A stretch of 40,752 bases of DNA from an uncultured Alphaproteobacteria bacterium (GTDB lineage: Bacteria > Pseudomonadota > Alphaproteobacteria > HIMB59 > GCA-002718135): the NCBI GenBank assembly GCA_902521315.1, contig CABYRH010000004.1, forward strand, positions 96,249-137,000, written 5' to 3'. Positions 1-40,752 of the stretch are shown here, piece by piece (the first letter of the stretch is position 1; each line of letters begins with the position of its first letter). The translations under genes and the position numbers were made by a program. The notes under the pieces are model-generated. The model saw nothing but the letters and a program-made list of their open reading frames with translations. It did not search any database and was not told the origin of the DNA.

Positions 1-535
1 AAGAGAGAAGAATAGGAAGAAGTGCAAATGACAATAAGATTGATACTAAAATAAATAAATCAACTTTAGCTGGATCGCCTAAATTTAATAAAAACTGTCC
101 TGCTCCAACAAATACAAAAGTAATAATCATGTAAACTGAAAGTAATTGACCGCGAGTTTGATTAGTTGATTTTTCATTTAACCAACTCTCCATGATTACA
201 TAAATCCCAGCAAGACTTAAGCCAGTTAATATTCGTATAAACATCCATGAATAGGGATGAACAAATACTGAGTGTAATAGTATAGCGATAGAAGCAAGCG
301 AAGCTAAAGCAGCAAAAACTCTTATGTGACCAACACGTTGTAAAAAAATTGGAATTGTTAACGCACCAGTTAAGTATCCAACGTAATAACCAGCTATAAT
401 AAGTCCTGATGCAAAAAAACTAAAACCTTCTAAAACAGAACGAACACCGATAAGTGTTCCTTGCAATCCATGACCAAGACTAATTAAAGCAAAGCCAAAA
501 AAAAGGGCCCAAGTGTTTTGTAGTACCTTAAACAT
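1..535 (-). CDS. MFS transporter, C-terminus cut off by window edge
   Basis: The reading frame is open from an ATG at 535 to the left edge, about 178 residues. It starts MFKVLQNTWALFFGFALISL and shows at least five hydrophobic segments. The pattern of a short tail, glycine-rich helices and a WLNE segment after the fourth helix resembles the YcaD-like branch of the major facilitator superfamily. The substrate cannot be told. It lies 22 bp downstream of the TIGR02300 gene on the same strand, so the two may be co-transcribed. The family call is moderately sure and the subfamily is a guess. Confidence 0.7.
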   Translation of the reverse strand, partial: MFKVLQNTWALFFGFALISLGHGLQGTLIGVRSVLEGFSFFASGLIIAGYYVGYLTGALTIPIFLQRVGHIRVFAALASLASIAILLHSVFVHPYSWMFIRILTGLSLAGIYVIMESWLNEKSTNQTRGQLLSVYMIITFVFVGAGQFLLNLGDPAKVDLFILVSILLSFALLPILLS

Positions 536-557
536 CTTCTAAATTTTTATTGAAATT

Positions 558-911
558 CTAGTATTCTTCTTCGCCGTCTTCTTTAGGTTTAATACCTTCG
601 GCTATTGGATCAATTTCTGTTTCATCTTCTAATAAAACAGTATCATCCTCAAGATTGTCTTCGTTGTTATCCAAATCCAAATTATCGATATCAAGATCAT
701 CATCTTTTTCTTTTGGTTTTGGAGGGATAGGATTAGTTAAAGGAGCAGCATTAGTACTTCCAGGTTTTCTTCCACGTCTTGGTCTAGTCATAGTAGTAAC
801 TTCAATTTCTTTACCACACTCAGGACATTCCAGTTCCGTTCTTCCTAAGTCGTAGTATTGCTTACTACACATTGGACATATTCTTTTTAAACCCCAAGAT
901 TCTTTGTACAT
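558..911 (-). CDS. TIGR02300 (FYDLN-type) zinc-ribbon protein
   Basis: A 117-residue protein. The N-terminus has CPMC followed by YYDLGR and CPEC, so two CxxC knuckles flank the family-defining FYDLN-like segment. A basic patch (PRRGRKPG) follows, and then a long acidic tail rich in D and E. This matches the TIGR02300 family, which is common in Alphaproteobacteria and has no established function. It starts 2 bp after the stop of the upstream zinc-finger gene, so the two form an operon. Its presence supports an alphaproteobacterial host. Confidence 0.85.
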   Translation of the reverse strand: MYKESWGLKRICPMCSKQYYDLGRTELECPECGKEIEVTTMTRPRRGRKPGSTNAAPLTNPIPPKPKEKDDDLDIDNLDLDNNEDNLEDDTVLLEDETEIDPIAEGIKPKEDGEEEY

Positions 912-913
912 TT

Positions 914-1075
914 CTACTCTTCTTTTTTTACAAATATTTTACCGCAATAACCACAAACAATTTTGTTCTCATTATTAAAGGTATAATAAACTGCGGGATG
1001 TCCTAAACCATCTTCACCACCATCGCAAGAGATAGTTTCGGTTTTTGGATCTACTTCCACAATATCCTCAGTCAT
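914..1075 (-). CDS. Small CHCC-type zinc-finger protein
   Basis: A 53-residue gene. The protein begins MTEDIVEVDPKTETISCDGG, continues with GHPAVYY, and ends with CGYCGKIFVKKEE before a TAG stop. The C...GHP...CxxC arrangement is the zf-CHCC domain seen in bacterial proteins related to the NDUFS6 zinc-binding subunit. An in-frame ATG at 1084 would add three residues, and either start is possible. The stop lies 2 bp before the TIGR02300 start, a tight pair. The exact role is unknown. The domain call is solid. Confidence 0.8.
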   Translation of the reverse strand: MTEDIVEVDPKTETISCDGGEDGLGHPAVYYTFNNENKIVCGYCGKIFVKKEE

Positions 1076-1119
1076 AAAAGTCATATAAAATTTTCGTGCA
1101 AAAAGTCTATATTTTTTCC

Positions 1120-1198
1120 TTATAGAATTTGAAAATAAACAACCGAAATACCACTCACTATTAAAATAGAAGGTATTATTCGAGATTTTGCATTCTTC
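1120..1198 (-). pseudogene. Detached 3' end of the DMT/EamA permease gene
   Basis: Beyond the TGA at 1199-1201 another frame continues with FEKNAKSRIIPSILIVSG and a final hydrophobic helix to a TAA at 1120-1122. This is what an EamA protein should have as its last helix. The frames join if the T8 run (minus strand; 1205-1212) is read as T7. Either the gene is frameshifted or the base run is miscounted. Confidence 0.7.
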
Positions 1199-1963
1199 TC
1201 AAATAAAAAAAAGCATTCCAATAATTGCTGCAAACACAATGCTTATTTCTCTAATACTAGAGACATAAGCTATTTCTATAAATTGCATACTCCAAACAAC
1301 AATTGCGTAACTACTTGTTGCAAATACACCAGCAGCAATCCCAGATCTAAATGTGTACGTTTCTCTTTTTCGTAAACCATCTTTCGAGATCAAACCAATA
1401 ATTAGTAAAGGTATTCCATTAAGTGTGAAGAGCCAGTAAATATAGGAAAAACCATTTTCAGAAAGTCTAACCCCGACCCCGTCGACTAAAGTGTAAGCAG
1501 TAATTAGAATAGCCGTTGATATTGCGAGAGCAAAACCTCTAAAGTTAAAAGATAAATTTTTAGCATAAGAAATTAAAAATAATCCAATACAAACAATTAA
1601 TATTCCAACAAAACCAGCAATACTAATATCAGAACTTAAAAATAAAATACTAATGATCGCTACAAACAAACATGAACTTCCTCTAGAAATTGGATATATG
1701 TAAGAGAGATCACCGTACCTATAAGAATAAATTACATTTAATCTATAAATGACATGTATGATGACAGTTGCTATTAAAAAATACCAAACCTCTAAAGTTG
1801 GAAATGGAACAGTAAATGTTAAAGGTAAAAAAATAGTAACTTCTAAGACAGATGTTATACCCATTAACGATAAAGGGTTCTTACTTGATTTTATTATAGC
1901 ACTCCAAACTGCATGACATAGAGCAGAAACAAGAATTAAGATAAAAATAAAATTTACTGACAA
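1199..1963 (-). CDS. DMT/EamA-family permease, frameshifted near its end
   Basis: 254 residues with about nine hydrophobic helices and the internal repeat typical of the drug/metabolite transporter superfamily (EamA type). The usual length is near 280-300, with ten helices. The open frame stops right after GMLFFI, inside the motif where family members continue into EKN and a tenth helix. That helix is present in another frame (see 1120-1198), with an eight-base homopolymer at the junction. The gene follows the UgpE-like permease by 20 bp and is probably the last gene of that operon. Substrate unknown. A nutrient or phosphonate-related role is inferred only from position. Confidence 0.75.
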   Translation of the reverse strand: MSVNFIFILILVSALCHAVWSAIIKSSKNPLSLMGITSVLEVTIFLPLTFTVPFPTLEVWYFLIATVIIHVIYRLNVIYSYRYGDLSYIYPISRGSSCLFVAIISILFLSSDISIAGFVGILIVCIGLFLISYAKNLSFNFRGFALAISTAILITAYTLVDGVGVRLSENGFSYIYWLFTLNGIPLLIIGLISKDGLRKRETYTFRSGIAAGVFATSSYAIVVWSMQFIEIAYVSSIREISIVFAAIIGMLFFI

Positions 1964-1983
1964 TGTGATCAGTAGATAAGAAT

Positions 1984-2877
1984 TTACTTCATACCTGTCA
2001 AAGTAATTCCTTCAATAAATCGTTTTTGCGCGATTATAAAAGCAACAATAAGAGGAACAGTTACAGTAACTATCGAAGCCATCATAGGACCAAATTCGTC
2101 ACTATCAATTCCACCTCTGAATTCTCTTATACCAAGTGGTGGAGTAAAGAGATCTCTATTTCCTGTTATTACCATACGAGGCCAGAAATAATCATTCCAG
2201 TGTGCAACAACTGAGAATATTGCAAAAGCAAGTAATGCTGGTATTGCAGTTGGAAGCATTACTTTCCATACGATTGCGTACTCTCCCATGCCGTCCATTC
2301 TGGCGGCATCAATTAATTCATCGGGCACAGTCATAAAAAATTGTCGCATTAAAAAAATTCCAAACACCGATATAGTCCAGGGAAGTATCAAGGCGGAATA
2401 GGTGTCAACTAATCCTGCCTGAGCCAACATAACATATAATGGAAGCGCAATTCCGTGAACTGGAATGAGCAAGCAAAATAAAACCATCGAGAAAACAAAT
2501 TCTCGTCCGTAAAACCGTAACTTTGCGAGTGCATACGCACATGGTAAGGCGACTAAAACCTGAATGATGAAGATTGATAAAGTAACAATGACACCATTCA
2601 TTAAGTATCTAGGAATAGGAGCTTTTTCAAAAGCAAACCAATAGTTGTATTGATATGGCTTCATTGTACATGTTTCTTCTGAATAGCCAGTTTTAACACA
2701 TACGGGAAACGTTTGAGTTTCTTGCGCACCAATGAGACCACCAGAAATTGATTGGATTTCTTGCTGAGATTTTAATGACATTGAAACCATCATATAAAAA
2801 GGGAGCATTACTACGATAGCACCAATTATTAAGATTGCATGCTTCCAACCTTCCCCAATATATTGTTTAGCTTCCAT
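1984..2877 (-). CDS. UgpE-like ABC transporter inner-membrane permease
   Basis: 297 residues with six hydrophobic segments. The ABC permease coupling loop is visible as DELIDAARMDGMGEYAIVWK followed by LP, at about residue 190-210. It belongs to the CUT1 family (UgpE/MalG type) and would form the second channel half with the gene upstream. There is a 1-bp overlap with that gene, so translation is coupled. A cysteine-bearing stretch near residues 59-71 sits in the first periplasmic loop. Family members usually take up sugars or glycerol-3-phosphate. The neighbouring phosphonate genes make an organophosphorus substrate likely here, which is an inference. Confidence 0.85.
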   Translation of the reverse strand: MEAKQYIGEGWKHAILIIGAIVVMLPFYMMVSMSLKSQQEIQSISGGLIGAQETQTFPVCVKTGYSEETCTMKPYQYNYWFAFEKAPIPRYLMNGVIVTLSIFIIQVLVALPCAYALAKLRFYGREFVFSMVLFCLLIPVHGIALPLYVMLAQAGLVDTYSALILPWTISVFGIFLMRQFFMTVPDELIDAARMDGMGEYAIVWKVMLPTAIPALLAFAIFSVVAHWNDYFWPRMVITGNRDLFTPPLGIREFRGGIDSDEFGPMMASIVTVTVPLIVAFIIAQKRFIEGITLTGMK

Positions 2878-3833
2878 TAATAATGAACCCTCTTCTCAAT
2901 GACATATCTTTGGAAAAACGTTAACACAAGAATAAATCCAATAAAGACAACAGTGATTGCTGCACCGATACTTGTTAAGTTTTGTTGAATAGCTTTTTCA
3001 AAAATTGCATACATCATGACATACGTTGTTTTTGATGGACCACCTTTGGTCAGTATTTCGATTGTATCAAATACCTGAAATGTTCTAATGGTAGTAATAG
3101 TCACAACAAACAACGTTGTTGGACCAAGCATTGGCCATGTAACAAGTTTAAATTGTTCCCATGTAGATTTAGCCCCATCCATTTCTGCTGCTTGGTATAA
3201 CTCTCTTGGTATACTTGTTAAGCCAGCTAAATATAAAACCATGTTAAAACCAAAAGCCTGCCAAATTCCGATGAAACATACTGTCCAAATCGCTGTATTT
3301 TTTTGTTTTAACCAATATGGAAAATCCATGTTGTTTGCACATGCTACAGCATACCAGCTTTCTTGTGAGTCTACCCACGGCAACCAATGAAAACCAAGAA
3401 TGAATTCCCTAACTCCTCCACACCCATTTGCTAAAAAACTATTTACAATTCCTAATGTTGGATGAAGAGTAAATTCCCATGCAATTGCCATTGCAAGAAG
3501 AGTTGCCATAACTGGAAGAAAGAAAATTGTTTTATATATATCAGCGCCAAACCTTAGTGAATTTAGGAGCATTGCAGCACATAATCCAAGTACAACAGAA
3601 ATTGGAACGACAACAATAACATACGTCGCTGTGGCCCAAATCATTTTGACATATGTTTTTCGATTGAACATCTTGTCATAATTTTCTAGTCCAACCCACT
3701 CGAATGTTTTGTTTCCTAAATTATAGTCAGTAAAAGAAATTCCTCCTGCAAGAAAAAGAGGAAAAATTAAAATAATTATCATCAGTATGATTGCTGGAGC
3801 AATAAACCATATGTGAGCTTTTGAATTATGCAT
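2877..3833 (-). CDS. UgpA-like ABC transporter inner-membrane permease
   Basis: 318 residues, six predicted helices, CUT1 family (UgpA/MalF type). The coupling loop reads ELYQAAEMDGAKSTWEQFK, near residue 235-255. A long periplasmic insertion (about residues 135-180) contains several cysteines and tryptophans, which is unusual and may contact the binding protein. It overlaps the ATPase gene by 8 bp and the next permease by 1 bp. With these it forms an importer whose binding protein is probably the one encoded at 7953, across the phnA-phnY pair. Confidence 0.85.
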   Translation of the reverse strand: MHNSKAHIWFIAPAIILMIIILIFPLFLAGGISFTDYNLGNKTFEWVGLENYDKMFNRKTYVKMIWATATYVIVVVPISVVLGLCAAMLLNSLRFGADIYKTIFFLPVMATLLAMAIAWEFTLHPTLGIVNSFLANGCGGVREFILGFHWLPWVDSQESWYAVACANNMDFPYWLKQKNTAIWTVCFIGIWQAFGFNMVLYLAGLTSIPRELYQAAEMDGAKSTWEQFKLVTWPMLGPTTLFVVTITTIRTFQVFDTIEILTKGGPSKTTYVMMYAIFEKAIQQNLTSIGAAITVVFIGFILVLTFFQRYVIEKRVHY

Positions 3834-4959
3834 TAGTAAATTGAACCCTCATTCCTGCTTGATTAAATAGTAATGCTTTATCTGAAACTCTTTTTATATT
3901 TACACTTGAACCGTTTGAAATTTGGTGAGTAAATTGTGGTAAGCCCCTTACAATTATTTTATTTGAACCGTCTTCAATATTTACATGAAAGAAAATATCT
4001 GAACCTAAATTTTCTCTATATGCAACTGTTCCACTAAATGTATTTTCATTACTTTCATTTGTAATTTCTAAATGTTCTGGTCGAATACCAATATGTAAAT
4101 CTGTATTACTTTCAGAACTTTTTCTTTTTAAATTAACGTTGAGAAAACTTACTGTCCCACTTGAGTCCGAAGTTCCTTTAAATATATTTATTTTTGGACT
4201 TCCAACAAACTGAGCTACACTTAATGAGGAAGGATTATCATATACTTCTTGAGGTGTATCTAGTTGTAATAAATTTCCATCAATCATAACTGCCATTCTA
4301 GAAGACATAGTTAACGCTTCTGCTTGATCATGTGTTACGTACACAAAAGTAGTTTTAAGTGAATTATGAAGTTCAGATAGTTCAGATCGCATGTGAACTC
4401 TCAAAGCTGCATCTAAATTTGAAAGAGGCTCATCCATTAAAAAGGCAACAGGCTCTCTAACCATAGCACGACCAAGAGCAACTCTTTGTCTTTGACCACC
4501 TGACAATTGTCCTGGTTTTCTATCCAATAGTTCTGAAATTTTTAGAGTTTCAGAAGTTTTATTTACTAATTGATTTATAGATTCTGTTTTCTCTTTTTTG
4601 CTTGGAGAAAAATTACCAATCAAGGGCAGTCTTTCAAATGCATTATAATCCCTGAGTCTTAATGGAGTTTCTAAATTTCTTCTTACTGTGAGATGAGGAT
4701 AAAGAGCATATGATTGGAAGACCATTGCCAAATCTCTTTCACTGGCTCTAACTCTATTTACATTTTTATTATCTATTAATACATCACCTGAAGTCTGCTG
4801 TTCCAATCCTGCAATTATTCTAAGTAATGTAGATTTACCACAACCAGATGGACCAACTAACGTTAAGAATTCTCCATCGTTTATATCAACATTCAAATTA
4901 TTAAGTACTTGTGTAGACCCAAATGACTTTGAAATATTTTTAAGTGATATTGTCCCCAC
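3826..4959 (-). CDS. UgpC/MalK-type ABC transporter ATPase
   Basis: 377 residues. Walker A is GPSGCGKST, the signature is LSGGQRQRVALGRA, Walker B is VAFLMDEPLSNLDA and the H-loop is THDQAEA. A C-terminal TOBE/MOP-like regulatory domain follows residue 240 (IGIRPEHLEI). This is the UgpC/MalK architecture. An insertion of about 25 residues between the Q-loop and the signature (around residues 100-135) is longer than in E. coli MalK. First gene of the minus-strand operon. A candidate triple Pho box lies about 70 bp upstream, suggesting induction by phosphate starvation. Confidence 0.88.
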   Translation of the reverse strand: MGTISLKNISKSFGSTQVLNNLNVDINDGEFLTLVGPSGCGKSTLLRIIAGLEQQTSGDVLIDNKNVNRVRASERDLAMVFQSYALYPHLTVRRNLETPLRLRDYNAFERLPLIGNFSPSKKEKTESINQLVNKTSETLKISELLDRKPGQLSGGQRQRVALGRAMVREPVAFLMDEPLSNLDAALRVHMRSELSELHNSLKTTFVYVTHDQAEALTMSSRMAVMIDGNLLQLDTPQEVYDNPSSLSVAQFVGSPKINIFKGTSDSSGTVSFLNVNLKRKSSESNTDLHIGIRPEHLEITNESNENTFSGTVAYRENLGSDIFFHVNIEDGSNKIIVRGLPQFTHQISNGSSVNIKRVSDKALLFNQAGMRVQFTNA

Positions 4960-5028
4960 TCATTCCCCCTGTATCTTAACTTTAATCTACAAAATTTTAT
5001 TAAATTTGAGAATATTTTAAATCTATTT

Positions 5029-5057
5029 ATTTCAGTTTTATTTCAATTTTATTAACA
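5029..5057 (-). promoter_or_regulatory. Candidate Pho box (three heptamers) for the ABC importer operon
   Basis: On the minus strand TGTTAAT, TTGAAAT and CTGAAAT occur exactly 11 bp apart, with AAAA spacers. The 11-bp period is the hallmark of PhoB sites. The last heptamer ends about 70 bp before the ATPase start. Confidence 0.5.
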
Positions 5058-5077
5058 AATATTCAAATTATGATTGA

Positions 5078-5095
5078 GTTTAACTAGCAGATAAC
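5078..5095 (+). promoter_or_regulatory. Candidate Pho box for phnA-phnY
   Basis: GTTTAAC and AGATAAC are spaced 11 bp apart and end 40 bp before the phnA start. They point away from the minus-strand box next to them, so the intergenic region would be a divergent phosphate-controlled promoter. Only two heptamers, and the second matches weakly. Confidence 0.38.
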
Positions 5096-5135
5096 TATAA
5101 ATTCGTATTTTTAATAATATATATTAGTTGAATTC

Positions 5136-6377
5136 GTGTCCGATAATTTAGAAATTAATAAAAGAGAATATCCAAGCTCTTTCTCAAAAACTGCTATTGT
5201 TATATGCCTTGATGGTAGTCAAAAAGAGTATCTCGAAGAAGCATCAAAATCTAATCTTACACCAAATCTTGATAAATTAATTGCAAGTGGTGAAAACCTA
5301 CTTGTTCACAGCGCCATTCCAAGTTTTACAAATCCAAATAACATTTCGATTGTAACAGGCCAACCAAGTTCTGTACACGGTATATGCGGAAACTTCTTTT
5401 ATACACCTGAGACTGGTGAAGAAGTTATGATGAATGACCCAAAATATATGCGAGCACCAACTATTTTTGAAAAATTTTACAATTCTGGTTCTAAAATTGC
5501 TCTTGTTACTGCAAAAGACAAGTTGAGAACACTTTTAGGAAACGGATTAAGTTTTGATGATGAGAGAGCTATTTGTTTTTCTGCTGAAAAATCTGATCAA
5601 GCAACAAAAGATCTCAATGGTATAGATAATGTAAACGATTGGTTGGGGATGCCAGTGCCAGAAGTATATTCTGAAGGACTCTCTGAATTTGTAATGGCTG
5701 CAGGTGTAAAACTTCTTGAAGAGTTTAAACCAAATATTATGTATTTATCGACTACGGATTATATTCAACACAAATATGCACCGGGAAATGAAACAGCAAA
5801 TAAATTTTATGCAATGTTTGATAAATATATTGGTCTTTTAAATAATGAGAATGTTTCTATAATCATCACAGCAGATCACGGAATGAAACCAAAATCAAAA
5901 GAAGATGGTTCACCTAATGCAATATTTTTACAAGATTATTTAGATAAAAAATTTGAACCAAACATGGCTAAAGTCATCCTACCAATTACAGATCCATATG
6001 TTGTTCATCATGGTTCACTTGGTTCTTTTGCAACAATTTATTTAGAAGACAAGAGCAAGGTAGATTCAGTTGTAAATGCTATTAAAGAAATAAAAGATAT
6101 AGAAGTTGTTTTAACAAAAGATGAAGGATGCTCTACTTACAATTTACCTCCTGATAGAATGGGAGATATTATATGTATGTCTTCAGAATTTATGACTATT
6201 GGTTCATCGGAAGATAAACACAATCTTTCTGGATTAAATGAACCTTTACGTTCTCATGGAGGACTCCATGAAAGAGAAGTGCCATTCATATCAAATTTAA
6301 AATTACAAAACTTAGATACTAGCAAACAATTATATAACTATGATGCATTTTATTATGCAATAAATGGAGCCCTATGA
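5136..6377 (+). CDS. phnA: Phosphonoacetate hydrolase
   Basis: 413 residues, alkaline-phosphatase superfamily. It cleaves phosphonoacetate to acetate and phosphate using two zinc ions. Visible zinc ligands are D26 (CLDGS), T65 (SFTNPNN), D208 and H212 (TTDYIQH), D247 and H248 (TADHGM) and H374 (RSHGGLHE). As I recall the Sinorhizobium meliloti PhnA ligands, each sits three residues earlier here, a very consistent fit. The GTG start is chosen because it gives the family N-terminus and no ATG fits. It overlaps phnY by 4 bp (ATGA), so the last two steps of aminoethylphosphonate degradation are translated together. A candidate Pho box precedes it. Confidence 0.93.
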
Positions 6378-7816
6378 TGCACAAAAAAATGATTAATGAA
6401 GCAATGCGTATTGCTGGAGAAAAAGTTACTTCAGATAAAACAATAAATGTTGAGTACCCTTTTACAGGTGAAGTAATCGGAACGGTTCCAGCCGGTACCG
6501 CAGAGCATGCAAGAAAGGCTTTAGATATAGCTGCAAATTATCAGCCTAAACTTACAAGATATGAGAGACAAAAAATTCTTCAAACTGCTGCAGAAGTACT
6601 TGTTAAAAGAAAAGAAGAAATTTCTGATATTATTACTTTAGAACTTGGTATCTCAAAACAAGATTCTTTATACGAAGTAGGAAGAGCTTTCGATGTATTT
6701 TCATTAACGGCTCAACTTTGTATTCATGATGATGGAGAAATATTTTCTTGTGATTTAACTCCACATGGAAAAGCCAGAAAAATATTTACCATAAGAGAAC
6801 CTTTAACGGCAATCTCAGCAATCACCCCATTTAATCATCCTTTGAATATGGTAGCGCATAAAATTGCACCTTCAATTGCAACTAATAATTGTACTGTATG
6901 TAAACAAACAGAATTAACACCTTTAACAGCAATGGTACTCGCCGATGTTTTATATGAAGCAGGCCTGCCACCCGAAATGTTTTCAGTTGTAACTGGATGG
7001 CCTCAAGACATTGGATCAGAAATGATCAAAAATCCAAACATTGATCTAATTACTTTTACAGGCAGTGTGGGTGTAGGAAAATTAATTGCTGAACAAGCTG
7101 GATACAAAAGAACTGTTCTTGAGTTAGGTGGTAATGATCCATTAATTGTTTTAAATGACTTAGATGGTGATGATCTTAAAAAAGCTGTTGAACTAGCTGT
7201 TACGGGAGCAACGAAAAATTCTGGTCAACGTTGTACAGCTGTTAAAAGAATATTGGTTCAAGAATCCATTGCAGATCAATTTGTTGAAATGGCTCTTGAG
7301 CGTGCAAAGAAAATTAAATTTGGTGATCCTATGAATATGGAAACAGACTTAGGTACAGTTGTTAATGCTAAAGCTGCAGAACTTTTTGATAAAAGAGTTT
7401 CTATGGCTGAAGAAGACGGCGCAAAAATTTTATATCACCCTGGAAGAAAGGGTGCTTTGTTACCTCCAATAGTTGTAGATCATGTTGATCCTAAAAGTGA
7501 ATTAGTTTTAGAAGAAACATTTGGTCCAGTTATCCCAATCATTCGTGTGCCTAATGACGATGAAGCTGTAATGAAAATATCTAATTCAACCGCATTCGGA
7601 TTATCATCTGGTGTATGTACAAATAACTTCATGCGAGCAAAAAAATATATTCAAGGTTTAAATGTTGGTACGGTAAATATTTGGGAGGTTCCAGGTTATA
7701 GAATTGAAATGTCTCCTTTTGGAGGAATTAAAGATTCAGGTCTTGGTTACAAAGAGGGTGTTATTGAAGCAATGAAAAGTTTTACTAATGTAAAAACCTT
7801 TTCGCTACCTTGGTAA
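6374..7816 (+). CDS. phnY: Phosphonoacetaldehyde dehydrogenase
   Basis: 480 residues, NAD(P)-dependent aldehyde dehydrogenase. It oxidises phosphonoacetaldehyde to phosphonoacetate, the substrate of PhnA. The catalytic glutamate is E250 (LELGGND) and the nucleophile C287 (SGQRCTAV). R104, H155, R286 and R443 fall where, as I recall, S. meliloti PhnY binds the phosphonate (R108, H159, R290, R447), always four residues apart. This supports phosphonoacetaldehyde over a generic aldehyde. The start is the first of two adjacent ATG codons overlapping the phnA stop. The name phnY is also used for an unrelated dioxygenase (PhnY*), and this is the dehydrogenase. Confidence 0.92.
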
Positions 7817-7872
7817 ATAAACCAGTTTTTCTCTAATTTTTCTTAATGCTGTGGAAAAATAAGCTTATTTTT

Positions 7873-7901
7873 TAGTAATATTTTCGTAATAAAATTGTAA
7901 C
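7873..7901 (+). promoter_or_regulatory. Candidate Pho box (three heptamers) for the binding-protein gene
   Basis: TAGTAAT (7873), TCGTAAT (7884) and TTGTAAC (7895) are in strict 11-bp phase. They end 51 bp before the start codon. This is one of the clearest copies of the motif in the window. Confidence 0.6.
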
Positions 7902-7952
7902 CCTTTGAGGCTACGTGTTAGATTAATATTATATTTGAATCGGAGGGATTAA

Positions 7953-9206
7953 ATGAAAAAATTAATTACAGGATTTGCAGCCGTATTAGCTTTTGGTTTT
8001 TATGGTTCTGTTAATTCAGCTAAGTCTATTGAAATAGAAGTTGCTTATCCTTATTCAGGATTATTCGATGTAACTTTCCAAGCTATTATGCCAGAGTTTG
8101 AAAAAGCACATCCAGATATTCAAGTTAAATTTAGAGCAACTTATGAAAACTATGAGGATGCAACTGCAACAATCTTCAGAGAGTCTACTTCAGGTAATTT
8201 ACCAGATGTAACAATGCAAGGTCTTAACAGACAAGCACCTCTAGTTGACAAAGGTATTGCTAAGTCTTTAGAGCCATTTATTGCAAAAGAAGCTGCTTTT
8301 GAAAAAGATGGTTACCATTCTGCTATGTTAAGTCTTTCAACATTCGGTGGTGAAGTTTATGGATTACCATTTTCTGTATCAACACCAGTTGGATATTATA
8401 ACATGGATTTATTAGCTGAAGCAGGTGTAGATAGTATTCCAACTAACTGGGACGAAGTTATTGCAGCATGTAATAAATTAGAAGCAGCAGGTAAAGGAAC
8501 TCTATACTTTGGTTGGAACATTACAGGTAACTGGTTCCACCAAGCATTAATGCATACTCAGAATGTTCCAATGGTTAAAGATGGAGCTGTAAATATGGGT
8601 GGAGATGCAGGACTTGCAACGTTAGAGCAAATGAAAGCAATCATGAGCGGATGTAATATGCCAAACTATTCAATTGCTGATGGTCAAGCGGCGTTTAACG
8701 CAGGTACTATTGGTATGATGTTCTGGTCTACTTCAAGCTTGGGTTCAGTTAATGCTGCAAAGGCAGACTTTGTTTTAAAAACTGCACCATTCCCTGGAAT
8801 GGCTGGAATAAACAATGGAACACCAGCAAGATTACCAGCAGGTGGAAACGCTGCAATGTTAGTGTCTACATCTGATGATCCAGCAAGAGTTGATGCTGCA
8901 TGGACTTTCTTAAAGTTCATTACATCAGGTATCGGTGCTGCATTAGTTGCTGAAACAACTGGATATGTTCCACCAAACAAAGCAGCGAATGATTTATTAG
9001 GTGACTTCTATAGTCAAAACCCTAATAAACTTACTGCTGTTGAACAACTTCCACTTCTTGCTGATTGGTTTGCGTATCCTGGAGAAAATGGATTAGCTGT
9101 TACACAGGTAATCTATGATTACACGGAAGAAATTGCTACAGGCGACGCTGATGATATGGCAGATCTTCAAGAAGAAATGATGGAAGAAATAAACGATCTT
9201 ATGTAA
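7953..9206 (+). CDS. Periplasmic solute-binding protein of the Ugp-like ABC importer
   Basis: 417 residues with a typical signal peptide (MKKLITGFAAVLAFGFYGSVNSA). The mature part has the family 1 extracellular-binding fold (VAYPYSGLFDVTFQAIMPEF, then GNLPDV and YGLPFSVSTPVGYYN), resembling UgpB. A strong ribosome site GGAGG lies 6 bp before the ATG. It probably serves the importer at 1984-4959, which lacks its own binding protein. The gene sits between phnA-phnY and three further enzymes. Glycerol-3-phosphate is the textbook Ugp ligand, but an aminoethyl- or hydroxyethylphosphonate ligand fits the neighbours better (inference). A strong hairpin terminator follows, so this gene may be expressed above its downstream genes. 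Confidence 0.88.
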   Translation: MKKLITGFAAVLAFGFYGSVNSAKSIEIEVAYPYSGLFDVTFQAIMPEFEKAHPDIQVKFRATYENYEDATATIFRESTSGNLPDVTMQGLNRQAPLVDKGIAKSLEPFIAKEAAFEKDGYHSAMLSLSTFGGEVYGLPFSVSTPVGYYNMDLLAEAGVDSIPTNWDEVIAACNKLEAAGKGTLYFGWNITGNWFHQALMHTQNVPMVKDGAVNMGGDAGLATLEQMKAIMSGCNMPNYSIADGQAAFNAGTIGMMFWSTSSLGSVNAAKADFVLKTAPFPGMAGINNGTPARLPAGGNAAMLVSTSDDPARVDAAWTFLKFITSGIGAALVAETTGYVPPNKAANDLLGDFYSQNPNKLTAVEQLPLLADWFAYPGENGLAVTQVIYDYTEEIATGDADDMADLQEEMMEEINDLM

Positions 9207-9236
9207 TTTGAGATTATTTATTATTAACTTTTTATT

Positions 9237-9265
9237 ACAGCGGCTTTATAAAAGCCGCTGTTTTA
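9237..9265 (+). terminator. Rho-independent terminator or attenuator after the binding protein
   Basis: A perfect 11-bp inverted repeat (ACAGCGGCTTT / AAAGCCGCTGT) with a 3-base loop is followed by TTTATTTT. It lies inside the likely transcript, so it would allow more binding protein than downstream enzymes, as is common in ABC importer operons. Confidence 0.85.
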
Positions 9266-9293
9266 TTTTAAATTTAAATGGGAGTAAAAATAG

Positions 9294-10373
9294 ATGCCTC
9301 TTACAACAACTACAATAGGTGCTTATCCAAAACCGAAACAAACACCCATTCAAGATTGGTTTTTAGGGACAAAATCAGAAGAAGAGAGAAAAGCATCAAA
9401 AGGATTATTATCAAATTGGTCACCTGGCGCATATGAAAAAGCATTAGAGTCTGCAGGTGCGGATGCTGAAAAATTATTTTTAGCAGCAATTAAAGAAGTT
9501 ATAACTGATCAAGTAAGTGCGGGTATTGATGTTCCAACAGATGGGGAAGTTAGGCGCGAGAGTTATGTATTATATCAATGTCGATTTTTAAATGGTGTAA
9601 GTTTTAAGGAAGTTACACATAAGTCAGTAAGACAGGGTGCGTTTGAAGCTGACCTTCCAACTATTGTTGCACCAATTTCAAGTAAAGAAATACGTATGCA
9701 TTTAGACTGGAAGAGTGCACAACAATTTACAAAAAACCCAGTTAAAATTACGCTACCTGGACCAATGACAATTACAGATTCAATTGCCAACAATTACTAT
9801 GATGACATGAAAAAACTTGGTTTTGATTTAGCATTAGCCCTCAATAAAGAAGTTAAAGCACTTGTAGATGCAGGTTGTCAGTATATTCAAATTGATGAAC
9901 CAGTATTTGCTAGAAAGCCCGATGAAGCTCATTCTTACGGTATGGAAAATTTAGAAAGAATGATGCATGGTATTCCTAAAGAAGTGCAACGCGTTTGCCA
10001 TATTTGTTGTGGTTATCCTAACTCATTAGATTCAGAAGGTTATAAAAAGGCTGATTTAGATGCTTATGATAGAATTGCATCACTTGTAGATGATTCAACT
10101 ATTGATGAAGTATCTTTAGAAGATTCACATAGGCATAATGATTTAAATCTTTTAGAAAAATTTACTAAAACAAAAGTAATTTTTGGATTTATTGATATTG
10201 CAAAAAGTAGAATGGAGTCTGTTGAAGAGGTAAGAGTTCGTATCAAAGATTCACTTGAACATATTGATGAACACCGCTTAATAGCTGCACCAGATTGTGG
10301 TTTAGGTTTCTTTACACGAGAACAAGCAATTGAGAAAATGACAATTTTAACTAAAGCGGCAAAATCAATTTAA
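9294..10373 (+). CDS. MetE-like methyltransferase, catalytic domain only
   Basis: 359 residues equal to the C-terminal catalytic half of cobalamin-independent methionine synthase. The zinc site is visible as H236 and C238 (CHICCGYP), E276 (EVSLEDSHR) and C335 (APDCGLGFF). The IDEP motif is at 200-203. The N-terminal half of full MetE (about 750 residues) is absent, so this belongs with the core-MetE/MesA-D-like proteins that differ in methyl donor. Ribosome site GGGAG 9 bp upstream. It lies 4 bp before an iron alcohol dehydrogenase in a phosphonate gene set. It may make methionine, or move a methyl group from a methylated phosphonate (inference). The donor and acceptor cannot be read from the sequence. 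Confidence 0.8.
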   Translation: MPLTTTTIGAYPKPKQTPIQDWFLGTKSEEERKASKGLLSNWSPGAYEKALESAGADAEKLFLAAIKEVITDQVSAGIDVPTDGEVRRESYVLYQCRFLNGVSFKEVTHKSVRQGAFEADLPTIVAPISSKEIRMHLDWKSAQQFTKNPVKITLPGPMTITDSIANNYYDDMKKLGFDLALALNKEVKALVDAGCQYIQIDEPVFARKPDEAHSYGMENLERMMHGIPKEVQRVCHICCGYPNSLDSEGYKKADLDAYDRIASLVDDSTIDEVSLEDSHRHNDLNLLEKFTKTKVIFGFIDIAKSRMESVEEVRVRIKDSLEHIDEHRLIAAPDCGLGFFTREQAIEKMTILTKAAKSI

Positions 10374-10377
10374 TGTA

Positions 10378-11490
10378 ATGTGGAATTATTTTAATCCTGT
10401 TGAAATTATTTTTGGAGAAAATAGATTTAAAGAAGTACATGATGCTCTTAAAAATAAGAACTACATCATAATCACTCATCCAGAAGAAATTTTTAAAAAA
10501 TATAGCGATGAATTAAAATCTTCTTCAAATCCACCACTATCCATTATGACGGATGTTCAGCCTAATCCAGATTATAAGGATATTTTAGAGCTACAAAAAA
10601 AATTTTCTTCAATCAATGAATCGGTAGATTATATTTTAGCTATAGGTGGTGGCTCTGTTACAGACACAGCTAAAGCAATTGCTGCATTTAAAGATAAACA
10701 AGAATATCTAACAGATTTTGTTCGCAATAAGAAAAGTCCAAGAGTCGAAAATCCAATCAAGATTATTTCAATACCTACAACTTCAGGAACATCAAGTGAG
10801 CTTACGTGTTGGGCCACAATTTGGGATAAAGAAAAAAACAATAAATTATCTTTGGCGCATAAATCTCTTTATGCAGAAAAAACAATTATCGATCCATCTA
10901 TTATGGTTGATAAGCCTTTAGGCTTGACCATTTCAACTGGTTTAGATGCTCTCTCCCATTCAATGGAAAGTATTTGGAATATTAATGCAAATCCAGTTTC
11001 TGCTTCTCATGCAATACAAGCATCAAAATTAGTATTAGAAAATTTACCACTTCTCACTAAAGATTTAAGAAATGTTGAATTACGCTCAAACATTGCATTG
11101 GCGTGTGTTCATGCTGGTTTAGCGTTTTCCAATACGAAAACTGCTATTGCGCACAATCTATCATACCCTGTGACACTCAATTACGGTATTCAGCATGGTA
11201 TTGCTTGTTCATTTACTTTACCTATGATTACTAAAAGTATGGTTGGAATTGATAGTGTCGCTGAGGAGAGACTAAAATTAATTTTTAATAATAATCTTGA
11301 GAATGCTGCAGATCATCTGAGTGAATTTATGCGTTCTTTGGAAGTTCCTCTGAACTTAAATGAAATAAAAGTTCCTGTTCAAGAATGGAATAATATAGTA
11401 GATGATGCGTTTTTAGGGGAACGAGGTAAAAACTTTATTGGCAATAAAGAAGCCTTCATCTCTTCTGCTAAATCAATGGGACTTTATTAG
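10378..11490 (+). CDS. Iron-containing alcohol dehydrogenase, phosphonoacetaldehyde reductase-like
   Basis: 370 residues, family III alcohol dehydrogenase. The NAD(P) loop GGGS is at 90-93 and the metal ligands are D190, H194 (GLDALSHS), H259 and H273 (IQHG). Similar enzymes (PhpC and related) reduce phosphonoacetaldehyde to 2-hydroxyethylphosphonate in phosphonate biosynthesis. No PEP mutase or phosphonopyruvate decarboxylase is visible in this window, while the downstream degradation enzymes PhnY and PhnA are. I therefore infer the reverse use, oxidising hydroxyethylphosphonate to phosphonoacetaldehyde. Gaps of 4 bp before and 2 bp after place it firmly in the operon. Confidence 0.82.
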   Translation: MWNYFNPVEIIFGENRFKEVHDALKNKNYIIITHPEEIFKKYSDELKSSSNPPLSIMTDVQPNPDYKDILELQKKFSSINESVDYILAIGGGSVTDTAKAIAAFKDKQEYLTDFVRNKKSPRVENPIKIISIPTTSGTSSELTCWATIWDKEKNNKLSLAHKSLYAEKTIIDPSIMVDKPLGLTISTGLDALSHSMESIWNINANPVSASHAIQASKLVLENLPLLTKDLRNVELRSNIALACVHAGLAFSNTKTAIAHNLSYPVTLNYGIQHGIACSFTLPMITKSMVGIDSVAEERLKLIFNNNLENAADHLSEFMRSLEVPLNLNEIKVPVQEWNNIVDDAFLGERGKNFIGNKEAFISSAKSMGLY

Positions 11491-11492
11491 TA

Positions 11493-12599
11493 ATGAAAAA
11501 AAATTTCAGGTTTTATGATAACAGACAAAAATACTTATTATTTGTCACAACAACAAATGAAAAAAATCAAATTGCTGATGCGATACGCCCTCACGTAAAT
11601 AAAATTAAACCTCAAAAACCTGGCATAAAAATATTTGATGCTGGTATGGGTGATGGTTCCTTACTTATGAATGTTATGCGTCAGTGCCACGAGGCCAGGC
11701 CTAACGTACCTTTATTAGTTTGCACAAAAGAAATAAGTATTGAAGATGTAAGATTAGGTCTAGAAAAATTACCCGATAGGTTTGTTGAGCACAAGAATAC
11801 TGTTTTTGTTATTTCAAATCTACACTATGCGGAAGCCGCAAACTTAAAATCAAAAAATGAAGTTAAACAGAAAAAAATCAATTGGAATATTATTAAATTA
11901 AAAGGTGACACTTCTCTTGAATTTGCCCAACAATTAAGAAAACAAAATGAATTTTTAGAAAAAAAATGGAATATAGAAATTAATAAAAAGTCAGGTAACC
12001 ATACTTATAAAGAGCCTTCAGTCATGGTTATCTACCGCGAAGATCAAGAATTTAATGTTAATGAATTAATACCTACCAAAAAAAAATCAGATAATAAATT
12101 TGATCTTATTATAGCTTCACAGCCTTATCGTTCAAGAATTTCAGCAGAAAAGAAATCAAAATATGTCATCGAACCAATGATTCGAGCGTTAAAATCAAAA
12201 GGGAAATTATTAACTATTCATGCTTCAGGAAAAGATCCTGCTAATGAAATAATTCGTAAAATTTGGCCAAAAGAGGACCCATTTCCTTCTCTTGGAAATA
12301 GTATCATTTCTTATCTTAAGAAAAATTTAGATAAAGATTTATTAAGCAACTTATCTTTTGGAGAAAAAAGAATTATTAAATGTAAATTGAGAGCTCTACC
12401 AACAGAAATCAGCGGAGGTATAGCGACATCATTAGTTTTTTCTGCTTGGAATGCCTCCATATATGTCAATCAAATGGATGACGACAAAGTAATGAAAGTA
12501 GAAAAAACTAAAAACTATGAAAAAATTGTTCAAAACATTGTTGCTAAAAATAAAGGTCTTTATTTTAACAATGAAATATTTGTAATCGAAAAAAAATAA
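11493..12599 (+). CDS. Unrecognised protein with a methyltransferase-like nucleotide fold
   Basis: 368 residues, not recognised. Residues 46-57 (KIFDAGMGDGSL) look like the SAM-binding glycine-rich motif I of class I methyltransferases. FDLIIASQPY at 203-212 resembles motif IV, followed by a helix and KGKLLTIH typical of the fold's fifth strand. The 70-80 residues between the two halves are lysine-rich and do not match the core fold. It begins 2 bp after the alcohol dehydrogenase stop and ends the operon, converging on the phosphoesterase gene 4 bp away. A role in modifying a phosphonate or its carrier is only inferred from the operon. Confidence 0.6.
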   Translation: MKKNFRFYDNRQKYLLFVTTTNEKNQIADAIRPHVNKIKPQKPGIKIFDAGMGDGSLLMNVMRQCHEARPNVPLLVCTKEISIEDVRLGLEKLPDRFVEHKNTVFVISNLHYAEAANLKSKNEVKQKKINWNIIKLKGDTSLEFAQQLRKQNEFLEKKWNIEINKKSGNHTYKEPSVMVIYREDQEFNVNELIPTKKKSDNKFDLIIASQPYRSRISAEKKSKYVIEPMIRALKSKGKLLTIHASGKDPANEIIRKIWPKEDPFPSLGNSIISYLKKNLDKDLLSNLSFGEKRIIKCKLRALPTEISGGIATSLVFSAWNASIYVNQMDDDKVMKVEKTKNYEKIVQNIVAKNKGLYFNNEIFVIEKK

Positions 12600-12603
12600 T
12601 TTT

Positions 12604-13392
12604 TTATTTAAACCAATTAACTTCTGTTTTTAAAAAATCCTCTGTATGAATAATTAAGGCGTCAGATCGAATTATTGCAACATTATAATTTGTATCTGTA
12701 TTAGCCGTTCCTAAACGATATTCATTTGAAAAGTTAGGTATTAGAGGAGACCAAGTACTTCTTGGGGAAGAAAAAGTAATACCACAATAAGAGCCAGAAC
12801 TTGTAATGTGTTGATGACCAAAAAAAATATGTTTTATTATCTTATTATTTTTCGTTAAAATTTTTCGAAACTCTTTTTTTTGTTGTAATCCTATTCCATC
12901 ACTTTCCTCTTTTACTAATGCCAGTGGATTATGATGCATAAAGATATACGTATCTGTATTAGTCTTACTTAAAATATTATTTAACCATTCTTGCCTATCT
13001 TCACAGTAATGTCCTTGGTGAGTATTAATTAGATTAGTATCTATAAAAATTAAACGTTTATTATCTATATCCTTAAAGTATTGAATAAATCCATTTGGAT
13101 CGGTTTCAATATTAGGAAAGTTTATTTTAAACTCATCTCTGTTATCATGATTACCTATAATTAATTGAGGATTTAAATTCTTTGGCAGACCTGCTTCATC
13201 AATGATTTTTATAAATAACTGATAAGAATCTTTATCACCTAAGTCTGTAATATCACCAGTGATGGCAAATAAATCTGCATCACCATGATTATTTTTTATA
13301 TGACTTAATGCTTTTTTAAATTTACTGACAGGATCTATGCCATGAATCTTATCTATATAAATATGAGGGTCTGAAAGATGAATAATTTTCAT
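12604..13392 (-). CDS. Calcineurin-like metallophosphoesterase (GpdQ/CpdA type)
   Basis: 262 residues with the dinuclear-metal site of the class III phosphodiesterases: D8 and H10 (HLSDPH), D47 (GDITD), N81 and H82 (GNHDN), a later HHNP and GHQH. No signal peptide, so it acts in the cytoplasm. Relatives hydrolyse cyclic nucleotides, glycerophosphodiesters and other phosphate esters. It is the last gene of the phnW operon, 20 bp after the AllA-fold gene. A substrate such as an imported phosphate or phosphonate ester is more likely than cAMP in this setting, which is an inference. Confidence 0.82.
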   Translation of the reverse strand: MKIIHLSDPHIYIDKIHGIDPVSKFKKALSHIKNNHGDADLFAITGDITDLGDKDSYQLFIKIIDEAGLPKNLNPQLIIGNHDNRDEFKINFPNIETDPNGFIQYFKDIDNKRLIFIDTNLINTHQGHYCEDRQEWLNNILSKTNTDTYIFMHHNPLALVKEESDGIGLQQKKEFRKILTKNNKIIKHIFFGHQHITSSGSYCGITFSSPRSTWSPLIPNFSNEYRLGTANTDTNYNVAIIRSDALIIHTEDFLKTEVNWFK

Positions 13393-13412
13393 TATTAAAT
13401 ATAAATTTATGA

Positions 13413-14045
13413 TTAGATCGCGGTTTTAAAATAAATATACTTATTAAATTCCTCTTTTAAGTCGATGCTAACTCTTGCATGTACTTTACCTTGTTTTCCT
13501 TGAAATGATTGTTTTTCTGAAACTGGAAACACCCCTTCATGCCAAATATTTGGATGAATATATAAACCTTTTGATCCGTCACAATAAAATGCTTTGAAAT
13601 GTTCTGGTTCAATGTCGTCTGTTGGTAAGGCTAAAGGACAAATAAATGGTTTATTTTCTGTAGGAAAGAAAAGCTGACCTCCATCAGGATGATAATTTGC
13701 ATGCCATAGAAATATTTTTGTTGGATCTGAATATTTATCTTTTTGTAATTCTTGATCAGGATTATTGGCATAACCCAGTATATATTTTCCATCTACTTCA
13801 TAATCACTCTTATGTTGGACAGCATTATTTTGTCCATAAAGCACGTCACCTTGCCACCATGTATCAAAAGAACCTTCGGTAGTTCCACCTTCATTCCCAG
13901 TTCCCTCTTCTATTTCGCGCCATCCTTGTTTTGGCCAAGTAACAATTTCAATATCACTATTTTCAAAACTATCGATTAAATATCCGTATCCTTTAAGATT
14001 TTCATTTGTTGCTTTAACTAATGGTATTTCAATTTCTTTTGTCAT
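13413..14045 (-). CDS. AllA-fold (ureidoglycolate lyase-like) cupin protein
   Basis: 210 residues. The pattern fits the ureidoglycolate lyase (AllA) family: YGYLIDSF near the N-terminus, HANYHPDGGQLFFP (H115, H119, Q124), and GLYIHPNIWHEGVFP (H164, W168, H169). A roughly 50-residue segment rich in G, W and N (about 40-95) looks longer than in the usual AllA. No purine or allantoin genes are near. It lies 7 bp after phnW and before a phosphoesterase. The conserved histidines could bind a metal or a small acid. A role in phosphonate breakdown, perhaps with PhnZ, is a hypothesis from context. Confidence 0.65.
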   Translation of the reverse strand: MTKEIEIPLVKATNENLKGYGYLIDSFENSDIEIVTWPKQGWREIEEGTGNEGGTTEGSFDTWWQGDVLYGQNNAVQHKSDYEVDGKYILGYANNPDQELQKDKYSDPTKIFLWHANYHPDGGQLFFPTENKPFICPLALPTDDIEPEHFKAFYCDGSKGLYIHPNIWHEGVFPVSEKQSFQGKQGKVHARVSIDLKEEFNKYIYFKTAI

Positions 14046-14052
14046 TATTTTG

Positions 14053-15150
14053 TTAGCTTAATGTTAATCCCAATTCAGTAACGACTTCTTTTACAGCTTT
14101 TATTGTATCCATCATGTCTTGTTCATCTAAATTACCAATACACCCAATTCTAAAAGTTTCTGCCACTGTTAGTTTTCCTGGATAAATTAAAAAATCTTTT
14201 TCACTAAGAGCATTATAAAATTTCTCAAAGTTAAATTTAGGATCATTAGGTTGTTTAAATGTAATAATAATTGGTGCTTGCAAATTATCAGGAAGTAGTT
14301 GCTCAAATCCCAACTCTTTCATTCCATTACAAATAATTTGACAATTTTTTTTATATCTTTTACCTCTTCCCTCTACCCCACCTTGTTGTTTATGTTCCTC
14401 AATCGCTTGATTGAATGCAGCCAATACGTGTGTAGGAGGTGTAAATCGCCATTGTTTATTTTTTTCCATTGCTTGCCATTGATCATATAAGTCTAGACTT
14501 AGTGAGTGACTATTGCCTTTTGCATTTTGAATAACTTCATTTTTAACAAGAATGAAACCAACACCTGGCACACCTTCTAAGCATTTGTTTGATGAAGCGG
14601 CTACAGCATCAAAAGTAATTATTTTAGAACTTAAGGGTAATGCACCAAAGGCACTCATTGCATCGATGAATAACGATAAATTTTTCCCTTCAACCAATTT
14701 TGCAATGTCTTCAATAGGATTTAAAATACCCGATGTTGTTTCACAATATACGGCAAAGACGTGTGTTAAGCTGTTGCTATCAATTAACTCTTCAATTTTA
14801 TTGATGTCATGAACTTCATGTTCAGCAACTTCATATTCAATAAAATCTCTCCCTAAATATTTGCACATTTTTTTCATTCTTTGTCCGTAAGCACCATTGA
14901 TCAGAATCAGAATTTTAGAATCTTTTTGAGTAAGAGAGCTCACCATCGACTCTACAGCAAAAGTTCCACTTCCCTGCATTGGAACACATTGATATTTATC
15001 TTCACCATCTATTAATTTAACAAGGGAATCTCTAATTGATGCATTGAGATCAATAAATTTTGTATCTCTCGAACCCCAATCATGAAGCATGGCCTCTTTT
15101 GTTGACATCGATGTCGTGAGAGGTCCAGGGGTTAATAATTTTTTATCCAT
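14053..15150 (-). CDS. phnW: 2-aminoethylphosphonate-pyruvate aminotransferase
   Basis: 365 residues, class V PLP aminotransferase. It starts with LLTPGPLTTSMSTKEAMLHD, the PhnW family opening, followed by DWGSRD. The PLP lysine is K189 (AASSNKCLEGVPGVGF) and D163 (FIDAMSAFG) contacts the ring. It converts 2-aminoethylphosphonate plus pyruvate to phosphonoacetaldehyde plus alanine. No phosphonatase (PhnX) is present here. The product would instead go to PhnY and PhnA at 5136-7816. First gene of a three-gene minus-strand operon, divergent from phnZ. Confidence 0.93.
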   Translation of the reverse strand: MDKKLLTPGPLTTSMSTKEAMLHDWGSRDTKFIDLNASIRDSLVKLIDGEDKYQCVPMQGSGTFAVESMVSSLTQKDSKILILINGAYGQRMKKMCKYLGRDFIEYEVAEHEVHDINKIEELIDSNSLTHVFAVYCETTSGILNPIEDIAKLVEGKNLSLFIDAMSAFGALPLSSKIITFDAVAASSNKCLEGVPGVGFILVKNEVIQNAKGNSHSLSLDLYDQWQAMEKNKQWRFTPPTHVLAAFNQAIEEHKQQGGVEGRGKRYKKNCQIICNGMKELGFEQLLPDNLQAPIIITFKQPNDPKFNFEKFYNALSEKDFLIYPGKLTVAETFRIGCIGNLDEQDMMDTIKAVKEVVTELGLTLS

Positions 15151-15238
15151 TAAATATTTACTTAATAAATATTATTATAAATTTGATCAATCTTATTAAA
15201 GTTGGAATTGAATTTATTTTCTAATAAGTTAATTATAA

Positions 15239-15814
15239 ATGAGAATGGAAGAAAATATTGTAGATTATCTCTTAGATCTTTTGAAAACAAAAGGTGCTGA
15301 TATTCAATATGGTAATGAGGATGTGACTCAGCTTGAGCACGCACTCCAATGTGCTGAACTTGCTGAAAAACATAAATTACCAGGACCAACAATTGCTGCA
15401 GCATTACTGCATGATGTTGGCCACCTTATTTATGAGGACGGCGATCCCATTCATGAAGGGAAAGATGGTCATCATGAAAACTTAGGTGCTGATTTTTTAA
15501 AAAAATATTTTGGTGAAGATGTTATTTTACCAATAAGAGCACATGTTGATTCAAAAAGATATTTATCAAGTGTTGAAGAAGGTTATTATGATAGTCTATC
15601 AGAAGCATCGAAACTTTCGTTAAAAGTTCAAGGCGGTCCTTTCACAAAAGAAGAAGCAGATGCGTTTATAAGCAAACCTTTTATGGATGAGGCAGTAGAG
15701 CTTAGAAGATTTGATGATCTAGCAAAAATTCTAGATAAAAAAACTCCCGATGTTGAACATTTTCGCCCCTATTTAGAAGAAGCAAGACAGTCTTTTTTAG
15801 CTAAACAAGCGTAA
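15239..15814 (+). CDS. phnZ: PhnZ-like HD-domain mixed-valent di-iron oxygenase
   Basis: 191 residues. Y24, E27, H34 (QLEHALQC), H58 and D59 (ALLHDVGH), H79 (HHENLGADF), H102 and K106 (AHVDSKRYL) and QGGP match the marine PhnZ that cleaves (R)-2-amino-1-hydroxyethylphosphonate to glycine and phosphate with oxygen. The first five residues fall at the same numbers as I recall in PhnZ. The related TmpB acts on a trimethylammonio substrate, so that substrate is possible too. The usual partner, an iron/2-oxoglutarate hydroxylase (PhnY* or TmpA), is absent here. A second ATG lies six bases later. It is followed directly by a phosphatase gene (TAA-ATG, no gap) and is divergent from phnW. Confidence 0.88.
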   Translation: MRMEENIVDYLLDLLKTKGADIQYGNEDVTQLEHALQCAELAEKHKLPGPTIAAALLHDVGHLIYEDGDPIHEGKDGHHENLGADFLKKYFGEDVILPIRAHVDSKRYLSSVEEGYYDSLSEASKLSLKVQGGPFTKEEADAFISKPFMDEAVELRRFDDLAKILDKKTPDVEHFRPYLEEARQSFLAKQA

Positions 15815-16339
15815 ATGCAATTTAGCAATTATGATTTTATTGACTCTAAGTCATTTGCAGGAAAAATTATATTAACTTCTTTTCCAGGTCTTAACTCTAA
15901 TGGTTTATTTGAAGAAACAATTTTAGCAAACGAATTAGAAATATTTAAAAATAATAATTGTAGTTCTATTACTTCTTTTGTTGAAGATAGCGAATTTGAA
16001 AAATTGTGTGATAAAACTTTGTTTGTCAAAAATATTTATGAACATAAAATACATTGGTACCATTTACCCATTTATGACATGGGAGCACCAGATAAAGATT
16101 TTAAATATAAATGGGAAACAACAAAAGTTTTATTAAAGAACGAATTGATAGATGGTAAAAACATAGTTTTACATTGCCGTGGAGGAAAAGGAAGAGCTGG
16201 CACTATAGCTGCTATTTTACTTGTTGAATTTAATTATGAAAAACAAGAAGCTATTGATCTAGTACGATCAAGAAGAAAAGGAGCTATTGAGTCAAAAATC
16301 CAAGAAGATTTTATTTTTTCTTATCGAGCAGTTAATTAA
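15815..16339 (+). CDS. Dual-specificity/tyrosine phosphatase-like protein
   Basis: 174 residues. The P-loop is HCRGGKGRAG (C121, R127), with a candidate general acid D88 in PIYDMGAPD. This is the CX5R phosphatase fold of the CDKN3/dual-specificity type, whose bacterial members may act on proteins, small phosphate esters or lipids. The start codon directly follows the phnZ stop, so the two are co-translated. A small-molecule role in phosphonate use or a control role are both possible, and the sequence does not decide. It overlaps the end of the convergent pit gene by 4 bp. Confidence 0.8.
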   Translation: MQFSNYDFIDSKSFAGKIILTSFPGLNSNGLFEETILANELEIFKNNNCSSITSFVEDSEFEKLCDKTLFVKNIYEHKIHWYHLPIYDMGAPDKDFKYKWETTKVLLKNELIDGKNIVLHCRGGKGRAGTIAAILLVEFNYEKQEAIDLVRSRRKGAIESKIQEDFIFSYRAVN

Positions 16340-17388
16340 AAAGAGACCGTTAAATTAAAAATATTTTCTAGAATAAATAAAACAATTAAAGAAATTAAAG
16401 CTGCAATTATAGGTAGCGTCATCCAACCCAAAGAAATTCTACCTGCAATTGACCATTGAACCTCTTTTCCTCCTTTTAAAAGACCAATTCCAATTACGCC
16501 GCCGACAACAGCTTGGGAACTTGATACTGGTACCAAAGGTATAGAGGGAAGATTTATAGATTGTAAAAAAGCACTTATACCCTGGGATGCAAATAAAAAT
16601 AAAACAATAGAATGCGATATAACAACAATAAATGCTGCCACTGGTGTCATTTTTAAGAGATCATTACCCACGGTAAACATAACTCTTTTCGAGTAAGTAA
16701 AAACACCAACAGCTATTGCTAAACCACCCAGCAGAAATAATTGTTCTTTTGAGGAAAAGACAAATAAATTTCCAATAGTAACATCAGTAAACGGTGATAT
16801 AGGTACGAAGACACCCATTACATTGGCAATATTGTTTGCACCTAAACTATAAGCACCAAAAGCACCCGCTAAAAGTAAAGCTGTTCTTGTATAGGCATCA
16901 AGTCTGAGAATATGTAACTTTCTATTGAGTATAACTCTTTTTGTAAAAGTAAATAAACCCATTGCAATAACTCCTGCAATAATAGGACAGAGTATCCATG
17001 TTCCTAAAATAGTAATTAAAACTTGAAGATTAGTTGAAGATCCCGTGTATAAATTCCAACCAACAATTGCTCCAACAATCGCTTGCGTTGTTGAAACAGG
17101 CAAGCCAACTTTAGTCATTAAATAAACAGATATTCCTGCAGCAACACATGCTGCAAAAGCACCAGGCAATGCATTAATAGCACCTAACTTTCCTAAGGTT
17201 TCTGTTGTACCTGCTCCGCTAATAATTGCACCTAGAATAACAAAGACACTACAAATTATTGCTGCACTTGTGAAACTAACCATTCGTGTTCCAACTGCAG
17301 TTCCAAAAACATTTGCTGCATCATTGGCACCAAGTGACCAACCTAAAAAAAGACCACCAAATAAAAAAATTAGAATTGTAATTTCCAT
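16336..17388 (-). CDS. Low-affinity inorganic phosphate transporter, Pit family
   Basis: 350 residues, about ten helices. Both family signature repeats are present: GANDAANVFGTAVG near residue 20 and SLGANNIANVMGVFVP near residue 180. Shorter than E. coli PitA (499) because the central cytoplasmic loop is minimal. It moves metal-phosphate with protons or sodium. It lies 6 bp after a DUF47/PhoU-like gene, the usual partner pair. The upstream Pho box implies induction when phosphate is scarce, unlike the constitutive E. coli PitA. Confidence 0.92.
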   Translation of the reverse strand: MEITILIFLFGGLFLGWSLGANDAANVFGTAVGTRMVSFTSAAIICSVFVILGAIISGAGTTETLGKLGAINALPGAFAACVAAGISVYLMTKVGLPVSTTQAIVGAIVGWNLYTGSSTNLQVLITILGTWILCPIIAGVIAMGLFTFTKRVILNRKLHILRLDAYTRTALLLAGAFGAYSLGANNIANVMGVFVPISPFTDVTIGNLFVFSSKEQLFLLGGLAIAVGVFTYSKRVMFTVGNDLLKMTPVAAFIVVISHSIVLFLFASQGISAFLQSINLPSIPLVPVSSSQAVVGGVIGIGLLKGGKEVQWSIAGRISLGWMTLPIIAALISLIVLFILENIFNLTVSF

Positions 17389-17394
17389 TGAAAA

Positions 17395-18057
17395 TTAAAC
17401 GGAACGTTTAATAGCGTAAATTTGAACCTCGTCAGCTATGTCTTCTGCTTGATCACAAATACGATCAATCTTTTCTACAAAATATCGAAGATGCATTTTT
17501 TGATCTAGAGGTAATTCAGAATCAAAAATTCTTCTTGCAAGTGAACTAAATTTTATATCAGATTCTTTTTCATAAAAAGTTACTTTATGAGCATTATCTC
17601 TAACAGATTTAATATCTCTAAAAAATGATCGGACAGTCAAACAAAGTGACTCAACACAATTTACAACAGTCTCTGTTAACTCAATAAGATCTTCATGAAA
17701 TTCTTTTGGAAAATTAGGTTTTTGAATAGAGAAGTGATAGCAATTTCCTTGGTACATTCCAATTAATTCGTCGATGTGTTCTAGAAGTCGTAACACATCA
17801 CTTCTTGCATCTGGGATTAGTGTTTCTTCATAAAGAGTATGCTCAACATCTTTTGTAATTTTGTCGGCCTTACTTTCCATTTCTTTAACTTTTTCAACCA
17901 TTTCCTCAAATTTACCATTGGCGGAATGATTGAGATAAGTTGGAACTATCGATTTAAATACTAAGCCCACTTCAGAGACAATATCAACAAACTCATCAAT
18001 TTCTCTTTCAAGCTTTTTGGTATCACCAAATAATGATGCACTTTTTAATCCAAACAT
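17395..18057 (-). CDS. DUF47/TIGR00153 PhoU-like regulator of Pit
   Basis: 220 residues, all-helical, with the PhoU-like repeats of COG1392 (MFGLKSASLFGDTKK, SKADKITKDVEHTLYEE, RICDQAEDIADEV). Members accompany Pit transporters and are thought to control them. Its E/D-rich helices could bind metal as in PhoU. First gene of a two-gene operon. The candidate triple Pho box ends 40 bp upstream. Confidence 0.9.
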   Translation of the reverse strand: MFGLKSASLFGDTKKLEREIDEFVDIVSEVGLVFKSIVPTYLNHSANGKFEEMVEKVKEMESKADKITKDVEHTLYEETLIPDARSDVLRLLEHIDELIGMYQGNCYHFSIQKPNFPKEFHEDLIELTETVVNCVESLCLTVRSFFRDIKSVRDNAHKVTFYEKESDIKFSSLARRIFDSELPLDQKMHLRYFVEKIDRICDQAEDIADEVQIYAIKRSV

Positions 18058-18096
18058 GGCGTGCTTATAGAACTTTTCAAAAAAAAAGAAAGAAAT

Positions 18097-18125
18097 GTTA
18101 AATTTTTGTTACAATTTGATTAATA
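18097..18125 (-). promoter_or_regulatory. Candidate Pho box (three heptamers) for the DUF47-pit operon
   Basis: On the minus strand TATTAAT, TTGTAAC and ATTTAAC are 11 bp apart with A-rich spacers. The last two heptamers and spacer nearly equal those before phoB. Confidence 0.6.
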
Positions 18126-18132
18126 TCTTTAT

Positions 18133-18150
18133 CTTTAAGTAAAGTGTAAT
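18133..18150 (+). promoter_or_regulatory. Weak candidate Pho box before the small membrane protein and arsC
   Basis: CTTTAAG and GTGTAAT are spaced 11 bp apart, ending 30 bp before the start codon and back to back with the minus-strand box. The match is weaker than the others. Confidence 0.3.
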
Positions 18151-18180
18151 ATTCGCAATATATAGAATTTAGGAGAAGAT

Positions 18181-18408
18181 ATGACAGATTTATCAATTAA
18201 TAGAATTAAGTGGTTTAGCACCGCGTTAATTTTATCAGGAATATTATTAACCAATTTAAATGCGTATCCAATTAACATAATTATTCACGGTACAGGTGCT
18301 GTTGGTTGGTCAATTGTTGGTTATATGACAAAAGATAGAGCTCTGCTCACAAACTTTGGTTTACAACTCCCACTATTTATTTTTGGATATATTTATTTGC
18401 TAACATGA
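18181..18408 (+). CDS. Small membrane protein of unknown function
   Basis: 75 residues with two to three hydrophobic segments (FSTALILSGILLTNL, IIHGTGAVGWSIVGY, LQLPLFIFGYIYLL). The ribosome site AGGAG is 7 bp upstream. It resembles small alphaproteobacterial proteins annotated as DUF6552, with low certainty. It overlaps arsC by 4 bp (ATGA), so it is translated with arsenate reductase and may belong to the same response. Confidence 0.7.
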   Translation: MTDLSINRIKWFSTALILSGILLTNLNAYPINIIIHGTGAVGWSIVGYMTKDRALLTNFGLQLPLFIFGYIYLLT

Positions 18409-18824
18409 AAAATAAAAATATTCTTTTTATGTGTGTTGCTAATTCAGCAAGAAGTCAAATGGCTGAAGGAATTGCAAAAAAATTATATCCTAATTGCATT
18501 ATTCAAAGTGCAGGATCAGTGCCCAAAGAAGTTAATCCTAATGCTATCGAGGTTATGGGTGAAATCGATATTGATATATCAAAACATTATTCAAAAGATT
18601 TTGAAAGTTTAGACAACAAATTTAGAGATGAATTAAATACCGTTTTTACGCTTTGTAAAGAAGAGGTATGTCCAGTTTTAAATTCCAAAGCTCAGATATT
18701 TTCAATACCATTTGATGATCCGGCATCAGATCATTTTAGTTCAAACCAATTAGATAAATTTAGAGAAGTAAGAGATTCAATTTTTGATAAATTGAAAGAA
18801 CTAAAAAATTTATTTGAGAATTAA
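18405..18824 (+). CDS. arsC: Arsenate reductase, thioredoxin-linked low-molecular-weight phosphatase type
   Basis: 139 residues. The P-loop is C10-VANSAR, and the redox cysteines C84 and C89 (TLCKEEVCP) with the DDPA motif match the Cys10-Cys82-Cys89 relay of the S. aureus pI258 enzyme. It reduces arsenate to arsenite. Arsenate enters through phosphate transporters, so its place beside pit and inside a phosphate-starvation island makes sense. The likely exit channel is the AqpS-like gene at 25534. A degraded copy of its last 21 codons lies at 21775. Confidence 0.9.
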   Translation: MKNKNILFMCVANSARSQMAEGIAKKLYPNCIIQSAGSVPKEVNPNAIEVMGEIDIDISKHYSKDFESLDNKFRDELNTVFTLCKEEVCPVLNSKAQIFSIPFDDPASDHFSSNQLDKFREVRDSIFDKLKELKNLFEN

Positions 18825-18961
18825 TGAAGTTAAAAATTAATTAAATTTATAAAAATTTAATATTCCATTAATCTATCTGTAAACAATAAAATTTAAATGC
18901 TTCTTACCACTCACAGTATTATTTCCTCCTGCTAATTACCAATAATTGTGAGTGGGATTAA
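18764..18961 (+). repeat. Direct repeat, copy 1 (arsC end plus downstream element)
   Basis: The last codons of arsC and the following non-coding DNA recur at 21775-21972, about 3011 bp away. The copies are largely identical by eye with very few indels. Between them lie the acyltransferase, plcP and glycosyltransferase genes. Confidence 0.9.
18866..18883 (+). promoter_or_regulatory. Pho-box-like pair upstream of candidate RNA, copy 1
   Basis: CATTAAT and CTGTAAA are 11 bp apart. A -10-like TTAAAT follows at 18893-18898, which would place the transcript start near 18905, just before the hairpin. The pair is kept in copy 2. Confidence 0.42.
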
Positions 18962-18972
18962 TTTTTTATTTC
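18904..18972 (+). ncRNA. Candidate structured small RNA, copy 1
   Basis: CCACTCACA (18907-18915) pairs perfectly with TGTGAGTGG (18947-18955), and G-U and U-A extend the stem. The loop of about 30 bases contains TTTCCTCCTGC, an anti-Shine-Dalgarno-like CU stretch. A T6 run follows at 18962-18967, so the transcript could end there. The same structure occurs at 21914. It could also be an arsC terminator, though the loop is unusually long for that. No known RNA family recognised. Confidence 0.45.
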
Positions 18973-18986
18973 TCCTTTTTCGAGTA

Positions 18987-19004
18987 CTTTAACAATTGTT
19001 TAAC
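18987..19004 (+). promoter_or_regulatory. Candidate Pho box for the acyltransferase gene
   Basis: CTTTAAC and GTTTAAC are exactly 11 bp apart, followed by a -10-like TATAAAAT at 19008, and ending 31 bp before the ATG. Confidence 0.5.
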
Positions 19005-19035
19005 ATTATAAAATTAAGAATTTAAAGTAAATTTT

Positions 19036-19878
19036 ATGAAAATTAATAAACCAGCGCTTACCTTTTCTAACTCCGAAGTTAATCCTGTTGGAAAGATTAT
19101 TATTCAATTAACCGAATTGGGAACGGGTAAAATTAAGTTACGTAAGTTGTATGAGGATTATTTAAGAGAAAATTTACCTCCAGAGAATTTTTGGCATGAT
19201 GCAATTGAAAGATTAGGTCTCCGTGTTCAGACACATTATCATTCTAAAAGTAATATTCCTAAAAATGGCAAACTTGTAGTAATCGCTAACCATGCATTTG
19301 GAATAGCTGATGGTCTTACAATATGCTCTTTAATTAGTAAAATTAGACAAGATTACAAAATTATTACGCATAAAGTTTTACAAGGAGCAGATCTTATTAA
19401 GAATAAAATTATTCCTCTTGATTTTTCAAAAAATAGAAATGCTTTAATAAATAATATCGCTGCACGTAAAGAATGCGAAGAACACTTAAGAAATAATGGG
19501 GCACTAATCATTTTTCCATCAGGATCAGTTTCAACGAAACCAAAATTAAAAAAAGGAATCAAAGCAATAGATCGTGAATGGAAACAATTTACTTCAAAAA
19601 TAATAATGAAAACTCAATCACCTGTCCTCCCAATTTTTTTTGAAGGACAAAATAGCGAACTTTTTCATGTTGCTGATAAAATTGGGCAAGTCTTTCGATA
19701 TTCTTTAATGATATATGAACTTAAAAGAAGAATGGGAAAAAAAATTGATGTTCATATTGGACAAAGAATACCCTTTGAAACCATAAAAGAAATTGGCAAT
19801 CTTATAGAGATTACAAAATTTTTAAGGAATAGCACTTATAGATTAGATCCAAGTAATAAAAACTCAATATTTAATTAA
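19036..19878 (+). CDS. PlsC-like lysophospholipid/acyl-lipid acyltransferase
   Basis: 280 residues. Motif I is NHAFGIADG (H86, D92), the form seen in the hemolysin/OlsA-related branch (NHPFGG-D-type), and IFPSGSVS at 159-166 is motif III. It should transfer an acyl group to a glycerol- or amino-lipid at the inner membrane. An uncharged N-terminal stretch but no clear transmembrane helix, so peripheral. It sits inside the direct-repeat-bounded cassette with plcP and a glycosyltransferase. A role in re-acylating diacylglycerol or building a phosphorus-free lipid is inferred. Confidence 0.75.
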   Translation: MKINKPALTFSNSEVNPVGKIIIQLTELGTGKIKLRKLYEDYLRENLPPENFWHDAIERLGLRVQTHYHSKSNIPKNGKLVVIANHAFGIADGLTICSLISKIRQDYKIITHKVLQGADLIKNKIIPLDFSKNRNALINNIAARKECEEHLRNNGALIIFPSGSVSTKPKLKKGIKAIDREWKQFTSKIIMKTQSPVLPIFFEGQNSELFHVADKIGQVFRYSLMIYELKRRMGKKIDVHIGQRIPFETIKEIGNLIEITKFLRNSTYRLDPSNKNSIFN

Positions 19879-19899
19879 TACTTCTGTAAAAAAAAATTT

Positions 19900-19928
19900 A
19901 GTTAATGTAATTGAAATAAAATTTTAAC
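19900..19928 (+). promoter_or_regulatory. Candidate Pho box (three heptamers) for plcP copy 1
   Basis: AGTTAAT, TTGAAAT and TTTTAAC are in 11-bp phase with A-rich spacers and end 27 bp before the start codon. Confidence 0.5.
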
Positions 19929-19955
19929 AAATTCTTTCTATTATTTATTAATAAA

Positions 19956-20762
19956 ATGAAAGATCAGCAATCAGTTTCATATTATAGAACTATATGGATA
20001 TCTGATCTTCATCTAGGAACAGAAAATAGCAAGAGTGAAATGCTTCTTGAATTTTTGAGATCAACAGATTCAAAATATTTATTTTTAGTTGGCGATATTA
20101 TTGATGCATGGAGAATGAAAAAAAAAATTTATTGGCATCAAACTCATAATGACATTATCCAGAAGATTTTGCGTAAAGCAAGAAAAGGTACAAAAGTAAT
20201 ATTTATCCCAGGTAATCATGACGAACTTGTGAAAAGTTACACAAGTTTTTCACTAGGGAATATATCAATAAAAAATAAGTTTACACACAAATTAGCTGAT
20301 GGAAGAAATGCCCTTGTTTTACATGGTGATGAATTTGATGCAGTTATATTAAACGCTAAATGGCTGGCAAGTATTGGGTCATCTCTATACGAATTTATAT
20401 TAAAGTTGAATAACTATCTAAATTTTGTCAGAAGAAAACTAGGTCTATCTTATTGGTCATTATCTCAATTTCTCAAACATCAAACAAAAAGAGCCACGAA
20501 TTTTATTTCTAACTTTGAGTTTGCCGTATCTGATAGTGCTAAAAGAGCAAATGCTGATGTTGTTGTGTGCGGCCATATTCATAAGCCCATTATAAAAAAA
20601 TTAAATGGAGTTTTATATTGCAATGATGGTGATTGGGTTGAGAGTTGTTCTGCGCTAGTGGAAAATAATGAGGGACAATTATCCCTTATTGACTGGTCAA
20701 TTGAAAGAGAAAAAATTTTTCAACATAAACATAACAAACTAGCAGAAAGTGTATTAGTGTGA
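19956..20762 (+). CDS. plcP: PlcP phospholipase C for lipid remodelling, copy 1
   Basis: 268 residues, calcineurin-like metallophosphoesterase. Metal-site residues are D17 and H19 (SDLHLG), D47 (GDIID), N87 to D89 (GNHDE), H123 (LHGDEFD), H207 and H209 (GHIHKP). This fits PlcP, which removes phosphate head groups from phospholipids under phosphate starvation, giving diacylglycerol for glycolipids. UDP-diacylglucosamine pyrophosphatase LpxH is a relative, but the adjoining glycosyltransferase argues for PlcP. It overlaps that gene by 4 bp (GTGA). A close paralogue, clearly more than half identical by eye, is at 27202. Confidence 0.85.
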   Translation: MKDQQSVSYYRTIWISDLHLGTENSKSEMLLEFLRSTDSKYLFLVGDIIDAWRMKKKIYWHQTHNDIIQKILRKARKGTKVIFIPGNHDELVKSYTSFSLGNISIKNKFTHKLADGRNALVLHGDEFDAVILNAKWLASIGSSLYEFILKLNNYLNFVRRKLGLSYWSLSQFLKHQTKRATNFISNFEFAVSDSAKRANADVVVCGHIHKPIIKKLNGVLYCNDGDWVESCSALVENNEGQLSLIDWSIEREKIFQHKHNKLAESVLV

Positions 20763-21754
20763 AAAAATTAGCGATCATTACCGATGCTTGGCTTCCCCAA
20801 GTTAATGGTGTGGTAAATACATACCAACATATTAATCCATTTTTAAAACAAAAGTATCAAATTGAAGTACTCCACCCAATGATGTTTACTAATTTTAGTT
20901 ATCCTTGGTATAAGGAAATAAAAATAGCAATTAATACAAAAAAAATAACAGAAAAATTTTTTGGTGATTATGATCCAGATGTTATACATATTGCCACTGA
21001 AGGACCAGTTGGAATTGCGGGGAAAAAATTCTGTGAGAATAATAAGTTGAGATATACAACCTCTTTTCATACGAGATTTCCAGAATATATAGAGCAAAGA
21101 ATAATGATACCAAAAATAATTGGGTACTCTTTTTTAAAAAATTTTCATAAAAATGCATGTAATGTATTGGTCCCAACAATATCTATGCGTAACGAATTAA
21201 CTAAATATCAATTTCAAAATCTTAAAATTTGGTCAAGGGGAGTTAATACTGAATTATTTAATCCTTTAAAAAGAAAAAAGGGAATGAAAAAGTATATTGT
21301 TTACATTGGTAGGGTTTCATTAGAAAAAAACATCGAAGCGTTTTTAGAAATAAGAACTAAGATGCATAAAATTGTTGTTGGAGATGGTCCAGAAAAGCAA
21401 CGATTACAAAATAAATATCCATATGTGTCTTTCGTTGGGATGAAAAAAGGTCTAGATCTAGCAAACTATTATGCAAATGCTGAAGCATTGGTATTCCCAT
21501 CCAAAACAGATACATTTGGAAATGTAATTTTAGAGTCTTTAGCCTCTGGCACACCAGTGGCTGCTTACCCAGTAACAGGTCCTAAAGATATTTTAAAAAA
21601 CTCATTAATTGATAGCCTTGATAATAATATTGAAAACTCACTTAATAAAGCCTTAAAGATTGATAGAAAAGATTGTAGAAAATTTGCAATGCAATTTACT
21701 TGGGATAAATGTGCAAATCAATTTCTATCAAATGTTGTAAATGCAAAAAATTAA
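20759..21754 (+). CDS. Agt-type diacylglycerol glycosyltransferase, copy 1
   Basis: 331 residues, GT-B fold, GT4 family. The N-terminus is ITDAWLPQVNGVVNTY, the SQD2/Agt opening, with TSFHTRFPEY mid-domain. The C-domain has YIGRVSLEKNIE, VVGDGPE and the EX7E-like stretch FPSKTDTFGNVILESLASGTP. Such enzymes add glucose or glucuronate to diacylglycerol made by PlcP. GTG start overlapping the plcP stop, so coupled. The sugar donor cannot be read from sequence. Confidence 0.83.
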   Translation: MKKLAIITDAWLPQVNGVVNTYQHINPFLKQKYQIEVLHPMMFTNFSYPWYKEIKIAINTKKITEKFFGDYDPDVIHIATEGPVGIAGKKFCENNKLRYTTSFHTRFPEYIEQRIMIPKIIGYSFLKNFHKNACNVLVPTISMRNELTKYQFQNLKIWSRGVNTELFNPLKRKKGMKKYIVYIGRVSLEKNIEAFLEIRTKMHKIVVGDGPEKQRLQNKYPYVSFVGMKKGLDLANYYANAEALVFPSKTDTFGNVILESLASGTPVAAYPVTGPKDILKNSLIDSLDNNIENSLNKALKIDRKDCRKFAMQFTWDKCANQFLSNVVNAKN

Positions 21755-21774
21755 TTTTAAAATTATAGTTACTA

Positions 21775-21838
21775 AGAAGTAAGAGATTCAATTTTCAAAA
21801 ATTGAAGGAACTAAAAAATTTATTTGAAAACCAATAAA
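21775..21838 (+). pseudogene. Remnant of the arsC 3' end
   Basis: Aligns base by base with the last 21 arsC codons. One base is missing after EVRDSIF, which creates a stop. No start or upstream part of arsC is present, so it is a duplication scar and not a gene. Confidence 0.8.
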
Positions 21839-21875
21839 TTAAAAAATTAGTTTAATTTATAAAAATTTAATATTC

Positions 21876-21893
21876 TATTAACACGTCTGTAAA
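21876..21893 (+). promoter_or_regulatory. Pho-box-like pair upstream of candidate RNA, copy 2
   Basis: TATTAAC and CTGTAAA are 11 bp apart. Three bases of the first heptamer and the spacer changed from copy 1 but the motif and phase are kept. A -10-like TTTAAT follows. Confidence 0.42.
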
Positions 21894-21913
21894 AAATAAA
21901 ATTTAATTACATC

Positions 21914-21980
21914 TTACCACTCGCAGTATTATTTCTTCCTGCTTATGTCCAATTATTGTGAGTGGGATTAAATTCCATTT
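21914..21980 (+). ncRNA. Candidate structured small RNA, copy 2
   Basis: CCACTCGCA (21917-21925) faces TGTGAGTGG (21957-21965). The A-to-G change from copy 1 gives a G-U pair, so the stem is preserved. The loop keeps TATTATTTCTTCCTGC. The following T runs are weaker than in copy 1. It converges on ppk1 with no gap, so its transcript could touch the ppk1 message end. Confidence 0.42.
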
Positions 21981-24080
21981 TCAAATTTTTAAATTAGACT
22001 TAGCTCTAGATTTGAGTTTTGCTGAACCCCTCCCAGACAAGCTTGGATTTTTGATAAAAAAATTGTGAGAGGAAAATTTTTTTTCTTTGCTTGATATTTC
22101 TTTTTTCTGATAATTGCCATTACTCAACATTTGCCAAGAATTTGTATTATCTGCCATACTGGCAATTAAGATCTGATTTAATATTTGTTCATGTACAGTT
22201 TCATTTTCAATAGGGATGAATGTTTCAACCCGCCTATCTAGATTTCTTTGCATTAAATCGGCAGAAGAAATAAACAAGATATTTTTTCTATGAGGGAATT
22301 TATGACCGTTATAAAAACAATATATTCTCGTATGTTCTAAAAAACGACCAATTATACTTTTAACAACTATATTTTCCGATAGATTTTCTTTACCAGGTAT
22401 TAGAGAGCAAATTCCTCTTATCAACAATTCAATTTTTACATTTTTTTGAGATGCTTTATAAAATTCATCAATAATTTGTTTATCAACAAGAGAATTACAC
22501 TTACATACTATTCCAGATGGTTTATTTTTTCCAGCATTTGTAATTTCATTTCTAATTAGTTCATTTAATTTGTTTCTTGCAGTTATTGGAGAATATACTA
22601 TTTTTTTTATTGTGGTTGGTTCTGAATAACTAGTTAAATAATTAAACATTTTTGCAGCATCATTTGTTAATGTTTTGTCACAGGTGAAGTAAGATAAATC
22701 CATATAAACTCTTGCATTTCTTGGGTGATAATTACCTGTTCCATAATGTGCGTAATTTACAACAGAATTCATTTGCTTCCTTGTTACAAGTGTAATTTTT
22801 GCATGAGTTTTCATATCAATATTGCCAAAAACAACTTGCGCTCCAGCTAATTCTAATTCTTTTGCCCATTTTAAGTTACGCTCTTCATCAAAACGTGCTT
22901 GCAACTCTATAATGACAGTTACTAATTTTCCTTTTTGTGCTGCTCTAACTAAACTTGCTTCTATTGGTGAGTCATCAGTAGTTCGGTATAAAGTATGTTT
23001 TATTGATAAGACTTTTGGGTCATCTGCAGCTTGATCAATAAACTGAGTCACTACTTCAAAAGATTCAAAAGGGTGATGAATAACAATATCTTTATTTGCT
23101 ATAGCTTTAAAATAATCATTTTTAAAATCTTTAATTCTTTCAGGAAATCGTACCTTAAATTTTGGAAAAAATAATTTTTTAAAATCTTTCAAAAAAATTG
23201 ACTCTATACTCGAAAGATTAACGGGTATTGGCAGTTTATATGTATTTACATCCTTATAGTTAAGTTTTTTATTTATGAATTTAATTAAGTGACTAGATAT
23301 ACTTTCATCAAAATCAATTCTTATTACCTCTTGTCTTCTTCTCTCAAAAATAGCTTTTTGAAATACTAAAAATAAATCTTCTCCCTCACCACCTAATTCT
23401 AATTCACTATTCCTAATTGGTCTAAAAACACCTTTATCCAAAACCCTATCACACTGGAAAATTTCTTTTAGAGAAATAAGTAGGGCTGTCTCCATAGATA
23501 CAAAACGTGTTTTTTTACCAGGTAATTTAATAAATTTTTCTAATCCCTCTGGCACTCTCAGTATTCCATAAAAAGTTTTTTTATTATTTATTAAACGACA
23601 TACTAAGGTTGTTTCTTTATTTGGTATAAAAGGAAATGGGTGAGATGGATCAATAATAATTGGCGTTAAAACTCCCCAATTATTTTCTTCTAAATAATTT
23701 TTAATAAATGTTTTATCTTTTGTTTTCAGTGTTTTTTCTACATCTATATGGATTTTGTTTTCTGAAAGCTCTCTTAGTAAATCTATCCATATTGATTTTA
23801 TATTTGAAATCATCTTCGATGTTTCTTTATCTATCAGCTTGAGTTGTTGTTGTGGTGTTAATCCATCAAAACTTTTATTTCGTGAAAATTTTTGAACATT
23901 CAATCCTGCTACTCTAACCATAAAAAATTCATCTAAATTAGAGAATGCTATTGATAAAAATCTAACCCTTTCTAAAAGTGGAATTTTACTATCAGATGTC
24001 TGACTTAAGACTCTTTCATTGAATTTTAGCCAAGACAATTCCCTGTTTGCATAGTTATAAGTGGTATTTTTTTTTAACAT
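21981..24080 (-). CDS. ppk1: Polyphosphate kinase 1
   Basis: 699 residues, full length for PPK1. The N domain opens with NRELSWLKFNERVL. The head domain follows. The catalytic C domains contain THAKITLVTRK (phosphorylated histidine), the second histidine in HTRIYCFYNGH, and SSADLMQRNLDRRVE. It makes polyphosphate from ATP. The C-terminal tail is strongly basic. It lies 60 bp after sixA on the same strand. Confidence 0.95.
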   Translation of the reverse strand: MLKKNTTYNYANRELSWLKFNERVLSQTSDSKIPLLERVRFLSIAFSNLDEFFMVRVAGLNVQKFSRNKSFDGLTPQQQLKLIDKETSKMISNIKSIWIDLLRELSENKIHIDVEKTLKTKDKTFIKNYLEENNWGVLTPIIIDPSHPFPFIPNKETTLVCRLINNKKTFYGILRVPEGLEKFIKLPGKKTRFVSMETALLISLKEIFQCDRVLDKGVFRPIRNSELELGGEGEDLFLVFQKAIFERRRQEVIRIDFDESISSHLIKFINKKLNYKDVNTYKLPIPVNLSSIESIFLKDFKKLFFPKFKVRFPERIKDFKNDYFKAIANKDIVIHHPFESFEVVTQFIDQAADDPKVLSIKHTLYRTTDDSPIEASLVRAAQKGKLVTVIIELQARFDEERNLKWAKELELAGAQVVFGNIDMKTHAKITLVTRKQMNSVVNYAHYGTGNYHPRNARVYMDLSYFTCDKTLTNDAAKMFNYLTSYSEPTTIKKIVYSPITARNKLNELIRNEITNAGKNKPSGIVCKCNSLVDKQIIDEFYKASQKNVKIELLIRGICSLIPGKENLSENIVVKSIIGRFLEHTRIYCFYNGHKFPHRKNILFISSADLMQRNLDRRVETFIPIENETVHEQILNQILIASMADNTNSWQMLSNGNYQKKEISSKEKKFSSHNFFIKNPSLSGRGSAKLKSRAKSNLKI

Positions 24081-24140
24081 AATTTTTTTTTATATTTTTT
24101 AGGTATAAAAAAAACATGTTCATAAAAAATTCATATTTCT

Positions 24141-24599
24141 TTAATAATTTTTATTTTTTGGTTTTAAAATTTTATCAATAGTCCAGCTATTTTTAAAGGA
24201 TATTATAGCAAAAGCACAGGTTGGAAAATGTTCAATATTTGAATTACATAAAATATTAATTGATTCTATCAAACTAGGGTTGTGTCCAATGATAAGAGTA
24301 TTTTTTTTTAATTTTTTAATTTTTCTTACAAGTATATTTGGTGGGCATTCATAAATATCGTTATCAATTGTAAATTTTACTGAGCGATCAAATGAATTAG
24401 AAATTATATCATATGTGCTAGTTGTTCTTTTAGAAGGAGAACATATTATCTGATTAATTTGAAATTTTCTTTTATCTAATATTTTAGAAAATTGTTTTGC
24501 GTTTCTCATACCTCTTTTATTCAGCGGCCTATCAATGTCATCAAGTTCTAAATTATCCCAACTAGATTTGGCGTGACGTAATAAATAGACTTGTAGCAT
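24141..24599 (-). CDS. sixA: SixA-type histidine phosphatase
   Basis: 152 residues. LLRHAKSSWD at the N-terminus gives the catalytic H9 of the RHG branch, followed by DRPLNKRG, CSPSKRT and IIGHNPSL (second histidine). SixA dephosphorylates phosphohistidine proteins. Just upstream of ppk1 and divergent from ppx with 32 bp between the two starts, so it belongs to the polyphosphate group. Its true substrate here is open. Confidence 0.87.
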   Translation of the reverse strand: MLQVYLLRHAKSSWDNLELDDIDRPLNKRGMRNAKQFSKILDKRKFQINQIICSPSKRTTSTYDIISNSFDRSVKFTIDNDIYECPPNILVRKIKKLKKNTLIIGHNPSLIESINILCNSNIEHFPTCAFAIISFKNSWTIDKILKPKNKNY

Positions 24600-24631
24600 T
24601 CGAGTTTAATACTTTAGATGTATACATTTCC

Positions 24632-25537
24632 ATGGCTAAAAAGAAAAATAAAAATCCCATAACAGTTATTGATCTAGGCTCTAATACATTTAGACTAGTT
24701 ATATACGCGCAAGCTATTCATCCTTTTCCAATACTTTATCAAAAAAGAGAATTCTTAAAATTAGGTGAAAGTATTAAAATAGGTAAACTCCCATCGATAA
24801 AAATAAAAGAAGCTATAAAATGCTTAGAAGAATATATTAAGATTGCAAAAGATTATGAGTCCTCAGATATTCATATGATTGCAACGGCCGCAATTCGTGA
24901 AACAATAAATGGAAAAGAAATTATTGAACCCTTCAAGAAAAAAAAGTCAGTTAGAGTAGAAGTGCTCTCACCAAAAAATGAGGCTAAATGCGGATCCCTA
25001 GGTGTAATTAGTTCAATAAAAAATCCAATCGGTTTAGTTGCTGACTTGGGAGGTGGAAGTTTAGAACTTAGTACTATAAAAAATGAAAACATACTTGAAA
25101 CTAAAAGTTTAAAAATTGGCATCTTAAGAAGTGAATCTGATATGTACAAAACTACTAAAATTAAATTTGATAATTTTTTATTTTCTAAATTTAAAAACCA
25201 ATCTCTTAAATTTTCTAAAAACGTAGAAAATATTTATGTTATTGGAGGCATGTGGCGCAATCTTGCAAAACTTCATTTGCACCTAAATGGAATCAAGAAA
25301 AATAAATTACATGGGTACATGATACCATTTTCAGAGTTAGAAATATTTTATCACAAATTATACTCTATGGAAAAAAAACAAATTCAAAAATTGAATGTTG
25401 TCCAACCCAATCGATTAGATAAATTAAAATTATCTACATATATTTTATTTAGCCTTGCTTCATTTTATAACATTAAAAATATTATTTTTGTAAGATATGG
25501 AATCCGTGAAGGCTACTTGTACAATATGTTGAACTAA
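24632..25537 (+). CDS. ppx: Exopolyphosphatase / GppA-family phosphatase
   Basis: 301 residues, the actin-like ASKHA fold without the C-terminal HD domain of E. coli Ppx. VIDLGSNTFRLVIY is the first phosphate-binding loop, ATAAIRE the middle motif, VADLGGGSLELS the second loop. It releases phosphate from polyphosphate or acts on pppGpp. The divergent ppk1 group suggests polyphosphate. It overlaps the convergent aquaporin gene end by 4 bp. Confidence 0.9.
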   Translation: MAKKKNKNPITVIDLGSNTFRLVIYAQAIHPFPILYQKREFLKLGESIKIGKLPSIKIKEAIKCLEEYIKIAKDYESSDIHMIATAAIRETINGKEIIEPFKKKKSVRVEVLSPKNEAKCGSLGVISSIKNPIGLVADLGGGSLELSTIKNENILETKSLKIGILRSESDMYKTTKIKFDNFLFSKFKNQSLKFSKNVENIYVIGGMWRNLAKLHLHLNGIKKNKLHGYMIPFSELEIFYHKLYSMEKKQIQKLNVVQPNRLDKLKLSTYILFSLASFYNIKNIIFVRYGIREGYLYNMLN

Positions 25538-26196
25538 TTTTTAAAAAACAATCTAACAATAACTGTAGCAATAAGAGCACCAATAATCTGAGCTAAAATA
25601 AAACCTAGAACACTTGATGGACTTATCCCACTAAAGCTATCTGTAAACATTCTTCCTATAGTTACTGCTGGATTTGCAAAACTTGTTGATGAAGTAAACC
25701 AATATCCTGCGGTAATAAATAGAGCTACACCAATAGCTATTCTTTCCTTGTTTACCTCTTTTAATATAAAAATAGTTAATAATAATCCAACAGTTGCAAT
25801 TATTTCTGAAAAGAATTTAAATACCCCAACTCTTTCATTGAGTGACCATTCAATTATAGGATATTCAAAATACCAATTTGCAGTTAAACAACCAAATATA
25901 GCAGCAATAATCTGAGTAATAATAAAAATTATTCCGTAATTAATAGGAATATTTTTTTGGATAATATCACTTAATACAACAGCAGGATTAAAGTACGCTC
26001 CTGAGATATTAATAAACATAGAAATAATTACATATAAAATGGCACCTGTTGCGATAGTGTTTCCTAGTAATATTATACCAAGGTCATTTGACATTAACTC
26101 TCCCATAATTCCACTACCTACAACTGTTAGTACAAGAAAATATGTCCCGATAAATTCTGCTAGTATTTTTTGTCTTAAAGAAAATGTCACTATCAA
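25534..26196 (-). CDS. Aquaporin of the AqpS-like type
   Basis: 220 residues, six helices and both pore motifs NPA at 70-72 (YFNPAVVLSD) and 175-177 (FANPAVTIGR). The sequence TSSTSFANPAVTIGRMFTDSF with following GI fits the channels found beside arsC, such as S. meliloti AqpS, which lets arsenite out. arsC is about 7 kb away in the same island. It is the last gene of the plcP2-agt2 operon (14-bp gap). Glycerol passage is an alternative. Confidence 0.82.
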   Translation of the reverse strand: MIVTFSLRQKILAEFIGTYFLVLTVVGSGIMGELMSNDLGIILLGNTIATGAILYVIISMFINISGAYFNPAVVLSDIIQKNIPINYGIIFIITQIIAAIFGCLTANWYFEYPIIEWSLNERVGVFKFFSEIIATVGLLLTIFILKEVNKERIAIGVALFITAGYWFTSSTSFANPAVTIGRMFTDSFSGISPSSVLGFILAQIIGALIATVIVRLFFKN

Positions 26197-26210
26197 ATTA
26201 CCCTAAATAA

Positions 26211-27212
26211 CTAAACGTTTACCATGAATTCTAAAAATTCATTCACACAATTGTCCCAAGTTAATTTAAGAGTAAAATTTCTACAATCAACTCTTTTTAC
26301 TTTAAGTGCCTTCTTAACTGATTGTAACAAGTTATTATCTAAAGTGTTAATCTTTTCATCTGTTAACACATCTATGGGCCCGGTTACTGGATATGCAGCA
26401 ATTGGTGTTCCACTAGCCAATGCTTCAAGTATTACATTTCCTAAAGTGTCTGTTTTAGAAGGAAAGACAAATACATCTGCGTTTGCATAATATTTCGCTA
26501 GTTCATCTCCAGTTTTTACACCGACAAAATTTACTTCAGGATATTTATTAATATATTTTTGTAATTCGGGACCATCACCCACAACAGTTTTATTATAATT
26601 TCCTTTAAGTTTTAAAAATTCTTCAATATTTTTTTCAATTGCTACTCTACCAACATAAGTCAGTTGTCTATCTTTACTGTTTGTGTCTCTTTTATTTGGA
26701 TTAAATAATTCTGTATCAACACCTCTATTCCAAACTACTAAATTTTTAAAATCATATTTTTTTAACTCATTTAGCATTGAAACTGATGGAACAAGAACTC
26801 TTTCTGAATCACTATGTAGTCTTCTTAATATGGAGTATGTAAATCTCTTTGGGATAAAAGCTCTTTGCTTCATGTAGTCAGGAAAACGGGTGTGAAAGGA
26901 AGAAGTGTATTGTAGTTTATTTTTAAGGCAGTACTTACGACCAGCAAAACCTACTGGACCTTCAGTCATTATATGAACAATATCTGGATTAAATTCTTTA
27001 AAAAATTTTTCAGTAACTTTTTTAGTATTGTAAGAAATTTTTATTTCTTTGTACCTAGGATAACTAAAATTATTAAACATCTCAGGATGTAATATTTTAA
27101 TTTCAAAACCTTTTTTTTCTAGAATAGGTATAACGCTTTGAAATGTCGTAACTACGCCATTTACCTGAGGAACCCACGCATCACTAATTAACGCGATTTT
27201 TTTAGGCTGCAT
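26211..27212 (-). CDS. Agt-type diacylglycerol glycosyltransferase, copy 2
   Basis: 333 residues and the same architecture as the copy at 20759: ISDAWVPQVNGVVTTF, TSFHTRFPDY, YVGRVAIEKNIEEF, VVGDGPE, FPSKTDTLGNVILEALASGTP. About half or more of the residues match by eye, so they are diverged paralogues and could differ in sugar (for example glucose against glucuronate, as reported for P-starved marine bacteria). It overlaps plcP copy 2 by 11 bp. Confidence 0.83.
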   Translation of the reverse strand: MQPKKIALISDAWVPQVNGVVTTFQSVIPILEKKGFEIKILHPEMFNNFSYPRYKEIKISYNTKKVTEKFFKEFNPDIVHIMTEGPVGFAGRKYCLKNKLQYTSSFHTRFPDYMKQRAFIPKRFTYSILRRLHSDSERVLVPSVSMLNELKKYDFKNLVVWNRGVDTELFNPNKRDTNSKDRQLTYVGRVAIEKNIEEFLKLKGNYNKTVVGDGPELQKYINKYPEVNFVGVKTGDELAKYYANADVFVFPSKTDTLGNVILEALASGTPIAAYPVTGPIDVLTDEKINTLDNNLLQSVKKALKVKRVDCRNFTLKLTWDNCVNEFLEFMVNV

Positions 27213-28014
27213 CCTCTTTTATTTTTCGTCTTTCTTCTAAAGAAATTAATTTTAATTTTTCTCTTTCTTCGGGCCAATTAAGAATTGATAAATTGCCAAT
27301 TTCATCTTCAACGAGTGCTGTGCAACTTTCAATCCAGTCACCATCATTACAATAGAGAACACCATTTAATTCCTTTATTTCTGGTCTATGTATATGCCCG
27401 CACACAACAATATCGGCATTTTCTCTTCTAGCTCTGTCAGATACAGCAAACTCAAAGTTACTAATAAAGTTTGTTGCATGCTTAGTTTTCTTTTTTAAAT
27501 ATTGAGACAGTGACCAATAAGACAAGCCCATCTTTCGTCGAATAAAATTGAATACATTATTTAACTTTAGTAAATATTCATAAAGTGCTGATCCCACTTT
27601 GGCTAACCACCTCGCATTAATTATCACAGCATCAAATTCATCTCCGTGTGTAATCAGTACTTTCCTTCCATCAGCTAATTGATGCGTATCTTCATTTTTT
27701 ATTGAAATTTCTCCAAAGGAAAAATTTGTAAAATCTTTTAATACTTCATCATGATTTCCTGGGATAAGCACTACCCTAGTTCCATTTTTCGCTTTCTTTA
27801 AAACTTTTTGAACCACGTCGTTATGTTCTTGTGGCCAATACATTTTCTTACGCATGCGCCATCCATCAACAATGTCGCCTACTAAAAATAAATATTCCGA
27901 ATCTGTTTCTTCTAAGAATTCTAAAAGCATTTTGCTTTTACAACCACTGGTTCCTAGATGGGTATCCGAAATCCAAATTGTGCGGTAAAATTTTTTATTA
28001 CTTTCAAATTTCAT
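27202..28014 (-). CDS. plcP: PlcP phospholipase C for lipid remodelling, copy 2
   Basis: 270 residues with all metal-site motifs (SDTHLG, GDIVDGW, GNHDE, HGDEFDA, GHIHRP). Very similar to copy 1, including ATNFISNFEFAVSD. First gene of the plcP-agt-aquaporin operon. No convincing Pho box upstream. CTGTTAT and ATACAAT at 28082-28099 on this strand are 11 bp apart but match poorly, so the two copies may be differently controlled. Confidence 0.85.
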   Translation of the reverse strand: MKFESNKKFYRTIWISDTHLGTSGCKSKMLLEFLEETDSEYLFLVGDIVDGWRMRKKMYWPQEHNDVVQKVLKKAKNGTRVVLIPGNHDEVLKDFTNFSFGEISIKNEDTHQLADGRKVLITHGDEFDAVIINARWLAKVGSALYEYLLKLNNVFNFIRRKMGLSYWSLSQYLKKKTKHATNFISNFEFAVSDRARRENADIVVCGHIHRPEIKELNGVLYCNDGDWIESCTALVEDEIGNLSILNWPEEREKLKLISLEERRKIKEDAA

Positions 28015-28100
28015 TAATTAAAGATTTGTTCTTATACATAAAAGTATCATTTTATAATACAATTTATTATTATATGTGTGTATTGTATAAAAATAACAGT

Positions 28101-28601
28101 ATGACGCAGAAAATTTGGTTTAAAAAAAAATCACCCCTTCACGGTTCTGGATTATTTGCAAAAACTAATATTAAAAAAGGCCAGAAAGTAATCCAATATA
28201 TTGGTGATAAAGTTACTAAAAGAGAGGGTGACAAAAGAGCAGATAAACAAATCCGCAAAGCAAAAAAAGATAAAAATAACGGCATGGTCTATGTTTTTGA
28301 ACTAAACAAGCGATACGACATAGACGGTGATGTTGATTATAACTTTGCAAAATTTATTAATCACTCATGTAATCCGAATTGTGAAGTAGACATCATAGAT
28401 AATGAGATTTGGATTTCTTCTATTAAACGAATAAAAAAAGGAGACGAACTTTTCTATAACTATGGTTATCCTTTTGATACAGATTTTATGGATCACATTT
28501 GTAAGTGTGGTTCTAGAAATTGTGTAGGTTATATTTTAAGTGACAATGATTGGCCAAAATTAAAAAAATATGAAAAAAAAACTAAGACTAAGTCTAAGTA
28601 A
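28101..28601 (+). CDS. SET-domain protein methyltransferase
   Basis: 166 residues from the ATG at 28101. SPLHGSGLFA opens the SET domain, INHSCNPNC (86-94) is the SAM and catalytic motif, ELFYNYGYPF (116-125) follows, and CKCGSRNC (134-141) is a post-SET zinc cluster. This is a lysine methyltransferase fold. Small bacterial homologues exist but their targets are mostly unknown. Upstream in-frame codons lack a sensible start. The lysine-rich end overlaps phoR by 32 bp, so it leads the phoR-pst operon. Confidence 0.85.
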   Translation: MTQKIWFKKKSPLHGSGLFAKTNIKKGQKVIQYIGDKVTKREGDKRADKQIRKAKKDKNNGMVYVFELNKRYDIDGDVDYNFAKFINHSCNPNCEVDIIDNEIWISSIKRIKKGDELFYNYGYPFDTDFMDHICKCGSRNCVGYILSDNDWPKLKKYEKKTKTKSK

Positions 28602-29622
28602 GATACCTTCGATTATTATTGCAATTGATACAAATAAGGAAATAATTTTTTACAATAATGCAGCTAAACAAAAATTTTTATTTATAGATGAAGGAAGAGA
28701 TCTCAATAATATTATTAGATCAACAGAGTTAAATACTTTTATTGATAAAGCCTTTAGGGAGAAAGAAGATTTTAGGTTTGAATTCACCCCATCTAATTTT
28801 AGTGATATGTATTTTATTGCTGACTTAATATTTGTTGAAAAAGATTATGAAGAATTATTAATATCACTAAACGATCAAAGTCTTCTTAAAAACTACGAAC
28901 AAATGCGAACAGATTTTGTGGCTAATGTAAGTCATGAATTGAGAACTCCTCTTTCCTCAATTCTAGGCTATGTTGAAACAATTAAAAATTCACTCAATGA
29001 AGATAAGAACAAAGACAAAACGGTTGGTAAATTTTTAGACACAATGGAAGATCAGGCTTGGCGTATGACTAGATTAGTCGAAGATTTATTATTACTAAGT
29101 AAATATGAGACTGAAGATAAGCCGATAGAATTTCAAGAAGCGAATATAAGGCAATTAATTGATGGCGTAGTAGATAATTTACAAAACAAGTTAATGGCAA
29201 AAAAAATTGAAGTTCAAATCAAGGATGATTTTGATAAGTCTACAATATCAGCAAACAAAGATGCTTTGATTCAAGTTTTTTTAAATCTAACTGATAATGC
29301 AATCAAATATAGCAAAGAAAATTCTACTATTGAAATTGAGCTTGAGAGTGTAATTGATGACAATACCACCTTTTGCCAAATAAGTTTTATAGATAAGGGA
29401 GAAGGCATATCGAAAGAGCATTTAACTAGACTTACTGAAAGATTTTATAGAGTAGATAAAAATAGATCTCGAAATCAAGGCGGTACGGGTTTGGGTTTAT
29501 CTATTGTTAAACATATAACTAATAGGCATAATGGTAAATTATCGATAAAAAGCAAGGTAGATAAGGGTTCAACATTTACTATTTCTTTACCAGTATTTCA
29601 GCAAACTGTAATAAATCCTTAA
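28570..29622 (+). CDS. phoR: PhoR sensor histidine kinase, apparently soluble
   Basis: 350 residues. A PAS domain (IPSIIIAIDTNKEIIFYNNA) precedes the phosphorylated H122 (NVSHELRTPLSS). The ATPase boxes are NLTDNAIKY, DKGEGIS and GGTGLGLSIVKH. It phosphorylates PhoB when phosphate is low. Classical PhoR has an N-terminal membrane anchor. None is visible here, and no in-frame upstream extension avoids the SET gene. Membrane contact may come through PstB-PhoU. Its 3' end contains the pstS Pho box. Confidence 0.9.
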   Translation: MKKKLRLSLSKIPSIIIAIDTNKEIIFYNNAAKQKFLFIDEGRDLNNIIRSTELNTFIDKAFREKEDFRFEFTPSNFSDMYFIADLIFVEKDYEELLISLNDQSLLKNYEQMRTDFVANVSHELRTPLSSILGYVETIKNSLNEDKNKDKTVGKFLDTMEDQAWRMTRLVEDLLLLSKYETEDKPIEFQEANIRQLIDGVVDNLQNKLMAKKIEVQIKDDFDKSTISANKDALIQVFLNLTDNAIKYSKENSTIEIELESVIDDNTTFCQISFIDKGEGISKEHLTRLTERFYRVDKNRSRNQGGTGLGLSIVKHITNRHNGKLSIKSKVDKGSTFTISLPVFQQTVINP

Positions 29623-29623
29623 T
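29606..29623 (+). promoter_or_regulatory. Candidate Pho box for pstS
   Basis: CTGTAAT and CCTTAAT are 11 bp apart across the phoR stop codon, 41 bp before the preferred pstS start. It would allow pstS induction independent of phoR. Confidence 0.42.
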
Positions 29624-29664
29624 ATATATTCTTTAGGACAACCTTATTTTAAATGAGGCTTAAT

Positions 29665-30660
29665 ATGAAAAATTTAATCAAATTAATTGCTGTCCTTGCT
29701 TTATTTGGAACTACTTCAGTTTCAGCAAGAGACTATATTTCAATTGTAGGATCTTCTACAGTTTATCCTTTCGCTACTTTAGTTGCTGAAAAAATGGCAT
29801 CTCAAGGAATGAAAGCACCCGTAATTGAATCAACTGGTTCTGGTGGAGGACACAAATTATTTTGTGCAGGTGTTGGAGTTGAACATCCAGATATCACTAA
29901 CTCTTCAAGAGCACAAAAAGATAAAGAATTCAAACTTTGTCAAGATGGTGGTGTAACCGATATCATCGAAGTTAGAGTTGGTAATGATGGTATAGCTTTT
30001 GCATACGCTGCAGATTATGAATGGAAATATACTAACGGTGCTACAATGAAAGGTGGCATTGATTTAACTAAAGAAGAAATCTGGCAGGCAATGGCTAGAG
30101 ATAATGCAAATGCTCCAACAACTTGGTATGAAATAGATAAAAGATTACCAAAAGTTGAAATTTCTATCATGGCACCTCCTCCAACTTCTGGAACAAGAGA
30201 TGCATTTGACTCACTTGTAATGAAAAAGGGTTGTGTTAAAGATATGTTAGTTGCTGACGGTGATTGTCAAGCGTATCGTGAAGATGGCCATGTTATTGAA
30301 GGTGGTGAAAATGATGAACTGTATGTTGAGCATATAACTAAAGAACAAGGTGCATTCGGTATCTTTGGTTATAGTTTTGTATCTAATAATTCTGATAAAG
30401 TTAAAGCGTCAATGATTAACGGTGTTGAAATCTCTATGGAAGGTATCCAAGATTATTCATATCCAATAGCAAGACCTTTATTCTTCTACATTAAAAAAGC
30501 ACACATTGGTGTTATTCCTGGTTTAATGGATTATGTTAATGAGTTTGTAAGTGAAGAAGCAACAGAAGGTTACTTACTAGATGCTGGACTTGTTCAACTA
30601 AGTCCTGCGGATAGAGCAGCTGTTCTTGATGCTATTTCTAATCAAACAAATTATAAATAA
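29665..30660 (+). CDS. pstS: Phosphate-binding periplasmic protein PstS
   Basis: 331 residues from the second ATG, chosen because GAGG lies 6 bp before it (an in-frame ATG at 29653 overlaps that site). Signal peptide KNLIKLIAVLALFGTTSVSA. The phosphate pocket shows IVGSSTVYPFA, STGSGGGHKLF and PPPTSGTRDAF. It feeds PstCA. A strong terminator follows, which would raise PstS over the membrane parts. Confidence 0.94.
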   Translation: MKNLIKLIAVLALFGTTSVSARDYISIVGSSTVYPFATLVAEKMASQGMKAPVIESTGSGGGHKLFCAGVGVEHPDITNSSRAQKDKEFKLCQDGGVTDIIEVRVGNDGIAFAYAADYEWKYTNGATMKGGIDLTKEEIWQAMARDNANAPTTWYEIDKRLPKVEISIMAPPPTSGTRDAFDSLVMKKGCVKDMLVADGDCQAYREDGHVIEGGENDELYVEHITKEQGAFGIFGYSFVSNNSDKVKASMINGVEISMEGIQDYSYPIARPLFFYIKKAHIGVIPGLMDYVNEFVSEEATEGYLLDAGLVQLSPADRAAVLDAISNQTNYK

Positions 30661-30682
30661 AAATCTTAAATTTTTATAAAAT

Positions 30683-30708
30683 GGGGGCATACAAGCCCCC
30701 TTTTTTTT
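30683..30708 (+). terminator. Rho-independent terminator or attenuator between pstS and pstC
   Basis: GGGGGC and GCCCCC pair around a 6-base loop, followed by eight T. An intrinsic terminator inside the pst operon. Confidence 0.93.
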
Positions 30709-30723
30709 AATACTAAGTTATAA

Positions 30724-32097
30724 ATGTTTTTTTGGTCTTTAGTTTTAATTGCAGTCGGAATTTTCTCATCCTTTATATACGGAAGATCAAGAATTAAATT
30801 AAACTCTAAAAAACAAGGTACGAAAAGCAAATCTCTTCCCAATTATTACGCACAATACGTTTTAATGTGGTGTTTGTTTCCTGCACTAATTGTTTATTTT
30901 TCATGGGCTATTTTTCAAGAACAGATTATTCAAAACATAGTTATTAGTAACTTTGAATATATTGAGGGCGCAGTTTACAACGAAGGATTATTGTTAGCAG
31001 AGATTAGAAATGTTGCTAATAACCCTTCTTTTGCTGATGGTAAATCTATAGAAATAATTAATGCTGCAGCTCATTATTCTTCCTTAAGACAAATAAGTCA
31101 AATATCTTTTTATACCTCAATAATCATTATAATGTTACTTGGAGCCTTATACGCTTCACAAAAATTAAAACCAGAATTTCATGCTCAACATACAATTGAA
31201 AAATATATTCAATATATACTTATATTTTGTTCATCTGTTGCTATTTTCACTACAATAGGAATAGTTTTTTCACTAATATTTGAAAGCCTTCGCTTTTTTG
31301 CAGAAGTATCAATCTTCGAATTTTTATTTAGTACTGAGTGGTATCCTTTTATTCCAATTAGAGAAGGTCAAACAGCTGCAGAGGGATCCTTTGGTGCAGT
31401 ACCAATATTTGCTGGAACATTTTTAGTAATGGTAGTAGCCATGTGTGTTGCGGCACCTCTTGGATTATTAACAGCAATTTATTTAGCAGAATACGCAAGT
31501 CAAAGAGTTAGAAAAATAGTTAAACCTCTTCTCGAAATTTTGGCAGGGATACCAACAATAGTTTACGGGTTCTTTGCTTTTGTTAGTGTTGCACCTTTCG
31601 TTAAAGCATTTGGACAATCAATTGGAATTGATGCTTCACCAACAAGCGCTCTTGCAGCCGGCATGGTAATGGGGGTTATGATTATTCCTTTTATTTCTTC
31701 TTTATCTGATGATGTAATAAACTCTGTTCCACAAAGTCTAAGGGAAGCATCTCTTGGTATTGGCGCTAATAAAGCAGAAACTATTAAAAAAGTAATTTTA
31801 CCAGCAGCTTTACCTGGAATTGTAGGAGCATTTTTATTAGCAATATCCAGAGCGATAGGGGAGACTATGATTGTTGTAGTTGCAGCAGGCACAGCCCCCA
31901 ATCTTACGGGCAATCCTTTTGAAAACGTAACAACAGTTACAGTTCAAATTGTTGTGGCCTTAATAGGTGATCAAGAATTTGATAACCCAAGAACATTATC
32001 AGCATTTGCTTTAGGATTAGTTTTATTTGTTATTACATTATTTCTTAACATTATAGCTCTACAAATAGTAAAGAGATACAGGGAGCGTTATGAATAA
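30724..32097 (+). CDS. pstC: Phosphate ABC transporter permease PstC
   Basis: 457 residues. Two extra N-terminal helices precede the six-helix permease core, a form typical of Alphaproteobacteria. The coupling loop is SLREASLGIGANKAETIKK. IPTIVYGFFAF is a family motif. Starts 15 bp after the terminator T run, overlaps pstA by 8 bp. Confidence 0.93.
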   Translation: MFFWSLVLIAVGIFSSFIYGRSRIKLNSKKQGTKSKSLPNYYAQYVLMWCLFPALIVYFSWAIFQEQIIQNIVISNFEYIEGAVYNEGLLLAEIRNVANNPSFADGKSIEIINAAAHYSSLRQISQISFYTSIIIIMLLGALYASQKLKPEFHAQHTIEKYIQYILIFCSSVAIFTTIGIVFSLIFESLRFFAEVSIFEFLFSTEWYPFIPIREGQTAAEGSFGAVPIFAGTFLVMVVAMCVAAPLGLLTAIYLAEYASQRVRKIVKPLLEILAGIPTIVYGFFAFVSVAPFVKAFGQSIGIDASPTSALAAGMVMGVMIIPFISSLSDDVINSVPQSLREASLGIGANKAETIKKVILPAALPGIVGAFLLAISRAIGETMIVVVAAGTAPNLTGNPFENVTTVTVQIVVALIGDQEFDNPRTLSAFALGLVLFVITLFLNIIALQIVKRYRERYE

Positions 32098-33370
32098 TTC
32101 TATTGCTAAAGAAAAAATTGTTTCTTTGAGAAAAAAGAGAAGCTTAGAAGATATGCGATTTAAGTATTACGGCTTTACAGCTATGTGTTTATCTTTAGCA
32201 GTTTTAGTTTTTCTTTTGTATACAATATTTTCTAAAGGATACACTGCTTTTCAAAAAACAATTGTTCTCCTAGAAGTTGATTATAATCAAGAGGTTTTAA
32301 AACTAACACCTGACTCTTCAGATGAAGATATGGAAAAAGGAAAATTTTTTAGAGTTAAAAAACAGGCTATTGAAAATTTTTTCCCTGATCTCTCAAAATC
32401 AGATATTAAATTAGTAAAAAAATTATTTTCTATAAATGTAGATAAGGAAATTAAAGACTACTTCTTAGATAATCCTGAAGTTATTAATACTAAGCAACAA
32501 ATTTGGGTAACCGCCCATAGTGATGTGGATCAACTATTAAAAGGTAATTCAAGAAGGGATGTGCCAGAAGATAGAAGAAAATTAAATGATATTCAATTAA
32601 GTTATGTTGATCAATTAGTTGAAGAAAATAGAGTTAAACAAGTTTTTAATAATTTCTTTTTTACTAAAGCAGATTCAAGGCATCCTGAAATTGCTGGTGT
32701 AGCTGGTTCATTTATGGGATCATTATTTACTCTTTTTACTGTTTTTATTTTATCTTTTCCAATTGCTATAGGAGCGTCTGTTTATCTTGAGGAATTTGCT
32801 CCAAAAAATAGAATAACTGAATTAATAGAAGTAAATATTTCAAATCTAGCAGCAGTCCCATCAATAGTTTTTGGACTACTTGGGTTGGGGGTATTGCTTA
32901 ATGTTTTTGGTCTTCCAAGGAGTACACCGTTAGTTGGAGGGTCCGTATTAGCCTTAATGACGTTACCAACCATTATCATTGCCTGTCGAGCTTCATTGAA
33001 AGCTGTTCCTCCTTCAATTAAAGAAGGAGCACTTGCAGTTGGAGCAACAAAAACACAAGCGGTATTTCATCATGTCGTACCCCTTGCACTACCAGGGACT
33101 TTAACAGGGACTATTATTGGATTAGCACAAGCATTAGGAGAAACAGCACCACTAATAATGATTGGCATGATTGCATTTATTCCTAATATTCCAACTGGTT
33201 TAACAGAACCTTCAGCAGCACTACCTGTTCAAATATATCTTTGGGTGGAAAGTGCAGAAAGAGGTTTTCAAGAAAAATCAGCCGCAGCAATAATGGTAAT
33301 TTTAATATTTTTGTTTATGATGAATGCCATTGCAGTGTTCTTAAGAAATAGATTTGAAAGGAAGTGGTAA
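32090..33370 (+). CDS. pstA: Phosphate ABC transporter permease PstA
   Basis: 426 residues. After a first helix (about 30-50) a large polar insert of about 150 residues, probably periplasmic, comes before the permease core. The coupling loop is SIKEGALAVGATKTQAVFHH and AAVPSIVFGLLGLG is diagnostic. Ends 3 bp before pstB. Confidence 0.93.
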   Translation: MNNSIAKEKIVSLRKKRSLEDMRFKYYGFTAMCLSLAVLVFLLYTIFSKGYTAFQKTIVLLEVDYNQEVLKLTPDSSDEDMEKGKFFRVKKQAIENFFPDLSKSDIKLVKKLFSINVDKEIKDYFLDNPEVINTKQQIWVTAHSDVDQLLKGNSRRDVPEDRRKLNDIQLSYVDQLVEENRVKQVFNNFFFTKADSRHPEIAGVAGSFMGSLFTLFTVFILSFPIAIGASVYLEEFAPKNRITELIEVNISNLAAVPSIVFGLLGLGVLLNVFGLPRSTPLVGGSVLALMTLPTIIIACRASLKAVPPSIKEGALAVGATKTQAVFHHVVPLALPGTLTGTIIGLAQALGETAPLIMIGMIAFIPNIPTGLTEPSAALPVQIYLWVESAERGFQEKSAAAIMVILIFLFMMNAIAVFLRNRFERKW

Positions 33371-33373
33371 AAC

Positions 33374-34135
33374 ATGAGTAACTCTAAAATATTGGCAAAT
33401 GGTGTAGATGTATATTATGGATCCAAACAAGCTCTTTTTGGAATCTCAATGGATATCAAGGAGAAAGAAGTTACGGCATTAATCGGTCCTTCAGGATGTG
33501 GTAAATCAACTTTCTTAAGATGTATAAACAGAATGAATGATTTAATTGAAATATGTAAAGTATCGGGATCAATAAAAGTAGATAACGAAGAAATTATTAG
33601 TGAAAAAACCGATGTTGTAAGTCTAAGATCTAAAATTGGAATGGTATTTCAAAAACCAAATCCTTTTCCTAAATCTATTTTTGATAATGTTGCTTATGGC
33701 CCAACTATACATGGTTTAGTTGACTCAAAAAATGAATTAGAAGAAATTGTACATTCATCATTAAAAAAGGCAGGTCTATTTGATGAAGTAAAAGATCGAT
33801 TAAATGAACCTGGAACAAGTTTATCAGGCGGTCAACAACAACGATTATGTATTGCAAGAGCAATTGCTGTTAATCCTGAAATAATCCTAATGGATGAACC
33901 TTGCTCTGCTTTAGATCCAATAGCAACTGCTATTATAGAAGAATTAATTGATGAGTTAAGATTAAACTATACAATTATTATAGTAACTCATTCTATGCAA
34001 CAGGCAGCCAGGGTTTCGCAGAAAACATGTTTCTTCCATTTAGGAGAATTAATAGAAACGGGTGAGACAAACAAAATTTTTACAAATCCTGATAATACAA
34101 AAACACAGGATTACATTACAGGGAGATTTGGTTAA
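33374..34135 (+). CDS. pstB: Phosphate ABC transporter ATPase PstB
   Basis: 253 residues. Walker [10 protein letters not shown], the PstB-typical [11 protein letters not shown], signature [14 protein letters not shown], Walker [15 protein letters not shown]-loop THSMQQAAR. Powers PstCA and is thought to relay phosphate status through PhoU to PhoR. Overlaps phoU by one base. Confidence 0.96.
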
Positions 34136-34845
34136 TGAAACAAGAAGGACATATTGTAAAATCATATGATGAAGAAATTAGAGACATTAAAAATAATATT
34201 GTTGATATGGGCAGTTTAGTTGAAAATCAACTAAAAGACTCACTTCAATGTTTAAAGGATAAAGATACAGAATTTGCAGAAAAAATTATAGAAAACGATG
34301 ATGTAATTGATAAAGCATATAATACTCTTGATCAAAGCTTAGTTGAAATACTTGGCAAAAGACAACCGATGGCTGCAGACTTACGAACAATTTTTTCAGC
34401 AATTAAAATCAATAAAGATCTAGAAAGAATAGGAGATCATGCAACAAATATTGCCAAAAGAGTAGCAGTAGCAGAAATAGTTTTGCCAGAAAAACCTTCG
34501 AGAGATATTATTAATATGGGTGCACAAGTAAATATAATGATTAGTGAAGTAATAAAAGCTTTTTTAGAATTTTCAGATCAAGCCGCAAAAAAAGTTTGGT
34601 TAATGGATAGACAAATTGATGAAGAATATCTTGGAATATTAAGACAACTATTAACCTACATGATGGAAGAACCAAAAAGAATCACAGCATGTACAAGTCT
34701 TTTATATATGGTTAAAGACCTAGAGCGAATTGGTGATTATGTACAAAATATAGCTGAAGATATTTATTATGCAGTTTCTGGTGAGCCCCTATTTGATGGT
34801 AATCCAGACCCAACCTGGGAAGCAATTCTTCCAAAGAAAAAATAA
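34135..34845 (+). CDS. phoU: PhoU phosphate-signalling protein
   Basis: 236 residues, two three-helix PhoU repeats. The metal-binding signatures KINKDLERIGDHATNIAK (about 96-113) and MVKDLERIGDYVQNIAED are both intact. It represses PhoR signalling when phosphate is plentiful. One-base overlap with pstB. A Pho box for phoB follows the stop at once. Confidence 0.95.
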   Translation: MKQEGHIVKSYDEEIRDIKNNIVDMGSLVENQLKDSLQCLKDKDTEFAEKIIENDDVIDKAYNTLDQSLVEILGKRQPMAADLRTIFSAIKINKDLERIGDHATNIAKRVAVAEIVLPEKPSRDIINMGAQVNIMISEVIKAFLEFSDQAAKKVWLMDRQIDEEYLGILRQLLTYMMEEPKRITACTSLLYMVKDLERIGDYVQNIAEDIYYAVSGEPLFDGNPDPTWEAILPKKK

Positions 34846-34846
34846 A

Positions 34847-34864
34847 TTGTAATAGAATTGTAAC
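34847..34864 (+). promoter_or_regulatory. Candidate Pho box for phoB
   Basis: TTGTAAT and TTGTAAC are 11 bp apart, and ATTTAAT follows 11 bp later, overlapping a -10-like TTTAAT. The clearest copy of the motif, suggesting PhoB controls its own gene. Confidence 0.6.
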
Positions 34865-34886
34865 AAAAATTTAATAGTAGAGATTC

Positions 34887-35570
34887 ATGAAACTAAAAAT
34901 GCTTATCGTCGAAGATGAAGAAGCATTACTAGATCTTCTTAAATTTAATTTTAATAAAGAAGGATATAAAATAGATACTGCAACGGACGGTGAAACTGCT
35001 TTAGAAAAAATATTATATAAACCACCTGACATAATTATTCTTGATTGGATGTTACCTAAACTATCAGGAATTGAACTTTGTAGAAGAATTAGAAAAAATA
35101 AAGAACATAAGAATATTCCTATCGTAATGTTAACAGCAAAAGGCGAAGAAGAAGATAAACTTCGCGGCTTAGAAACTGGAGCAGATGATTACATAACAAA
35201 ACCTTTTTCGGTTAACGAATTAGTGGCAAGAGTAAAAGCTGTTCTTCGACGAATTAGACCAATGTTTGTAGATGAAGTTTTAACTTATAAAGGAATAGTA
35301 ATTGACCTTGTATCTCACTCAGCATCACGAGATGGAGAAACTCTTCATCTTGGTCCAACAGAATTTAATTTATTAGCTTTCTTCATGGAAAATATTGGTC
35401 GTGTCTTTAGCCGCGAACAATTACTTAATCATGTTTGGAAAAATGAGGCCCATGTAGAACCTCGAACAGTTGATGTTCATATAAGAAGACTGCGAAAGGC
35501 CATTAATAATGACGTAAAAGAAGATTTTATAAGAACCGTGAGATCAGCAGGATATTGTTTTGGCTCGTAA
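34887..35570 (+). CDS. phoB: PhoB response regulator
   Basis: 227 residues. Receiver domain with acidic pair E9-D10, phosphorylation site D53 (IILDWMLP) and ITKPFSVNEL. The C-terminal winged helix has the PhoB/OmpR pattern LGPTEFNLLAFF, FSREQLLNHVW, RTVDVHIRRLRKAI. Activates phosphate-starvation genes. Separated from phoU by 41 bp holding a Pho box, so it can be expressed alone. Confidence 0.95.
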   Translation: MKLKMLIVEDEEALLDLLKFNFNKEGYKIDTATDGETALEKILYKPPDIIILDWMLPKLSGIELCRRIRKNKEHKNIPIVMLTAKGEEEDKLRGLETGADDYITKPFSVNELVARVKAVLRRIRPMFVDEVLTYKGIVIDLVSHSASRDGETLHLGPTEFNLLAFFMENIGRVFSREQLLNHVWKNEAHVEPRTVDVHIRRLRKAINNDVKEDFIRTVRSAGYCFGS

Positions 35571-35624
35571 TTAAGCCATAAATTTCACTTATACAAATCA
35601 CTTACCAAACTATAAAACCACCAT

Positions 35625-37172
35625 ATGAAGAGTCTTTTTAGATCATTCTTTACTGTCAGCTTTTATACATTTTTAAGTCGAGTATTAGGTTTTATTCGTG
35701 ACATATTAATAGCAAGATACCTTGGATCGACAGTCATTGCAGATGCCTTCTTCGTAGCATTTCGTATTCCTAATTTCTTTCGCCGTGTCTTAGCGGAAGG
35801 AGCATATAGTGCTGCATTAATCCCAGTTTTCTCTGGTGTTGTTCTCAATCCAAAAGATGAACGCGAGGCTTCTGATTTTGTTGAAAACACGACCTCAATG
35901 TTACTTTTTGCTACGCTAGTTTTAACGATCCTTTTTTTCTTTGGAATGCCTTATATCATTCAAGTTTTAGCACCTGGATTTACCGATAGTAGAGAAGCCT
36001 ATGATCTTGCCGTCCATTTTGGAAAAATAATTTTTCCCTATATTATTTTTATTTCCTTAGCTGCTCACTTTGCCTCAATTAATAATGTTCATGAACGTTT
36101 TGCGGCTGGTGCATTTGCTCCTGCGATTTTGAATATAAGTTTTATTCTATCATTATTCTTTTTAACACCTTTTGTAACTACTGCAGGTCACGCTTTATCG
36201 TACGGTGTATTAATAGGAGGAGTTTTACAATTTCTATATTTATATAGATCAGTTTTAAATTTTTACCGACCACGTATTCGTATTCCAGTTTTAAATGAAA
36301 AGTTAAAAAAGTTTTTCAAATTATTTTTACCAGGCGTTTTTGGTTCAGGTGTTATTCAATTAAATATTGTCATTGGAACTATCATTGCTTCTTTTTTACC
36401 TGTTGGTGCTATTAGTCATATTTATTACGCGGATCGTCTTAACCAATTACCACTTGCTATTTTTGGAATAGCACTTGGTATTGTTCTTTTACCAAGTTTA
36501 TCAAAAGCTATTAAACAATCAGATCAAGAAACAACAAATAATATTCAAAATAGATCTATTGAATTTTCGTTATTAATTTCTTTACCATCAGCCATAGGAT
36601 TATTTATTTTAGCTGAACCCATTATTCACATTTTATTTGAACGAGGTGCCTTTGTAGAAGAAGATACTTTTTATACTGCTAAAGTTCTCAGTTACTTTGC
36701 TTTAGGTCTGCCTGCTTACATTATAATTAAAGTTTTAGTTTCCTGTTTTTTTGCAAGAGAAGATACTAAAACACCTCTCTATATATCTATTGTCAGTGTG
36801 ATTACTAATGTTGTGTTATCGCTACTTTTAATTGGATCAATGAGAGAAATGGGCATTGCTGTTGCAACAGCAATTAGTGCATGGGTAAATGCATTATTAC
36901 TCTATTTCTTTTTAGCTATTAGAAATCATATGAAATTTGATGATCTATTAGTAAGGAATTCTATCAAAATTTTACTAAGTTCATCCTTATTATTTGTAGG
37001 AATATACGTATTAAATGGACTATTCTTTACAAATATAAGTGGTAATTCAGTGATATTAAATTCGGCACTTTTACTTCTGATGATCTTTTTAGCTATAATT
37101 ATTTATTTTGGATTAGTAATTGTGTTAAAAGTCCTATCGGTAAATCAGTTAAGAGAATATTTAAAAAAATAA
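35625..37172 (+). CDS. murJ: Lipid II flippase MurJ
   Basis: 515 residues, about fourteen helices, MviN/MurJ family. [17 protein letters not shown] and [24 protein letters not shown] are family signatures. Moves lipid II across the inner membrane for peptidoglycan synthesis. Ends one base before trpS. This marks the return to core genes. Confidence 0.95.
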
Positions 37173-37173
37173 T

Positions 37174-38181
37174 ATGGAAAAGCCAACAAAAAGAATACTG
37201 TCCGGTGTCCAACCATCTGGTGATCTTCATTTAGGAAATTATCTTGGCGCCATAAAAAATTTTGTTACTCTTCAAAAAGAATATGAATGTTTTTTTTGTG
37301 TTGTTGATTTACATGCAATTACCGTTTGGCAAGATCCAAAAGTTTTAGCAAATAAAACAAGAGAAGTAACAGCTGCCTTTATTGCTTCTGGCATTGATCC
37401 AAAGAAAAATAATATTTTTGTTCAATCACAAGTTCCTCAACATGCACAGCTTGGATGGTTGTTCAATTGTGTTGCGAGGATGGGATGGTTAAACCGTATG
37501 ACACAATTTAAAGATAAGGCAGGTAAGAATAGTGAGAATGTATCTGTTGGTTTATTTTCTTATCCAACATTAATGGCAGCAGATATTTTAATCTATTTAG
37601 CAACGCACGTTCCTGTCGGTGATGATCAAAAACAACATTTAGAATTAACAAGAGATATCGCACAAAAATTTAATAATGATTTTAAAACAGATTTTTTTCC
37701 TATTCCTGAACCGTTAATTTTAGGAGAGGCTACAAGAGTGATGAGCCTTCGTGATGGTTCAAAAAAAATGAGTAAATCAGATCCATCTGATTATTCGAGA
37801 ATCATGTTAACTGATACTGCAGAAAATATTACCCAAAAGATTAAAAAAGCAAAAACAGATCCTGAACCATTACCACAAGATAAAACTAGTTTATCAAAAA
37901 GACCGGAAGCAGAAAATCTAATATCTATTTTTGCTTCTTTGCAAGATACATCTATTGAAAGTGTTATTAAAGATTACGCGGGTAAAGAATTCTCCACCTT
38001 TAAAAAAGATCTGGCAGATTTATCCGTATCTAAATTGGAGCCTATTACCAGTGAAATGAATAAACTTATGAATGATGTTTCTTACATCGATTCTATTTTA
38101 AAACAGGGTCAAGATAATGCTATTGCAGTAGCAGAACCAGTTTTACAGAAAACAAAAGAAATTATTGGTTTTTTAACATAA
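37174..38181 (+). CDS. trpS: Tryptophanyl-tRNA synthetase
   Basis: 335 residues, class I synthetase. The HIGH-type motif is [13 protein letters not shown] and the KMSKS loop is [29 protein letters not shown] is typical of bacterial TrpS. Follows murJ directly, a usual alphaproteobacterial order. Confidence 0.96.
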
Positions 38182-38255
38182 AAAATTCCCCAAAATTTGT
38201 ATTTTTTTACAGAATATTCATACTAAAGACATATTAATAACTATATATAAGCCAT

Positions 38256-38819
38256 ATGTTTATACAAACAGAACAAACGCCTAATCCTCAAACTTTAAAG
38301 TTTTTACCGGGCAAAGTTGTTATGGATGATGGGACAGCTTTCTTTCAAAATATTGGAGAAGCTGCTAACTCACCATTTGCTAAACGATTATTTGACGTAG
38401 AAGGAGTGGAAGGAGTGTTTTTTGGCAGTGATTTTATTACTATAACAAAAGGACAATCCCTAGATTGGCAAGTTATGAAGCCATTAATATTAGGTTCAAT
38501 CATGGATCATTATAACTCAGGTGAAGAAACAATTACCGCTGTAAAGAAAAGTGATGACTCTTTAAAAGTTGATGAGGAAAATGATACCGATATTGTAAAA
38601 CAAATCAAAGAGCTTCTTGATACAAGAGTAAGACCTGCAGTAGCCATGGATGGCGGAGACATCATATATGATAGTTTTAAGGATGGTGTCGTCTATCTTC
38701 ATATGCAAGGCGCATGTTCAGGATGCCCTAGTTCGACAGCAACACTTAAAATGGGAATAGAAAATATGCTTAAGCATTATGTTCCTGAGGTACAAGAAGT
38801 TAGACCTATTGATGCATAA
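38256..38819 (+). CDS. nfuA: NfuA-type iron-sulfur scaffold protein
   Basis: 187 residues. N-terminal Nfu-N domain (FIQTEQTPNPQTLKFLPG) and C-terminal NifU domain with the cluster motif GACSGCPSST (CxxC). Carries Fe-S clusters to target proteins. Overlaps the next gene by 8 bp. Confidence 0.94.
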   Translation: MFIQTEQTPNPQTLKFLPGKVVMDDGTAFFQNIGEAANSPFAKRLFDVEGVEGVFFGSDFITITKGQSLDWQVMKPLILGSIMDHYNSGEETITAVKKSDDSLKVDEENDTDIVKQIKELLDTRVRPAVAMDGGDIIYDSFKDGVVYLHMQGACSGCPSSTATLKMGIENMLKHYVPEVQEVRPIDA

Positions 38820-39801
38820 AATTTTTTTATATCCTTTGGTTGTAATTGGTTTAGCGATTACAATACCAACTATTGCCTTTGAAGAAAAACCTTCAACACT
38901 AGATATTAAATATAAATTAAATGCAGAATTAGATGAGCTTGTTTTAAATTATTGTAAGACTTATGACTCATATACGGTCAACAAACTTTATTCAGAAAAA
39001 GATATCTTAAAAAATGATATTCTAAATAAACTAAAGAAGAAGAAATTTTTAGTAAATATTAAAATTAAACCATTAAACCCAAAGTCATATTCTGGTATTG
39101 AAAATAATGCACGAGTTAATTTAGTTACAAATTTATCTGAAAAAGACTTTTTACATTTAAATGAACAAAAACAACAATTTGTTAAAACAGTTCTACCCTT
39201 AATCATAAATGAAAATCAAAAAATCTTATCAAACAGAAATGATCTGATTGTTTTACGTGCTAAGCTTGTTGAAAACAATTCATTAAATAACTACGAATTA
39301 AATAAACTAAGAAAAATCTCTAAAAAATATAAAATAGAATTCGATAATGAGCATAAAATAGAAATTATTGATAAACTTCTTTTAAGAGTAGAAATGATCC
39401 CGAATTCTATTGTTTTAGCTCAAGCTGCAATTGAAAGTGGCTGGGGATCATCTAGATTTGCGCAGGAATACAATGCATTATTTGGTGAATACACATATGA
39501 TAATTCTAAAGGGGTTGTTCCACTGGAAAGAGAAAATGGCGACACTCATTTAATCAAAGCATTTAATTCTTATAATAATAGTGTTACCTCTTACTTTAAT
39601 AACATTAATTCTCATTACGCATATGAAGATTTTCGTGAAATCCGAAATATAATGAGAGAAAGAAATAATTTCTCAAATGTTAACTTACTTGTTGAAAGAT
39701 TAAGTACTTACGCAGAAGATGAGAATTATATTAGAACAATTAAACAAGTAATTAAAACAAATAACTTTGGTATTTTTGATCAAAAAATTATTTCGTATTA
39801 A
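38812..39801 (+). CDS. Bax-like glucosaminidase, exported
   Basis: 329 residues from the ATG at 38812, chosen because it places a signal peptide (HKIFLYPLVVIGLAITIPTI) at the front. An earlier in-frame start at 38779 would put it mid-nfuA. The C-terminal half has the glucosaminidase/LYZ2 pattern SIVLAQAAIESGWGSSRFAQ with catalytic glutamate, then NALFGEYTY. Likely cuts peptidoglycan in the periplasm. The middle part is lysine-rich and unrecognised. Confidence 0.85.
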   Translation: MHKIFLYPLVVIGLAITIPTIAFEEKPSTLDIKYKLNAELDELVLNYCKTYDSYTVNKLYSEKDILKNDILNKLKKKKFLVNIKIKPLNPKSYSGIENNARVNLVTNLSEKDFLHLNEQKQQFVKTVLPLIINENQKILSNRNDLIVLRAKLVENNSLNNYELNKLRKISKKYKIEFDNEHKIEIIDKLLLRVEMIPNSIVLAQAAIESGWGSSRFAQEYNALFGEYTYDNSKGVVPLERENGDTHLIKAFNSYNNSVTSYFNNINSHYAYEDFREIRNIMRERNNFSNVNLLVERLSTYAEDENYIRTIKQVIKTNNFGIFDQKIISY

Positions 39802-40752
39802 TTAAAAGTAGAATTGGTGTCCAAACCATCTCCAATTTCCATCACTATCTTTAACAGTACAATTCATTCTTGATCTTCCAGGTGATAATTCTCTTGAAAG
39901 TCTTATTTCAATCCTTTCATTAAATTTATAAACTTCCCTATCAACTTGACCTTTGCTATCAAATACAAAGCAATCCAGAGATTTAGCCTTTTTTTCATCA
40001 AGAAGAGAAAAACCTATAAATGGTGGATTTTGCTCAATTGTTGGATTTTTAGGTATAAAGTCGTAAACCCCTAAACCTTTTGATGATGCAGCAAACTTAA
40101 CTCTGTCTATTTCACCATATCTTTCATTTAAGGAAAACCTTGGCAGGTAATACATATTTGAAGTTTCATTTATTATTCCGGAATGCTGACCAAATGCAAC
40201 TTTAAACTTGTATTCTTTTAGTAATTTAATAATTTCATCTGTTGTCTCCCCATATGGAAATGCGAATAAAGTTGGTATTTCCCCAAGTTCATTTAGAAAA
40301 ATTTTATTAGATGTTTCTATTTCTTTTCTTACTTCTTCGATACTAATATCTGGCATATGAGCATGTGTATGAGAGTGTGCACCAATTACTACACCTTCTT
40401 CTTTAAGTTTTCTTATCTGATCCCAGTTAATATATTTTGTATTATTTGAAATTGTCCCCGTTGTTACAAATAAGGTTACGGGAATATTATTTTTTTTAAA
40501 CAAAGGCCATCCAACCTCTAGAAAAGACTTATCAGCATCATCCACGCTTATACCAATAGTATTTTCTGGAAGATTTCCATCATTGAGAATTGTATCAATG
40601 ATAAAATCTAATGATTTAATTGTATATTTTTCTTTAGTTAGTTCTTCAATATGACTGTTAAGTTGATCAATAGTAACACTTGTTGAAGGATATTTTGAAA
40701 CACCAAATTTATGATACATAAATACAGTAGCTGAATTTTTTACTTCATTTGC
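39802..40752 (-). CDS. Polysaccharide deacetylase, N-terminus beyond window edge
   Basis: Carbohydrate esterase 4 domain: ISVDDADKSF (metal site DD variant), GAHSHTHAHMPD (H-x3-H site) and FAFPYGE. The ATG at 40719 gives MYHKFGV, but the frame stays open to the right edge (NEVKNSATVF before it), and in this family MYH lies after a signal peptide. The real start is therefore probably outside. An extra C-terminal domain of about 100 residues is unrecognised. Its stop codon abuts that of the Bax-like gene. Confidence 0.8.
   Translation of the reverse strand, partial: ANEVKNSATVFMYHKFGVSKYPSTSVTIDQLNSHIEELTKEKYTIKSLDFIIDTILNDGNLPENTIGISVDDADKSFLEVGWPLFKKNNIPVTLFVTTGTISNNTKYINWDQIRKLKEEGVVIGAHSHTHAHMPDISIEEVRKEIETSNKIFLNELGEIPTLFAFPYGETTDEIIKLLKEYKFKVAFGQHSGIINETSNMYYLPRFSLNERYGEIDRVKFAASSKGLGVYDFIPKNPTIEQNPPFIGFSLLDEKKAKSLDCFVFDSKGQVDREVYKFNERIEIRLSRELSPGRSRMNCTVKDSDGNWRWFGHQFYF

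Follow-up and report, generated by a model that had tools for sequence, protein, structure and literature searches.

The arsC-like locus and its repeated 3' end

The window, which is the whole stretch of DNA analysed here, comprises 40,752 nucleotides from an uncultured alphaproteobacterium. In it, an arsC-like gene is followed by a hairpin-bearing element, a three-gene lipid cassette, a second copy of the element, and a convergent ppk gene (Table 1). The arsC-like gene is assigned below the NCBIfam equivalog cut-offs, and acylT resembles the acyltransferase part of OlsF and GlsA, also below their cut-offs. The names plcP1 and agt1 are presumptive, the former being taken from its pairing with agt.

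Table 1. Features of the arsC-ppk interval, in window coordinates
Feature	Position	Strand	Remarks
arsC-like gene	18405..18824	+	LMWPc / arsenate reductase family; element lies 3' of gene
Direct-repeat copy 1	18764..18985 (approximate)	+	arsC-like 3' end, spacer, Pho-like array, hairpin
Pho-box-like array, copy 1	18855..18883	+	three heptamers ATTTAAT/CATTAAT/CTGTAAA, 11-bp spacing
Hairpin, copy 1	18907..18955	+	11-bp stem (18907-18917 with 18945-18955), 27-nt loop
Separate Pho-like box CTTTAACAATTGTTTAAC	18987..19004	+	upstream of acylT, outside repeat
acylT	19036..19878	+	acyltransferase; first cassette gene
Third, partial copy (D2, 19851-19896)	19873..19890	+	AATTAAT..CTGTAAA, after acylT, without hairpin
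Strong Pho-like box	19900..19928	+	upstream of plcP1; partly used in matrix training
plcP1	19956..20762	+	calcineurin-like phosphoesterase
agt1	20759..21754	+	GT4-type glycosyltransferase
Direct-repeat copy 2	21776..21990 (approximate)	+	arsC remnant, spacer, Pho-like array, hairpin
Pho-box-like array, copy 2	21865..21893	+	ATTTAAT/TATTAAC/CTGTAAA
Hairpin, copy 2	21917..21965	+	11-bp stem (21917-21927 with 21955-21965), one G-U, 27-nt loop
ppk	21981..24080	-	polyphosphate kinase 1; converges on element; next gene to the right where only one copy is present

The two collinear copies described in the first-pass annotation were both found (D1, 83% identity over 199 nt, spacing 3010), but the duplicated unit is larger than had been claimed, being a direct repeat of about 200 bp that takes in the final ~60 bp of the arsC-like ORF, of which copy 2 keeps a remnant. 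Copy 1 occupies the same place in relatives, and copy 2 is placed between agt1 and ppk.

Strong hits came from 49 other genomes. In 30 of these, two copies are separated by acylT, plcP1 and agt1 (with extra genes in a few), 17 have a single copy in the arrangement arsC-hairpin-ppk only, and two have arsC-hairpin-acylT-ppk. Because cassette-free genomes still have the hairpin after arsC, the hairpin tracks arsC and not the lipid cassette; the earlier description of an element that flanks such a cassette is correct for this window, but the element belongs with arsC. Chimeric sequences account for six of the 17 single copies, with one switch point in G031 and a different one in G024, G077, G090, G115 and G118, and such chimeras are the outcome that crossover between the repeats would give. 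In its basic form the locus has one copy, in the order arsC-hairpin-ppk, and the duplication is most readily explained as a trace left by the recombination that placed the phosphorus cassette. On this reading, the hairpin is present twice here because the cassette has a copy of the site, with an arsC 3' end, on either side.

Structure and conservation of the hairpin

The stem-loop is present as proposed, although its stem has 11 bp and its loop 27 nt, rather than the 9 bp and about 30 bases originally given, and the A-U to G-U difference between the copies is real (A at 18913, G at 21923). The loop of copy 1 carries UUUCCUCCUGC (18922-18932), with GATTAATTTTTT following the hairpin, and the loop of copy 2 carries UUUCUUCCUGC (21932-21942), with no U-run immediately 3'. 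These are the only two hairpins in the whole window with at least 11 contiguous pairs, at least five G-C pairs and a loop of 20-40 nt, and the same search of 30 random windows of equal composition yielded two hairpins in all; a threshold of at least six G-C pairs finds none in the window, because the stem has five. Folding z-scores are -3.7 and -4.2 for 72-nt stretches and -1.6 to -2.5 for longer ones, and the value for the G001 hairpin is modest (-1.85, with 7/200 shuffles as good). The earlier statement that no known family has this layout agrees with a comparison to Rfam, which gave no family at gathering or permissive thresholds: there were zero matches in the window at gathering score, and the best permissive hit, around copy 1, was sub-threshold (E 1.3). 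A tRNA scan found none. A small peptide within the hairpin was considered and rejected, as the ATG at 18897 that opens 12 codons in copy 1 is, by eye, absent from copy 2, G023, G063 and G064.

The hairpin was found in 54 of the 57 genomes of the order that have the arsC-like gene. In four diverged genomes, whose arsC is 68-70% identical, it again lies 3' of arsC (in G064, arsC is 70% and the C-terminal part of ppk 76% identical), and the stem pairing is retained there through compensatory changes. In all, 97.7% of cells are paired in an alignment of 16 distinct sequences (1/500 shuffles as high), dropping to 31-53% when the alignment is slid by 1-3 columns. Two of the 11 stem pairs are changed on both sides, C-G to U-A in three rows and A-U to G-C in one (10/500 shuffles); the covariation score is reached by none of 500 shuffles, and a 14-row count gave a similar compensatory result. 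The number of further pair types is not above that of shuffles (500/500 as high), pair 10 fails in 3 of the 16 rows, and pair 9 is U-U in copy 1 of G017 and G098. Taken together, there is good evidence, from few independent events but at least two, that the hairpin is a selected RNA structure.

Under strict filters, model R2 matched two of the 385 genomes searched in the class, each belonging to this genus, and a pattern scan of a public genome set, using a pattern that cannot match the G064 form, returned 59 stretches, all labelled as uncultured Alphaproteobacteria (AG- isolates) or Pelagibacterales SAG-MED31. Weak R1 matches in G002 and G097 were taken as chance, neither arsC nor ppk lying within 9.5 kb, and one in G141 was left out of the neighbourhood comparison. 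Viral contigs gave zero matches, and no such hairpin was seen by eye at ppk 3' ends of the other family, in 8 of the 28 listed (about 500 nt each). The element was not recognised in the open-licence PMC literature, to which the search was confined, nor was anything on it found in the portion of the Red Sea start-site study covered (PMC5069720).

Pho-like sites and the loop motif

The first-pass annotation had also assigned the element its own Pho box. A triple array at promoter distance is plausible in the close clade, but as two heptamers the site is weak. Scored with a matrix built from the heptamers of seven sites picked by hand in other parts of the window, the triple arrays of copies 1 and 2 rank 14 and 6 of 81448, with p ~0.01 and ~0.0014 against random intergenic sequence (0.12 and 0.026 as heptamer pairs), and since only the three-heptamer form stands out, these p values carry the choice among three forms and the hand-picked matrix. 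Two-heptamer scoring ranks the copies 652 and 456 of 81470, and another two-heptamer scoring 147 and 40. With triple-array scoring, no such array can be recognised in the diverged G063 and G064; the upstream block bears a weak likeness to that of G063 (12 to 42/1000 shuffles as good) and no likeness to that of G064 (718 and 828/1000). Of the other Pho-like sites, the box upstream of acylT ranks 28 of 81470, its G001 counterpart scoring 13.5, and, under triple-array scoring, the partial copy after acylT ranks 108 of 81448.

The forms of the loop across homologues are UUUCCUCCUGC, UUUCUUCCUGC, UUUUCCUCCUUG or CUUUUUCUGCCG, plus minor variants; UUUCCUCCU is retained in G064 at almost equal offset and lost in the diverged lineage of G063, G081 and G082, where the loop is CUUUUUCUGCC. 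The CU-rich loop described earlier has CCUCC in copy 1, but CUUCC in copy 2, and is lost in one diverged lineage. The suggested pairing with Shine-Dalgarno sites found no support among 41 start regions of the window (some of them uncertain, one off by one base), which paired no better than with shuffled loops (138/200 as good for el1), and the match to the GGAGGGA site near 7942 is equalled by 4.5% of random segments.

Possible roles and relation to known systems

The best reading of the whole, which we put forward tentatively, is a phosphate-starvation RNA from the arsC 3' region, together with a second copy derived from recombination. The hairpin is conserved with compensation, its place after arsC is constant, and a Pho-like array precedes it in the close clade. 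The arsC transcription unit would end with the element, which would encode a short, essentially one-hairpin RNA with a pyrimidine-rich, partly anti-Shine-Dalgarno-like loop. When phosphate is short, an RNA of ~55-70 nt would probably be released, originating either at the preceding Pho-like array or from read-through arsC mRNA that is then processed; the first-pass annotation put such a putative separate transcript at 60-70 nt. Such an RNA may act by pairing of its loop with purine-rich ribosome-binding sites, its presumed targets. The fuller proposal, of a Pho-controlled anti-Shine-Dalgarno hairpin RNA that is peculiar to one SAR11 lineage and damps translation when phosphate is scarce, at a locus where phosphorus and lipid cassettes land and are lost, we consider unlikely.

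Nearly as likely as the short-RNA reading is that the hairpin is a plain 3'-end structure of arsC mRNA, a terminator or exonuclease barrier that insulates it from the convergent neighbour, with the Pho-like array a chance or decayed sequence; this is a serious, if not quite favoured, possibility. The hairpin does follow arsC near the stop codon of a convergent gene, be it ppk, a MIP-family channel (G063, where the hairpin overlaps the end of that gene, as a terminator might) or an ABC ATPase (G074 and G080). It is followed directly by T8 in G064, where the opposite strand is also T-rich by eye, by a T-rich tail in G063, and by T6 after 6 nt in copy 1. However, a T-run directly after the stem is absent from copy 2 and from single-copy forms, the loop of 27-32 nt has a conserved pyrimidine motif, and the two canonical-looking terminators seen by eye in the window (9207-9293 and 30661-30723) differ in having short loops and an immediate T-run. 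A terminator scan omits the hairpin, but its loop limit of 3-8 does so by construction.

Far less probable is a role for copy 1 as a 5' leader, an attenuator or riboregulator of an acylT-plcP1-agt1 operon that the Pho-like array would drive. Copy 1 does lie upstream of acylT on the same strand, in an order kept in G001 and G129, but in the 17 cassette-free genomes the element directly faces convergent ppk, a convergent gene also comes at the end of copy 2 and of the diverged homologues, and downstream of the element acylT and plcP1 are each preceded by a separate Pho-like box. It is more doubtful still that the conserved unit acts as DNA, an attachment-like inverted repeat at which cassettes recombine or integrate. 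The cargo is flanked by direct repeats and the chimeric single copies switch at two places, yet the switch points vary within 200 bp of homology, as in ordinary homologous recombination, none of the cargo ORFs examined is recombinase-like, and diverged genomes keep the hairpin with no adjacent cassette. Whichever role the hairpin has, the locus illustrates gain and loss of phosphorus genes in SAR11-type genomes, with phosphorus-related cargo of variable size at one site, flanking direct repeats that are ordinary host sequence, and single-copy chimeras that resemble losses.

Meyer is reportedly the author behind the single-hairpin RNA candidates of Ca. Pelagibacter ubique. These are described as single intergenic hairpins with covariation, about half with a U-run, and were read as regulatory or termination signals (PMC2704228). 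The element is likewise a single hairpin between genes with covariation, but the Ca. P. ubique hairpins lie elsewhere (in the rhtB region, among other loci); section 10 of that paper describes four motifs, none of them beside arsC or ppk, and 'arsen' is absent from its main text. Intrinsic terminators share the stem at a gene 3' end and, in some copies, the T-rich tail; they differ from an element whose 27-32-nt loop is conserved in sequence and many of whose copies have no tail directly after the stem (in copies 1 and 2, a loop of 27 nt is combined with a T-run that is delayed or missing, respectively). The alpha-r14/cuckoo sRNAs, from the portions of PMC3927594 and PMC10746234 covered, are similar in having a variable stem and a retained anti-SD-like loop and in their link to stress. 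In contrast to them, the element has a loop with UUUCCUCCUGC or UUUCUUCCUGC in place of the CCUCCUCCC motif, which is absent, it has one hairpin per copy and not several, its copies are at least 3 kb apart, its loop is not retained in one diverged lineage, and it has no Rfam match.

SAR11 and other oligotrophs with reduced genomes are reported, in the part of PMC13198564 covered, to have few transcriptional regulators, and a structured RNA of phosphate starvation would therefore be a useful lever on adaptation. The PlcP-Agt lipid-remodelling genes of SAR11 have Pho boxes marked upstream in a figure legend (PMC4796936), and are the same kind of gene pair as found here, with no flanking repeat or hairpin described in the sections of that paper covered. 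Unlike those genes, the plcP-agt pair occurs twice here, and one of the two pairs lies within a repeat-flanked cassette.

A repeated hairpin behind an arsC-like gene

The duplication reported in the first-pass annotation is borne out as a direct repeat, D1, of ~200 bp and 83% identity. D1 starts within the arsC-like gene, and copy 2 therefore has a remnant of the arsC end; each copy contains a spacer, a Pho-like array and the hairpin. When the window was scanned for at least 11 contiguous pairs, at least 5 of them G-C, around a loop of 20-40 nucleotides, only copies 1 and 2 qualified, and 30 random windows of similar composition gave 2 matches in total; at ≥6 G-C pairs the window gave no match, because the stem contains five. 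Folding z-scores were -3.7 and -4.2 for 72-nt stretches and -1.6 to -2.5 for longer ones, and among homologues in relatives' genomes (G-numbers) -5.0 in G064, -3.8 in G063, -4.3 in G023 and just -1.85 in G001 (7 of 200 shuffles equally good).

The genome containing the window (1.54 Mb, 35 contigs) is abundant in phosphorus genes in this region, including PHO4/PhoU_div, pstC/pstA-like permeases, PhoU, a response regulator, a histidine kinase and ppk. The same hairpin occurs in public genomes of uncultured Alphaproteobacteria AG- isolates and in one Pelagibacterales, SAG-MED31, for which reason the host lineage is called SAR11-type. A 75-aa membrane-protein-like ORF overlaps the arsC start, and the two are probably a single operon. 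The plcP parts of the two plcP-agt-like pairs, which lie on opposite strands, share ~71% identity across 736 nt.

Coordinates of features in the window and in relatives' loci (L-numbers)
Feature	Position	Remark
75-aa ORF	18181-18408	
arsC-like gene	18405-18824 (+)	
Hairpins	18907-18955; 21917-21965	copies 1 and 2
Pho-like arrays	18855-18883; 21865-21893	copies 1 and 2
Further triple arrays	5029-5057 (-); 7873-7901; 18097-18125 (-); 34847-34875	training sites of the Pho matrix; neighbours: ABC operon; binding-protein gene; PHO4 operon; response-regulator gene
AATTAAT..CTGTAAA repeat	19873-19890	past acylT stop codon, no hairpin
plcP-agt-like pairs	19956-21754; 26211-28014	
ABC ATPase gene	3826-4959	
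MIP-family channel gene, G063	L116:1013-1723	hairpin 1679-1732
Repeat-flanked cargo (ugpBAEC-like operon, 470-477-aa protein)	L081:3215-7356; L081:8541-9974; L082:9862-11274; L032:9207-10637; L085:4775-6205	

Distribution and conservation

At E≤0.1 the homologue-search model R1 finds matches in 52 of 102 genus genomes, the window's among them; 49, again counting the window's, are strong, and G064, G002 and G097 are weak. Across the order it matches 53 of 162 genomes, with G129 (strong) and G141 (weak) as additions. An arsC-like gene is present in 57 of the 162, and 50 of these have a strong hairpin match; a diverged hairpin occupies the corresponding site in four more, G064, G063, G081 and G082, whose arsC is 68-70% identical, and the hairpin thus accompanies arsC. 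In the other three, no hairpin was seen downstream of arsC in G025, the gene is cut by the contig end in G003, and in G130 (arsC 57% identical) a different inverted repeat is found. Most genomes are incomplete, so that absence of arsC from the remainder is only partly informative. In G063 a MIP-family channel gene, whose coding end overlaps the hairpin, follows arsC instead of ppk.

Conservation of the stem in related genomes, one of the points on which the first-pass annotation could have been refuted, was found: the stem is kept, with double changes in diverged homologues. Over 16 distinct sequences 97.7% of stem cells are paired (1 of 500 shuffles as high), with two pairs changed on both sides, four on one side, four invariant and one departing solely through pairing failure. 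Of 176 cells 4 fail to pair: pair 10 accounts for three, and the fourth is a U-U at pair 9 in copy 1 of G017, common to G098. None of 500 shuffles equals the covariation score or the number of double-changed cells; 10 reach the double-changed pair count (2), and all 500 reach the number of pair types, which shows no excess. The three U-A rows and single G-C row all come from diverged genomes, which leaves a small number of independent double changes (at least two); stem changes in the close clade are one-sided only. Among 37 distinct close-clade repeats (copy 1 of G017 and G098 left out), variable columns number 4/22 in the stem, 10/27 in the loop, 9/29 in the Pho array, 7/23 in the start region, 13/31 in the spacer, 19/54 in the arsC end and 17/25 downstream.

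The cassette between the copies

Locus layout was examined in all 49 other genomes with strong matches. Two copies are present in 30, always with acylT, plcP1 and agt1 between them; 28 match the search motif, G017 and G098 being missed because their copy 1 stem is changed. The order is arsC-hairpin-ppk, without the cassette, in 17 (G113 included) and arsC-hairpin-acylT-ppk in G001 and G129. Inter-copy spacing in the 28 is ~3.0 kb (n=22), 4.8 kb (n=4) or 9.1 kb (n=2). An extra ORF of 470-477 aa, acidic and secreted-looking by eye and with no Pfam match in the one tested, is present in G015, G074, G071 and G080 (two of the four 4.8-kb genomes were read for it). G074 and G080 also carry a solute-binding protein, two permeases and an ATPase (Pfam, G074), which we infer to be ugpBAEC-like. 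The AATTAAT..CTGTAAA segment after acylT, a further copy of part of the element, is at the same position in L032, L081, L082 and L085.

At 29 columns distinguishing copy 1 from copy 2, the single copy of G031 begins as copy-1 type and changes once, to copy-2 type; G024, G077, G090, G115 and G118 switch elsewhere, G118 with one reversion, and the remaining 11 cassette-free copies are of copy-2 type save one or two columns. Cassette loss by repeat crossover and exchange between chromosomes with and without the cassette would both fit.

Possible functions of the element

The Pho matrix was built from seven window sites picked by hand. Copies 1 and 2 rank 652 and 456 when two heptamers are scored with the spacer, 147 and 40 without it, and 14 and 6 among 81448 with three heptamers; each of the top five triple matches coincides with or includes a training site, and copy 2 is the highest-ranking match without one. 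Against random intergenic sequence the triple arrays have p ~0.01 and ~0.0014, and the heptamer pairs 0.12 and 0.026. The upstream block beats most shuffles against G063 (12-42 of 1000 equally good), is no better than shuffles against G064 (718 and 828 of 1000), and between G063 and G064 is equalled by 30 of 1000. Because the array is kept in G001, G023 and G024 (scores 9.4-10.6) and not recognisable in G063 (2.7) and G064 (3.6), a promoter at this site is plausible in the close clade and less certain outside it.

Our tentative preference is for a short hairpin RNA derived from the 3' region of arsC, in view of the conserved long loop, the absence of a T-run from both copy 2 and the single-copy forms, and an array standing at promoter distance. 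A plain 3'-end hairpin of arsC ranks next, as a serious though somewhat less probable reading, and is consistent with the constant site after arsC, near the convergent stop codon, and with a T8 tail in G064. The Pho-like boxes that acylT and plcP1 themselves possess, downstream of copy 1, argue against a leader role for that copy.

For the favoured short RNA, a CU-rich loop complementary to Shine-Dalgarno sites had been proposed; its pyrimidine-richness is kept across homologues, but the exact anti-SD core is not. Copy 1 carries the loop UUUCCUCCUGC, and copy 2 shares UUUCUUCCUGC with most single-copy genomes; the loop of G064 is UUUUCCUCCUUG, and G063, G081 and G082 have CUUUUUCUGCCG. Pairing with the window's 41 start regions is not above that of shuffled loops, of which 138 (copy 1), 60 (copy 2), 92 (G063) and 100 (G064) of 200 were equally good. 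All four loops pair best with the start region of the ABC ATPase gene (copy 1, -17.3 kcal/mol; 0.4% of random segments equally good). The target suggested near 7942 scores -12.5 for copy 1, with 4.5% of random segments equally good.

No Rfam family matches the element, and no description of it was found in searches of the open-licence literature. It differs from the alpha-r14/cuckoo RNAs in loop and repeat-number features, and is similar in kind to the single-hairpin candidate RNAs described for Ca. P. ubique.
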